DNA from: Bacteroidaceae bacterium
GTDB taxonomy: Bacteria > Bacteroidota > Bacteroidia > Bacteroidales > Bacteroidaceae
Direction of reading: 5' to 3'
Assembly (NCBI GenBank): GCA_017429945.1
Contig: JAFRNY010000029.1
Coordinates: 1-52,715, forward strand
DNA: 52,715 nucleotides
How positions within the stretch are numbered: the stretch's first letter is position 1; every line of letters starts with the position of its first letter. Below the pieces are notes generated by a model. It was not told the origin of the DNA. It searched no databases and worked only from the letters and a program-made list of their open reading frames with translations. This document shows positions 1 to 52,715 of the stretch, in pieces. The position numbers were made by a program, and so were the translations under genes.

Positions 1-32
1 AATAAGAGAATAAGAAAATAAGAAAGAGGGGA

Positions 33-76
33 CAAACACGTTCGGTCGTAAGTGCTTATACGACCGGACGTGTTTG
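33..76. repeat. Inverted repeat (hairpin) at head of 22-bp array
   Basis: Arms 33-50 and 59-76 are complementary at 17 of 18 positions around an 8-nt loop. The right arm runs into the first unit of the 22-bp GACCGG array. There is no T-run after it, so it is not an obvious terminator. Confidence 0.75.
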
Positions 77-182
77 CGTTTTTGACCGGACGTGTTGGTG
101 CTTTCAACCGGACGTATTGGCGTTTTTGACCGGACGTGTTGGCGCTTTCAACCGGACGTATTGGCGTTTTTGACCGGACGCA
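62..182. repeat. 22-bp tandem repeat array, GACCGG family
   Basis: Units start at 62, 84, 106, 128, 150 and 172, all exactly 22 bp apart. The shared core is RACCGGACGTRTTGGCG followed by a T-rich or CTTTC tail; the sixth unit decays after its first half. There are no unique spacers, so this is not a CRISPR. The array at 38176-38296, read on the opposite strand, matches the unit at about 16 of 22 positions. Confidence 0.85.
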
Positions 183-491
183 TCAGCGATGGCTAACAAA
201 TGAGACGGCGAGAGCGAACCAACAAGCACCCAAATACAGTAGGTCAATTATGCTTTCTGCCACGAGGCCACTGCCTGTCCGCTGCTAGAACAAAAACAGG
301 GCAAAACACTCGCAATTGCACATAATTACCCGAATACAAAACAAAATTACCTTATGCAAATGCACGTGTGCGCTAATTTTGCACCCGCAATCACGCCTAA
401 AATGCCTTTTTCCAGCGAAAGCAAACCCATTATTTACCCCTTCACGATTGACAAAAAACAATCATAACTACTAATCTCAAAACAACGAGTC
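183..491 (+). promoter_or_regulatory. Leader of the SusC/SusD locus with a -7-like box
   Basis: No gene is seen here. TAATTTTG at 374-381 fits the Bacteroidota -7 consensus TAnnTTTG, about 110 nt before the SusC ATG at 492. No clear TTTG lies 19-21 nt upstream of it, so the promoter call is tentative. No regulator gene (hybrid two-component, SusR or ECF sigma/anti-sigma) is visible in the window upstream of the locus. Confidence 0.35.
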
Positions 492-3400
492 ATGAAACAA
501 AAACTTCTATCGAGACTGCTTTTGTCGCTCGCGCTGTGCCTGCCTTCGGCACTTGCGGCACAGACGGTGACAGGCACGGTGACCGACTCCGAGACGGGCG
601 AGACACTTCCCGGCGCCAACGTGCGAACCCTCGACGGCACTAACGCAGCAGTGACCGACATGGACGGCAACTACTCCATCAAAGCAGCCGCCAAAGATCA
701 GCTGGTGTTCTCCTACGTGGGCTACCAGAGCAAGACGCTCACCGTGCCCGCAGGGATGCGCCTCAACGTAAAGCTCGACAGCAACGATAAGGTTCGGTTA
801 CGGCACACAGAAGAAAGCCGACCTCACAGGCGCAGTAGCCGTAGTTGACGTGGACGAGGCACGCAAGACGGGCGCCACAAATATTTATGAGATGCTACAA
901 GGACAGGTGCCGGGCATCAGCGTAAACACCACCAGCGAACCGGGCACCATGAGCCGCGTACAAATCCGTGGCGTCGGATCATTCAACACCGTAGGGCCCC
1001 TCTACGTGCTCGACGGCATGATCGTGAACGACGTCAACCACCTCAACCCCAACGAGATTGAGACGATGCAGGTGCTCAAGGACGCATCGGCAGCTGCCAT
1101 CTACGGTGCACGAGGCGCTAACGGCGTAATACTCATCACCACGAAGAAAGGCCAGAGCGGCAAGCCGTCGCTCGAGGTCACCGGAACATGGAGCGTCTCA
1201 GACATGCCCAAAAAGCTGGACATGATGAGCACTACAGACTTCATGCACTACAACGAGCAGGCCTACATCAACGCCAACACCGAATGGCCCGCTGCTGAAT
1301 GGGCGGCAGAGAAGATTGGCCAGTATATCCCCAACACCGACTGGCAGAAAGCCACCTACCAGCGCGGCTTCACACAGGACTACAACCTGATGTACCGCCA
1401 GGGCTCCGACAACGTGAACATGGCCATCGGCGCTGGCTACATGAACCAGACGGGCGTGCTCGAGAGTCCTCAGTACGACCGCTTCACCGTGCGCGTGAAC
1501 ACCGATGCCACCTACGGCATACTGAAGATAGGCGAAAACCTGACCTTCCAACACACCAAGACACGAGAGACAATAGGCGGGTCGTTCATGGGAGCCATCA
1601 CCATGCCCACGGTAATCCCCGTTTACGACCCCGACGAACCCGCCAAGCATAAGGGCGACCCGGGCTTCGGATACGGCAGCCAGCAGTTCCCCACTTACAC
1701 CAGCAACCCCGTCGCCAACCAGCGTCGCGAGGACAACCGCGGCGTCAACGACCGCGTAATCGGCAACTTCTTCGCCGAACTCTCGCTGCCATGGAACCTC
1801 ACATATAAATTTAATGTGGGCGTAGACGCCTGGTGGGGACGCCACAAGTATATCTACAAAGCCTACACCATGCGCATGGGGTCGGGCGAACAGCGCTACG
1901 ACGACATCGTGACCGACAACCGCGACCAGCGCGCCACCGTAATCATGGACAACACGCTGACATTCCAGCGCTCATTCGGCGAGCACAACCTGACGGCCCT
2001 CGTAGGTCACACCGTAGAGGAAGTCAACTGGCACTGGCTCGAGGCGCAGGGCTACAACCAGCAGGTGCCTGGGCTCTACGAGATAAGTCTCGTCGGCGAG
2101 CAGAACAATATGGCCGGTAAGCCCGAGCGCCGCCGCCAGACATCGTACATCGGACGTCTCGACTACAACTACGCCGGCCGCTATCTGGCTCAGGTAAACT
2201 TCCGTTCTGACGGCAGCTCGAAGTTCGGCCCCGAGAACCGCCGAGGCTACTTCCCAAGCTTCTCGCTCGGATGGCGCATCAGCGAAGAGGCCTTCTTCGA
2301 GCCCCTGCGCGACGTCGTCGACAACCTTAAGATTCGCGGCAGCTGGGGTAAGGTCGGTGATATGCAGTCGCTAGGCAACTACAGCTACATCCCAACCATC
2401 GACCACAGCGGTCCCTACGAAGGATACTTCGCCGTCTTCGGACCTTCAGGCAACGAGAACGTTCACTATGGCGCCACACAATCGTCGAAGGTCAACGTAG
2501 ACCTCGGTTGGGAGACGAAGACAACTACTAACATCGGTATTGACTTCGGCCTGCTCCGCAACCGTCTCTTCGGTACGTTCGAGTGGTTCAATGCCAAGTC
2601 AACCGACCTCCTGCTAAACGTGCCGCAGGCATGGGGCACGGGCATCAGCACCCTCTGGACTAACTACGGCGAGATGCGCAACAAGGGTATCGAGCTGCAA
2701 GTGGGCTGGCGCGACAAGCGCGGCGACTTCAGCTACAACGTCAGCGCAAACGTCTCAACCGTGCGCAACGAGGTGCTACGAATGGGCGACGCCTACGTGC
2801 AGAACGGATACACACGCACTGAGGTAGGACGTTCCATCTCTGACTTCTACCTCCTCAAGGCCGACGGCATATTCCAGTCGATGGACGAAATCATGGAGTA
2901 CACCACCATGGTCGATGGTCAGCCACGCGTAATCCAGCCCAATGCCCAGCCGGGCGATGTCAAGTACATCGACGTAAACGGCGACGGACAGATCGACGAC
3001 AACGACCGCGACTGGTGTGGCAGCCCCATGCCCAAGTTCGAGCTCGGCCTCAACGTCAGCATGGCCTGGAAAGGCTTCGACTTCAACATGTTCTGGGCCG
3101 GACGCTTCGGCAACAAGATCCTCAACGAGGTGCGCAAGAACACGCTCAACTTCAACGTCGACAACATACCCGCCGACGTGCTGCCCTGGACATGGGACAA
3201 CCCCAGCGATGAATATCCCCGCATGTACGCTAACTCCACCGACAACAACAAGGCCAGCGACCGCTTCCTCGAGAATGGCAGCTACTTCCGCCTGAAGAAC
3301 ATACAGCTGGGCTACACCCTGCCACAGCACCTGACGAAGAAAGCATATATAAATAAGGTACGCGCGTACGTAAGCGGAACGAACCTCCTCACAATCACCG

Positions 3401-3516
3401 CCTACAAGGGCTACGACCCCGACATCATCTGCAACGACGTCTACTACCAAGGCGTAGACTGGGGGCAGTACCCCTCGCTGCGACAGGTGAACTTCGGTCT
3501 GCAAGTGGAATTCTAA
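492..3516 (+). pseudogene. SusC/RagA-family TonB-dependent outer-membrane transporter, frameshifted
   Basis: SusC-type proteins import oligosaccharides across the outer membrane using TonB energy. The first part (492-848) has a signal peptide ending near LAAQ and a CarboxypepD_reg-like domain. The reading then breaks at about 791: the residues GYGTQKKADLTG, normal after the TonB-box region, are in another frame and continue to 3516. The second part has the plug domain (PLYVLDGM, QVLKDASAAAIYGARGANG) and the barrel, ending in phenylalanine as outer-membrane barrels do. The combined length of about 1000 residues is normal. The usual LDEVVVVG stretch is missing at the break, which suggests a deletion of about 20 bp rather than a one-base slip. 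The gene may be dead, phase-variable, or the break a sequence error. SusD follows after 27 bp, consistent with an operon. Confidence 0.85.
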
Positions 3517-3543
3517 CGTTAACTCCCAAAACTCTTTGAAGCA

Positions 3544-5163
3544 ATGAAAAACTTTTTTGCAAGAATAATAATTGTCGTCGCCATGAGCGCTGGTCTCACC
3601 GCCTGCAGCGACGATTGGTTGGGCCTCACCAACCCCTTTGCCGAGACAGCTGACACGTTCTGGGAGACCAGCGAACAGTTCGACCAAGGCCTCTCGGCCG
3701 CTTACTCCACATGGCGACGCCCCGGCTACTTCAGCCGTTGGTTCCAAGTGCTGATGATCCTGCGCGGCGACGAGGGCTGGAGCGAGAGCCCCAATCCCGA
3801 GTTCCAGGCCGACGCCAACTTCGTAATCTCGGCCTACAACTACGAGAGCAACGAAGGCCTCAACCTGCCATGGCAGGCAATGTACAACAGCCTCTACTAC
3901 GTCAACCAGGTCATCGACAATATGAACGCGAAGGGCTACCAGCTGTTTTCCGAGGAGGAAGCCAACCACATCCTCGGTCAGGGCTACTTCATCCGCGGCG
4001 TAGCATTCTGGGCCATCGCAGGCGTCTATGGCAAGGGACCGGTGCAGACCAGCTCCACGCAGAACGGCCCCATCGGCACGCAGGAAGACCTTTACAAGCA
4101 GGCGCTTGAGGACTTCACCCGCGCAAGCGAACTGCTGCCCACGTCGTGGCCCTCGGCCGAGAAAGGACGCGTGACGAAAGGCGGAGCCCTTGGCATGATG
4201 GCCCGAATGAACATGCAGCTGGCAGGCATGAAGTGTCACCGCCCCTGGGACGCCGCCAACCAGAACCCCGAAGAGGCTCGAGCCTACTGGCAGGCCGCCA
4301 AGAAAAATATCGAAGACATCTTCGGTCTGGGTATCTACTCGCTCGTACCCAATTGGATGGATAACTTCACCGAAGCCAACGAGAACAACTCCGAGAGCCT
4401 CTTTGAGGTCAACTTCAAGGACGGACTCATCAACGGCAAGGAAGTGGGCAACCAGCGCCCCAAGTTCCTCGGCCTCTACCTCAGCGACGGCTCAGGCGCC
4501 TGGAACGACGGCAGCTCGCGCGACTGGCTCCTCGAAGAGTTCTCTAAGGAGCGCGACAAGGACGGCAACGTAGATATGCGCAAGTTCCACACTCTCTTCT
4601 ACTACGACCCCGCCGAACCCCAGACAGCAACGGCCAACTACTACGGCAAGACGTGGCCCGAATGGTGCGCCACAGAAGGCTTCGCCGGCATGGATTTTCC
4701 CCACGCCTGCTACTGGAAGAAGTACACCAGCGTAGAGACCGACAACAAGACCGAGGACTACTCCAGCGGCGCCAACCTGCGCGTGCTGCGCCTGGCCGAC
4801 GTCTATCTGATGTACGCCGAGGTGCTCAACGAGCTCGACGGCGACCGTGCCACGGCCGTGGAGTACATCAACAAAGTGCGACGCCGCGTCAATATGGCCG
4901 ACCTCAGCGCCAGCGCTTTCCAGAGCTACGACGCACTGCTCCAGCAGATCAAGCATGAGCGCCTCGTAGAGCTCTGCGGAGAGTGCACACGATGGTTCGA
5001 CCTCGACCGCTGGGGCGACCTCCACGAGCAAGGCAAGGTCAACGAGATAGCCGAGCGCGATGCCGACTTCCTCAACTATAAAGTCGGGCAGAACCACCTG
5101 TGGATTATTCCCAACCACGAGATCAACCTCTGGCCGGGCCTCACTCAGAACGAAGGCTACTAA
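3544..5163 (+). CDS. SusD/RagB-family glycan-binding lipoprotein
   Basis: This 539-residue protein is the surface lipoprotein that caps the SusC barrel and hands over glycans. A lipoprotein signal ends at Cys21 (GLTACSDD). Family features include the helical TPR-like repeats with W/Y-rich segments, the N-terminal ETADTFWETSEQFDQGL region, and the C-terminal RRRVNMADL...ERLVELCGECTRWFDLDRWG segment typical of SusD. The end WIIPNHEINLWPGLTQNEGY also fits the family. The start ATG at 3544 directly precedes the signal peptide. It lies 27 bp after SusC and 53 bp before the next gene, so it is probably in one transcript. If SusC is truly broken, this protein would have no partner from this locus. 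Confidence 0.92.
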   Translation: MKNFFARIIIVVAMSAGLTACSDDWLGLTNPFAETADTFWETSEQFDQGLSAAYSTWRRPGYFSRWFQVLMILRGDEGWSESPNPEFQADANFVISAYNYESNEGLNLPWQAMYNSLYYVNQVIDNMNAKGYQLFSEEEANHILGQGYFIRGVAFWAIAGVYGKGPVQTSSTQNGPIGTQEDLYKQALEDFTRASELLPTSWPSAEKGRVTKGGALGMMARMNMQLAGMKCHRPWDAANQNPEEARAYWQAAKKNIEDIFGLGIYSLVPNWMDNFTEANENNSESLFEVNFKDGLINGKEVGNQRPKFLGLYLSDGSGAWNDGSSRDWLLEEFSKERDKDGNVDMRKFHTLFYYDPAEPQTATANYYGKTWPEWCATEGFAGMDFPHACYWKKYTSVETDNKTEDYSSGANLRVLRLADVYLMYAEVLNELDGDRATAVEYINKVRRRVNMADLSASAFQSYDALLQQIKHERLVELCGECTRWFDLDRWGDLHEQGKVNEIAERDADFLNYKVGQNHLWIIPNHEINLWPGLTQNEGY

Positions 5164-5216
5164 TTCCACGCACCAATCATCATCCGTAATTCATAATTCA
5201 TAACTGAATACTAAGT

Positions 5217-6299
5217 ATGAAAAAGATTATCAGCATAACAGCTGCTGCACTCACGATGGGCTTGCTCGCTACGGCAAGCCTCACAACGAGCAGCTGCACC
5301 GATATGGGCGGCGACGGCATCGACTCCGTCATCTGGGAAGGCAGCACCAACCCCGAGAACAAGGGCTTCCGCAATCCCGTTTGGGAACCGTCGCTCGACG
5401 CCGGCACAGTGGTCAAGGGCGCCAGCATGTACGTAGCACTTTCTGCCACAACACAATGGACACCGGGCCTCGACAACATCTGCCCTGCACTCACCAGCAA
5501 CAACCTCATGACCTGGAGCCGGGCCAACGACGGCTTCACAGCCGAGGGTCAACCCCTTTGGGCTGAAGGACGCGTGAACTCGCTCAGCGCCGACTACGCT
5601 CGCGCCGTCACCGGAGCAACATACTGGCTGTTCTACACCCTCGAGGGCACCGAGGCCATTGGCGCCGCCTCTGCCTCAACGGCACAAGGTCCCTACACCG
5701 ACCGCGGCGAACTGCTCACCGCTGCCGACGTCAATTCCACCACCATCCGCAACCCATTCTTCTTCGTTGTCTCGACGGCCTACTACCTCTGCTACACCGC
5801 CGACGATGGCGTTTATCTCCAGCGCCTGACGCTCAACCGCACACGCGGCGCCAGCCTCAACGGCACCGCCACGAAGATTGCCGGCACAGGCATCGACGAT
5901 GTCTGCGTGCTGCGCAAGAGCGCCAGCGAGATGTATCTGCTCTTCACCGCCGCGTCTGACAATGGCAACACTGAAATCCGCTATGCTCGTGCTGAAGCCG
6001 TCACAGGCCCTTACCTCGACAAGAGCGGCCATAGCCTCAACGACGGCAGCCGTGGCGAACTGCTCATCAGTAGCGGCAACGAGATGGTTGACCCCTGCAA
6101 CCCCATGCGCGCTTTCCTCAACTCGGAGCAGACGCACGTATTCGTGGCCTACAATGCCACCGAGCACGGTAAGGCAAATATGGCCAGCGGCTACGCCCGC
6201 AGGCCCATGCTCGTGACACCCGTCGAGCTGGGCGAGGACGGCTGGTTCGCCCAAAGCGTAACAGCCAATAAAGGTTGGGCCGAGCCCCGGTTCTACTAA
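5217..6299 (+). CDS. GH43-like five-bladed propeller lipoprotein, possibly non-catalytic
   Basis: A 360-residue exported lipoprotein (lipobox near LTTSSC). The opening FRNPVWEPSLDAGTVV resembles the start of GH43 propellers (NPVxEPDLADPTVI), followed by blade-like segments such as GPYTDRGELL and GPYLDKSG. GH43 enzymes act on arabinans and xylans. In the usual ADP motif, which holds the catalytic base, this protein reads DAG, so the base looks displaced or lost. It may therefore bind glycan rather than cut it, like the surface glycan-binding proteins usually encoded just after susD. The position directly after SusD supports that role. Family fold is fairly sure; activity and substrate are not. 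Confidence 0.6.
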   Translation: MKKIISITAAALTMGLLATASLTTSSCTDMGGDGIDSVIWEGSTNPENKGFRNPVWEPSLDAGTVVKGASMYVALSATTQWTPGLDNICPALTSNNLMTWSRANDGFTAEGQPLWAEGRVNSLSADYARAVTGATYWLFYTLEGTEAIGAASASTAQGPYTDRGELLTAADVNSTTIRNPFFFVVSTAYYLCYTADDGVYLQRLTLNRTRGASLNGTATKIAGTGIDDVCVLRKSASEMYLLFTAASDNGNTEIRYARAEAVTGPYLDKSGHSLNDGSRGELLISSGNEMVDPCNPMRAFLNSEQTHVFVAYNATEHGKANMASGYARRPMLVTPVELGEDGWFAQSVTANKGWAEPRFY

Positions 6300-6383
6300 T
6301 CAATCGAAAACATTTAATTAACAGGAGAGGAGGCGCTGCAAGACTCCTCCTCTCCACATTGTTCACACAAACCCAACAACACT

Positions 6384-8288
6384 ATGAAAAAGTATTTTAC
6401 CCTCATCTGTGCCGCAGGCATGACATTAGCTGCCAGCGCTCAGCAGATCACCATCAGCTCCGTCGACCAAACGCTGGCAAACGACTACGCTGCCGGCGTT
6501 GAGATTGACCTCAACAACGACGGTCTGAAGGAGCTCCTCCTCTCAGGACAGCCCAACTCGGATGTTGCCGGCCGCACCATTCTCGTTGATGCCGACGGCA
6601 ACGAGTACGAAGTAGACCGCAAGGCTTGGCTCTTCCAGTGGAACGGCTCGGCCTACACACCCAAGGAATTCGGCACATCGGCCGAGAAGCTCTTCGGCAT
6701 CCGCGGCACCGTCATTCCCGCCGACTTCAATGGCGACGGCAACGTGGACGTCTTCATCGCAGGCGAGGCTTATGACTTCACGGGCGTATATCTCAACGAC
6801 GGCAACGGCAACCTCCAGCTCGACTCACGCTACCAGGTGTTCGACAAGGAAGGCAATCAAGTGGATTGGTATCCCCGTTCCGTTGATGTTGCCGACTTCA
6901 ATGCCGATGGTCTGCCCGACATCGTCTCCATCGGTTGGAGCGGCGTGGGCGGCGTGCGCCAGGCCAACTGCGGCGTGCTGCTCAATCAGGGCGACGGCAC
7001 CTTTAAAAACGGTCTCGACCTGGGCGTCATCGGCGACGGCGAGGTAGACTTCGAGATGGCTCTCTGCACCATCAAGGCTTACGACTTCAACAACGACGGC
7101 TATGCCGACTTCACCTTCCTCGGTAATATCGACAACGGCGAGCGCGCCTTCACGAAGACCGGCCGCAATGTGCCCCGCACGTTCATGACCATGATTAACA
7201 TGGGTGCTCAGGACGACGGCTCCGTAGCCTTCTACGACCTCGAGCTCGGTACGAGCGTGTCATATCAGTTCGGACGTGGCAACGTTGCCGTGGCTGACTT
7301 CAACTGCGACGGCACCCCCGACATTTTCGTCTGCGGCGAAGCCCCGGGCGATGCACCCAGCAACGGCGAGTGGGGCTACTATCCCCAGATCCTCACCGGC
7401 AAGATCAGCGGTGCCGACAAGGACATCACCTTCACCGACCTCACCTCCTTCGTAGCTCGCGGCAAGGACATCCGTCCGCTCAACGAGAATAATGTAGGCG
7501 TACGCGCCATCGACTACAATGCCGACGGCTATGTAGATCTCTTCTATCTCGGCTGGACCGAGCAGATGCTCGACGGCACAGGCAACACGCAGTCCGGTTG
7601 GTTCCTCCCCGGCAGCGCAGCAGGCCTCACCAGCTACCAGCGCATCCCCGGCGCTTCGGAGCAGGGCATCTTCTTCCTCGACTATGGCGTTGAGGGCGCT
7701 CTCAACTACACCTTCACCGGCTTCCACGGCGACGGACAGTACTTCCAGGACGGCACCGACTTCCCCGGCGGCCGCTCGATGGTCTTCACGAAGAACCCCT
7801 GGCAGGTAGCTGCCCGCCCCGACGCTCCTACTGCTGCCGCTGCCGAGGTCGACGGCAATGCCGTCACCCTCAGCTGGACTCCCGCTGCCAGCTCGCTGAA
7901 GAACGTTACCTATGAATACTACCTCAAGAACGTAGCCACTGGCAAGTTCTACAACAGCGTTACTTCGTTCGTCGGAGGCGCCAAGGACGGCATCCGCAAG
8001 GTGCTCCGCGAGGGCAACGCCTACCAGAACACCAGCCTCACGCTCAACCTGCCCGACGGCACCTACGAGTGGGGCGTTCAGACCGTCAACGCAGCCCAGC
8101 GCGGTTCAGCCTTCGCACAGGGCGGTCGCTTCACCATCGGCGACGGCAGTGCTGTTCAGGCTGTGAAGGGCAATGGCGCTCAGCAGGCCGTCTACAGCCT
8201 CGATGGCCGCCAGCTCACAGGTGTGCAGCGCGGCGTGAACATCGTCAAGGGCACCAATGGCAGCGTCGAGAAAGTAATCGTCAAGTAA
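6384..8288 (+). CDS. Secreted FG-GAP/VCBS-repeat beta-propeller protein with sorting-like C-terminus
   Basis: A 634-residue protein with a cleavable signal peptide (ends near ASAQ). It carries at least six integrin-like calcium motifs of the form DxNxDGxxD, for example DLNNDGLKE, DFNGDGNVD, DFNADGLPD, DFNNDGYAD, DFNCDGTPD and DYNADGYVD, indicating an FG-GAP propeller over roughly residues 35-470. A fibronectin-type segment (about 475-595) follows, then a tail YSLDGRQL...GVNIVKG...KVIVK, similar to type IX-like sorting tails of Bacteroidales exoproteins. It lies in the PUL 84 bp after the GH43-like gene and 11 bp before the next gene. Likely role: cell-surface or secreted glycan or matrix binding. 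No catalytic motif was recognised. Confidence 0.75.
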   Translation: MKKYFTLICAAGMTLAASAQQITISSVDQTLANDYAAGVEIDLNNDGLKELLLSGQPNSDVAGRTILVDADGNEYEVDRKAWLFQWNGSAYTPKEFGTSAEKLFGIRGTVIPADFNGDGNVDVFIAGEAYDFTGVYLNDGNGNLQLDSRYQVFDKEGNQVDWYPRSVDVADFNADGLPDIVSIGWSGVGGVRQANCGVLLNQGDGTFKNGLDLGVIGDGEVDFEMALCTIKAYDFNNDGYADFTFLGNIDNGERAFTKTGRNVPRTFMTMINMGAQDDGSVAFYDLELGTSVSYQFGRGNVAVADFNCDGTPDIFVCGEAPGDAPSNGEWGYYPQILTGKISGADKDITFTDLTSFVARGKDIRPLNENNVGVRAIDYNADGYVDLFYLGWTEQMLDGTGNTQSGWFLPGSAAGLTSYQRIPGASEQGIFFLDYGVEGALNYTFTGFHGDGQYFQDGTDFPGGRSMVFTKNPWQVAARPDAPTAAAAEVDGNAVTLSWTPAASSLKNVTYEYYLKNVATGKFYNSVTSFVGGAKDGIRKVLREGNAYQNTSLTLNLPDGTYEWGVQTVNAAQRGSAFAQGGRFTIGDGSAVQAVKGNGAQQAVYSLDGRQLTGVQRGVNIVKGTNGSVEKVIVK

Positions 8289-8299
8289 CCACCGAACAA

Positions 8300-8851
8300 A
8301 TGAATTTCAAAAGAATTCTTCTCATCACATTATTGTCTGTGACTGGCAGAGCGGCATTGCCGCTCTGCGCACAGACGCTTATCACCGTGCAGATGGAGCA
8401 ATACCCTCCCTTGCAGGTGATGGCAGAGACAGTCACCGTCGACCTGCCACCTGAAGGTATTACCTTAGGCAGCGACCTCGTCGTCACGGGCGGCGACGGC
8501 AGCTACCGCTACGCCTGGACCAATGCCTCCGGACAGGCGCTCGGCCAGAGCTCCACACTGGCCATCACAGCCCCTGGCACATACTTCCTCGCCGTGACCG
8601 ACGGCCACGACTGCAACGTAAGCACACAGTTCACCGTCGCCCCGGGCACAGCCGTGAAGGCTCCCGCCACAGCACAGCTGCGCCAGATTCGTCTTTTCGA
8701 CACGAAAGGACAACTCGTCAAGACCATCACCCCCACCGGCGCCCACGCCGCGGCCCATGACCTCGGTCTGCCCGCAGGCGTTTACGTCGAGTGCTCCATA
8801 TACAGCGACGGCCGTTCTGACGTCCGCAAAATCACCATTAACCGACCATAA
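8300..8851 (+). CDS. Small secreted PKD/SprB-like domain protein
   Basis: A 183-residue exported protein. The ATG at 8300 was chosen because it starts a clear signal peptide (MNFKRILLITLLSV...LCAQ) 11 bp after the preceding stop; the frame is open further upstream, but that part overlaps the previous gene. The middle (GGDGSYRYAWTNASG...APGTYFLAVTDGHDCNVS) resembles the Ig-like PKD/SprB repeats of Bacteroidota surface proteins. The tail (IRLFDTKGQLVKTI...GLPAGVYVECSIYSDG) resembles a type A sorting domain. It is tightly linked to its neighbours, 17 bp before the BNR gene, so it is probably co-transcribed with the PUL. Function unknown. Confidence 0.7.
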   Translation: MNFKRILLITLLSVTGRAALPLCAQTLITVQMEQYPPLQVMAETVTVDLPPEGITLGSDLVVTGGDGSYRYAWTNASGQALGQSSTLAITAPGTYFLAVTDGHDCNVSTQFTVAPGTAVKAPATAQLRQIRLFDTKGQLVKTITPTGAHAAAHDLGLPAGVYVECSIYSDGRSDVRKITINRP

Positions 8852-8868
8852 CGCTCACCCGACAGCTT

Positions 8869-10899
8869 ATGACTAAACGATTCCTTGCTACTGCAGCAGC
8901 GCTGTTGCTGCTCTCCGTGGGTTATGCCCAGCGCACCGTGACCAACTATGCCAAGTCCGGAATGAAGACCACACTGCGCCTCGCCTGGAACAGCGACAAC
9001 TACGGCACCGTGCAATGGCAGCGCTCGACGGACCAGGGCCAGACGTGGACCGACATCGAAGGCGCCACTGCTCACGAGCTCGAGGTCACCCCTTCGGCCG
9101 ACACCTTCCTGCGCGTCGTAGTCCGTGGCGACGAAGCCTGCGAACCTTTCGTTGAGACCCACATACTGCGCGTCGTCAATTTCAACGTCAACCTCGTCGA
9201 GGCTCTTTCCACAGAGGCCACATTCGAGATTACTGGCCTCAACATCCCCGCCAGCGAGGTCGTGGAGTACGGCTTCGCACGCAACTTCAGCGGCGTCAAC
9301 CGCGCCTATGCCAGCATGGAGCGCACGCCCATAGGCGCAGAGCTACCCGCCGGCGACTTCGAAGCCACCTGCACCGGCCTGCAGCCCAACCGCCAGTACA
9401 GCATACGTTTCTACATCAAGACGCGCGACGGTTCACTCATCTTCGGACCCGGCAAGCTCACCAAGACTCTCAGCGGCCTCGAATGGAGCACCGAGGATTG
9501 GGCTATCACCAAGAGTAGCATCCAGGCCCGATTCAACATCCCAGGCTACACCGGCGCCAAACCCACCATGACCTTCGAACTCGGCACCGACGAAGCCTCA
9601 ATGAAGAAGTACGTCATCCTCACCGACGACGCCAACACACACAAATACAAATCAAATAACATCACCGGCCTCAAGCCCGCGACAGACTACATCGTACGTG
9701 TGACGGCCGACATCGATGGCGACGAGCAAGTGCTCCAGAAGACCGTGCGCACCATGACCGACTACAGCACCTACGACGTAGATGACACTGTCCTGCCCGT
9801 GCGACATCGCATTCGCTGGGAACATCGTACCACAGCCCTGCAACTCAATCCCACTAACATCCAAGCTGAGTACCCCCGCATGCTACGCGTGAGCAAGGAC
9901 ACACTGCTGCTCGCCTACCACGGCGGCGACGGCTCCACAGGCGCTGCCGACCACTGGCAGAACATCTACCTCCACCGCTCAACCGACAACGGCCGCACAT
10001 GGTCGGCGCCCGAGAAGATCTTCGACCGCACCAAAACGTGGCTTGCCAACGGTTGGTTCCGCATCACCAACCCCGAGCTCATTCGCCTCCAGAACGGATG
10101 GGTGCTCTTGACCGTCAGCACCAACGCCAATCCTGAGACCAACCAGAACTGCCAGGTGCTCGTAATCATAAGCCGCGACGGCGGCCAGACTTGGAGCGAC
10201 CCCATCACCGTGCTGCGCGGCCGCTGCTGGGAGCCACAGATCGTGCAGCTGCCAGGCGGCGAGCTCGAGCTGCTCGTCTCGAGCGAAGCCTATTGGTGGG
10301 ACAACCAGCGCAACAACCTCTTCCAGGAGATCGTGTGCGCACGCTCCACCGACAACGGACTCACGTGGACGCAGCAGCGCCGAGCAAGCTACAACCCCGG
10401 CAAGCGCGACGGCATGCCCGTGCAGGTGGTGCTCCAGGGCAACAAAGGCATCCTCTTCAGCTACGAAAGCATTAACAGCGACAAGAACCCAAGCATCTCA
10501 TGGCGACCGCTCGACGGCGAGTGGGACAGCGCCGACTGGGATGAGCGGAGCGACGACCGCCGCTGGGTCTGCGACAACATTCGCGGCGGCTGCGCGCCCT
10601 ATGCCCTGCAGCTGCAGACGGGCGAAATCGTCGTCATGGGCCACCTCGGACAGAACGGCGACGTATGGCAGACCAACCGCCTGCAGATTTGCATAGGCGA
10701 CAACACGGGCCACAACTTCGGCTACCGCACCATCCCCTTCTCTACCCTGCCCCGCGGCGAAGGCGCCTACTACGGCTCGCTCTTCCAAAAGGACGAGAAC
10801 ACCATCTGGCTCCTCTACACCCACTCGCGCTACAGCGGCACCGAATGTCAGCTCAACACCGTAGAGCTGCTCGAAGGCCACATTGAAGAAATCAACTAA
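8869..10899 (+). CDS. Sialidase-superfamily (BNR/Asp-box) glycosidase, GH93-like
   Basis: A 676-residue secreted protein (signal ends near GYAQ). The N-terminal third has Ig/fibronectin-like modules (about 25-300). The C-terminal part (about 310-676) is a propeller with Asp-boxes STDNGRTWSAP (near 370), SRDGGQTWSDP (near 434) and STDNGLTWTQ (near 492). Asp-box propellers include GH33 sialidases and GH93 exo-arabinanases. A classic FRIP sialidase motif is absent; YPRMLRV is the nearest equivalent. With a GH43-like gene nearby, an arabinan-active GH93-type enzyme is the better guess, but this is context-based. An extra Asp-box-like STDQGQTWTD lies in the N-terminal module. It is followed by a REP-like palindrome and then the toroid gene. 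Confidence 0.65.
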   Translation: MTKRFLATAAALLLLSVGYAQRTVTNYAKSGMKTTLRLAWNSDNYGTVQWQRSTDQGQTWTDIEGATAHELEVTPSADTFLRVVVRGDEACEPFVETHILRVVNFNVNLVEALSTEATFEITGLNIPASEVVEYGFARNFSGVNRAYASMERTPIGAELPAGDFEATCTGLQPNRQYSIRFYIKTRDGSLIFGPGKLTKTLSGLEWSTEDWAITKSSIQARFNIPGYTGAKPTMTFELGTDEASMKKYVILTDDANTHKYKSNNITGLKPATDYIVRVTADIDGDEQVLQKTVRTMTDYSTYDVDDTVLPVRHRIRWEHRTTALQLNPTNIQAEYPRMLRVSKDTLLLAYHGGDGSTGAADHWQNIYLHRSTDNGRTWSAPEKIFDRTKTWLANGWFRITNPELIRLQNGWVLLTVSTNANPETNQNCQVLVIISRDGGQTWSDPITVLRGRCWEPQIVQLPGGELELLVSSEAYWWDNQRNNLFQEIVCARSTDNGLTWTQQRRASYNPGKRDGMPVQVVLQGNKGILFSYESINSDKNPSISWRPLDGEWDSADWDERSDDRRWVCDNIRGGCAPYALQLQTGEIVVMGHLGQNGDVWQTNRLQICIGDNTGHNFGYRTIPFSTLPRGEGAYYGSLFQKDENTIWLLYTHSRYSGTECQLNTVELLEGHIEEIN

Positions 10900-10912
10900 A
10901 CACAGGGCCGCG

Positions 10913-10933
10913 TCAGGCGGTTTCCCCGCCTGA
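10913..10933 (+). repeat. REP-like palindrome, 8-bp stem with TTTCC loop
   Basis: TCAGGCGG, loop TTTCC, CCGCCTGA: a perfect 8-bp stem. The same 21-nt layout occurs three times inside the RAYT gene (39471-39491, 39834-39854, 39903-39923). No T-run follows, so it is not a standard terminator. Confidence 0.7.
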
Positions 10934-10986
10934 ATCCCCCCGAATAGTCCCCGACAACAACAAACAAAAGCCCCCCACATCCAGAG

Positions 10987-12999
10987 ATGAAACAGCCACA
11001 ATTCTTTTCACTGCTCCTCGCAAGCCTGCTCACCACCTTCGCAGCTCAGGCCGGGGACATGAAATTCCACATCAGCCTCAAGCAACCTGGCAACGACGCC
11101 GCCACCTATGCCCTGCACCAGCAAGGCCGACAGCTCGTGGCCGACAGCACGCTGCCCGTCGACATTACCTGCGAGCTCACTGCTGCCGAGGCCAGCCGCC
11201 ACGTGCTTACACTCACCATCACCGCCCGCGAGCGCGCCTACTACAACATCGGTGCACTGCTGCCCACGGGCTTCGTCACCGACCAGTGCGAGTTCTACCT
11301 CCCCGGCTTCTGGTACCACAAGAACCTGCGCTCGCCGCGCGAAGCGCCATCGTTCCACACCTCACGCGACTGGACCTTCCGCGAAGACCGCCTCTCATCG
11401 CCCATGACAAGTGTCTTCGACGCCGCATCACACCAGGCTGTCAGCGTCCTCCGCGTCCTCGACGAGCCTGCTGAGGCTCTGACCACACACATCGAGGGCG
11501 ACGTCATCCTCTCCGGCCCATCATCCATAGGCTACCTCGGATTCGAAGGCAGCAGCGGCCACGCCAGCCTCGCCTTCGGCTATCCCTACCAGGAGACGCC
11601 CCGCCGCTATATCCGCAAGCTGCAACTCACGCCCTCCATCCGCGCCTTCGCACGCCTCGACAAAGGCGAGAGCAAGACGCTCCGCTGGATTATCTGTCAG
11701 ACAAAGGCACAGGACTTCGGCCAGCACGTCACGCAAGCCTGGCAGTTCTGCGTCGACGAACTGCGCCCCGAACCCATCAAGCCCCTCTACACCCCCGAGC
11801 AGATGAAGGCGCAGCTCGCCAACTACTTCCGCAAAGCCTACATCGACAAATATCCTCTCAAATATCACTCAGGCCACACTCTCCGCTGTGACGACTGCAA
11901 GCCCTACCCCGCCGCTCAGCTCGGCTTCTGCGGCCGCACCATCCTCAACGGCTTCAACGCCATTGAATATGGCGAGCAAACAGGCCAATCGGACATCGTA
12001 GCTACCGGCCGCGCCATCCTCGACAGCTACCTCGCAAACGGCTTCACCGAAGGCGGCTACTTCAAGGACGAGGTACGCTTCCACGAGCCCATACCAGCCG
12101 ACAAGGACGTAGTCCACAGCATCCGTCAGCAGAGCGAAGGCGTCTACGCCGTGCTCCATTTTCTCCGCTACGAGAAGCTCCACGGCCGACGTCACAAGGC
12201 ATGGGAGCAGAAGATACGCACGCTGCTCAACCGTATGCTCGAGCTCCAGAAGCCCGACGGCAGCTTCCCGCGCAAGTACCTCGACGACCATTCCGACGTA
12301 GATGCCTCGGCAGGCAGCACGCCCAGCGCCACCAGCACACTCGTCATGGGCTACAAGTACTTTGGCGACAAACGCTACCTCCAGGCCGCCAAGCGCACCG
12401 TCGACTACCTCGAGAAGAACATCATCGCACCCTCCGACTACTTCTCATCGACCCTCGACGCCAACTGCGAGGACAAGGAGGCGGCCATCAGCGCCGTCAC
12501 CGCCACCTACTACCTCACCATGGTCACGAAGAAAGCCGAGCGACAGCACTACATCGACCTCTGCCAGAAAGCAACCTACTTCGCTCTCTCGTGGTACTAC
12601 CTCTGGGACGTGCCCTTCGCCGATGGCCAGATGCTCGGCGACCTCGGCTTCCACAGCCGCGGATGGGGTAACGTCAGCGTGGAAAACAACCACATCGACG
12701 TCTTCGTCTTCGAGCTCGCACACATCGCACGCTGGCTCTCCTCCGTCACTTCTGAGCAGCGCTTCGCACGCGTCTGCGACGTCATTGAGTCGAGCCTCAA
12801 CCAGCTGCTGCCCACGCCCGAGCGCCTCTGCGGCATCGGAGTGCCCGGATTCAACCCCGAGGTCGTGCAGCACACCACATGGGACTACGGCCGCAACGGC
12901 AAAGGTTTCTACAACGACATCTTCGCCCCCGGCTGGACCGTCGCCTCGCTCTGGGAGCTCTACTCGCCCAACCGCACCGTAGATTTTCTCACACGCTAA
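10987..12999 (+). CDS. Secreted (alpha/alpha)6-toroid glycosidase-like protein, family unassigned
   Basis: A 670-residue exported protein with a signal peptide ending near AAQAG. The N-terminal ~240 residues look like a beta-sandwich; residues ~265-660 are helical-hairpin repeats (ILDSYLANGF, RMLELQKPDGSFPRKYLDD, YLEKNIIAPSDYFSS, WYYLWDVPFADG), the pattern of six-hairpin toroid glycosidases and lyases. The segment QKPDGSFPRKY is a common toroid signature. No known GH or PL family can be named with confidence. It is the last gene of the PUL, 87 bp after the BNR gene, and a strong hairpin terminator follows at 13083. It probably acts on the same polysaccharide as the other locus products, but the reaction cannot be read from sequence. 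Confidence 0.6.
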   Translation: MKQPQFFSLLLASLLTTFAAQAGDMKFHISLKQPGNDAATYALHQQGRQLVADSTLPVDITCELTAAEASRHVLTLTITARERAYYNIGALLPTGFVTDQCEFYLPGFWYHKNLRSPREAPSFHTSRDWTFREDRLSSPMTSVFDAASHQAVSVLRVLDEPAEALTTHIEGDVILSGPSSIGYLGFEGSSGHASLAFGYPYQETPRRYIRKLQLTPSIRAFARLDKGESKTLRWIICQTKAQDFGQHVTQAWQFCVDELRPEPIKPLYTPEQMKAQLANYFRKAYIDKYPLKYHSGHTLRCDDCKPYPAAQLGFCGRTILNGFNAIEYGEQTGQSDIVATGRAILDSYLANGFTEGGYFKDEVRFHEPIPADKDVVHSIRQQSEGVYAVLHFLRYEKLHGRRHKAWEQKIRTLLNRMLELQKPDGSFPRKYLDDHSDVDASAGSTPSATSTLVMGYKYFGDKRYLQAAKRTVDYLEKNIIAPSDYFSSTLDANCEDKEAAISAVTATYYLTMVTKKAERQHYIDLCQKATYFALSWYYLWDVPFADGQMLGDLGFHSRGWGNVSVENNHIDVFVFELAHIARWLSSVTSEQRFARVCDVIESSLNQLLPTPERLCGIGVPGFNPEVVQHTTWDYGRNGKGFYNDIFAPGWTVASLWELYSPNRTVDFLTR

Positions 13000-13082
13000 G
13001 CCCTTACGGCACAACTTTTACCACTCCGGCGCCTGTTCAAGCAGCCTCCGCTACAGCGCCCAGGCGCCTTTAGTCACCAAAC

Positions 13083-13134
13083 GAGCAATGCCTCACCCCT
13101 CAACACTCGATGGGGCGAGGCATTGCTCTTTTTT
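13083..13134 (+). terminator. Rho-independent terminator of the PUL
   Basis: A 17-bp stem (GAGCAATGCCTCACCCC and its complement, one mismatch) with an 11-nt loop, followed by six T. It lies 84 bp after the last PUL gene. The 13000-13082 stretch holds nothing recognisable. Confidence 0.85.
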
Positions 13135-13221
13135 ATGCACTTACGTTTGGTAAGTTTGAGACAACGGGTCTCATAGTCCGACAAACCTCTTTACATTCTT
13201 AAAGATGCCCAAGATAAAAAA

Positions 13222-13265
13222 TACAATTCACTCAGTGATTATTACAAATCACTGAGTGAATTGTA
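13222..13265. repeat. Perfect 19-bp inverted repeat with TCACTCAGTGA core
   Basis: Arms 13222-13240 and 13247-13265 are perfectly complementary around ATTACA. A third, imperfect half (AATCACTGCGTGAAT) follows directly. The same core occurs in a small hairpin at 38304-38318, inside the palindrome next to the RAYT gene. Confidence 0.75.
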
Positions 13266-13313
13266 AAAATCACTGCGTGAATAGTAGATTACTTCTTCGC
13301 CTTGAAGTTTATT

Positions 13314-13424
13314 CCATTGCCCCCACGATCATTGCCTATTGAGGCAGAGGGCTATGCCAATTGGGCAGAAATCGTCGTCCATTGCGGCTGAAAGCTTCGT
13401 CCATTGCGGCAGAATTTTATTCTG
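13314..13424. repeat. Degenerate ~22-bp repeat array upstream of the uvrA-like gene
   Basis: Five units begin near 13314, 13335, 13357, 13379 and 13401 with the theme CCATTGCGGCAGAA. The period is 21-24 bp, again about two helical turns, but the sequence differs from the GACCGG arrays. The array ends about 35 bp before the -33 box of the next gene. Confidence 0.6.
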
Positions 13425-13459
13425 CCAAAGCCTTGATTATGCTCTTTTAGGCCGAAAAC

Positions 13460-13490
13460 TTTGCCTTTTGGGAAGAAAGCAGTACCTTTG
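13460..13490 (+). promoter_or_regulatory. Bacteroidota sigma-A promoter of the uvrA-like gene
   Basis: TTTG at 13460-13463, a 19-nt spacer, then TACCTTTG at 13483-13490 exactly fits the TTTG/TAnnTTTG consensus. The coding start at 13516 is about 20 nt beyond the expected transcription start. This argues against any start upstream of the promoter. Confidence 0.75.
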
Positions 13491-13515
13491 CCGATGTAAA
13501 TGCAAAAAAACGCTG

Positions 13516-15957
<2,442 letters not shown>

Positions 15958-15978
<21 letters not shown>

Positions 15979-16018
15979 CTGATTAACATATTAACTGATT
16001 AACGCATTAACTGATTAG
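15958..16018. repeat. TTAAC-type short repeat array (copy 1)
   Basis: About six copies of a 10-12-bp unit built on ATTAACAYATTAAC/TGATTAAC. The array begins inside the 3' end of the uvrA-like gene and supplies its stop codon. Its core recurs at 20766, 21892 and 23427. Beyond it, 16019-16140 shows no clear promoter for the M60 gene. Confidence 0.8.
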
Positions 16019-16140
16019 CAGGCTAATGGGCCTTCGACAAAAAACGCTGGGCGGATTGCACTTTTTGGCAAAAAACTTTGTCTGTTTCAATGGTTTTTAT
16101 GAAATTTGCCGACAGAAACTAACCATTTAAAACGCCAGAC

Positions 16141-19100
16141 ATGAAAAAGAATAGCTTTAACGCACTGAAGAGGCTATGGATGATAGCCTTTGCATGCATC
16201 ATTACGACCACGGCCATGGCTGCAAGCGAAGTGACCGTGGAGACGGCCGGCACGCTGGCTTCACTGCTGCCGACGACAGACCGTGAACTAAAGGTCAACG
16301 GCACTATCAATGGCACAGACATCAAATACCTGCGCGAACTCATCACGGCAGGCAAGGTGACTGCGCTCGACATTGCAGAGGCCCACATCGTAAAAGGCGG
16401 CAGCGCCTACTACGAGAGCTATACGACCGAGGACGAGGTCATCGGACAATATATGTTCCACGAATGTTCAAGGCTCCGAAGCATCACGCTGCCCACGACC
16501 ATCACCGCCATAAAGACCAACGCCTTCTCGAAGACAGGACTGACACGAGTGGAGATTCCAAACACCGTATCGCAACTCGGAGGCGACGCCTTCGCCTACT
16601 GCAATGCGCTGGCAACGGTGGTGATAGGTAGTCGCGTGGCACGTCTTGACCAAGGCGTTTTCTACAGCTCTGCAGTCAAGACGGCCTACGTAAAACCAAT
16701 GTCGCCGCCCGCTACGCCGGCCTACCTCTTCTCATCCACTCCTAAGATTATCGTTTATACCGACGCTCTGACAGACTATAAGGCGTCCGACTGGCCACAG
16801 TACGGCACCATCACGGGAGGGCTCGAAGACACCTACCCCCGCGAGGCCGACCCCAGCGAAGCGGTAAACAGCCTGCTCGACACTTTCTTTGAAGACGCCG
16901 CTGCCACACAGCTGAAGCCACAATATCAGGCTATGAGCGACGAAGCCCTCACCGCAGCATTTGCCGAAGCCGGCATGCCCGAATTCATGACCACCATAGC
17001 CGTAAAGCTCAAGAACGAGAGCTGGGCGCCATACGAGAAAGACTTCCGCATACACTCCTACAAAGCCTACAGCGATGCCAGCTATTGGAACACGCTCATG
17101 AAGAGCACCGGAGGCTCATACATGGGCAACCCAACCGGCATCTTCGCCAAAGGGTTCGAGCCGCTCTATGTGTTTGTTGACTCCGACATCCCCTCCGATG
17201 CCACACTCTATCTGGCCGGGTGCGTGGGCAACGACCTCATCACCAACGCCAAGACGGGCACACGCCTGAAACGAGGCCTCAACATCATCGACGGCACCAC
17301 GGATGCCCTCTACTACGTTGTTTACACCGCCGACACGAAAGCTCGCACTAAAACTCTCGAGGAATGGCCGCCGATACGGATTCACATCGAGGGTGGCAGC
17401 GTCAACGGATACTACGATGTCAGCCGCCACAGCGACGCCGACTACCAAGCCATCCTCAAGGCTGCAAGCCACGAGCGCTTCACCGTAAAGAGCGAGCATG
17501 CACTGTTCAACTTCAAGACATCGACCTACAAGGCCGTTTGGCCCAAGACCATAGACAAGAGCATCAGCTGGTTCGACAGCCTCACCGTATGGCAGAAAGA
17601 CCTCATGGGCTACACCGTGGCTGTGGCCTCCGGGCAGCGCGCCGGAGCGCCCTACTACCTCACGGGCGGCGAAGCCATCTTCCCCATCTACTACAACAAC
17701 CCCAACTTCGCCATCGAGGGCGTTGCCTCTGACGCCGGCTACGCCAACTCCACGCCCTACCGCACAAGCTACAACTCAGTAGAATGCATACGCAACTCGT
17801 TCGACGTCAGCCGCTACGAACTCGACGACTGGTGCTCGGCCCACGAATGTGGCCACAACAACCAGGGAGCCATCAACCTCGAAGGCGGCACGGAAGCGTC
17901 GAACAACTTATTCTCTAACTACATACGATACCTCGACGGCCTCGTGACCTCCGGTGGCTCGCCACTCTCTACGGTCATGGATGAGTATGCACGCAAACTG
18001 CCGTTCTTCGTCCGGAACGTCGATAGCCAGTTGCGCATGTACTGGCAGCTATACCTCTACTACCACCTGGCGCGGAAGAATACGTCCTTCTACCCCAACC
18101 TATTCAAAGCCCTGCGCGAAGACCCTGTTGAAATATGGGGCGTAAGCTACAACAGCTCTCTGAAATTCGTACGAAAGGTGTGCGAAGTGGCTGGCGAGGA
18201 CCTCACCGATTTCTTCACGGCCTACGGTTTCTTCATCCCGATGACGAACCGTCGTATCGAGGACTACGGCTCGCACACGATGACCGTTAAGCAATACGAC
18301 ATAAACCGAACCCTCAAAGAGATAGCCAAATACCCAAAGAACTCAACCATACTCTTCGTGGAAGACCGCGCCGACTACGTGCTGACGACCGACTTCCTGA
18401 CTACGGCAGGACAGAAACGGCGCGACTCGGACAAGGTGGGAAAGTGCGGCGACATCGGACAATTCACCGACTACCTGCCCGAGAACGCCAAGCCATCGAG
18501 CTACACTTACCTGCAGGCCGACTCGCTCTACGCCATGGAGGGCAGCGGCGGTGTGGGCTTCGTGATGCTCGATGCTGACGACAAAATGGTCTATGCGGCA
18601 AACGCCTACAACGTCTGCATACCTTCGAACATAGGACAAGACTTCACCATCTTCTCCGTCGATGCCGACGGCTCCTTGCACGACGTCAGCCTCGCCGGCA
18701 ACGGCGCTGAGACGGTGTGGCTCAACACTGCCGGCACGCTGGCCGACTCGCTCTCGGCCAAAGTTATAAAAGCCACCATCGGAGGCACCATCAACGGCAC
18801 CGACTTCAAATACATGCGCGAGCTCGTGAGCGACGGCAACCTCGCTGCCATCGACCTCTCGCAGGCCAAAATCGTAAACGGAGGCCAGCCCTACCTCAAC
18901 AACTTGCGCGTGGCGAACAACGCCATAGGCCAGCAACTCTTCCAGGATATGACGCAGCTCATCGCCATACGTCTGCCCGAGAAGCTCACACGCATCGACG
19001 CCAAGGCCTTCTCCGGCTCCGGCCTCAAGGAAATCGTAATCCCCGACAACGTCATGACCATCGGAGGCGACGCCTTCGCCTACTGTCCCTCGCTCACGAG

Positions 19101-19485
19101 AGTAGTCATAGGGCCTAAGGTGCGGACGATGGCGCAGGGCGTGTTCTACAGCTCACCCGTCGCCGAGGCCTTCGTGATGGCCAAGACGCCCCCGACGGTC
19201 AACAACTATCTTTTCTCATCGAAGCCCATCATCCACGTCTACGCCAGCTCCCTGGCAGCATACAAAGCATCGCGCTGGGCTGAATTCGGGACTATCGTCG
19301 GCGACCTCGACGACTACGAAGAGCTCACGGCGATAAGCGACCTGGCAGAGGACAAAGAAGCCCTCAACACTCAGTCCTCACCCCTCAACACTCAACCCAC
19401 CTACGACCTCGCCGGCCGACGCGTCACCGCCCTCCGTCCCGGCTCAGTCTATATCCGTGGCAACAAGAAGATAATCGTAAAATAA
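16141..19485 (+). CDS. Secreted M60-like metallopeptidase with flanking duplicated leucine-rich (BspA-type) modules
   Basis: A 1114-residue exported protein (signal ends near AMAA). Residues ~36-235 form a BspA-like LRR_5 module. The central part (~300-800) is an M60/enhancin-like peptidase domain with the zinc motif AHECGHNNQG (His568, Glu569, His572) and downstream glutamates (Glu581, Glu585), matching HExxHx(8+)E. A second LRR module (~863-1065) closely repeats the first (AGTLA, GTINGTD, IGGDAFAYC, GVFYSS, NYLFSS shared). The tail YDLAGRRV...GSVYIRGNKKIIVK resembles a sorting signal. M60-like enzymes cleave mucin-type glycoproteins, so host mucin or a glycoprotein is a likely substrate. 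The gene is monocistronic as far as can be seen; a palindromic repeat element separates it from the symporter. Confidence 0.85.
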   Translation: MKKNSFNALKRLWMIAFACIITTTAMAASEVTVETAGTLASLLPTTDRELKVNGTINGTDIKYLRELITAGKVTALDIAEAHIVKGGSAYYESYTTEDEVIGQYMFHECSRLRSITLPTTITAIKTNAFSKTGLTRVEIPNTVSQLGGDAFAYCNALATVVIGSRVARLDQGVFYSSAVKTAYVKPMSPPATPAYLFSSTPKIIVYTDALTDYKASDWPQYGTITGGLEDTYPREADPSEAVNSLLDTFFEDAAATQLKPQYQAMSDEALTAAFAEAGMPEFMTTIAVKLKNESWAPYEKDFRIHSYKAYSDASYWNTLMKSTGGSYMGNPTGIFAKGFEPLYVFVDSDIPSDATLYLAGCVGNDLITNAKTGTRLKRGLNIIDGTTDALYYVVYTADTKARTKTLEEWPPIRIHIEGGSVNGYYDVSRHSDADYQAILKAASHERFTVKSEHALFNFKTSTYKAVWPKTIDKSISWFDSLTVWQKDLMGYTVAVASGQRAGAPYYLTGGEAIFPIYYNNPNFAIEGVASDAGYANSTPYRTSYNSVECIRNSFDVSRYELDDWCSAHECGHNNQGAINLEGGTEASNNLFSNYIRYLDGLVTSGGSPLSTVMDEYARKLPFFVRNVDSQLRMYWQLYLYYHLARKNTSFYPNLFKALREDPVEIWGVSYNSSLKFVRKVCEVAGEDLTDFFTAYGFFIPMTNRRIEDYGSHTMTVKQYDINRTLKEIAKYPKNSTILFVEDRADYVLTTDFLTTAGQKRRDSDKVGKCGDIGQFTDYLPENAKPSSYTYLQADSLYAMEGSGGVGFVMLDADDKMVYAANAYNVCIPSNIGQDFTIFSVDADGSLHDVSLAGNGAETVWLNTAGTLADSLSAKVIKATIGGTINGTDFKYMRELVSDGNLAAIDLSQAKIVNGGQPYLNNLRVANNAIGQQLFQDMTQLIAIRLPEKLTRIDAKAFSGSGLKEIVIPDNVMTIGGDAFAYCPSLTRVVIGPKVRTMAQGVFYSSPVAEAFVMAKTPPTVNNYLFSSKPIIHVYASSLAAYKASRWAEFGTIVGDLDDYEELTAISDLAEDKEALNTQSSPLNTQPTYDLAGRRVTALRPGSVYIRGNKKIIVK

Positions 19486-19493
19486 TTCATCAC

Positions 19494-19597
19494 GGCCCCC
19501 TCCGACTCCCCCAAGGGGGGAGGGACGGCATATCCGCTGCCTTCCAGCTTAGAGGACAAGGAGTCCTCCCCCCACGGGGGGAGCTAGAGAGGGGCCT
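19494..19597. repeat. Intergenic palindromic repeat element (same family as in the uvrA-like gene)
   Basis: An outer GGCCCC...GGGGCC pair encloses two inner palindromes, CTCCCCCAAGGGGGGAG and CTCCCCCCACGGGGGGAG. The arms align with the 30-bp arms of the element at 14849-15040. It fills most of the gap between the M60 gene and the symporter ATG at 19614. Confidence 0.7.
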
Positions 19598-19613
19598 TCA
19601 CTTTTCACCCTAA

Positions 19614-20771
19614 ATGCCCCGCCTCCCTCTCCTCGCACGCATAGTAATAGCCATAGCAGCCGGCGTCATGCTCGGACGCCTGCTACCCACATGGTTCGTA
19701 GCCATCTTCACCACCTTCAACGGCATATTCTCGAGCCTGCTCAAGTTCATGATACCGCTGATAATCCTCGGGTTGGTGATGCCGGCAATAGCCGACATAG
19801 GCCGTTCGGCCGGCCGTCTTTTACTCATCACCGTGGCCATAGCCTATGGCAGCACAGTGCTCTCGGGACTGTTCTCCTACGCCATCTCGAGCAATGTCTT
19901 TCCGCAGCTTATCACGCCATCGACGGAGGTGCAACAGTTAGAGACGGTGGCGGCCATAGAGCCTTATTTCACCCTCGCCATTCCGCCGCTGTTCGACGTC
20001 ATGAGCGCCCTCGTGCTCGGATTCATCGGCGGACTGGGTATGGCTTATCTCTCGCTGCCCTACTGCAATAGCTTAGCTCACGAGTTCAAGACGCTCATCG
20101 AGCTCACCATAGCACGAGTAATCGTGCCGCTGCTGCCGCTGTACATCTTCGGCATCTTCCTCGAGATGACGCGCACGGGACAAGCGTGGCACATTATGAT
20201 GACCTTCACGGCAATCATCGGCATAATCTTCGCCATGCACGTAGCCCTTCTACTCACACAGTACGGAATAGCCGGAGCCATCGTCAGCCGCAACCCATTC
20301 AAGCTGCTCACCACGATGCTACCAGCCTACTTCACCGCGTTGGGCACCAGCAGTTCAGCAGCTACGATCCCCGTGACACTGCGTCAAGCCATCAAGATGG
20401 GCGTGCGCGAAGACGTCGCTGGCTTTACAGTCCCGCTCTGCGCCACCATCCACATGAGCGGCTCATGCATGAAGATCACAGCCTGTGCCGTGGCACTTAT
20501 GCTGATGCACAGCATGCCATTCTCGACACCGATGTTCATCGGTTTCGTAATGATGCTGGGCATCATTATGGTGGCTTCGCCAGGAGTTCCCGGCGGAGCT
20601 ATCATGGCCTCACTGGGCGTGCTCACCTCCATGTTGGGCTTTGGCGAACAGGAGTGCGGCCTGATGATAGCGCTCTATATTGCCATGGACAGCTTCGGCA
20701 CCGCATGCAACGTCACCGGTGACGGCGCCATAGCGCTCATCGTAGGCCGCTTGCATAGACGAACTAATTAG
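19614..20771 (+). CDS. Sodium:dicarboxylate/amino-acid symporter family (DAACS) transporter
   Basis: A 385-residue inner-membrane protein with about eight hydrophobic segments. Two family signatures are clear: the serine-rich reentrant motif SSSAATIPVTL with the following PLCATIHMSG, and the cation/substrate-binding segment ACNVTGDGAIALIVGRL near the C-terminus. DAACS members take up dicarboxylates or acidic and neutral amino acids with sodium or protons; the exact substrate cannot be told. It is slightly shorter than the usual 400-430 residues. The start at 19614 lies just after the palindromic element. The stop is the first triplet of a TTAAC-type repeat array, and an EamA transporter follows on the same strand after 91 bp. 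Confidence 0.88.
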   Translation: MPRLPLLARIVIAIAAGVMLGRLLPTWFVAIFTTFNGIFSSLLKFMIPLIILGLVMPAIADIGRSAGRLLLITVAIAYGSTVLSGLFSYAISSNVFPQLITPSTEVQQLETVAAIEPYFTLAIPPLFDVMSALVLGFIGGLGMAYLSLPYCNSLAHEFKTLIELTIARVIVPLLPLYIFGIFLEMTRTGQAWHIMMTFTAIIGIIFAMHVALLLTQYGIAGAIVSRNPFKLLTTMLPAYFTALGTSSSAATIPVTLRQAIKMGVREDVAGFTVPLCATIHMSGSCMKITACAVALMLMHSMPFSTPMFIGFVMMLGIIMVASPGVPGGAIMASLGVLTSMLGFGEQECGLMIALYIAMDSFGTACNVTGDGAIALIVGRLHRRTN

Positions 20772-20838
20772 CACATTAACAGGTTAACACATTAACATAT
20801 TAACACACTAACACTACAACACGATAATACGTTAACGA
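20766..20838. repeat. TTAAC-type short repeat array (copy 2)
   Basis: ATTAACAGGTTAACACATTAAC and related units, the same family and orientation as 15958-16018. The array begins at the symporter stop codon and fills most of the gap to the next gene. Confidence 0.8.
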
Positions 20839-20862
20839 ATCGGCGTACAGTCTCTCTTACAA

Positions 20863-21774
20863 ATGTTTTACGGCGAAATCCTTTCTATAATCGTGGCCAT
20901 AACATGGACCGCCACCGCTTTATGCGCGGAAGTGGCCAGCCGACGTATGGGGCCACTGCAAATGAACGTGCTGCGTATGGCGGCATCATTGGTAATACTG
21001 GCAGCAGTGCTATGGCTCACCACGGGCTCTCCCCTACCCTATGGCATGAACGCCAACGCCCTGACGTGGCTGCTGGCCTCAGGAGCAGTAGGTTATGTCT
21101 TCGGTGATTGGTGCCTCTTCTCATCGTACATTCTCATTGGCAGCCGCCTCGGACAGCTCTTCATGACGCTGGCGCCACTGTTCTCGGCCCTCGCCGCCTG
21201 GTTGCTTCTTGGCGAGACGCTCGGCCTGCAGGCCATTGCCGGCATTGCGGTAACAATCAGTGGCATAGGTCTGACCGTGCTCTCGCGCGAGGAGAAGGCT
21301 GAACATAAACACAAGTTACACGTTGAGATACCACTGAAAGGTATTCTTTTCGGCATCGGGGCCGGAATGGGACAAGGCGTAGGTATCGTGCTCTCGAAAG
21401 TGGGAATGGGGCTGTGCGAGGGCACACCCTTGCTGCCCATAGCCGCCACGATGGTGCGAGCGGTGGCCGGCCTCATAGGCTTCGGTATTGCTTATGCCAT
21501 AAAAGGCGACGGCCAGCGTCTGCGCCAGGGTCTGCACGACCGCACCACCTTGAAAGCAGCGACGGGAACTATACTGCTCGGGCCCGTCATTGGCGTATCG
21601 CTCTCGCTGCTCGCCGTGCAACTGGCGCCGGCGGGAATAGCCTCTACGCTGATGGCACTGACGCCCGTATTCATTCTTTGGCCCTCGCGCTGGCTCTTCG
21701 GACAACGCATCAGCACCCGCGAAATACTTGGCTCTTGCATCGCCGTTGCGGGCGTCGCCCTCTTCTTCATCTGA
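20863..21774 (+). CDS. EamA-family (DMT superfamily) transporter
   Basis: A 303-residue inner-membrane protein with about ten hydrophobic helices in two EamA repeats (roughly 5-142 and 160-300). Family features are the first-repeat end (LAAWLLLGETLGLQAIAGIAVTISGI) and its second-repeat counterpart (LMALTPVFILWPSRWLFGQRISTREILGSCIAVAGV). A hydrophilic loop (SREEKAEHKHKLHVE) separates the halves. Such exporters move amino acids or other metabolites; the substrate is unknown. A hairpin terminator follows at 21785. It faces the convergent lyase gene on the other strand. Confidence 0.88.
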   Translation: MFYGEILSIIVAITWTATALCAEVASRRMGPLQMNVLRMAASLVILAAVLWLTTGSPLPYGMNANALTWLLASGAVGYVFGDWCLFSSYILIGSRLGQLFMTLAPLFSALAAWLLLGETLGLQAIAGIAVTISGIGLTVLSREEKAEHKHKLHVEIPLKGILFGIGAGMGQGVGIVLSKVGMGLCEGTPLLPIAATMVRAVAGLIGFGIAYAIKGDGQRLRQGLHDRTTLKAATGTILLGPVIGVSLSLLAVQLAPAGIASTLMALTPVFILWPSRWLFGQRISTREILGSCIAVAGVALFFI

Positions 21775-21784
21775 AACAAAAAAA

Positions 21785-21832
21785 TGCCCGGTAATGACTG
21801 CAGCATAGAATGCTACCTGCCATTACCGGGCA
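21785..21832. terminator. Hairpin terminator between convergent genes
   Basis: TGCCCGGTAATG and its perfect complement (21821-21832) form a 12-bp stem with a 24-nt loop. The + side is followed by AT-rich sequence and the - side by TTTTTTG. It can serve the EamA gene and possibly the lyase gene on the - strand. Confidence 0.75.
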
Positions 21833-21891
21833 TAATTATTTTAATGTTTTCGTTTGACCTTAGCGTCGCTTGAAAAGAAGCAATTAATCCG

Positions 21892-21938
21892 TCAACGTGT
21901 TAACCTGTTAATATGTTAATGTGTTAACGTGTCAACCT
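21892..21938. repeat. TTAAC-type short repeat array (copy 3)
   Basis: The reverse orientation of copies 1 and 2 (GTTAATATGTTAATGTG core). It ends two bases before the stop of the lyase gene. A 25-bp block (21904-21928) is identical to 23429-23453 on the other side of that gene. Confidence 0.8.
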
Positions 21939-21940
21939 GC

Positions 21941-23392
21941 CTACAGCGAGTCGCCGAAGTCCTGACGGAACTTCTTGACGAGTTCTTCCTGCCAGTAGCC
22001 TATCTCCTTCATGCGACCGAAGAAGAAGCGGAGCACCTTTGGCTCGCTAATCCACTCCAGACCGCCGATGAGCTCGCGGTTGTCCCACACCCACTTCACG
22101 CGGTCGGCACAATACTTTATCTGCGAGAGCGTGAACACACGACGGGGCACTGCCAGGCGCTGCAACTCCAGTTCGGCAAAGCGCTCCGTGCCGTCGGGCT
22201 CGCGCTGCTCGCTCACCGTACCACGCTCCATACCACGTATGCCACCAGCGATATAAACGGCGGCACCGACGGCGGCAGCAGGATATTGGTCGTGAGGCAT
22301 ATTCGGCACAAACTCCGAGCAGTTGAGGTGAACACCCAGACCGCCGGCAGGCTTAATCACAGGCACGCCGTAGTCGTCGAGTTCCTTGACCATATAGGCA
22401 ATGAACTCCGGGCCCTGGTTGATATACTCCATATCGAGCGACTCAAGCAGACCCTGGGCTGCAGCCTCGATGGAGCGCACTTCCATACCGCCATAGGTGA
22501 GGAAGCCCTCGAACAGCGGCACAAACTCCATCATCTGATTCGTCCACTTGGCATCGCTCGAGAGGATAAAACCGCCGCGCGAGAAGCCGAGCTTACGGGC
22601 TGAGAAATAGATGATGTCGAAGCGACTGGCGAGCAGACGATAGATTTCCTTCGTCTCCATATACTTGCAGCGGGGCTCGCGCGTCTTCATGAAATAGACA
22701 TTGTCCTGAAGCAACGAGGCATCAAGGACGCTGACGACGCCCTTCTCATGGCAGATATCCGTCACGGCCATCATATTCTCGAGGCTCACGGGCTGTCCGC
22801 CGATGAGGTTAGTGCCAGCCTCAACGCGCACGAATGCCACTTTCTCGGGAGTGTATTCGTCGATAGTCTTCTTCAGAGCCTTAAGATCAAAGTCGCCCTT
22901 GAAGGGATCGTCGCTCTGTGGCTTCAGACCTTTCTTATGCACGAGTTCAACGACCTCACCACCCAAACGCGTGATGTGGGCCTTGGTCGTCGTGAAATGG
23001 AAGTTCATCAGAGCTACCATACCGGGCTTGACGAAAGCCTCGGCAAGGATGTTCTCGGCGGCGCGACCTTGGTGTGCAGGTAGCACGTTGTCCACGCCGA
23101 AGACCTCCTTCACGGCAGCCTTGGCACGATTCCAAGTCTCGGAACCGGCATACGAGTCGTCTGCAACAGACATAGCTGCTACTTGCTTGTCGGACATCGC
23201 GTTGACGCCCGAATCGGTGATCATGTCGAGATAGATGTCGCGGTTCTGGAGCAAGAACGTGTTGTTACCAGCCTCTTGAATAGCTCGCAAGCGTTCCTCG
23301 ACAGGCAGGAGATTCAGTTTCTGAACCACGCGCACCTTGTGCATCTCAAGTGGCACCTGGTGCTCTTTCTTGTAGAATTGTACTGTTGACAT
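21941..23392 (-). CDS. Divergent tryptophanase/tyrosine phenol-lyase family enzyme
   Basis: A 483-residue PLP-dependent beta-eliminating lyase. Shared family features: ITDSGVNAMSDKQ, the SYAGSE motif (Tyr81), AHQGRAAEN (106-113), the PLP aspartate in LDASLLQDN (Asp224), the PLP lysine in FSARKLGF (Lys267) and AVPRRVFT near the C-terminus. These enzymes split tryptophan to indole or tyrosine to phenol, with pyruvate and ammonia. It departs from classic enzymes in places: the family DATR motif reads DASL, and SGKKD reads SARKL. Substrate is therefore uncertain. A -7 box (complement of 23485-23492) lies ~90 nt upstream. TTAAC arrays flank the gene on both sides, one of them within the 5' leader. 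Confidence 0.82.
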   Translation of the reverse strand: MSTVQFYKKEHQVPLEMHKVRVVQKLNLLPVEERLRAIQEAGNNTFLLQNRDIYLDMITDSGVNAMSDKQVAAMSVADDSYAGSETWNRAKAAVKEVFGVDNVLPAHQGRAAENILAEAFVKPGMVALMNFHFTTTKAHITRLGGEVVELVHKKGLKPQSDDPFKGDFDLKALKKTIDEYTPEKVAFVRVEAGTNLIGGQPVSLENMMAVTDICHEKGVVSVLDASLLQDNVYFMKTREPRCKYMETKEIYRLLASRFDIIYFSARKLGFSRGGFILSSDAKWTNQMMEFVPLFEGFLTYGGMEVRSIEAAAQGLLESLDMEYINQGPEFIAYMVKELDDYGVPVIKPAGGLGVHLNCSEFVPNMPHDQYPAAAVGAAVYIAGGIRGMERGTVSEQREPDGTERFAELELQRLAVPRRVFTLSQIKYCADRVKWVWDNRELIGGLEWISEPKVLRFFFGRMKEIGYWQEELVKKFRQDFGDSL

Positions 23393-23426
23393 TGCAGGTT
23401 AGAGTTTATAAAGTTAATAATGTGTT

Positions 23427-23476
23427 TGCCTGTTAATATGTTAATGTGTTAACCCGTCAACGTGTTAACGTGTCAA
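23427..23476. repeat. TTAAC-type short repeat array (copy 4)
   Basis: The same family and orientation as copy 3, with a shared 25-bp identical block. It lies in the likely 5' untranslated leader of the lyase gene, between its -7 box and ATG. Confidence 0.8.
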
Positions 23477-23484
23477 GCCGGCTG

Positions 23485-23492
23485 CAAAGGTA
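23485..23492 (-). promoter_or_regulatory. -7 box (TACCTTTG) of the lyase gene
   Basis: CAAAGGTA on the + strand reads TACCTTTG on the - strand, matching TAnnTTTG. No TTTG is seen at the standard upstream spacing. It implies a leader of about 85 nt that contains the TTAAC array. Confidence 0.45.
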
Positions 23493-23606
23493 AGATTTTA
23501 TAAGTAAAACAGGAAAGAATATTGAAGAAAAATGAGTAAATGAGTAAAAATACTAACGAATGATAACAATTTCGCCATTCGTCATCCGTCATTCGTCATT
23601 TATTCC

Positions 23607-23614
23607 TACCTTTG
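23607..23614 (+). promoter_or_regulatory. -7 box (TACCTTTG) of the DUF554 gene
   Basis: TACCTTTG matches TAnnTTTG and lies only 8 nt before the ATG at 23623. Transcription would start almost at the start codon, giving a leaderless or very short leader. No -33 TTTG is seen at the usual distance. Confidence 0.45.
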
Positions 23615-23622
23615 CCACGAAT

Positions 23623-24315
23623 ATGATTGGAACGATAGTAAACACCTGCACTATCATTGCAGGAAGCATCGTTGGTGCGCTCATGAACAGAGGCATCGAC
23701 GAAAAGTATAAGAACGTGCTCTACACAGGGCTCGGACTAGCATCAGTTGCCATAGGGCTAAATGCCACAATCACCAACTTCAGCAAGAGCCAATACCCGG
23801 TGCTCTTCATTGTGGCAATAGCCATTGGAGGAGTGTTCGGAACATGGCTCGACATTGACGGACGATTCAAACGGCTCGTCAACAGCCGTTCCAAGGATGG
23901 CCGCTCGCGCCTGGCCGACGGCCTTAGCACGGCAATCCTACTCTACTGCATAGGACCGCTCTCGATGCTCGGACCTGTAATCTCAGCCCTAAAGGGCGAC
24001 AACACGTTTCTCTTCACCAATGCCACGCTCGACCTCGTAAGCTCCATAGTATTTGCCTCAACCTACGGCATTGGCATGGCACTGGCGGCCCCCGTACTGT
24101 TCTGCTGGCAGGGTATGTTCTACCTGATAGCCAAGATCTCTGCCACAGCCGTGAGCGACGAGCTGATGGCCGAGTTGCTCATCGTTGGTGGTTTGATGAT
24201 CACGGGCAGCGGACTCTCGCTGTTGCAACTCAAAGACTGCAAGACACTCAACCTACTGCCTGCCCTGCTCGTACCCGTCGTTTGGTTCTTGTTGAAGGCT
24301 CTACTGCCTCTCTGA
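23623..24315 (+). CDS. DUF554 family membrane protein
   Basis: A 230-residue inner-membrane protein with about six to seven hydrophobic segments. It begins MIGTIVNTCTIIAGSIVGALMNRGI, the hallmark opening of DUF554, and ends with a hydrophobic helix (LLPALLVPVVWFLLKALLPL). The conserved GPLSMLGPV and GDNTFLFTNATLDLVSSIVFASTYGIG segments are present. Function in the family is not established; transport has been suggested. The ATG at 23623 was chosen because it matches the family start; the in-frame ATG at 23560 would add residues from a CATTCGTCATCCGTC-type repeat. It is divergent from the lyase gene. Confidence 0.85.
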   Translation: MIGTIVNTCTIIAGSIVGALMNRGIDEKYKNVLYTGLGLASVAIGLNATITNFSKSQYPVLFIVAIAIGGVFGTWLDIDGRFKRLVNSRSKDGRSRLADGLSTAILLYCIGPLSMLGPVISALKGDNTFLFTNATLDLVSSIVFASTYGIGMALAAPVLFCWQGMFYLIAKISATAVSDELMAELLIVGGLMITGSGLSLLQLKDCKTLNLLPALLVPVVWFLLKALLPL

Positions 24316-24443
24316 ATCACAATGCCAATGAACTGCCGGAGGGCCGGGAATAGCTAATTAATGTTAAGGTTTTGAGCTTTTTGACTTATCTTTCAGATAT
24401 TATTTGTAAACTTACGCAGATTTTTAATCAAAAACCACCTACT

Positions 24444-25247
24444 ATGAAACATTTTACACTACTCGCAGTGGCCTTAATGGCCTTATCCTCACACGTTTCC
24501 GCACAAACGGTACGCACAAAGTATGTCAACACGAGTTTGAAGACGCTGAACGTTGAAGTGTTTAACCAGAAGGAACAGCCCGTGCAGCTAAGCCGCATAC
24601 TCCTCGCGGGCTACAACTCCATCTGTCTGCCCATGACAATGACGGCCGAACAGCTGCAAGCTGCTGCCAAGGATGTGCGTGTAGAACGCTTCACAGGCAT
24701 GCGCCAAGAAGGCGACGAGCTTAACCTCTTCTTCGTAGACTGCACCGACGAAGGCATCGAGGCTGGCGTGCCCTACCTTATCTTCTCGCCCACAACGCAA
24801 TACCTGCGTGCCAAGACAACAGACGTCAACGGCATCAGCACCGACCTTCGTGCCGTTGCAAAGAGCGACGCCGCAGGCAACCGCGTGGTATTCGGCAGCA
24901 GCTGGGAGTCTATTCAGTCTGTCGGGCGCTATGGCATCCCCGCCAAGCAGGACAAGGAGATCCTGGAGAGCGTGCTTGTGCGCACCGATGGCGAGCAGAC
25001 ATTCCTGCCCACACGATGCGGCTTCGACTGGGAGGCCCAGGGCACTGGTGCCACCAAACTGCAGATTAAGCACGTAGCAGCAGCCGATGTAGACCGCATA
25101 GCTGCACTCAAGCAGTCCACAGCCATCGTTGATGTTTACGATGTCAGCGGCACCCTCGTACGTCGTCAAGTTCGTGCAGGCGAAACCCTCCAGAACCTGC
25201 CTCGCGGCATCTACGTCATTGGCAACGAGAAAGTTGTAGTGAAGTAA
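24444..25247 (+). CDS. Small secreted protein with sorting-like C-terminus, function unknown
   Basis: A 267-residue protein with a clear signal peptide (MKHFTLLAVALMALSSHVSAQ). The ATG at 24444 was chosen for this signal; the in-frame upstream stretch from 24372 has no signal character. The middle contains GYNSICLPMTMTAEQLQAA, a segment often seen in Bacteroidales exoproteins with a "staying-in-range" beta domain, but no family is named with confidence. The tail VYDVSGTLVRRQV...LPRGIYVIGNEKVVVK matches the C-terminal sorting-like tails on the FG-GAP, M60 and GH127 proteins in this window. It is followed by a bidirectional terminator. Role unknown. Confidence 0.7.
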   Translation: MKHFTLLAVALMALSSHVSAQTVRTKYVNTSLKTLNVEVFNQKEQPVQLSRILLAGYNSICLPMTMTAEQLQAAAKDVRVERFTGMRQEGDELNLFFVDCTDEGIEAGVPYLIFSPTTQYLRAKTTDVNGISTDLRAVAKSDAAGNRVVFGSSWESIQSVGRYGIPAKQDKEILESVLVRTDGEQTFLPTRCGFDWEAQGTGATKLQIKHVAAADVDRIAALKQSTAIVDVYDVSGTLVRRQVRAGETLQNLPRGIYVIGNEKVVVK

Positions 25248-25284
25248 GGGTTTGCCCATACTCCATTATAATTATACATCGTCC

Positions 25285-25310
25285 ATTCTTAATTCTTAAT
25301 TCTTAATTAA
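25285..25310. repeat. Short ATTCTTA array
   Basis: Three to four copies of ATTCTTA just before the hairpin at 25319. Confidence 0.6.
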
Positions 25311-25318
25311 AATAAAGC

Positions 25319-25340
25319 AGCCCCGCCGGTCGGCGAGGCT
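25319..25340. terminator. Bidirectional hairpin terminator
   Basis: AGCCCCGCCG, loop GT, CGGCGAGGCT (one mismatch). It sits between two convergent genes. On the - strand it is followed by GCTTTATTTT, on the + strand by TCTTCGTTT. Confidence 0.7.
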
Positions 25341-25351
25341 TCTTCGTTTAC

Positions 25352-25768
25352 TCAAGAACGCTGGACATCGATGGCGACTCCCGCGCCTCTACAGTCCGCA
25401 CCCATTGGTGGGTTCTCCTTAATTATATCTAATTGTATTCTCGTTGCCGCAGGGAATGTATTGAATATGGCTGTGCAAATACGTCCTGCGACATGCTCCA
25501 GCAGCTGCGACGGCACCGCCATCTCGCGCTTTACGACCTCATAGATGTCGGCATACGAAATAGTGCCCTCCAGCTCATCAGTCGCCATGGCATGCGAGAA
25601 GTCAGTATCTACAACTACATTCAAAGTATAATATGCCCCCACGGCCCGCTCTTGCTCGAGCACGCCGTGGAAGGCAAAAAGTCGAACGTCCCTCAAAAGG
25701 AGTCTGTTACTTTGAACTTTGAACGTTGAACTTTGAACGTTGAACTTTGGACGTTGAACTTTATTCAT
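25352..25768 (-). CDS. folB: Dihydroneopterin aldolase
   Basis: A 138-residue folate-pathway enzyme that cleaves 7,8-dihydroneopterin to the hydroxymethyl-pterin and glycolaldehyde. Family motifs: LLLRDVRLFAFHGVLEQERAVG (start of the fold), TISYADIYEVVKREM, LLEHVAGRICTAIF with the expected Glu-His region, and IQLDIIKENPPM at the end. The start ATG overlaps the upstream stop by the sequence ATGA, so coupled translation is likely. About 20 N-terminal residues before the fold (VQRPKFNVQSSTFKVQS) are encoded by the flanking TTGAAC repeat array and are not normal for FolB; a TTG start inside the repeat border is the alternative. Confidence 0.88.
   Translation of the reverse strand: MNKVQRPKFNVQSSTFKVQSNRLLLRDVRLFAFHGVLEQERAVGAYYTLNVVVDTDFSHAMATDELEGTISYADIYEVVKREMAVPSQLLEHVAGRICTAIFNTFPAATRIQLDIIKENPPMGADCRGAGVAIDVQRS
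25711..25762. repeat. TTGAAC repeat array, left arm of the four-helix-bundle cassette
   Basis: Copies of CTTTGAACGTTGAA read on the + strand. The array at 26118-26150 carries the inverse orientation, so the pair brackets the four-helix-bundle gene. This array is translated as the N-terminus of FolB. Confidence 0.8.
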
Positions 25769-26115
25769 ACCTGTTTAGTGGACTTGACAATTTTCGTCAG
25801 GATAGCCTTCAAATGCTCACAATCATTATTAAGCGAACTAAATAATGCATCATCCAGATAATTTGCCGCATGTAGCAGATCTAACCAATATCCAGTTTCT
25901 GAGGTTTCCTTGAGTGCGATACTCATTTTTGAACAGAAATCAGCCCTGCTATAAGCTTCTTTTCCTTCAAAAACATTAGCACCTATACTTGTACCTGAAC
26001 GAAAAATCTGTTTTGATATTATAAACTCTTTCTTATTATCTTGTAGATATTTGTATAGCTCTGTAATTCTAATAGCAAAAGACCTTGCTAAAAGATATAC
26101 ATCATTGGAAGCCAT
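25765..26115 (-). CDS. Four-helix-bundle protein (S23/intervening-sequence protein family)
   Basis: A 116-residue cytosolic helical protein. The pattern NDVYLLARSFAIRITELYKYL...IFRSGTSIGANVFEGKEAYSRADFCSKMSIALKETSETGYWLDLL is typical of the S23/IVS four-helix-bundle family (also related to Avd of diversity-generating retroelements). Function is not settled; relatives are encoded in intervening sequences of 23S rRNA genes and bind nucleic acid in the Avd case. ATG at 26115 is chosen; the longer TTG start (26127) would take residues from the repeat. The gene is much more AT-rich than nrdJ and folB around it, and inverted repeat arrays bracket it, which suggests a mobile cassette. It overlaps folB by 4 bp. 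Confidence 0.82.
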   Translation of the reverse strand: MASNDVYLLARSFAIRITELYKYLQDNKKEFIISKQIFRSGTSIGANVFEGKEAYSRADFCSKMSIALKETSETGYWLDLLHAANYLDDALFSSLNNDCEHLKAILTKIVKSTKQV

Positions 26116-26117
26116 AT

Positions 26118-26150
26118 CAAAGTTCAATGTTCAATGTTCAACGTTCAAAG
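26118..26150. repeat. GTTCAA repeat array, right arm of the four-helix-bundle cassette
   Basis: GTTCAATGTTCAATGTTCAACG units lying between the nrdJ stop and the four-helix-bundle start. It is the inverse of 25711-25762 and matches the array at 45590-45616. Confidence 0.8.
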
Positions 26151-26153
26151 TCA

Positions 26154-28739
26154 TCATCCGCATCGGCTGGCGCCACAGTTTGTGCAGATGAGACAGCCTT
26201 CCTGATAGACAAGAGTCTCCTGGCCACAGTTGGGGCAAACCTGCCCCTTGGCAGCCGTGCCGTCCTGAATATACTTCTTCAGTGCACGCTCCACGCCGTT
26301 CTTCCACGTATTGATAGTTTCATCATTGAGCGAGAGCTGACCGACAAGACGGATGACATGATCGAGAGGCATACGATAACGAAGCACTCCGGAGAGCAAC
26401 TTGGCATAGTTCCAATATTCGGGGTTGAACTTCTCCGATAGACCCTCGACAGTCGTCTTGTAGCCACGCTTGTTCTCGAACTGGAAGTCATAGCGCTTCG
26501 TGCCATCGGGATTAAGCTGCTTGATGATGCGGCCTTTTGTGACGCTCTTTGGCAGCATAATACCCTCCTCATCGTCCTGCAGACCAGTGAAGATCTCATA
26601 GGGATAACCGTTCAAGAGGCCTACGAAAGCCACCCATTTCTCTTTGTTATTCTGGAAACGGACCACATCACAGTCGAGAACATCAGGACGCTTCTCCACG
26701 ACCTCGGGCGGGCGGCATTCCATGACGGGCTTATCGCCGGTCTCAAGTGCAGGCGTATCGGGTTGTTCACCCTCGCCCTTCTTCTCCTTCTTCTTGCTGA
26801 CGCTGATCATTACGCCGCTGCGCGAACCGTCGCGATAGATGGTGCAGCCTTTGCAACCACTGCGCCAAGCTTCCATATAGAGGTCGTTGACGAGTTGCTC
26901 ATCGACATTATTAGGCAGGTTCACGGTTACGCTGATGCTGTGGTCCACCCATTTCTGGATAGCACCCTGCATGCGCACCTTCATCAGCCAATCGACATCG
27001 TTGGCAGTAGCTTTATAGTAAGGGGATTTCTCTACAAGCTCGTCTATCTCCTCCTGAGTGTAGCGACGCTCGGTATCAAGGCCCTGCACTTTCATCCAAG
27101 TGAGGAACTTATGGTGATAGACGATGTACTCCTCGAAAGCATCACCTGTCTCATCGACGAAGTCCACATGCACTTCGGGATCATTGGGGTTGACCTTACG
27201 ACGACGCTTATACACGGGCATGAACACGGGCTCTATACCCGAGGTCGTCTGCGTCATAAGCGACGTGGTACCCGTAGGTGCTATGGTCAGGCAGGCCACA
27301 TTGCGACGGCCATACTTCACCATATCCTCATAGAGCTTCGGGTCGGCAGCCTTGATGCGCTGTATGAAGGGGTTGTTCTCCTCGCGCTTAGCATCGAATA
27401 TCTCGAAGGCGCCGCGCTCACGAGCCATCTCCACGCTGCTGGCGTAGGCGCTCAGGCATACGGTCTTCTGAACTTCGACGGCGAAGTCCGTTGCTTCCTG
27501 CGTGCCATAGCGCAGACCCAGAGCGGCGAGCATATCGCCCTCGGCGGTGATGCCGACGCCCGTACGGCGACCCATGGAGCTCTTACGCTGAATCTTCTTC
27601 CAGAGATTGCGCTCTGCAAATTTCACCTCTTCGCTCTGCGGGTCAGATTCTATTTTCTTAAGTATAAGCTCTATCTTCTCAAGTTCCAGGTCGATGATGT
27701 CGTCCATGATGCGCTGTGCCTTACGCACATGCTCGCGGAAGAGATCAAAGTTAAACTTGGCAGCGCTCGTGAAGGGGTTATCTACATACTCATAGAGATT
27801 CACAGCCAGCAGACGGCAGGAGTCATAGGGGCAGAGAGGTATCTCACCACACGGGTTGGTTGACACCGTGCGGAAGCCCAGGTCGGCATAGCAGTCGGGC
27901 ACGCTCTCGCGCAGGATGGTGTCCCAGAAGAGCACGCCAGGCTCGGCGCTCTTCCACGCATTGTGCACAATCTTCCTCCACAGCGCGCTGGCATCAATCT
28001 CCTTCTTGACCATCGGGTCGGCACTGTCGATCGGGAACTGCTGGGTATAGGGCTTGCCATCAGCTGCTGCCTGCATAAAGGCATCGTCGATCTTCACGCT
28101 GACATTGGCGCCTGTGACCTTGCCCTCGGTCATCTTAGCATCGATGAAAGCCTCGGCATCGGGGTGCTTGATCGAAACGCTGAGCATCAGCGCGCCGCGC
28201 CGACCATCCTGAGCCACCTCACGCGTGCTATTGCTGTAGCGCTCCATGAAAGGTACGAGACCGGTGCTGGTCAGAGCTGAATTCTTAACCGGCGAACCGG
28301 CAGGACGCAGATGCGAGAGGTCATGACCAACGCCGCCGCGACGTTTCATCAGCTGCACCTGTTCCTCGTCGATACGGATGATGGCACCGTAAGAGTCGCT
28401 GTTGCCATCGAGACCTACCACAAAGCAGTTGGAGAGCGACGCCACCTGGAAGTGGTTGCCAATGCCCGTCATGGGAGAGCCGGCGGGAATGATGTAGCGG
28501 AAGTGATCCAGGAGGTCAAAGATCTCCTGCGCCGTCATCGGGTTATTGTACTTCTTCTCAATGCGGGCCACTTCATTAGCGATGCGCCAGTGCATATCCG
28601 CCGGACTCTTTTCGAAGATATTGCCGAAGGAGTCCTTCATCGCATACTTGTTGACCCATACGCGGGCTGCCAGTTCGTCACCCGCAAAATAGTCTAATGA
28701 AGCCGCGAAGGCTTCGTCATAAGTATAAGTCTGTTCCAC
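26154..28739 (-). CDS. nrdJ: Class II (adenosylcobalamin-dependent) ribonucleotide reductase
   Basis: An 861-residue cytosolic enzyme reducing ribonucleotides to deoxyribonucleotides using a B12-derived radical. Class II features: SNC with Cys105 (redox cysteine), NPCGEIPL with Cys297 and Glu299 (active site), the phosphate-binding APTGTTSLM segment and the following SGIEPVF. The C-terminus has a zinc-ribbon-like CPNCG...CTNCG with a final CG, typical of the long NrdJ form. A TTTG-N19-TAGCTTTG promoter lies ~60 nt upstream. The four-helix-bundle gene and folB follow on the same strand within 40 bp, so they may ride on this transcript. No cobalamin riboswitch was recognised in the short leader. 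Confidence 0.95.
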   Translation of the reverse strand: MEQTYTYDEAFAASLDYFAGDELAARVWVNKYAMKDSFGNIFEKSPADMHWRIANEVARIEKKYNNPMTAQEIFDLLDHFRYIIPAGSPMTGIGNHFQVASLSNCFVVGLDGNSDSYGAIIRIDEEQVQLMKRRGGVGHDLSHLRPAGSPVKNSALTSTGLVPFMERYSNSTREVAQDGRRGALMLSVSIKHPDAEAFIDAKMTEGKVTGANVSVKIDDAFMQAAADGKPYTQQFPIDSADPMVKKEIDASALWRKIVHNAWKSAEPGVLFWDTILRESVPDCYADLGFRTVSTNPCGEIPLCPYDSCRLLAVNLYEYVDNPFTSAAKFNFDLFREHVRKAQRIMDDIIDLELEKIELILKKIESDPQSEEVKFAERNLWKKIQRKSSMGRRTGVGITAEGDMLAALGLRYGTQEATDFAVEVQKTVCLSAYASSVEMARERGAFEIFDAKREENNPFIQRIKAADPKLYEDMVKYGRRNVACLTIAPTGTTSLMTQTTSGIEPVFMPVYKRRRKVNPNDPEVHVDFVDETGDAFEEYIVYHHKFLTWMKVQGLDTERRYTQEEIDELVEKSPYYKATANDVDWLMKVRMQGAIQKWVDHSISVTVNLPNNVDEQLVNDLYMEAWRSGCKGCTIYRDGSRSGVMISVSKKKEKKGEGEQPDTPALETGDKPVMECRPPEVVEKRPDVLDCDVVRFQNNKEKWVAFVGLLNGYPYEIFTGLQDDEEGIMLPKSVTKGRIIKQLNPDGTKRYDFQFENKRGYKTTVEGLSEKFNPEYWNYAKLLSGVLRYRMPLDHVIRLVGQLSLNDETINTWKNGVERALKKYIQDGTAAKGQVCPNCGQETLVYQEGCLICTNCGASRCG

Positions 28740-28798
28740 AATAATATAGGGTAAAAGTGAATTGTAAGTTGTCCTGTATTAAAAACCAAATGGCGGTG

Positions 28799-28829
28799 CA
28801 AAGCTACAAAACTTTTCCCTTTTGGCAAA
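28799..28829 (-). promoter_or_regulatory. Bacteroidota sigma-A promoter of nrdJ
   Basis: On the - strand, TTTG (complement of 28826-28829), a 19-nt spacer, then TAGCTTTG (complement of 28799-28806). This is an exact consensus match about 60 nt before the nrdJ ATG. Confidence 0.75.
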
Positions 28830-28931
28830 CTTCTTATACAATTATTTTTGAAAAAATTTCTATTTTACCAATAACACTAATAAGCAGTAGCGTATAAGCA
28901 AAGAAAAAGGCTTGCCGAAGCAAGCCTGCAA

Positions 28932-31900
28932 TCAACTATTTACCAATAGTTTACGCCCTGCAACAATATTTACTCCATTCTGAAGTCCAGAACGAAGGCG
29001 GCCGTCTAAACCATAGATACGTCCCAGCTTCGTTTCCCTTTTTAATGATTTGACATTTGTTGCAAGTTCAAAAGCCTCAACACTTTCGTAGAATCCTATG
29101 GTCTTTATCACACTGACACCTGATATGCTTGTAAGGCCGAATATTGTGCGCCCTTGGCACACAGAGAAGCGCTCGCCTTTATTGTTGCCGTCGAGCGAAC
29201 TGCGAGTCATATCCCAAGCAATGATAACATCGCCGTCGGAGGCCACCTTCACCGTCGTAGGCGCCACCTGCGAACCCCTATTGACGCCATTGAGCCACCA
29301 CAGATAGCTCGCGCCGCTGGCACGCGAAAGCCCGGAGCCTTTCACTATAAGGTACTTCTGCGAAGCATTGATAAGGTAGTCACGCTGCTGCCAGTCGAGC
29401 GTCAAGGCTACATTATTGCTTCCGGAGGCGTGCACGGTGAGCGTGTTGGCGTCATCGTCATAGCTTATATTGCCCTGACTGACGCGGGCTGCATCACCTG
29501 TTACCCAGTCGCGTGCATGAAAGACGTAGCTATGGTCGTCGTAGCCTTTGACGAGGCGCACGTAGTAAAGGCCGGGGATGAGGGTCGTTGCAGAGGCTGT
29601 CAACCTGAAAGTGACTTCACTCTTGACACTGCCGTCGGCATTGCGCATCAGTTCTGCCGGTATAGGCACTTCGAGGTTATAGAAACCACGAGCATCCTGT
29701 CCTTTGTAAGATGCAGCCACGGTGATGTCGGCTATCTGCTTGCCGTCGATGCTTACGTAGCCGCGCCGCCCTTTGTCGGCAGTCGTCAGACGCAGCATTA
29801 TGGCCAAGCCGTCCGTCAGGCCCTCGGTGTTCTGCAACACATATTGAATGTAACCGTTGGCGCGGGCGTCACGGTATGTCTCGCCATTGTAGCTGCCCAC
29901 GCTGGAGTCACTGCTGTACTTATACTGATGCCCCGCCTCGCTCTGCTGCTCACCCGTAGCCACGAAATCGAGCGTGCGGGCATTCAGCGCGGCAGCCTCA
30001 GCATCGGCGCGCCCCATATTGCTCTGCTCATAAGCCTCCTTCGTGGCCTGATACCAGTAGCAAGCATAGCGCGCATGGTGAATGCCGAAGAATGGCTCCA
30101 AAGTCAGGTGCTTCCAATTGCCCTTCGACTGCTCACTCGAGGCATCTATGGTGAAGTGCAGCCGACCGAGGTCGGTGGGGGTGATACGGTCGAGCACCTC
30201 ACTACGCTCACCTATCAGCAGAGGTGCCGAACTGAGGTCCTTAACGCTGGCACGACTGCCAGGAGCGTGATCCATGCGTCCCTCACCGGCATATTCATTC
30301 TGCAGCACCTCATATTCCAGCCCAGTCTGCGCAGCCTCATCGACTGAGGCTGCCGTGGTCTTGGCAGCCAGCAGCACGGGACCGAACTTAAATGCAATAT
30401 AGTCGGAGCAGCCCGGACACTCCTCCACGCGCAGAGCCATAGGCAACCACACCGTGATGCGATCGCCCACTTGCCACGTCCGGCTAAGCGTCACATACGA
30501 GGCCGTGCCCTCGCTGACCGAAGCGTTGACGGCGGTCCCGTTGACCATCACGGCATATTCCTTACCGGCCCATGCCGGATGACGCACACATATATTATAT
30601 GTGCCCGCGCGAGTGACGGTGAGCTCTGTCACGGCTGTCTGCGGCGTAGGGATATTGCTGCGGGAGGGATCGACGTAAGGGAACTTGGTCTCTTGGCGCA
30701 GACCAAAGGCCGAGTTGTTGAGCTCGCTGGGCACAAAGAGGTTGACGTAGAGAGTCGACTGTCCGTCGTGGGTGTAGATGAAATGACCGTACTTGACGTG
30801 ATTCTCCATACCCGTGCCCACGCAGCACCACATAGCCTGATTCACCTGAGAATAAATACGGTAACCCTGCGGCCGCAGCGTGGTGAAATAGACATAGCCG
30901 CCAGTCTGAGGGTCGCGTGTCGATAGTATATGGTTGAGCATCGTGCTCTCATAGAAATCGGCGTAGCGGGCGTCGTGGTCGTCGTCGAAGAGCAGCTCCG
31001 AGAGCTTCAGCATATTATTTGAGTTGCACGACTCCGGACCGTCGAGATCGTTGATATAGCGCTGGCCATTGGCCACATCAAAGAAGTGCTCCGAGGTGGA
31101 GTTGCCGCCTATACATACTGTGCGGTGCTGCGCCACATCGTCCCAGAAGTTGAGGACCGCGGTGCGATAGGTCGTAAGGTCCGTTGCGGCCTTGCCCTTC
31201 ACATATTGCTTCCATACACGCTCGAAACCTATAAACTTCGGCACCTGCGTGTTGGCGTGCTGATTGTCGAGGAAATGGCTGTTGTAGGGCGAGCCCTGCA
31301 TGCCTTTTATCTCATGCTGATGGCTGTAGCGCACGGCTGCATCGAGGTATTTCATCTCGCCAAAAATCTTGAAAGCATCGGCAAGCACCTCATTCATTCC
31401 GCCATGCTCCCAACCCAGAACGGTCTGCAGGTCAGCTTCCGACAGATTGGACACTACGTCCACAGCCCAGTCTGCCAGCCCGCGGTAGAGTTCTTTAGCC
31501 ACCTCGCTACCTGTGTAGATATAAGCATCGCGCAAGCCTGCAAGCACCTTATGCTCACAATAGAACGGCACCCAACCGCCGTACCTGCGGAACTGCGTAA
31601 GGTCGTTGGCATAGAGGCCCGTCCACACTTGGTTTATAGGCTGCCCGCCTATGAAACCGCGCAGGCCGTGCGTATCTGCAGCGTAGGCATCTTGACAGTC
31701 CTTGAGCACACCGAGACAATAGTCCAGACGCTCTTTCAGGGTCTTCCGCAGCTGAGCGTCGCTCACCGAGGCATACGAGAGAGCGAGCGCCGTGAGGTAA
31801 TGACCTCCGACGTGCCCTTCGAGGCTCCAGTCCGGGAGTCCCCAGTTAGAGAACGATGGGTGAACGACATCCCAACCAGCATACTTACTGCCGCTGCGCG

Positions 31901-32108
31901 CGAGCAGTCCGGCCTGACGGATGAAAGGCGTAAGCAACCTGTCGGCATCGTATTCGAGCAACAGCTGCGCATTGCCATCCTGGGCTTCCTTCAGAGGGCC
32001 GTCGAGCAGTGTCACCTCTGAGAGGTCAAAATGTTGGGGATACAATTCGCTCTGCGCCACAGCATTCGTGGCCAGCAGCATCATCATTCCAAGAACTATC
32101 TTTTTCAT
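28932..32108 (-). CDS. GH127 beta-L-arabinofuranosidase-like enzyme (DUF1680), secreted
   Basis: A 1058-residue exported protein (signal ends near AVAQ). The (alpha/alpha)6 catalytic domain spans about 24-640. The GH127 zinc/nucleophile set is visible: Glu359 and Cys361 in GPESCNSNN, and the Cys428-Cys429 pair in MWCCVGTGMENH, matching the ExC and CC pattern of the Bifidobacterium enzyme HypBA1, where the first Cys of the pair is the nucleophile. A GGNSTSEHF segment supplies the likely acid/base Glu. C-terminal beta domains follow, and the tail IYGLDGRLRSGLQNGVNIVAGRKLLVNS is sorting-like. It releases beta-L-arabinofuranose from plant glycoproteins or pectin side chains (family knowledge). 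The ATG at 32108 gives the signal peptide; the frame is open upstream only through 8-bp repeats. Confidence 0.92.
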   Translation of the reverse strand: MKKIVLGMMMLLATNAVAQSELYPQHFDLSEVTLLDGPLKEAQDGNAQLLLEYDADRLLTPFIRQAGLLARSGSKYAGWDVVHPSFSNWGLPDWSLEGHVGGHYLTALALSYASVSDAQLRKTLKERLDYCLGVLKDCQDAYAADTHGLRGFIGGQPINQVWTGLYANDLTQFRRYGGWVPFYCEHKVLAGLRDAYIYTGSEVAKELYRGLADWAVDVVSNLSEADLQTVLGWEHGGMNEVLADAFKIFGEMKYLDAAVRYSHQHEIKGMQGSPYNSHFLDNQHANTQVPKFIGFERVWKQYVKGKAATDLTTYRTAVLNFWDDVAQHRTVCIGGNSTSEHFFDVANGQRYINDLDGPESCNSNNMLKLSELLFDDDHDARYADFYESTMLNHILSTRDPQTGGYVYFTTLRPQGYRIYSQVNQAMWCCVGTGMENHVKYGHFIYTHDGQSTLYVNLFVPSELNNSAFGLRQETKFPYVDPSRSNIPTPQTAVTELTVTRAGTYNICVRHPAWAGKEYAVMVNGTAVNASVSEGTASYVTLSRTWQVGDRITVWLPMALRVEECPGCSDYIAFKFGPVLLAAKTTAASVDEAAQTGLEYEVLQNEYAGEGRMDHAPGSRASVKDLSSAPLLIGERSEVLDRITPTDLGRLHFTIDASSEQSKGNWKHLTLEPFFGIHHARYACYWYQATKEAYEQSNMGRADAEAAALNARTLDFVATGEQQSEAGHQYKYSSDSSVGSYNGETYRDARANGYIQYVLQNTEGLTDGLAIMLRLTTADKGRRGYVSIDGKQIADITVAASYKGQDARGFYNLEVPIPAELMRNADGSVKSEVTFRLTASATTLIPGLYYVRLVKGYDDHSYVFHARDWVTGDAARVSQGNISYDDDANTLTVHASGSNNVALTLDWQQRDYLINASQKYLIVKGSGLSRASGASYLWWLNGVNRGSQVAPTTVKVASDGDVIIAWDMTRSSLDGNNKGERFSVCQGRTIFGLTSISGVSVIKTIGFYESVEAFELATNVKSLKRETKLGRIYGLDGRLRSGLQNGVNIVAGRKLLVNS

Positions 32109-32123
32109 TTGTAAATGGTTGGT

Positions 32124-32250
32124 GAGTTGACGAGTTGACAAGTTGAGAAGTTGACGAGTTGACAAGTTGACGAGTTGACGAGTTGACAAGTTGACAAGTT
32201 GAGAAGTTGACGAGTTGACAAGTTGACGAGTTGACAAGTTGACGAGTTGA
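32124..32250. repeat. 8-bp tandem array (RAGTTGAC), ~15 copies, upstream of the GH127 gene
   Basis: About fifteen units of GAGTTGAC or AAGTTGAC, each 8 bp. Three units (24 bp) keep frame, so the stretch stays open and would encode QLVNLSTR-type repeats ahead of the true signal peptide. Copy-number changes would alter the leader. Confidence 0.9.
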
Positions 32251-32266
32251 TTCATCATTAGTCATT

Positions 32267-32364
32267 ATTCTTAACTCTTCATTCTTAACTCTTCATTCTT
32301 AACTCTTCATTCTTAACTCTTCATTCTTAACTCTTCATTCTTAACTCTTCATTCTTAACTCTTC
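32267..32364. repeat. 14-bp tandem array, seven copies
   Basis: Seven exact copies of ATTCTTAACTCTTC. Together with the 8-bp array it fills almost all of the 279-bp gap between the GH127 gene and the next gene. No promoter is evident for the GH127 gene. Confidence 0.92.
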
Positions 32365-32387
32365 ATTAAAAATGGCTTCGGCCATTT

Positions 32388-32912
32388 TCACCTGTTCTCC
32401 TCATCCTTATAAGCCGCCACGCCTATGGCGTCCATCACCACGAGAGTGGGGTCATAACCTTCTGGCGTGATGAACATCACGGCGCCGTTTGGCAGCATCC
32501 ATTGGTAGCCGCGCTCCGTCTCGTCGAAGACTTGTCCGTAGCGGACATTCAAAGAATCGAGATAAGAGTTGAGATCTACGTGCTTGGGCTGCACCATCAG
32601 GCGATAGACGGTGCGCGTGTGCTTGGTGTAGCTTGCCTGCACGTAGCACGACTGCCCGCACACGGTGCCTTTAAAAATATACGCCTTTTCGTTCCCTAAG
32701 CGCTTCGAGAGCGTGAAGCCGCGTTTCTGCATAACGGCCGCAAACTCATAGATATCGCCTTTCACCTCTATGCCCTCGAAAAGTATATGTTCAGTACTCG
32801 TTGCCTGAGCGGCCACGCTATCAGCCGGCGCTGCAGCGCCTTCGGTTTGCTCCTGCGCCCAAGTAGTGGCGCAAGCGAATGCCATAAGTAGTGTAAGAAA
32901 TAACTGTCGCAT
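32388..32912 (-). CDS. Small exported protein of unknown function
   Basis: A 174-residue protein with a signal peptide (MRQLFLTLLMAFACATTWAQ). The ATG at 32912 is preferred over one 24 bp upstream because it starts this signal. After an acidic, alanine-rich spacer (EQTEGAAAPADSVAAQATS), the remainder is a compact domain (FEGIEVKGDIYEFAAVMQKRGF...YIFKGTVCGQSCYVQASYTKHTRTVYRLMV...LNSYLDSLNVRYG) of a type I do not assign to a named family. It is probably periplasmic. A TATCTTTG box (complement of 32959-32966) lies about 50 nt upstream. It is separated from dnaA by 120 bp. Confidence 0.75.
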   Translation of the reverse strand: MRQLFLTLLMAFACATTWAQEQTEGAAAPADSVAAQATSTEHILFEGIEVKGDIYEFAAVMQKRGFTLSKRLGNEKAYIFKGTVCGQSCYVQASYTKHTRTVYRLMVQPKHVDLNSYLDSLNVRYGQVFDETERGYQWMLPNGAVMFITPEGYDPTLVVMDAIGVAAYKDEENR

Positions 32913-33032
32913 AATCGTAAGAGTGTTTGTTATCACGAATTAATCCAATTCTCTGCTGCAAAGATAGTAATTCTAAATAAAACACAGCACAGGAATAGCG
33001 CTTTTTTTCGTTGCTACAAACAAAAAAAAGGC

Positions 33033-34442
33033 TTACTGCATGAGTAAGCCTTCGAGTTCTTCAATGCGCTCGCGGAAAGAGTCATCAGCCTGCAGGCGCT
33101 GCGACACAGCCTGACAAGAGTGGAGCACCGTGGCGTGGCCACGTTTCCCTACGAAAGCGCCTATCTTTGTGGTGCTCAGTCGCGTATGCTGCTGTGCCAG
33201 ATACATGACAACCTGACGGGCCAGCACCACGGGCGCCTTGCGCGTCGACGAGAGCACATCCTCGCGGTCGATACTGAAATAGTGGCACGTGCGGGTGAGG
33301 ATGTCCTCAAGGCTGAGCGTAGCATGCTGACGGCTTATACCTACCGTACGACTTATCACGCGCTCGGCCAAACCGAGGTCTATCTCGCAGTTGTTCACCA
33401 CGCTGTAGGCCATCAACGAAGTCAAAACGCCCTCAAGGTCACGGATGCTCTTATCTACCGTAGCTGCGATATAATCAATGACGGGTGTAGACACCTTCAG
33501 GCCATCCCTGCGGATCTTGTAGCACAGGATGTCGCGGCGCAGCGACTGCGTAGGCTGCTCCAGCTCGGCCAGCAGACCCCACTTGAAGCGCGTAAGCAGG
33601 CGCTCTTCCATGCCTTCGAGGGCCACCGGCGGACGGTCGGACGTCAGTATGAGCTGTTTGCCGTTCTGGTGCAGGTGGTTGAAGATATGGAAGAAGGTGT
33701 TCTGCGTCTTCTGCAACGAGGCAAATTCCTGGACGTCATCGATAATCAGGACGTCGATGCTCTGGTAGAAAGCAATAAAGTCGTTGACGGTGTTGTGGCG
33801 CACGCTGTCGGTGTACTGCACCTGGAAGAGGTGGGCCGAGACATAGAGCACGCGCAGCTCGGGGTGCAACTCCTTCACGCGCAAGCCGATGGCATTCACA
33901 AGATGAGTCTTGCCAACACCCGAACCGCCGTAGATAAACAGCGGATTGAAGGTGGCCTGATGGGGGTTCTGCGCAATAGCCAGACCCACCGTGCGCGGCA
34001 GTTTGTTGCTCTCGCCCTCGACGAAGTTGTCGAAGGTGTACTCCGGCTTGAGCTGCGAATCGAGGTGCTGCAAGGCACGCGGACTGGCGTTGACGCCTTC
34101 GCGACGCATCACAGGCGACGTGCTGGTGGAGCGTTCGGTGCCCTCCTCGCGCGTACTTAAATTATTTATAGCATCCACTTTCACCTCATAGCGCAGGCGC
34201 ACACCCTGGCCGTACTGATGCTGCAGCACAGCGCGCAGGAGCTTCAGATAGTGCTCCTCGATATACTCACGAATGAAGGGACTGGGCACCGACAACGTCA
34301 GCATCTGCCCGTCCTCGTCGTAACCGACGAAGCCTACGGGCGCAAACCACGTGTCGTACTGCTCACGGCTGATATTGCTAGATATCATCCGCAGGCAGTG
34401 CTCCCAACGTGGGTCTGTAGCTGGTGTTGTTTGGCTTTTCAT
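33033..34442 (-). CDS. dnaA: Chromosomal replication initiator protein DnaA
   Basis: A 469-residue initiator that binds DnaA boxes and opens the origin. Domain I (about 10-80) is followed by a short linker (95-125), the AAA+ domain with Walker A GGSGVGKTHL (172-181) and Walker B LIIDDVQEF (232-240), and the C-terminal DNA-binding helix-turn-helix with the DnaA signature (GKRGHATVLHSCQAV, near 430). Length and motifs are normal. A perfect sigma-A promoter lies ~45 nt upstream. I saw no cluster of TTATCCACA-type boxes in the gaps on either side, so the origin is probably elsewhere; this should be searched computationally. Confidence 0.96.
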   Translation of the reverse strand: MKSQTTPATDPRWEHCLRMISSNISREQYDTWFAPVGFVGYDEDGQMLTLSVPSPFIREYIEEHYLKLLRAVLQHQYGQGVRLRYEVKVDAINNLSTREEGTERSTSTSPVMRREGVNASPRALQHLDSQLKPEYTFDNFVEGESNKLPRTVGLAIAQNPHQATFNPLFIYGGSGVGKTHLVNAIGLRVKELHPELRVLYVSAHLFQVQYTDSVRHNTVNDFIAFYQSIDVLIIDDVQEFASLQKTQNTFFHIFNHLHQNGKQLILTSDRPPVALEGMEERLLTRFKWGLLAELEQPTQSLRRDILCYKIRRDGLKVSTPVIDYIAATVDKSIRDLEGVLTSLMAYSVVNNCEIDLGLAERVISRTVGISRQHATLSLEDILTRTCHYFSIDREDVLSSTRKAPVVLARQVVMYLAQQHTRLSTTKIGAFVGKRGHATVLHSCQAVSQRLQADDSFRERIEELEGLLMQ

Positions 34443-34486
34443 TCTGTTGGTAAAGTGTGCGTCTCGTTAGAGGCGAATTGCGAGTG

Positions 34487-34517
34487 CAAAGTTAAATCAT
34501 TTTTTTTAATCTCCAAA
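34487..34517 (-). promoter_or_regulatory. Bacteroidota sigma-A promoter of dnaA
   Basis: On the - strand, TTTG (complement of 34514-34517), a 19-nt spacer, then TAACTTTG (complement of 34487-34494). Exact consensus, giving a leader of about 40 nt. Confidence 0.75.
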
Positions 34518-34801
34518 ATGAACCGCAAAATATATTCTTACGAAAAGGGGCGCTAACGAGCACGTTTTCAAGCCTTTTTTAATTTCTTCTTATAACGAAC
34601 TCTGCTAAACTATTGCTTATATTAAACCCGCTGAATATTAACAACTTGAGGCGTCAACAGCTGTTGACGCCTCTTTTTTTTCATCTTCGTTAACCGACGA
34701 ATTTTGAATGATTTAACGTTTGCTTTGTAATGACTTGCGAAAAGGCAACCTTATTTGGAATTTTTATTTTTAAGCAAGCGTAAGCTCGGTCCTGTGCGAT
34801 T
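34518..34801. other. Gap between dnaA and the MCE gene
   Basis: No gene is seen. It contains an orphan + strand terminator (34648-34681) and AT-rich sequence. No cluster of DnaA boxes was found by eye. Confidence 0.5.
34648..34681 (+). terminator. Strong palindromic terminator with no + strand gene in front
   Basis: GAGGCGTCAACAG and its perfect complement form a 26-nt palindrome followed by eight T. No + strand gene ends here, so it may close a small RNA started in 34500-34640, or serve the MCE gene on the other strand, where the following sequence is less T-rich. Confidence 0.7.
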
Positions 34802-35725
34802 TTATGGCTGAACTTCTTTTTCCGGCTCAGCGGGCTTGTCTTTCTTTCCGAAGACCGAGAAGTGGACGTAGCGCTTGGGGTGAGCCTTCAGGTCCTCAAC
34901 CAGTTGTGCCGCGCCCGTTGCGGTGCGGTTGAGGTTGCCGTAGAGGGCGGTGTCGTTGAGCAACAGACCTACGTTGTTGTCCTTCGAGTTAAGCCGCTCT
35001 GTCATCTGGTTGACATTGTTCATCGTGCCGTCCACCTTGGCCATAGTGCCCTCGAGGTCCAGGCGGTTGAGCTTCTCGGTCAGGGCCACCACGTTCTGCC
35101 CGGCGGCGTTGAACGTCGACGTCATCTGCGGCACATCCTTCTCCAGCAGCTTATTCAAGTCGCGCGAACTCTGGTCGAGGTTGGCGGTCAGCGTCTCGGC
35201 ATTAGCCAGGATCTTCTTTATGTTTGGATCAGACACCACAGTGTTGAGCGTCGACAGCAGCGTGTCCACCTTGGCCATCGTCTGCTCCAGCTTAGGCATC
35301 ATCTCAGCAGCCTTGGCCATCAAGCCATTGTTTTCAGCCGATGCTATGGTGTCGCCCACTGCATAGCGCTCTACAGGACTGTTGCCCATCAGCAGGTTCA
35401 GCGTGCAACCGCCCAGCATGGCCTCGTCGAGCACAGCCTTGGTGCCCTTAGGCACACGCATACCGTGCTCCACGGAAATCTGAACGATTACGCCCGAGCC
35501 TGGGTGCTCATAGTCATAGCGGATGTCTGAGACTATGCCCACGTTGTAGCCGTCGGCATACACCGGACTCGACTTCGCCAGAGCCTTGGCATTGCTGAAA
35601 TTGATGTAGTACGTGTCCTGCGTAGTGAACAGCTGCACGCCCTGCAGGAACTTAATGGTAAAGAACAGCAGCACCAGCGCTATGATGCCCGTCAGTCCGA
35701 TCTTTGCTTCTCTCGATATCTTCAT
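34802..35725 (-). CDS. MlaD/MCE-family lipid-transport substrate-binding protein
   Basis: A 307-residue protein anchored by one N-terminal helix (about 9-27). The MCE/MlaD domain follows (about 36-115: YYINFSNAKALAKSSPVYADGYNVGIVSDI, GTKAVLDEAMLGGCTLNLLMG). The rest is a long helical, coiled-coil-prone segment (MPKLEQTMAKVDTLLSTLNTVV, ALTEKLNRLDLEGTMAKVDGTMNNV) as in MCE needle proteins. Such proteins carry phospholipids between membranes with an MlaE/MlaF ABC transporter; those partner genes are not in the window. It ends with a charged tail. The amidase gene lies upstream on the same strand, across a 307-bp gap with repeats. Confidence 0.9.
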   Translation of the reverse strand: MKISREAKIGLTGIIALVLLFFTIKFLQGVQLFTTQDTYYINFSNAKALAKSSPVYADGYNVGIVSDIRYDYEHPGSGVIVQISVEHGMRVPKGTKAVLDEAMLGGCTLNLLMGNSPVERYAVGDTIASAENNGLMAKAAEMMPKLEQTMAKVDTLLSTLNTVVSDPNIKKILANAETLTANLDQSSRDLNKLLEKDVPQMTSTFNAAGQNVVALTEKLNRLDLEGTMAKVDGTMNNVNQMTERLNSKDNNVGLLLNDTALYGNLNRTATGAAQLVEDLKAHPKRYVHFSVFGKKDKPAEPEKEVQP

Positions 35726-36032
35726 TATCTTTCAATTTTCAATATTTCGATATTCTTCATTATCACTGAAAATAACGGAAAATAACGGAAAACGCTGAAA
35801 AAGGTTCCATTCAGGGAGGACGTTAATCAGCTTGTCTGTCATCATAGATTTTCCGTGTACTTTCGAGTTATTTCCGTGTACTTCCGCGTTATTTCCGTGT
35901 CCTTCCGCGTTATTTCCGTGTCCTTCCGCGTTCCTATCTCCAACTCTCGCTTAAAAAGAACCGAAGAAACTGAACATCCGAAAGTTAAATCAATCTTTCA
36001 TTTCCCAATCTTCAATCTTCAATCTTCAATCT
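35726..36032. other. Repeat-rich gap between the MCE and amidase genes
   Basis: The 307-bp gap holds GGAAAATAAC units (35764-35795), a 21-bp array (35851-35934) and a CAATCTT array (36000-36032). An open frame across 35855-36061 encodes only the heptad-like repeat (YFRVISV) and is not credible as a gene. Confidence 0.6.
35851..35934. repeat. 21-bp tandem repeat array, four copies
   Basis: Four units at 21-bp spacing on the theme TTCCGTGTACTTCCGCGTTA. The GGAAAATAACGG units at 35764-35795 are roughly inverse to parts of it. Period is about two DNA turns, as in the 22-bp arrays of the window. Confidence 0.85.
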
Positions 36033-36035
36033 TCA
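36000..36035. repeat. CAATCTT short array abutting the amidase stop
   Basis: Four copies of TCTTCAA. The last one overlaps the stop codon of the amidase gene. Confidence 0.7.
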
Positions 36036-36797
36036 ATTCTCCACCACCGCCGAGGCCTTGACATACTGCCTGATGGCCGCATAAATACTCTGCGCCAGCT
36101 CGTCGACGCCCTTCTGGCTCGTGAGGAAACTCTCCTCGGAGGGTGTTGTTATATAGCCCAGCTCCACGAGGCACGACGGCATCGACGTGGCCCTCAGCAC
36201 GAGGAAGCCAGCCTGATGAACACCTTTGTCCACGCGCCCGGCCGAGCGGAACTGCTTTTGTATCATCTGTGCCAGCTTCACGCTGCGCTCCATATTCTTG
36301 TCCTGCATAAACTCGAAGATGATATACGACTCCGAACTCTTGGGGTCGAAACCCTCGTAACGGCTCTCGTAGTCTTTCTCAAGCATGATAGCGGAGTTCT
36401 CACGTTTTGCCACGGCCAGGTTGTCAGCAGCGCGGTGCATACCCAGCGTGTAGGTCTCCGAGCCACGCCCCTGAGCTCCTTTGGGCAGAGCGTTGGTATG
36501 TATGCTCACGAAGAGGTCAGCCTTAGCCCTGTTGGCGATGGCGGCGCGCTCGCTCAGCTCCACGAAGACATCGGTCTTACGCGTATACACCACCTTAACA
36601 TCCTTCAGGTTCTGCTCCACCAACCGTCCCACGGCCAGCGTCACAGCCAGGTTGATATTCTTCTCGCGACCCGTCTTGCCCAGAGCACCGGGGTCTTTAC
36701 CGCCATGGCCGGCATCGAGCACGAGGGTGAATGAGCCGGCTGCATTAGCGCCCAGCACAACGACCATTGCAAATAATATCGCTATTATCTTTTTCAT
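36033..36797 (-). CDS. N-acetylmuramoyl-L-alanine amidase (Amidase_3)
   Basis: A 254-residue exported enzyme (signal ends near GANAA) that cuts the amide bond between N-acetylmuramic acid and the stem peptide of peptidoglycan. Zinc ligands and catalytic residues of the AmiC-like fold are visible: His31 in VLDAGHGGKDPGA, Glu45 in GREKNINL, His100 in FVSIHTNA, and the glutamate in CLVELGYITTPSEE. Length is that of a stand-alone catalytic domain, with no AMIN domain. It acts in the periplasm, probably at cell separation. It lies upstream of the MCE gene and downstream of the thioredoxin-like gene, all on the - strand. Confidence 0.93.
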   Translation of the reverse strand: MKKIIAILFAMVVVLGANAAGSFTLVLDAGHGGKDPGALGKTGREKNINLAVTLAVGRLVEQNLKDVKVVYTRKTDVFVELSERAAIANRAKADLFVSIHTNALPKGAQGRGSETYTLGMHRAADNLAVAKRENSAIMLEKDYESRYEGFDPKSSESYIIFEFMQDKNMERSVKLAQMIQKQFRSAGRVDKGVHQAGFLVLRATSMPSCLVELGYITTPSEESFLTSQKGVDELAQSIYAAIRQYVKASAVVEN

Positions 36798-36867
36798 ATA
36801 TCACTGCAAGCTCCGCTTGCTTCATGAGTTTAAGTAGTTAAAGGAGCCCTTCTTGAAATGAAAAACT

Positions 36868-36899
36868 CATTTTTCACTTTTCACTTTTCATTTTTCATT
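36868..36899. repeat. TTTTCACTTTTCA short array
   Basis: Copies of TTTTCAC/TTTTCAT between two - strand genes. They include the stop codon of the thioredoxin-like gene. A similar array lies at 40519-40540. Confidence 0.7.
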
Positions 36900-37769
36900 G
36901 GCGCTTAGCGCCTTCTCCACCTGCTCCAGCGTCCCATCCTTGATGATGACTTTCTTATCTTTGTCGAGCAAGTAAAGCACAGGCATCGCCGGCAGGTAAT
37001 ACGTCTGGTCATGCATCAGCTTGCCGCCAGGACTGCGGCCCTCGCTCCAGTTGTGAGGGAGCGTCGGACGCATCTGCATCCAAGCCTTCACGTTCTCGTC
37101 GGGGTATATCGAAAGCACCTTAAGTCTACGGTCACCGGCCAGCACCTTGCTGCCCATTATCTTTGGCATCAGCTCATGGCAATGCTCACACTCGGGGTCG
37201 GAGAACACCAGCAACGTCAACTCGCTCTGCAGGTCGTACATACGATGACGACGCCCCACGCGGTCCACATATTCAAAGTCAGCGCCCTTCGTGCCCGGTT
37301 GGTTGCGCGCCACCAAGCTCAGCTTAAACTCCATACGGCTGCGGCGTGCCTCGTCCACTTTCTTCGACGACAGCAGACCACGCAGCATCTGTTCATACGT
37401 CACATCGTTGCGCAGCGGTGAATTAGGGTTGCCAAGATAGTGGTCAGTGAGGCTGTCGAAGCGTTTCGTCATACGCTCGTCGCCGCAGATGTATTTCATC
37501 AGCCCATCCACAGCGCGCTTACACGTCGCCGCATCGGCATACGACAGCAGATTGATGAACTCCGAAAAGCCCTGCTCACCAACCTGCTCATTATACGTCG
37601 AACCATCGGCAAAATTATAACGGCTCCAGAAATTCTCGAGCACATACTTCAATCGCGCCTGAGTGTCGGTCATCATAGCAGGCACCTCAGGGAACGGAAA
37701 CTGAACATCCTGTGCGCCAACACCCATCGATGCCAGCACACAAGCCATCGCAATAACTATGCGTCTCAT
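36888..37769 (-). CDS. Thioredoxin-like protein with N-terminal DUF5106-type domain
   Basis: A 293-residue exported protein with a signal peptide (MRRIVIAMACVLASMGVGAQ). The N-terminal half (about 25-150) is an all-helical DUF5106-like domain (YVLENFWSRYNFADGS). The C-terminal half is a thioredoxin/TlpA fold with the redox pair CEHC (SDPECEHCHELM) and a conserved cis-proline region (LPAMPVLYLLDKDKKVI). It probably acts as a periplasmic thiol-disulfide protein. Two upstream in-frame starts exist; a TAACTTTG box (complement of 37787-37794) would place the transcript start close to the ATG at 37778, so 37769 is preferred with a short leader. Confidence 0.85.
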   Translation of the reverse strand: MRRIVIAMACVLASMGVGAQDVQFPFPEVPAMMTDTQARLKYVLENFWSRYNFADGSTYNEQVGEQGFSEFINLLSYADAATCKRAVDGLMKYICGDERMTKRFDSLTDHYLGNPNSPLRNDVTYEQMLRGLLSSKKVDEARRSRMEFKLSLVARNQPGTKGADFEYVDRVGRRHRMYDLQSELTLLVFSDPECEHCHELMPKIMGSKVLAGDRRLKVLSIYPDENVKAWMQMRPTLPHNWSEGRSPGGKLMHDQTYYLPAMPVLYLLDKDKKVIIKDGTLEQVEKALSANEK

Positions 37770-37786
37770 ACTTATCATAACGCGCA

Positions 37787-37794
37787 CAAAGTTA
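37787..37794 (-). promoter_or_regulatory. -7 box (TAACTTTG) of the thioredoxin-like gene
   Basis: TAACTTTG on the - strand fits TAnnTTTG. The expected transcription start is near 37780, so the leader is ~10 nt or absent. No clear -33 TTTG. Confidence 0.45.
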
Positions 37795-38175
37795 CTGCTA
37801 AATCACGAAACAGCGAAATTTTCAACCTATTTTTAGCTCAAAAGGCTAAAGAAGAGGAAAAAGAGGGAAGAATCGTTTATCGTTTAGGGCTTAGAGTTTA
37901 AGGTTTTGGGCCTCTTGATTGTTGTCGGCAAGAAGAATGAGGAATGACAAATGATGAATGAGGTATGACGAATGACAAATGATGAATGATGAATGACGAA
38001 TGATGAATGACGAATGATGAATGACGAATGAGGATTACTTCAGAAGGAGAATGAAAGACGAAGAGTGAAGGAAGTGGTTGAGGTAAAAAAATATTTGTTC
38101 AAAACAGACTACAGACTTCAGCTACCGATGAAGAATAACAGCAACGCCCGGTTCAATATCATTCACAAAAAACGC

Positions 38176-38296
38176 AACCGGTCAGAAGTCCCAAGACAAC
38201 TGGTCAAAAGTCCCAAGATAACCGGTCAGAAGTCCCAAGACAACCGGTCAAAAGTCCCAACACAACCGGTCAGAAGTCCCAACACAACCGGTCAAG
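38176..38296. repeat. 22-bp tandem repeat array, GACCGG family (second copy)
   Basis: Units at 38176, 38198, 38220, 38242, 38264 and a partial at 38286, exactly 22 bp apart, theme AACCGGTCARAAGTCCCAA. On the opposite strand this reads GACCGG, GTGTTGGGAC and matches the array at 62-182 at ~16 of 22 positions. No spacers. Confidence 0.88.
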
Positions 38297-38303
38297 ATCT
38301 ACA

Positions 38304-38318
38304 TATCACTCAGTGATA
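38304..38318. repeat. TATCACTCAGTGATA hairpin
   Basis: Two 7-bp arms around one base; same core as the 19-bp inverted repeat at 13222-13265. Confidence 0.65.
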
Positions 38319-38767
38319 AATAACACTTATACTACCTACTCCCCCACTTCGCCACTGCACTACCGCCACGCCACCTCTATCAACAACAATTCTCCCTCGT
38401 GGCTGTAGTCTGTAGTCTATTTTGAACAAAAAAATTTTCTCACATCTGCCCCATACTTCACTCCTCGCTTTCATCCCCCTCTGAAGTAATCCTCATTCGT
38501 CACTCATCATTCATCACTCTTCACTCTTCATTATATTATTCTTCATTCTTCACTCATCATTCGTCATTCGCAAACCCTCATTCGTCATTCATCATTTGTC
38601 ATTCGTCATTCGCAAACCCTCATTCATCACTCGTCACTCGTCATTCGCAAACCCTCATTCGTCACTCATCACTCGTCATTCGTCATTCGCAAACCCTCAT
38701 TAGTCATTCATCATTCGTCATTCATCATTATATTATTCTTCACTCTTCATTCTTCACTCTTCATTCT

Positions 38768-40396
38768 TCACTCCCCCACCCCTCTCCTCTCCTTCTTCCA
38801 CCAATCATCTCTCATGCGGCATAGCGCCTGCGCCACACAATTCATCGTCTTACATTCCGTCACGCTAATCCCCTCATCGGCCCGACGATAAACAAAGCGC
38901 CAAGGGCTTACAATCAGCAACAACCCGGCAGCGCACAGCTCCGTTCGTTCCGTAGAGGGGTGAAAACGCTCCCCAAAACCATTATCCGCAATAATCACCA
39001 CAGGCAGCCCCTCGCCCATCGCCGCATCTATTATCTCCTGCTCGCCCTTGGCAATCCGTGGCGACACCAAAACCGCACCGGCCCGTGCCGCGGCCAAGCA
39101 CCGCTCCTTCTGCGTCCCAAACGCCCCCTTATCCCGCCTATGGCACACAACCGGCAGCAATATCCGCTCCTCCCCCGTATCAGTCCCGATACCACTCTCC
39201 CGCTCTCTTCTCCCTTCCGCAGCAGATTCCCCCATCCCTCCGCCCTGGAGCGCGGCGGCGGTCTTTCCCTCTTCTTCGCCTTGGGGCGCGGCGGCGGTTT
39301 TTCCCATTCCTCCGCCTTGGGGCGCGGCGGCGGTCTTTCCCTCTTCTTCGCCTTGGGGTGCGGCGGCGGTCTTTCCCTCTTCCCCGCCTTGGAGCGCAGC
39401 GGCGGGTTTTTCCTCTTCCCGGCCCTGGGGTGCGGCGGCGGGTTTTTCCTCTTCCCGGCCCTGGGGTGCGGCGGCGGGTTTTCCCCGCCGCTTCAGCAGC
39501 CCTCTATCCCCGTAGCTATCACAGCCCACCATGGCGCCCTGCTTCAGCAGGCGCCCCTCAATCCGCTCCCAAATCAGAGCTGTAAACTGCCAAGGCTCGC
39601 ATTCTCGTGCCAAATAACCCCGCAGCGCATTAAGCGAGAGGGCTGTATCGATACCACCGCGCCGCGCAGCAAGCCACGCCCGATTCCTGCTGCGCAGCAG
39701 CCTGCTTCGCGGATTATTGCGGATATAAGCAATCTGCGTCTGCAGCTGCCGCGCATCCACGGGCATCACATCTACGTACCCCTCAGCAAAGAGAGGCGTC
39801 CGCCCGCTACTCAAGCGAGAAGGCACTTTATACCCAAGCGGGGAAACCGCTTGGCGCGCCCCCAAAGCACTACCAGGCGAGAGCCCTCCCCCTTGGGGTG
39901 CGGCAGCGGGTTTCCCCCGCTGCTCCATCCCTCCCCGCTGCTCCATCTGCTCCCGTTGCTCCATCTCTCCCCGCAGCCCATTCATCTCCCAGAAGCGCCT
40001 ATTGCAGCCCTTCTTGAAACCGCCTATCACATGGCCGAGATGAGTGGCGCGCCCCTGGCGGCTCTCCACCCTGCTATGCACCATAAGAAGAACATGCAAA
40101 TGCTCTGGCATTACAACATACTCCATTACCTCCACCATCGGATAATGCCCCTTTATGCTCTGAGTAAGTTCCTCTTCCACCATCTGCCCAGCCCCCGTGA
40201 GCTCGGTGTGAGGCGCCCCAGGCAGACCATCCTCAATATCGGGATCGCCCACCACTCGCCCAAGCACCGGTCCCCATTCGTCGCTTACCTTCAGCGTGAT
40301 GTGGTAAAGTCCTGGCAGATAGTAGCAGTTAGCATCTTTACGGCGTCCCATCCGATGAGCGCCCAGTCCATCATTATATCCCTTATCTTTTTCCAT
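38768..40396 (-). CDS. REP-associated tyrosine transposase (RAYT/Y1-type) with extra C-terminal domain
   Basis: A 542-residue HUH single-strand transposase. Start MEKDKG (40396) follows a TATCTTTG box closely. The Y1 domain (about 20-260) has the metal-binding HLH of MPEHLHVLL (His99, His101) and the tyrosine motif IAYIRNNP (Tyr224). Y1 enzymes of this type act on REP palindromes. Residues ~140-205 are an insertion between these motifs, encoded in part by palindromes 39834 and 39903. Residues ~304-387 are seven 12-residue repeats (GKTAAAPQGEEE). Residues ~412-535 form a Rossmann-like DprA/SLOG-type domain (AGAVLVSPRIAKGEQEII, LPVVIIADNG, CAAGLLLIVSP), not usual for the RAYTs I know. The stop lies in the palindrome's repeats. 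Whether this large form is active is unknown. Confidence 0.72.
   Translation of the reverse strand: MEKDKGYNDGLGAHRMGRRKDANCYYLPGLYHITLKVSDEWGPVLGRVVGDPDIEDGLPGAPHTELTGAGQMVEEELTQSIKGHYPMVEVMEYVVMPEHLHVLLMVHSRVESRQGRATHLGHVIGGFKKGCNRRFWEMNGLRGEMEQREQMEQRGGMEQRGKPAAAPQGGGLSPGSALGARQAVSPLGYKVPSRLSSGRTPLFAEGYVDVMPVDARQLQTQIAYIRNNPRSRLLRSRNRAWLAARRGGIDTALSLNALRGYLARECEPWQFTALIWERIEGRLLKQGAMVGCDSYGDRGLLKRRGKPAAAPQGREEEKPAAAPQGREEEKPAAALQGGEEGKTAAAPQGEEEGKTAAAPQGGGMGKTAAAPQGEEEGKTAAALQGGGMGESAAEGRRERESGIGTDTGEERILLPVVCHRRDKGAFGTQKERCLAAARAGAVLVSPRIAKGEQEIIDAAMGEGLPVVIIADNGFGERFHPSTERTELCAAGLLLIVSPWRFVYRRADEGISVTECKTMNCVAQALCRMRDDWWKKERRGVGE
39236..39487. repeat. 36-bp tandem repeat inside the RAYT gene
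   Basis: Seven 36-bp (12-codon) units on the + strand theme TTGGGGCGCGGCGGCGG plus TTTTTCC. The GCGGCGG/TTTTCC part is the left half of the REP-like palindrome, repeated without its right arm; the last unit completes the palindrome at 39471-39491. Confidence 0.8.
39471..39491 (+). repeat. REP-like palindrome in the RAYT gene (a)
   Basis: GCGGCGGG, loop TTTTC, CCCGCCGC: perfect 8-bp stem, 5-nt loop. Confidence 0.7.
39834..39854 (-). repeat. REP-like palindrome in the RAYT gene (b)
   Basis: On the - strand CCAAGCGG, loop TTTCC, CCGCTTGG: perfect 8-bp stem with the loop identical to 10913-10933. Confidence 0.7.
39903..39923 (+). repeat. REP-like palindrome in the RAYT gene (c)
   Basis: GCAGCGGG, loop TTTCC, CCCGCTGC: perfect 8-bp stem, same 21-nt layout. 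Confidence 0.7.
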
Positions 40397-40400
40397 ACGG

Positions 40401-40408
40401 CAAAGATA
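40401..40408 (-). promoter_or_regulatory. -7 box (TATCTTTG) of the RAYT gene
   Basis: TATCTTTG on the - strand, four bases before the ATG at 40396. A transcript would start at or inside the start codon. No -33 TTTG at the normal distance. Confidence 0.45.
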
Positions 40409-40462
40409 CAAAAGAAATCATATCAGCATGCTGAAAAGAACTAAATAAATTGTCTGCTGCAC

Positions 40463-40493
40463 AAAAAAAGCCCGCGCAGCTGTCTGCGCGGGC
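40463..40493 (-). terminator. Terminator of the pilus operon
   Basis: GCCCGCGCAG and its perfect complement with a 4-nt loop (40470-40493). On the - strand seven T follow. It lies ~50 bp after the last fimbrial gene. Confidence 0.85.
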
Positions 40494-40545
40494 CTTATAT
40501 CATCTGAAAGTGATCATATCATTTTTCACTTTTCATTTACTCCGA

Positions 40546-42600
40546 TTACGGAGCAGCAGTTGTAACGGGTACCGAGTAGTTCTTACCGAAGTACTTCACG
40601 TAGAGGAAGAGACCGAGGTCAGTTACATTCGCAAATCTTATATTTGTATGCACATCTTCCAAATAGATGTTCACATTACCATCTTCTGGATATGTCTTCA
40701 AGCTATAAGTGTACCAGAAATCCCAATTTTTGTCTGCCTGCTGATAGTACCAATGTGTTCTTGCGGTATTAGCAGTAGAGGATATGGGGGTATCATAATC
40801 AGATTCAAAATTTGCGACATCGAACAATTCACTTGTGCTTTCTACGCTAACTCCAAATGAACCATAGCTAGTCTCATTTTGAGTAATACCAAAAGCACGC
40901 AGAGTACTCGTTGTGAACTTTACATCTATTGGATAGAGACTCTCTGGATACACTAGCTCATCTGGATCAGGAATTATATTTCCGCCTTCATCTGTAATGA
41001 ACTTAGTATGCTCCACGGGAGGAATCTGGAAGTGAAGTACATAATCATCACTAGTCCCAACTCTCGTTAATGTAGGTTTAATCCTATAACGGAACTGGTT
41101 AATAACGAATACATGGATATAACGAGTCAAACCAGAATCTTTATGCTTCACAACAATCCATTCGTCCTGCAATCTGTCTGAAAGCTTACCTTCTATAACA
41201 TTTGTTGTAATCTGGAATTGCTTAGTTGCTTCGACATAAGAAAGAACAGGATCTGTGCAGAATGTCTGAGATTTTTCCCAATAGACTTCAAAGTCATCCG
41301 GATCTGTTGAACCTGGCAGGCTTACATCACTCACCATACGGAAGGCAAAATCAAGTTGATGAGGACCTTCTGTGTTGAGCACGATGGCTGTAGTCTGAGT
41401 CGGAAGCAGAATCTGCAAAGTGTAATCTTCATCATTAATATCTGTGATGCTACGATCAATCTCAACGTCTGCATTAACAAATTCTGTTCCATCAATAGCG
41501 TCTTTCAAGGTCTCGTAGAAAGCAACATTAGGGCTCAACAACTTACACTTGATATAATATGTGTTATTGCGAACTACGTCATATTTGTCTTGTTTATCGT
41601 CGTTCAACAATAAGACATGATACACCTTCTTTGACACACCATTGTCGTTGTAAGTAACCTTAAGTATAGCCTTTAATGGCTCTAAGTCGGTATTATCATC
41701 ATCGAACAGGAACTGAGGCTTTGAGGTGTAAGTACCTGTCCTTTGATAGGCGACATCAAAGTTATTATCCTCATTTTCTGATTCTGAGGTCCAAAGGCTA
41801 TATCGACCTGAAGTCGAATATTCATTCATTCCTGCCGTAGCTACTAATTCCGAAGTATGACCTTCAACGGTTGAATTACCAAAATAATTCTCCTTATTAG
41901 CATCATCATCCCACCAAGAAGCCTTCGCAGGGGCTATATAACCACGCTCACGACCATTATGGATAAGCCATTCAACTTTCTCAACCGTAAGACCTTCTGG
42001 AGTACCAGCAGGGTCATAAGTCAGAACGACCTTTGCACGGTCGCGAATCATATATACCACACTAGAACCTTCAGTCGTGGGATTGAGCCAAGCGTTCATA
42101 GCGTTAGCATCTGCAGCCTTACGATATCCCCAATAACAGACCTGTTGATGATCTTCATCATCGTAGGCTGTGGACAACTCCATTGACTGCATTACAGTCT
42201 CTTCTGCAGTACCAACGTTGAAAGAGAGAGGAATGGAAAGGTCGCGATTAGCAATAAAGTGGATACGCGCTGTACCTTGAGGCACAGAACCTTTGATGAT
42301 GCCTGTGTCATACATCGGCGGATTTGTACCTGCGCCATTGCTGGTAACATCAGCTTTACGGATACCTAGATAGAGTCCATTGGCATCGAAGCAGACAAGC
42401 TGCATAGATGTAACAACCGACTCATTGCCGCTGACCATACTGCGTGTCGGTTTAGCCTTATCAGCAAAACTAAAGGCTATGTTGACAGGCATATCGCCAG
42501 GCTGCGAACCGCCAGGACTAACGATTTCAGACTCATCAGCACAAGCCGCAAATCCGAGAACTGCGACTGCAATGAATAATAGTTTTGAAAGATATTTCAT
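40546..42600 (-). CDS. Fimbrillin-family lipoprotein, accessory/tip subunit of the type V pilus
   Basis: A 684-residue exported lipoprotein (lipobox GFAAC, Cys20). Residues ~38-380 look like a fimbrillin (Mfa/FimA-type) beta-sandwich pair: MPVNIAFSFADKAKPTRSMVS, MQLVCFDANGLYLG, AVLTY-type strands and a conserved segment VRNNTYYIKCKLLS. Arg53 in PTRSM sits where other subunits of this cluster also have Thr-Arg, the expected protease processing site. The C-terminal ~300 residues are all-beta and of unknown family; they may form an adhesive head. The gene is more AT-rich than the upstream half of the cluster. It is last in the operon, 34 bp after the next subunit's stop, with the terminator after it. 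Confidence 0.75.
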   Translation of the reverse strand: MKYLSKLLFIAVAVLGFAACADESEIVSPGGSQPGDMPVNIAFSFADKAKPTRSMVSGNESVVTSMQLVCFDANGLYLGIRKADVTSNGAGTNPPMYDTGIIKGSVPQGTARIHFIANRDLSIPLSFNVGTAEETVMQSMELSTAYDDEDHQQVCYWGYRKAADANAMNAWLNPTTEGSSVVYMIRDRAKVVLTYDPAGTPEGLTVEKVEWLIHNGRERGYIAPAKASWWDDDANKENYFGNSTVEGHTSELVATAGMNEYSTSGRYSLWTSESENEDNNFDVAYQRTGTYTSKPQFLFDDDNTDLEPLKAILKVTYNDNGVSKKVYHVLLLNDDKQDKYDVVRNNTYYIKCKLLSPNVAFYETLKDAIDGTEFVNADVEIDRSITDINDEDYTLQILLPTQTTAIVLNTEGPHQLDFAFRMVSDVSLPGSTDPDDFEVYWEKSQTFCTDPVLSYVEATKQFQITTNVIEGKLSDRLQDEWIVVKHKDSGLTRYIHVFVINQFRYRIKPTLTRVGTSDDYVLHFQIPPVEHTKFITDEGGNIIPDPDELVYPESLYPIDVKFTTSTLRAFGITQNETSYGSFGVSVESTSELFDVANFESDYDTPISSTANTARTHWYYQQADKNWDFWYTYSLKTYPEDGNVNIYLEDVHTNIRFANVTDLGLFLYVKYFGKNYSVPVTTAAP

Positions 42601-42634
42601 AATCGTAATTCTTTAATCATTAATCTCATAGACA

Positions 42635-45562
42635 TTATTTTGCCTGATACTTCGCAATAAGCTTGTCAAAACCATTCAGTTTCTCGATTTCTTCCGCTGA
42701 AAGCTCGCGAATGCAACGAAGGAATGTTCCATTAGTGGCACCCGAAATATTTGTAGCAGTTGAACCTCCACTCAAATTATAATAGTTGGCACCCTTTAGA
42801 ACTTCAGCTATAACTCGATCTTCCTGAGATATAGTTATGTTACCAAACCTACCTTGCTGATAGTTGACAATAACTTCAATCTCATCTGCAGTGGGCAGTC
42901 GCCAGCCTGTATATCTCGTTCCATCATCTGCAACTTCCATATACTTACTGCAGTGATCTGCGGCTCGTGTACTATTCCAACCAGTATTAGTTACGATACC
43001 TAACTGAGAACCAATCATAAAGGCTGGCGCAACTACTTGGTCGTTTGATACGTTGTTCTGAACTAACGGCTTACCTAATACATACTTCTCACTAGTCGAA
43101 GAAATCTGTATCACATACATATGATTATTATTGTATGAAGTACCATAAGAATCACCAATAGAAGCATTGTTGTTATAACTAGAATTTAAGTAGTGTACAG
43201 TTCCATTGTAGAATATATGTGCATGGTACGAATCATTTTCGCAATTCGGGTCATCTCCACGGGAATCATATTTTGCAGTACCTGTTTGACCTGCGTCTCG
43301 TTCCCAGTCAACCCAATTTCCGGTACCCACAGGTGCTTCAACTTCACGATAATATCTCGTACGTTGCTCGGTCTTAGTATATCTTGCATAATAGAAATAG
43401 CGGTATCTATAGAATCTATTATTACCAGTACCTTGAATCCAGTCATAATCATTGTTGTAATTTCTGGAATTTTGTGAACCAGTACCCCACCAATATAAAC
43501 CATCACTGGACTTATACGAGTTTTCTTCACTATTCGCTCCTTGACGAGATGCTTGGGGAACAGCGTTTGTCCAATAATCTCGATAATCTGTGCCAAACCA
43601 TCCGCCAGTATTTCCATTCATATCTAATTGCCCAGAATATTCTGCTCTTTGAGCATTACCTGCAAGATATTCTGCTGGAGTTGCTTCGATTTCAACATCT
43701 ACTACTTCAGACTGATATGTTCCTTCAGCCCATCCGTCTGCTACCGGATCCCAACTATATTCACGTACAGTTCCACCGCCAGTGCCAGTATGGTAGGAAG
43801 ACCAATAGCCAGTGATACTTTGAATATTATCCGTTGGGAAGTGACGGATAATAACGTCCTCATACAAAGAAGGATTATCTTTCAAATATACACGCAAAAG
43901 CATATATTTAATAGCTCGGTTATACAAGGCCGTCGATGTAACTGTCACCGTTCCCTTTGAACCACTTGTGCCTTCTTCACTTTGGGCAATTACAACTCCG
44001 ATATGATACCAATTAGAATAAGTGGTTTTCATTTTACCATTCTTATCATAGAACCAACCCCAAACAGCATCTGAAGCAGTGCTCTCAACAGCTTCTCCCT
44101 TTTCTTCTGTTGAAGGGTTTATTGCAAACAATTTCCAACCCACTTCAGTACCGGTAGCCTTGAGGTAGTTAATGATAACACTCTGGTCACCATCACCACG
44201 TAGAGTATATACCTTAGGATTAACTTTAAGATACATATGCTGCACGGCTTCCACTTCATTATGGATAGCTGCACTGTTATTCTCGTCATTCCAAGGCAAT
44301 ACATTATAGACAACATCTTCAATCAAATCCTCATCCTCATGCAGGTCTGAACCGCGGGTGGCGATGGTGGCGTTGACGACGTAGATGTGGTTGCGCTCAA
44401 TCTTGGTGACATCGCTCTTCACGATGGGGATACGATAGTAGTGGAAGATGGGCTCTGTGCTGGTACCTTCGATGTAAGGTACTGAAATTACCAATGAGGG
44501 CGCCTTAGTAGCATAGTCGGCTTGTGCCCACATATTGGGATAGGTGTAGGTGATAATCTGGAAATTCTTATCATCACCAACAAAACCATAAGGATGACGG
44601 AGCAGTGTGGCGCTGTTATGAACCTCTACGCCTGCGCCTTGTGTCTCAGGAGCGAAAACAGGGGCACCAAAGGCAAAATTATAGAAGCGCCAAGCCGGTT
44701 TGCCGTCAGCTTGGATTTTCACCTGCTGCTCAGTAGGTTTATCAACCCATGTCTCAACACCGTCAACAGTTTTCTTTTCCTGAGTCAGTGACTTGAGGAA
44801 GTCGGCATCGAATTTCACGTTCAGCACAATCTTGGCAGCTGCGCGGTTGAGCGTTACGGGCTGGAAGATTTGGTCGCGGGAATTAGTAACGGGTGTCCAG
44901 TTCTCAAGCACATCATCCATCATAAACTCCTTCTCGGTGGTAAAGCCATAAAGACTGCCACTAACTTTAACAGCATCAGCATCATCCTCTGCAACAAACT
45001 GTTTGTAAATGAAACCAGAGGGGGTATTAGCAAACTGTTCTGTCCAAGGCCAGGCAATATTATTAGTAGCCTCATCAACGACAGCAATACCCTCTTCAAC
45101 CTCACTGTAGATGAGATCCTTCAAAGCTGCTACATCGGCAACATTAGCCTTTGTCTTAGTATTGTTGGCAGCGACATAGATATTGTACTTCTCGCCTACG
45201 ACAAGACCTTCAGCACGCCAGTTGTCGGCCAACCAGTTGTTAGCAGCGACCTGGATGGGCGTTGAGGCAGAAGCCACGAGATGGTACTGCTTCATGAAGG
45301 TGCCGTCGCCTGTGCCGCTGGTCACGTGCTCGACGAAGACGTCAAGGGTGTTGAGCTGCTTCTCGTTGAGAGCTTCAACGGACTCAGCGCGCGTCACTAC
45401 GGTAGGCTCAGAAACTACGGGAGCTACAGAAAGGCCAGTGCCGTCGCCACCCTGGAAGATGTCGAAGAGTCCGGCGTCCTCGGCGCAGGAGGTCATGGCG
45501 CCCACGACAGCTAGCGCCATTACGGCACGACTGAGAGACTGTATATAAATATTCTTTTTCAT
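42635..45562 (-). CDS. Large fimbrial tip-like lipoprotein with FISUMP/DUF1566-like C-terminus
   Basis: A 975-residue exported lipoprotein (lipobox MTSC, Cys26). The N-terminal ~400 residues look like a fimbrillin-type Mfa module with the Thr-Arg motif (VVTRAE, Arg58), a typical strand set (LNTLDVFVEHV, AAAKIVLNVKFD, RNHIYVVNATI). The C-terminus (~880-960) has GTRYTGWRLPTADEIEVIVNYQ and FLRCIREL, the pattern of FISUMP/DUF1566-type lectin-like domains. Size and domain order suggest the pilus tip adhesin. Base composition changes sharply near 44340 (about residue 407): the first part is GC-rich like the rest of the operon, the second is AT-rich with many Asn/Tyr/Thr. This suggests the adhesive half was exchanged. 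Confidence 0.75.
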   Translation of the reverse strand: MKKNIYIQSLSRAVMALAVVGAMTSCAEDAGLFDIFQGGDGTGLSVAPVVSEPTVVTRAESVEALNEKQLNTLDVFVEHVTSGTGDGTFMKQYHLVASASTPIQVAANNWLADNWRAEGLVVGEKYNIYVAANNTKTKANVADVAALKDLIYSEVEEGIAVVDEATNNIAWPWTEQFANTPSGFIYKQFVAEDDADAVKVSGSLYGFTTEKEFMMDDVLENWTPVTNSRDQIFQPVTLNRAAAKIVLNVKFDADFLKSLTQEKKTVDGVETWVDKPTEQQVKIQADGKPAWRFYNFAFGAPVFAPETQGAGVEVHNSATLLRHPYGFVGDDKNFQIITYTYPNMWAQADYATKAPSLVISVPYIEGTSTEPIFHYYRIPIVKSDVTKIERNHIYVVNATIATRGSDLHEDEDLIEDVVYNVLPWNDENNSAAIHNEVEAVQHMYLKVNPKVYTLRGDGDQSVIINYLKATGTEVGWKLFAINPSTEEKGEAVESTASDAVWGWFYDKNGKMKTTYSNWYHIGVVIAQSEEGTSGSKGTVTVTSTALYNRAIKYMLLRVYLKDNPSLYEDVIIRHFPTDNIQSITGYWSSYHTGTGGGTVREYSWDPVADGWAEGTYQSEVVDVEIEATPAEYLAGNAQRAEYSGQLDMNGNTGGWFGTDYRDYWTNAVPQASRQGANSEENSYKSSDGLYWWGTGSQNSRNYNNDYDWIQGTGNNRFYRYRYFYYARYTKTEQRTRYYREVEAPVGTGNWVDWERDAGQTGTAKYDSRGDDPNCENDSYHAHIFYNGTVHYLNSSYNNNASIGDSYGTSYNNNHMYVIQISSTSEKYVLGKPLVQNNVSNDQVVAPAFMIGSQLGIVTNTGWNSTRAADHCSKYMEVADDGTRYTGWRLPTADEIEVIVNYQQGRFGNITISQEDRVIAEVLKGANYYNLSGGSTATNISGATNGTFLRCIRELSAEEIEKLNGFDKLIAKYQAK

Positions 45563-45589
45563 ACGAAATAGAGCTTTATCGTTCGATGA

Positions 45590-45616
45590 TCAATGTTCAA
45601 TGTTCAATGTTCAACG
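45590..45616. repeat. GTTCAAT short array between fimbrial genes
   Basis: Copies of CAATGTT, the same family as the arrays around the four-helix-bundle gene. It ends just before the stop codon at 45620. Confidence 0.75.
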
Positions 45617-45619
45617 TCA

Positions 45620-47416
45620 CTAGTTTTGTACAGCTGTGGGCACCAACGGATGGTTGGCATCCTGATAGTACATCTTCAGCTTATCGGTGATGTTGTAGTT
45701 CTCGTTGGTGACGTAGTAGGCCCAAATCTCGGCACTATCGTCGGAGTAACCTGGGAGTGCGTTGTAGTTGAAGGTCACCTTCTGCGGGCCAAGGACAGGA
45801 TCGTTGTAGATGAGCGATACCTTTGCCACGACATTAGCAGGATTAGCAGCCTTAGGTACGATGTAGAAATAAGTGTAGACATCTTCGCCAGCAGCGATAG
45901 TGAGCTTGCCGTCGGTGCTGGCATCGTAGGATGTCACAACGCCTACATCATTCTTATTGGCCCGTACAATCTCGAAGTCGGCGTTGTCAATGACGAGATC
46001 GAAAGAGCTTCCAGCGACACCAGTTGTCACAAGCTGAATCTGCGGCGAGTAGAGCGGACGACCGGCGACGACTTCAGGTGCAACAGGAGAAGTCACGCGA
46101 CCATCGGAAACAACCATGTGGCTGCCTGCCCAATTCGACCAGTTGGTATAATCCTGATCAACGGTATCATAGCGATAGAGCCATGAGTCGAACAGACGCA
46201 TATTGGTGGACATCTTAAGAGTGTAGTCCAACACAGGAGCATCGGTCCAAGGAGCGACGGTAGGCTTCACGTAGAGCTTGCCGCCCTCGAAGTAGGAATA
46301 TACAATCCAGACGTGGTTGCGAGCGAAATCATTGATGGGTGTATCGTTGGCAACCATCGAGAAGGGAGCTTCCTGAACGCCGGCGGTGCTGCTCAGGCGA
46401 TAGTAAATCTTACCCGTGAGTTGCTTGTCGGTCTCGCGGAGATAAACGGTTTTGGTGACAAACGGGGTGATAGCTGTGTTGTAAGCTGTAGCCTTGTCAG
46501 CAACAGAGGCATTGGCTGCTGTCCAGTTGTCCCAAGTATAGTTCGAAGGATTGTCGGTGGTTTGAGTGGTATGGATTGCCGTGTTGGCTACGAGCGTGCC
46601 TTCGGTCTTGCTGCCGAGGAGGAGCTCAGCGGACTGGTAGCTGTCTGCCGTGATATTGGCATGGAGGTCGCCCTGGTAGGGAGCGGTGTAGTCTGCGGTG
46701 TTAGTAGCGGGATCTACGGGCATAATATACTCTGCTCCAGCAATCTGGTTGCCGTCGAGGCTGATGCCTACGATCTCGCCAAGGTCGCCGGTGTACATAC
46801 CAAAGGCAAAACGAATCTTCGAAACGGCACGCGTCAGGGAGATATCACCGAGATTGGTCTTAGGCTCACCACCCTCGGTGAGGGCAAGGCCTTTGACGAT
46901 ACGGCTCATGGGAAGGCCGGTAGATGGGACCTCGGTTACAGGCGTTGCCGTGCCGAAGTTCTCTGCAGCTATCGTGGCCGCTGTAATCTCTGCCACGGTG
47001 GAGTTCTTTGTCAGGCTCTCACCAAGTCCGGCGCTCTCAGCGTTGGCAATGATATAAACATCAGCAGTACCCTTGCTCACGAGCGTACGAGGCAACGTAA
47101 TAGTTACCTTGTTATCAGCAATAGTGCCGGCAAAAGCTACAGGCGCAGATCCGGATGCATCGGGATCGACGAACCACACCTTAATAGAATTAATCTTACT
47201 CTCTGCTTCGGACTCGGCAGCGAGGTCACCGATGTAGGCACGGGTCTGGTGAGCGTTGGATGTCTGGAGGTACAGTGTCATGGGCACTGTATCACCCAGG
47301 AAATACCCATTGCCGTCGTCGGCGCAACCGAAGAATGCGGGGATGGCAGCAAGCAGGCAGAGTTGTATGAGCTTGCTCCACTTCGTCTTAACCTTGTTGT
47401 TTATAATGTATCTCAT
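45620..47416 (-). CDS. Fimbrillin-like lipoprotein (accessory pilus subunit)
   Basis: A 598-residue exported lipoprotein with lipobox FFGC (Cys31). The fimbrillin-type features are the N-terminal strand with the Thr-Arg site (NAHQTRAYIGD, Arg59), SKINSIKVWFVD, and NHVWIVYSYFEGGKLYV followed by a short tryptophan strand (VAPWTD). The C-terminal ~180 residues are an added all-beta region. It is 203 bp downstream of the 598-residue gene at 47539, on the same strand. It probably lies between the shaft and the tip in the pilus (by analogy with Mfa3/Mfa4-type accessory subunits). Its exact place is not known from sequence. Confidence 0.75.
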   Translation of the reverse strand: MRYIINNKVKTKWSKLIQLCLLAAIPAFFGCADDGNGYFLGDTVPMTLYLQTSNAHQTRAYIGDLAAESEAESKINSIKVWFVDPDASGSAPVAFAGTIADNKVTITLPRTLVSKGTADVYIIANAESAGLGESLTKNSTVAEITAATIAAENFGTATPVTEVPSTGLPMSRIVKGLALTEGGEPKTNLGDISLTRAVSKIRFAFGMYTGDLGEIVGISLDGNQIAGAEYIMPVDPATNTADYTAPYQGDLHANITADSYQSAELLLGSKTEGTLVANTAIHTTQTTDNPSNYTWDNWTAANASVADKATAYNTAITPFVTKTVYLRETDKQLTGKIYYRLSSTAGVQEAPFSMVANDTPINDFARNHVWIVYSYFEGGKLYVKPTVAPWTDAPVLDYTLKMSTNMRLFDSWLYRYDTVDQDYTNWSNWAGSHMVVSDGRVTSPVAPEVVAGRPLYSPQIQLVTTGVAGSSFDLVIDNADFEIVRANKNDVGVVTSYDASTDGKLTIAAGEDVYTYFYIVPKAANPANVVAKVSLIYNDPVLGPQKVTFNYNALPGYSDDSAEIWAYYVTNENYNITDKLKMYYQDANHPLVPTAVQN

Positions 47417-47455
47417 TGTAGTATGTATTTGTCGGCGAAAGTTTTAACATTGACC

Positions 47456-47538
47456 ATTGAAGATTGAAGATTGAAGATTCAATAGTTCATTATCAATTAT
47501 TCATTTTCAATTTTCAATTTTCAAGTTTCAATTTTCAA
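47456..47538. repeat. GAAGATT/CAATTTT short arrays between fimbrial genes
   Basis: Units GAAGATT ×3 then CAATTTT ×4. The array abuts the stop codon at 47539. Confidence 0.75.
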
Positions 47539-49335
47539 TTAATTAAGCACTAAACCATTCGGAGTGGAGAGCTTCCAGTCGAGGACCTTAAGCGAGAACT
47601 CCATGTCGGCAGTGTTGAGGTCGGGGATAACGTAGTAAGCTTTGGTGATGTCGTTCAGAGTGAAGGTCACGGTGGTGATATAGTCCTGAGCGATAACCTT
47701 ACCAGCAGCGGGACTAGAGGCTACGATAGAACCTGCAGATGCAGGGTTGGCGGGATCGACCTGACCTACGAGGTAGAACTTGCATCCGTTGGGGATGATC
47801 TTACCGAGGTCGCCTGTTGCGATAGCGATGCTCTCACCAGTGTTGTTCTGGAGCTCGAGGGCGATATTCACCTTCTGGTTCTTAGCGGTCTCGAGGGCCA
47901 GTGTGTGAGTAGGCGTTGCTGCACCGATGGTTGCAGCATCTGCGTCTATCTTGCTGTCGTAGATCATATAGAGAGGATCTGTCTCGCCAGTGAACTTGCT
48001 GTTGAACTTAAAGTCAACGGGGCTCTGCTGACCGATGATGACACCTGTAATAGCGAGCTTGGAGGGGTCAACTGTGTTGTCCTCGGCATCCTTAAGATTG
48101 GCAGCTGCAGCGAGCTTGACATCCAGGCGACCTACGGCATACTGCAGAGGATCAGTTATGGCCACGACGGTGGTACCAGCTGTTACGACGCCATTGGGAG
48201 TGAAGAGGGCATTACCACTGGTGGTTGTCTGACCAAGGACAGAGGTATTGTCTGTGCCAGCCCACTTACCTCTGTTGAAGATAGCCTCGGCATTCTGCTG
48301 AGGTGTGAGTGTGCTGATGAACGGCTGTGTGGCGGTGTGAATACGGCTGTTGGCACGATAGTAGAGCTCTGCGGGGAAGCAGAACTTGTTGACATCGATG
48401 TTCAAGCCATTGAAGTTGTTCTTCGTGGTTACAGCCTCGAAAGCCTTGTTGGTTTCGTTCCAAGCGATGACAGCAGCACCGTCGGGCAGACCGAGGTCAC
48501 CGGGGAAGTTCTGGCAGGCAGAGGGGAGAGCTGTCACTACGCCTTCGGCAACAGTTGCACCTGTCTCGATAGCATCGAGGGCTGCGTCAACATAATCTGT
48601 CGTGCGGGCGGGGAGCAGGAGCTCATAAACCTTGTTGATGAAGGCGAGGACGTTGGCTGAGGAGCCAGCCTGCATCTCCTTGACCATAGGATAGAGGCCA
48701 TAGAGCGAAGCATAGTCGGCGTCGGCCCAGTTACCGTTGAAGATAGTGTTGAGATAAGTGATGATAGCATCACCGGCTTCGCCGGCAGCCTTGCCATCAG
48801 CAATATTCTCTACCATAGGCACGGGAGCGAAGCTGTAGTCGCCTGCAGCAGCACCTGTGGTCTTGGAGAGAATACCGTTAGCCTGCTTGTCTGCGAGGGA
48901 GCTGTTAGAGCCAGTGGCACGTCCATAGACGAGGAAGGCGTTAGTACCTATCTTCAGGGGCACCTCAAGGTAGTACTTGGAGTTGGCACCGCTGGTGGCT
49001 TCCTCTGTATATACAGTAGGCAGTTCCTCAGGAACACCAATCTTACCGCCGAGGGCGTTGTCGCCGGCTGCAATACAGTCGGAGCCTGTAGGCTTGACGC
49101 TGAAGGGCAGGATGGTGAGGTCCGAGATACCACGGAAATGAGAACCGTCGGCCTGCTCGTTGGCCTGAGTAACCTCGGCGCTCTGACGTGTCTTGACAGA
49201 CGGGTTCTTCAAGGTCAGCGCCATGAATATCGTCTTGTTGCTATTGTCAACAAATTCCCCTTCGGATTCAGCACAACCGGTAAGCAGCGGCAGCGCGAGT
49301 ACGAGGAGCGACCATATATAGTGTTTTGCCTTCAT
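47539..49335 (-). CDS. Fimbrillin-like (Mfa1-type) lipoprotein
   Basis: A 598-residue exported lipoprotein (lipobox LLTGC, Cys21). Close in layout to the major-subunit gene at 50867: both have SVKTR/KVATR, then FRGI (HFRGISDLTILPF here, DFRGINELYVAPF there), a conserved TNAFLVYGRATG, AELYYRANSRI, and a C-terminal donor-like strand (FSLKVLDWKLSTPNGLVLN). Arg50 is the likely processing site. It is therefore a paralogue of the shaft subunit, perhaps a second shaft or accessory protein. It sits 105 bp after the anchor gene. Repeats (CTAATCTCT) fill the gap. Confidence 0.8.
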   Translation of the reverse strand: MKAKHYIWSLLVLALPLLTGCAESEGEFVDNSNKTIFMALTLKNPSVKTRQSAEVTQANEQADGSHFRGISDLTILPFSVKPTGSDCIAAGDNALGGKIGVPEELPTVYTEEATSGANSKYYLEVPLKIGTNAFLVYGRATGSNSSLADKQANGILSKTTGAAAGDYSFAPVPMVENIADGKAAGEAGDAIITYLNTIFNGNWADADYASLYGLYPMVKEMQAGSSANVLAFINKVYELLLPARTTDYVDAALDAIETGATVAEGVVTALPSACQNFPGDLGLPDGAAVIAWNETNKAFEAVTTKNNFNGLNIDVNKFCFPAELYYRANSRIHTATQPFISTLTPQQNAEAIFNRGKWAGTDNTSVLGQTTTSGNALFTPNGVVTAGTTVVAITDPLQYAVGRLDVKLAAAANLKDAEDNTVDPSKLAITGVIIGQQSPVDFKFNSKFTGETDPLYMIYDSKIDADAATIGAATPTHTLALETAKNQKVNIALELQNNTGESIAIATGDLGKIIPNGCKFYLVGQVDPANPASAGSIVASSPAAGKVIAQDYITTVTFTLNDITKAYYVIPDLNTADMEFSLKVLDWKLSTPNGLVLN

Positions 49336-49409
49336 ATCAATAAAATTGTAAATTGAAAATTGAAGATTTATTATTTCTATTTATTGTACAGGTCAAAGGG
49401 ACCAAGCTC

Positions 49410-49438
49410 TAATCTCTAATCCCTAATCTCTACTCTAA
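49410..49438. repeat. CTAATCTCT short array
   Basis: Three to four copies of CTAATCTCTAATCCCTA, ending at the stop codon of the anchor gene at 49440. Confidence 0.7.
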
Positions 49439-49439
49439 A

Positions 49440-50708
49440 TTATCCGATCACAGGATTGAAGATCCAGCCTTCCTGCCATTCGATGTCAACGGCGAGACCG
49501 ACCTCATTCTCATAGAGGCGGATGACGCCCTGGTCGTCGATGTAAGCCTTGATGATCTTCAGCTGTCCGGCGCGCAGCGGGTGACGGATGTTGAGGACCG
49601 TGCGAGTCACGCTTTCCTTAGCGTCCTTCATCTTTACATAGACTTCATAGCGCCAGATGTTCTGACCGCAGTCGTCATAGAGGAAAGGATCGTCGGTGTC
49701 GATACGGTAGGGGGCGTTGTCGGGATAGACGCTGGTGTCTACGGCACGTGTGGGAGCCATAGACTGCTGGCGTGCCGGTTCGCGCGAGGGGAAGTTGACG
49801 GTGCAGAAGCACATCCAGTTGGTATTGGGCAGACTCACGCTCTCTGCCTTAACCAGTGGGAGGTCGTCGAAGTGGAAGGTGCTGTCGGCGGGTGTGAAGC
49901 GTGTGGCGAAGCCGGTGGTGAACATCTGAACATCGGAGAACTTAGCCGTGCGGGGGTCGAGGATGAGTGCTGCGGCGCTATTGGCGATGTAGAGAGGCTG
50001 TGTGAAGGTGTATTCTTCCTGCACCTTCTTTTCGTTGTATTCTTTGTATGAGCCATAGGACGGCGAGATGAGGTCGCGACGTCCGGTGTACATACCTGTG
50101 TGCATGCTACGAATAGAAGTAGCGGGGATATAGTTGGAGGGCAGGTCGCTGTCGATACCTTCCTGCCACGGGAATCCGAATGAAGGTGTGAAGCTACCGT
50201 CGAACAGAGGTGCAGGACCTTCGAGGTTAAGCTTCAGGGATGCATCGTGCCACGACTGGTCGTATTTGTAGTACGAAGCGGCGTCGTTACCATTGATATT
50301 TGCCGATGCGATATGGCGGTACTCACCTACGGGCAGCGAGAGATAGACATGCTTGATGGGCTGGCCATCGAAGCTGTGCTGCTCCTGCTGTGCGCGTGGG
50401 AGAAAGCCTTTGAGGTCGTAGAACGAGAGGTCGAGATCGTTACCGGCATAGCTGAAGACATTCTTCAGGTGATTGCGGAGTGCCTCAGCAATATCGTTGC
50501 GGAGTGGCTCGGCAACATCGGCGCCTTCGCCCAGCACACGTTGGATCTCGTGCTCCTCGTTCGTTACGAGGTGCAGCACATAAGTGGCATCGTACTCAGC
50601 CAGGCAGTCGTCGGTATCTTCGTCGATAACGGAGCAGGCGGTCTGCGCAGCAGCGAAAGCAGCCATGCAGCATACGATGAGGGCGTTTCTCTTCCAGATT
50701 CGTTTCAT
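49440..50708 (-). CDS. FimB/Mfa2-family fimbrial anchor protein
   Basis: A 422-residue exported lipoprotein (lipobox QTAC, Cys25). The N-terminus CSVIDEDTDDC with a second Cys is the hallmark of FimB/Mfa2 anchors, which terminate pilus growth and hold it in the outer membrane. It lacks the Thr-Arg processing motif found in the other five proteins, fitting a subunit that is not matured by strand exchange. Segments HVYLSLPVGEYRHIASAN and LNIRHPLRAGQLKIIKAYID are typical of the family. Its end (VGLAVDIEWQEGWIFNPVIG) closely resembles the end of the major subunit. It follows that gene after a hairpin. Confidence 0.88.
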   Translation of the reverse strand: MKRIWKRNALIVCCMAAFAAAQTACSVIDEDTDDCLAEYDATYVLHLVTNEEHEIQRVLGEGADVAEPLRNDIAEALRNHLKNVFSYAGNDLDLSFYDLKGFLPRAQQEQHSFDGQPIKHVYLSLPVGEYRHIASANINGNDAASYYKYDQSWHDASLKLNLEGPAPLFDGSFTPSFGFPWQEGIDSDLPSNYIPATSIRSMHTGMYTGRRDLISPSYGSYKEYNEKKVQEEYTFTQPLYIANSAAALILDPRTAKFSDVQMFTTGFATRFTPADSTFHFDDLPLVKAESVSLPNTNWMCFCTVNFPSREPARQQSMAPTRAVDTSVYPDNAPYRIDTDDPFLYDDCGQNIWRYEVYVKMKDAKESVTRTVLNIRHPLRAGQLKIIKAYIDDQGVIRLYENEVGLAVDIEWQEGWIFNPVIG

Positions 50709-50799
50709 TATCTTAGAAATATTTAGTTTCAGGGGCTACTTCGTTGTAGCTTGCCTTATAGGGGGAAAATAGATGTAAAAGAAAACTTTTTTTGGGAAA

Positions 50800-50847
50800 A
50801 TCCTGCGCCCGAGGCAGGCGCTGAGGCCGAAGCCTCGGGCGCAGGAT
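50800..50847 (-). terminator. Hairpin between the major subunit and anchor genes
   Basis: ATCCTGCGCCCGAGGC and its perfect complement (16-bp stem; nested alternative stems in the loop), then TTTTCCC on the - strand. A leaky terminator here would yield more major subunit than anchor mRNA. Confidence 0.7.
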
Positions 50848-50866
50848 ATAGGAGAGTCAGAGGGGA

Positions 50867-52612
50867 TTATTCGCCAACGGGAATTTCGAAGGTGTAACCC
50901 TCCTGCCACTCGAGGTCAACGCTCAGACCGAGCTCGAGCTCAGGTGAACGGAGGTCAGGAATGTTGTTGTAAGCAGTGCCCTGGAGCTTGTTGATGAGGA
51001 ACTTAGCAATGGTCTTGAAGTCCTGCTCGAAGATCAGCTTCTCGTTGCCCTTAGTCTTAGCGGTCCAGTTCTTGCCAGCCTCGGTGATGTCGAGCTTACC
51101 GATGAGGTAGAACTTAGCACCAACGGGAACGATACCGTCAACACCTGTGAAGGCCTCTTCAGTTCCATTAACGAACTCGAGAGCAACATTGACATACTGC
51201 TTGTCCTCAGTGGTCTCGCAGAGGAGAGTCTGAGAAGCGGTCTGGTAGTCAGTAGCGTCGAAGGTTGTCTTGATGAGGTCGGTGTCATAAACAACGACAG
51301 CGGGATCAGCAGCAACGGGCTTGAACTGCCAGTCAACATTCTTCTGATCGCCAACGAGGATACCAGTCAGAGTGAGCTTGTTAACGGGAACAGACTCAAC
51401 GGTCTCGTCAGTGGTTTCGCCTGTAGCCTGATTGGTAACGACCTTCTTTGTTACAACGAGGTTCTCAGCAGCGAACTTGATCTGAGTCTCGAGGTTAGCA
51501 ACACCATACTGCAGGGGGTTGAGGAGAGCAACAGACTGTGTGCTGGCCTTAACCATGTTGTCAGCAGCATTGTAAGCAGAACCTACGAAGGTAGCCCAAT
51601 CCTGAGTGCCAACCTCAGTTGACTTAATCTCATTAGCTACGCGGATACCGGTGTTAGCACGATACCAGAGCTCTGCGGGATAAGCGAATGCGTTAGCACC
51701 CCACTTCTCACCAGTGATGAAGTCTGTGGTAACAAAGCTGAACACGCCACCTTCACACTTCAGAACGGCAGCACCGTCGGGGATACCAGCCTTCGGGAAG
51801 GTCTCGGGGATAGCAGCGATAGCTGTCTCGACAGCAGCAGCGAGCTTAACATCGATGCCATTAGCGTCGCCAGAGTTCTGGATGAGGGCGGGCTTCAGCT
51901 GAGTCTCGAGATAAGCCTTAACGTCCTTGGCAGCACCAGCCTTGAGGCTTGCGAAGTTAGCATAGAGTTCAGCATAGAGCTGGTTGTCCTCAGCCTTAAC
52001 AGCGCTCCAAGCGCAAGCGGGAACACCTGCAGAGGGAACACCCTCGGTGGCAGCAAGAGCGGTGAGAGCATCGGTGATAGCCTTACCCTCGGCAGCGAGG
52101 TCGTACTCAGCGTCGATAGCCTTGAGCGAGAACTTGAGATCTTCAATACCTGCGAAAGGATCAGCAGGGGTCATGGTGAGGGCACCATTGGCAGCATCTG
52201 TGCCGTTAACAGTCGGCTTAGCATACACGAGGAATGCGTTAGTACCAACGGGAACGGTGATGTCGTTGTACCACTTGTCCTGAGCAGCGGTGTGATCGAA
52301 AGCTGTGAAGGTAGCAAGAGTAACGTCGCCAACCTTAACATCGGTAGCCTTTACAGGATTGTTGTCAGCCTGCTTAGCGGTAGCGAAGGGAGCTACATAG
52401 AGCTCATTGATACCGCGGAAATCAGTGCCATCCTGAGTGATAGCCTTCTGCTGACGTGTTGCAACCTTTGTAGGAACGTTGAGAGCGAACTCAGTCTTAA
52501 CGGAGGTGCCGTCGAAAGTAGGATTGTTCGCTACCACTTCTTCCTCAGAGGAGCAAGCGGTGAATGAGAGAGCGACTGCGCTCATCATTCCAAAAACAAG
52601 ATACTTTTTCAT
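50867..52612 (-). CDS. Major fimbrial subunit, FimA/Mfa1-like lipoprotein
   Basis: A 581-residue exported lipoprotein (MKKYLVFGMMSAVALSFTAC, Cys20). In type V pili the exported prepilin is cleaved after an arginine, freeing a groove that takes the C-terminal strand of the next subunit. Arg53 in KVATRQQ is the candidate site, followed by DFRGINELYVAPF. The protein has the expected two-domain layout (GTNAFLVYAKPTVNG, AELWYRANTGI, QYVNVALEFVNG) and a C-terminal donor-like strand (LGLSVDLEWQEGYTFEIPVGE). First gene of the operon, which fits the shaft subunit. The upstream 103 bp are AT-rich with no promoter box or inverted repeats that I can name. Confidence 0.85.
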   Translation of the reverse strand: MKKYLVFGMMSAVALSFTACSSEEEVVANNPTFDGTSVKTEFALNVPTKVATRQQKAITQDGTDFRGINELYVAPFATAKQADNNPVKATDVKVGDVTLATFTAFDHTAAQDKWYNDITVPVGTNAFLVYAKPTVNGTDAANGALTMTPADPFAGIEDLKFSLKAIDAEYDLAAEGKAITDALTALAATEGVPSAGVPACAWSAVKAEDNQLYAELYANFASLKAGAAKDVKAYLETQLKPALIQNSGDANGIDVKLAAAVETAIAAIPETFPKAGIPDGAAVLKCEGGVFSFVTTDFITGEKWGANAFAYPAELWYRANTGIRVANEIKSTEVGTQDWATFVGSAYNAADNMVKASTQSVALLNPLQYGVANLETQIKFAAENLVVTKKVVTNQATGETTDETVESVPVNKLTLTGILVGDQKNVDWQFKPVAADPAVVVYDTDLIKTTFDATDYQTASQTLLCETTEDKQYVNVALEFVNGTEEAFTGVDGIVPVGAKFYLIGKLDITEAGKNWTAKTKGNEKLIFEQDFKTIAKFLINKLQGTAYNNIPDLRSPELELGLSVDLEWQEGYTFEIPVGE

Positions 52613-52677
52613 TTGTTGGATGAATTAGTTAAATAAAAGGGTTAATTAATAAATTTGTTTTCTCTCTAAAGGTTTAT

Positions 52678-52715
52678 ACTTTGAAATTCGAAATTCGAAA
52701 TTTGCAATTTGTAAT
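52678..52715. repeat. GAAATTC short array at the window edge
   Basis: Copies of GAAATTC then CAATTTG, cut by the window end. Confidence 0.6.

Follow-up and report, generated by a model that had tools for sequence, protein, structure and literature searches.

REP hairpins inside genes and a RAYT-type transposase with a predicted DprA-like domain in a Bacteroidaceae genome

REPs are named for their extragenic position. Quentin et al. (2018, PMC6006769) described REPs lying in frame within tnpA_REP genes, so the central point of the present analysis is already in print for related enzymes; the passages concerned assign these REPs to subclass 2.4, place them generally between HuH and Y, call them a unique feature of that subclass and suggest that they may have little effect. 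For E. coli REPs, passages of PMC8266576 state that the upper stem and loop could be swapped and that certain lower-stem bases mattered, and also that two other enzymes were less active with a stem mismatch. A literature search for REPs in Prevotella found no matching paper.

The locus described here is a RAYT gene with palindromes inside its coding sequence. The stretch of DNA analysed (the window, 52,715 nucleotides) is contig C15 of a 2.96-Mb draft genome (G000; 82% complete, 92 contigs), and the relatives searched included 36 congeners (G001-G036). RAYT loci of the genus numbered 54, three of them without an HUH ORF, which left 51 ORFs taken from stop to stop, so that a few hairpins near the ORF beginnings may precede the true start. 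Alignment A1 consists of 43 proteins, the window's included; eight of the 51 genus ORFs were left out. For a second, named set, the best 80 were taken from 319 loci found, picked for likeness to one subfamily. Two of these had no ORF, leaving 78, and the taxa are mostly Prevotellaceae, Prevotella, Bacteroidaceae and Bacteroidales assemblies, many from ruminants. Alignment A3 holds 56 of the 78 ORFs, L272 among them, together with the window protein. An in-gene hairpin was defined as a perfect stem of at least 8 pairs with a loop of 3-7.

The transposase and its palindromes

The gene occupies 38768..40396 on the minus strand, with its ATG at 40396, and encodes 542 amino acids. Judged by its motifs, its profile matches and the modelled fold of a homologue, it is a RAYT-type HUH/Y1 transposase, predicted to bind and cut REP DNA. 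The HUH motif, VMPEHLH, falls at residues 95-101 (40094..40114, minus strand), and both histidines are invariant in the 43 aligned proteins. The candidate catalytic tyrosine is Y224 in AYIRNNP (39725..39727, minus strand; Y223 in the numbering of A1). It is invariant in A1, and the N and P of its Y-x-x-x-N-P context are present in at least 90% of the aligned proteins. The window protein matches the NCBIfam model REP_Tyr_transpos with 26.2 bits (E 6e-6), the cut-off being 80; this model matches 42 of the 43 A1 proteins, the window's included, at E <=0.1 (best 6e-13). Pfam Y1_Tnp matches 26 of the 43, and the window protein itself has no Pfam match. A profile search of the PDB returned ISDra2 TnpA (E 0.0013). 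The single-sequence model of the window protein was too poor to use (pLDDT 41), and the HUH/Y1 fold was recognised not on this model but on that of L272, a homologue 36% identical to the window protein and modelled from 57 sequences (pLDDT 80.6). With the L272 model, Foldseek found IS200/IS605 transposases, ISDra2 TnpA (2xm3) and the RAYT-REP complex 4er8.

Beside VMPEHLH and AYIRNNP the window protein has two variable linkers and a C-terminal domain. The linker between the HUH and Tyr motifs (approximately 39758..39976, minus strand) holds two palindromes; the second REP-bearing linker, a 36-bp tandem array and the C-terminal domain are features beyond the original prediction.

The C-terminal domain (approximately 38771..39178, minus strand) is predicted from the homologue to have a DprA-like Rossmann fold, fused to the HUH transposase. 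Helices and strands alternate from residue 239 of the L272 model, and Foldseek with this model returned the DprA chains 4ljk, 5mll and 3uqz as well as ShosA (8zva), the DprA match having an E-value of 5.8e-6, a probability of 1.00 and a TM of 0.48 by target length. We infer that the match belongs to the C-terminal part from the order of the elements and because the HUH matches take the rest. By sequence, comparison of the domain with PDB, Pfam and PHROGs gave nothing firm: no DprA model of Pfam matched among 17 C-terminal pieces, and a profile search of the PDB with the domain found no DprA chain. Full-text literature searches gave no paper on a RAYT-DprA-like fusion among the matches listed.

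All four palindromes of the original prediction were verified as 8-bp perfect stems with 5-nt loops. GCGGCGGG-TTTTC-CCCGCCGC (39471..39491, plus strand) is antisense to the RAYT and closes the tandem array. CCAAGCGG-TTTCC-CCGCTTGG (39834..39854, minus strand, tag GGGGGCGCG) is sense to it; its loop, GGAAA as given, is TTTCC on the minus strand. GCAGCGGG-TTTCC-CCCGCTGC (39903..39923, plus strand, tag GGGGTGCG) is again antisense, as are thus two of the three in-gene copies. The fourth, TCAGGCGG-TTTCC-CCGCCTGA (10913..10933, plus strand, tag AGGGCCGCG), lies between two genes and, as had been proposed, after the neighbouring one, starting 14 bases past the end (10899) of the 8869-10899 ORF. The array (39240..39485, plus strand) comprises 6.8 copies of a 36-bp unit, and its minus strand encodes PAAAPQG-like repeats. 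Each unit is made of the tag, left arm and loop of the REP element, and the right arm is found only in the last unit, which gives rise to palindrome 39471.

The palindromes at 39471 and 39903 have one extra G-C pair beside the loop (GCGGG/CCCGC); with at most one mismatch this core has two matches in G000, both inside the window RAYT gene. Three palindromes in an ORF of 1629 bp are only mildly unlikely (P ~0.007) at the hairpin rate of a 344-kb sample of which the window is part. The sample holds 82 hairpins, most of them from other families, against 18-25 in three Markov shuffles. No perfect hairpin of the window's REP family was found within 300 bp outside the ORF. A likely terminator on the minus strand (40470-40493; an inverted repeat with 10-bp arms, then a T run) sits between the gene at 40546-42600 and the RAYT gene. 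The window also has arrays of 7- and 8-bp units (e.g. TCATTCG, GAATGAC, AGTTGACA and ATTAACTG) at 32125-32367, 37935-38031, 38493-38770, 15950-16017 and other places, mostly between genes or at gene ends.

Copy number, pairing and position of the repeat family

The core GCGGTTTCCCCGC (GCGG-TTTCC-CCGC) occurs 8 times in the 2.96 Mb of G000, where about 0.15 copies are expected from base composition, and 13 times in the congener G018, and the reversed control is found in neither genome. The remaining 39 genomes have 0-2 copies, with any match at all in 6 of the 41. When up to one mismatch is allowed, the core and control counts are 41 and 1 in G018, 15 and 5 in G000, and 10 and 1 in G015; the nine other congeners tested are near control level. 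The enrichment that had been predicted was seen, the window family being commoner in its own genome than the control and than in most congeners searched.

In aligned copies a 5' tag is followed by an arm of four variable bases, then by GCGG-TTTNC-CCGC and lastly by an arm complementary to the first. The GT[AG]G foot of known REPs is absent; G000 copies have GGGGYTGCG as their tag, and G018 copies have GCGTTGGTG or a TCGTGTG form. All four bases of the outer arms pair in 29 of the 41 G018 sites (permuted mean 2.8, maximum 9 in 2000 runs) and in 10 of the 15 G000 sites (permuted mean 1.4, maximum 7). Since 16 distinct left arms occur among the 29 paired G018 sites, this is covariation and not identity. 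By copy number and covariation the window palindromes are REPs, that is, short tagged palindromes repeated in the genome.

Gene context was read with a home-made gene caller, whose hexamer model was built from 120 long ORFs of G000. Only hits with at least three paired outer bases were counted, which removed 6 of 41 in G018 and 4 of 15 in G000, and the copies at 39471 and 39903, which have the longer core and are antisense to the RAYT, are outside the G000 count. An intergenic bias of the palindromes, which had been expected, was not supported: 32 of 35 copies in G018 and 8 of 11 in G000 lie wholly inside predicted genes. These proportions are close to the coding share (88% and 82%), so the copies neither favour intergenic DNA nor show a clear excess in genes; the window family departs from the extragenic position of REP elements.

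In G018, 29 of the 32 in-gene copies are sense (P 3e-6). Of these 29, 26 share a single frame, which translates as (ALV)SGGFPAG (P 5e-10 for an expectation of one third); without two tandem copies the counts become 27 of 30 and 24 of 27. The in-gene copies of G000 are all sense (8/8), four of them in frame 0, one in frame 1 and three in frame 2. Half-REPs were found upstream of 7/34 and downstream of 2/34 G018 copies, compared with 1/170 random positions; G000 has no such upstream excess (1/10 up, 1/10 down). Transcription terminators were rejected as the identity of the hairpins because copies lie inside genes, and selection on the peptide was rejected as the cause of the palindrome because the first and last codons of the element vary yet pair.

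Compared with orthologues, the copies are evidently insertions in conserved proteins and add residues to them. The names MnmG, sigma factor, SusD and UvrA used here are presumptive, being our own reading of the sequences. For HPPK, 23 of 30 loci were taken and 20 parsed. The stretch is 43 residues long in G018, 34 in 15 of the 19 other parsed proteins and 33 in one; G004, G011 and G022 have longer stretches of their own at the G018 insertion site. Against two solved HPPKs the REP-coded stretch appears as a gap of 11-12. For MnmG, 30 loci were read out of 57 genomes with a match, and the stretch has 108 amino acids in G018 compared with 59-92 in the 29 other genomes; the GGFPAA hairpin is found in G018 only among the 30. 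The sigma factor of G018 has two 27-bp tag-arm-loop units (one diverged) followed by a complete hairpin, the same build as the array in the window RAYT, and that of G000 has none. In 25-aa windows of protein beside the copies, the tag side is of low complexity (14/28 fall under the 5% quantile for those proteins, P 4e-9), and the opposite side is less so (5/29, P 0.005).

Some further observations were made on such genes. In 21 of the 30 genomes read, one MnmG stretch is 2-49 residues longer than its most frequent length (59), and it may therefore be a general landing site. The UvrA-like gene of the window (13339-15978) has an in-frame insert at 14865-15012, with the hairpin CTCCCCCC-GTG-GGGGGGAG and then a 42-bp tandem array. 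The same hairpin occurs twice upstream of the G015:C1 RAYT (L179) and also at L086, L089 and L186. The insert is thus probably the work of a second REP family.

Hairpins in related RAYT genes and their interpretation

Perfect hairpins are frequent in the genus RAYT ORFs (32 of 51, compared with 11 of 85 control ORFs, P 2.5e-9), with 50 hairpins in total, where two ways of shuffling gave 5.1 and 5.9. Of the 78 named-set ORFs, 63 carry one and the total is 68, against 7.5; as such counts come from related sequences, their independence is overstated. The named-set hairpins lie mostly 40-60 codons past the HUH motif (54 of 68), where 63 of the 78 ORFs have GTTGC-N9-GCAAC, all in frame 0. The inner three pairs are complete in 60 of these 63 (permuted mean 26.9, maximum 40), as GTT/AAC in 37, GAC/GTC in 16 and TGT/ACA in 7. 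These triplet switches change the peptide (VALxTQQT, VATxSQQT, VAVxQQQT) and keep the hairpin. Many of the hairpins are preceded by GT..CGT and followed by AAC..AC, like the double-foot REPs of the literature. For 26 labelled rows, the hand-assigned hairpin type follows a quick RAYT tree with 13 changes (300 shuffles: mean 19.3, minimum 16), whereas loop length by itself fails to follow it, with 5 changes (shuffles: mean 6.8, minimum 5).

Cores of other in-gene hairpins were also counted in the genomes. GCTGTGATACAGC, the in-gene core of other RAYTs, has 8, 10, 8 and 8 copies in G000, G002, G003 and G029, and 0-1 in the other 57 genomes. This second tagged family is not mostly intragenic, as the 17 sites read comprise 7 sense and 1 antisense in genes and 9 outside, by a gene caller that scores RAYT genes low and may miss them. 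The GCGGCACTGCCGC core of another RAYT's in-gene hairpin was not clearly enriched. The second RAYT of the home genome (G000:C43) has an in-gene hairpin whose core is found only in that gene within G000 and is near control level in other genomes, and the G015 RAYT has a different in-gene hairpin, with a core that is single-copy in its genome. A RAYT of G007 (L020, G007:C175) has four copies of a hairpin with a 9-12-bp stem, two within the gene and one on either side of it; 61 genomes contain no other copy. L020 resembles an IS-like unit with hairpin ends. The second tagged family, GTTGNGTNTG-NNN-GCTGTATCACAGC, is found in codons resembling those of a signal peptide (CCCITAT), close to the start of genes that are SusD-like or of other kinds (L219, L226, L230, L231, also L221), with similar places in G000 and G003.

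We regard it as reasonably probable that the window holds a REPtron, i.e. a RAYT with a fused DprA-like domain together with its short tagged hairpins, which it would recognise, cut and spread. The original prediction had taken the palindrome as the cognate REP of this RAYT. Of that reading the RAYT-type protein, the enriched tagged family and the copies carried by the gene stand, and cognacy with this RAYT we infer. The expected co-occurrence of RAYT and REP across genomes was weaker than proposed: a close RAYT homologue does not predict the REP, since the nearest one found (48-52% identity, in G015) comes with one exact core copy. The best candidate RAYT of G018 (G018:C8) is on a long branch in a different part of the tree, far from the window's RAYT; different enzymes may thus go with one REP form in G000 and G018. 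In a REPtron, recognition would rest on the 5' tag (GGGGYTGCG here, GCGTTGGTG in the congener) and the fixed inner stem and loop GCGG-TTTNC-CCGC, and the outer stem would be sensed as paired, not by its letters, on single-stranded DNA. The RAYT would cut beside the hairpin and help copies to spread, and the DprA-like part, going by its fold alone, may hold the freed strand or pass it to RecA. Because array units measure 27, 33 and 36 nt, all divisible by three, pieces could enter loops and linkers while the frame stays open, and the RAYT's own linkers may be a common landing place across the RAYT family.

Passive colonisation, in which REPs land anywhere and survive where extra residues are tolerated, so that in-gene copies are without function, is favoured in the passages of Quentin et al. 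2018 (PMC6006769); here we consider it possible and on the whole rather unlikely. It agrees with a pLDDT below 50 at residues 138-157 of the L272 model, the hairpin-coded stretch, with the unrelated longer stretches at the same place in MnmG and HPPK of other species, and with an in-gene share (32/35) close to the coding fraction (82-88%). Against it stand the 63 of 78 named-set ORFs that keep GTTGC-N9-GCAAC in one frame, with 54 of 68 hairpins 40-60 codons after HUH, and the compensatory inner triplets (60/63 paired) are strong evidence against it, though not proof, as relatedness inflates the counts. This mostly single site and its compensatory changes would suit a regulatory element instead, the RAYT binding its own gene or mRNA at the in-gene hairpin and limiting its own production, with the genome copies secondary; so would the G007 RAYT, all four copies of which lie within or beside the gene with none elsewhere in 61 genomes. 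We think this explanation unlikely, as the family is spread over unrelated genes in G018 and G000, and 19 of 51 RAYT ORFs lack a perfect hairpin of at least 8 pairs.

Low-complexity or slippage repeats of a GC-rich genome, giving chance palindromes with no link to the RAYT, might be suspected from the tandem arrays of 7-8 bp units in which the window is rich and from the low-complexity protein windows beside REPs. Such an origin is made highly improbable by 8 and 13 exact copies against 0 for the control, by the defined 5' tag and by the arm permutation test, as differing arms still pair. A bolder and, in our judgement, quite improbable proposal is that RAYT-DprA fusions and their REPs write short in-frame linkers into proteins. 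The enzyme would act on the exposed non-template strand of transcribed genes, which would be the cause of the sense orientation; the outer arms would be set by pairing, rounds on the tag side would build tandem low-complexity spacers, and the copy in the RAYT's own gene would be a cis target or a brake.

Comparison with known systems

REPs that are mostly in genes and sense, with stems that pair while their letters change, are a natural experiment on structure-only recognition, and the DprA-like fusion leads to a concrete hypothesis for the handling of the cut strand. With a hairpin at one site in dozens of RAYT genes, and compensating changes in it, autoregulation and passive landing can be tested directly against each other.

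The closest described group is subclass 2.4. As given in passages of PMC6006769, it shares with the present family the in-frame REPs between HUH and Tyr, Bacteroidetes hosts, a Tyr motif of the YIxNNP type and short linker repeats, and its double-foot REPs are similar to the tags on both sides of the named-set hairpins. The same passages give a median of 194 aa, NH[IFV]H and no tail domain, whereas the proteins here mostly have ~300-550 aa (the window's 542), [DE]H[LIVF]H and an added domain that is predicted to be DprA-like. The window protein further differs in a second REP-bearing linker and in tags other than GT[AG]G, and there is evidence here that the in-gene hairpin is maintained.

The E. 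coli TnpA_REP-REP complex 4er8 shares the HUH/Y1 fold (TM 0.61 by target length, with the L272 model), but its chain has 165 residues and hence is without the added domain. DprA (4ljk, 3uqz) and ShosA (8zva) have the same fold as is predicted for the C-terminal part of L272; there is no sequence-level match to DprA, and in the window family the domain is fused to an HUH transposase.

The E. coli REPs, with GTAG, a bulge and a mostly intergenic position according to passages of PMC8266576, are unlike the window family. Rickettsia palindromic elements likewise lie in frame in protein genes and encode extra peptides (passages of PMC10969869 and PMC3733652), but they are ~150 bp long according to the review PMC10969869, whereas the elements here are ~30 bp with a fixed core, varying paired arms and RAYTs in the genome. 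GTAG/CGTC REPs, in the portions of PMC3733652 that concern them, also occur inside ORFs, repair genes such as uvrA included; these REPs are mostly intergenic, whereas the window family is mostly intragenic and sense, and in one frame in G018.
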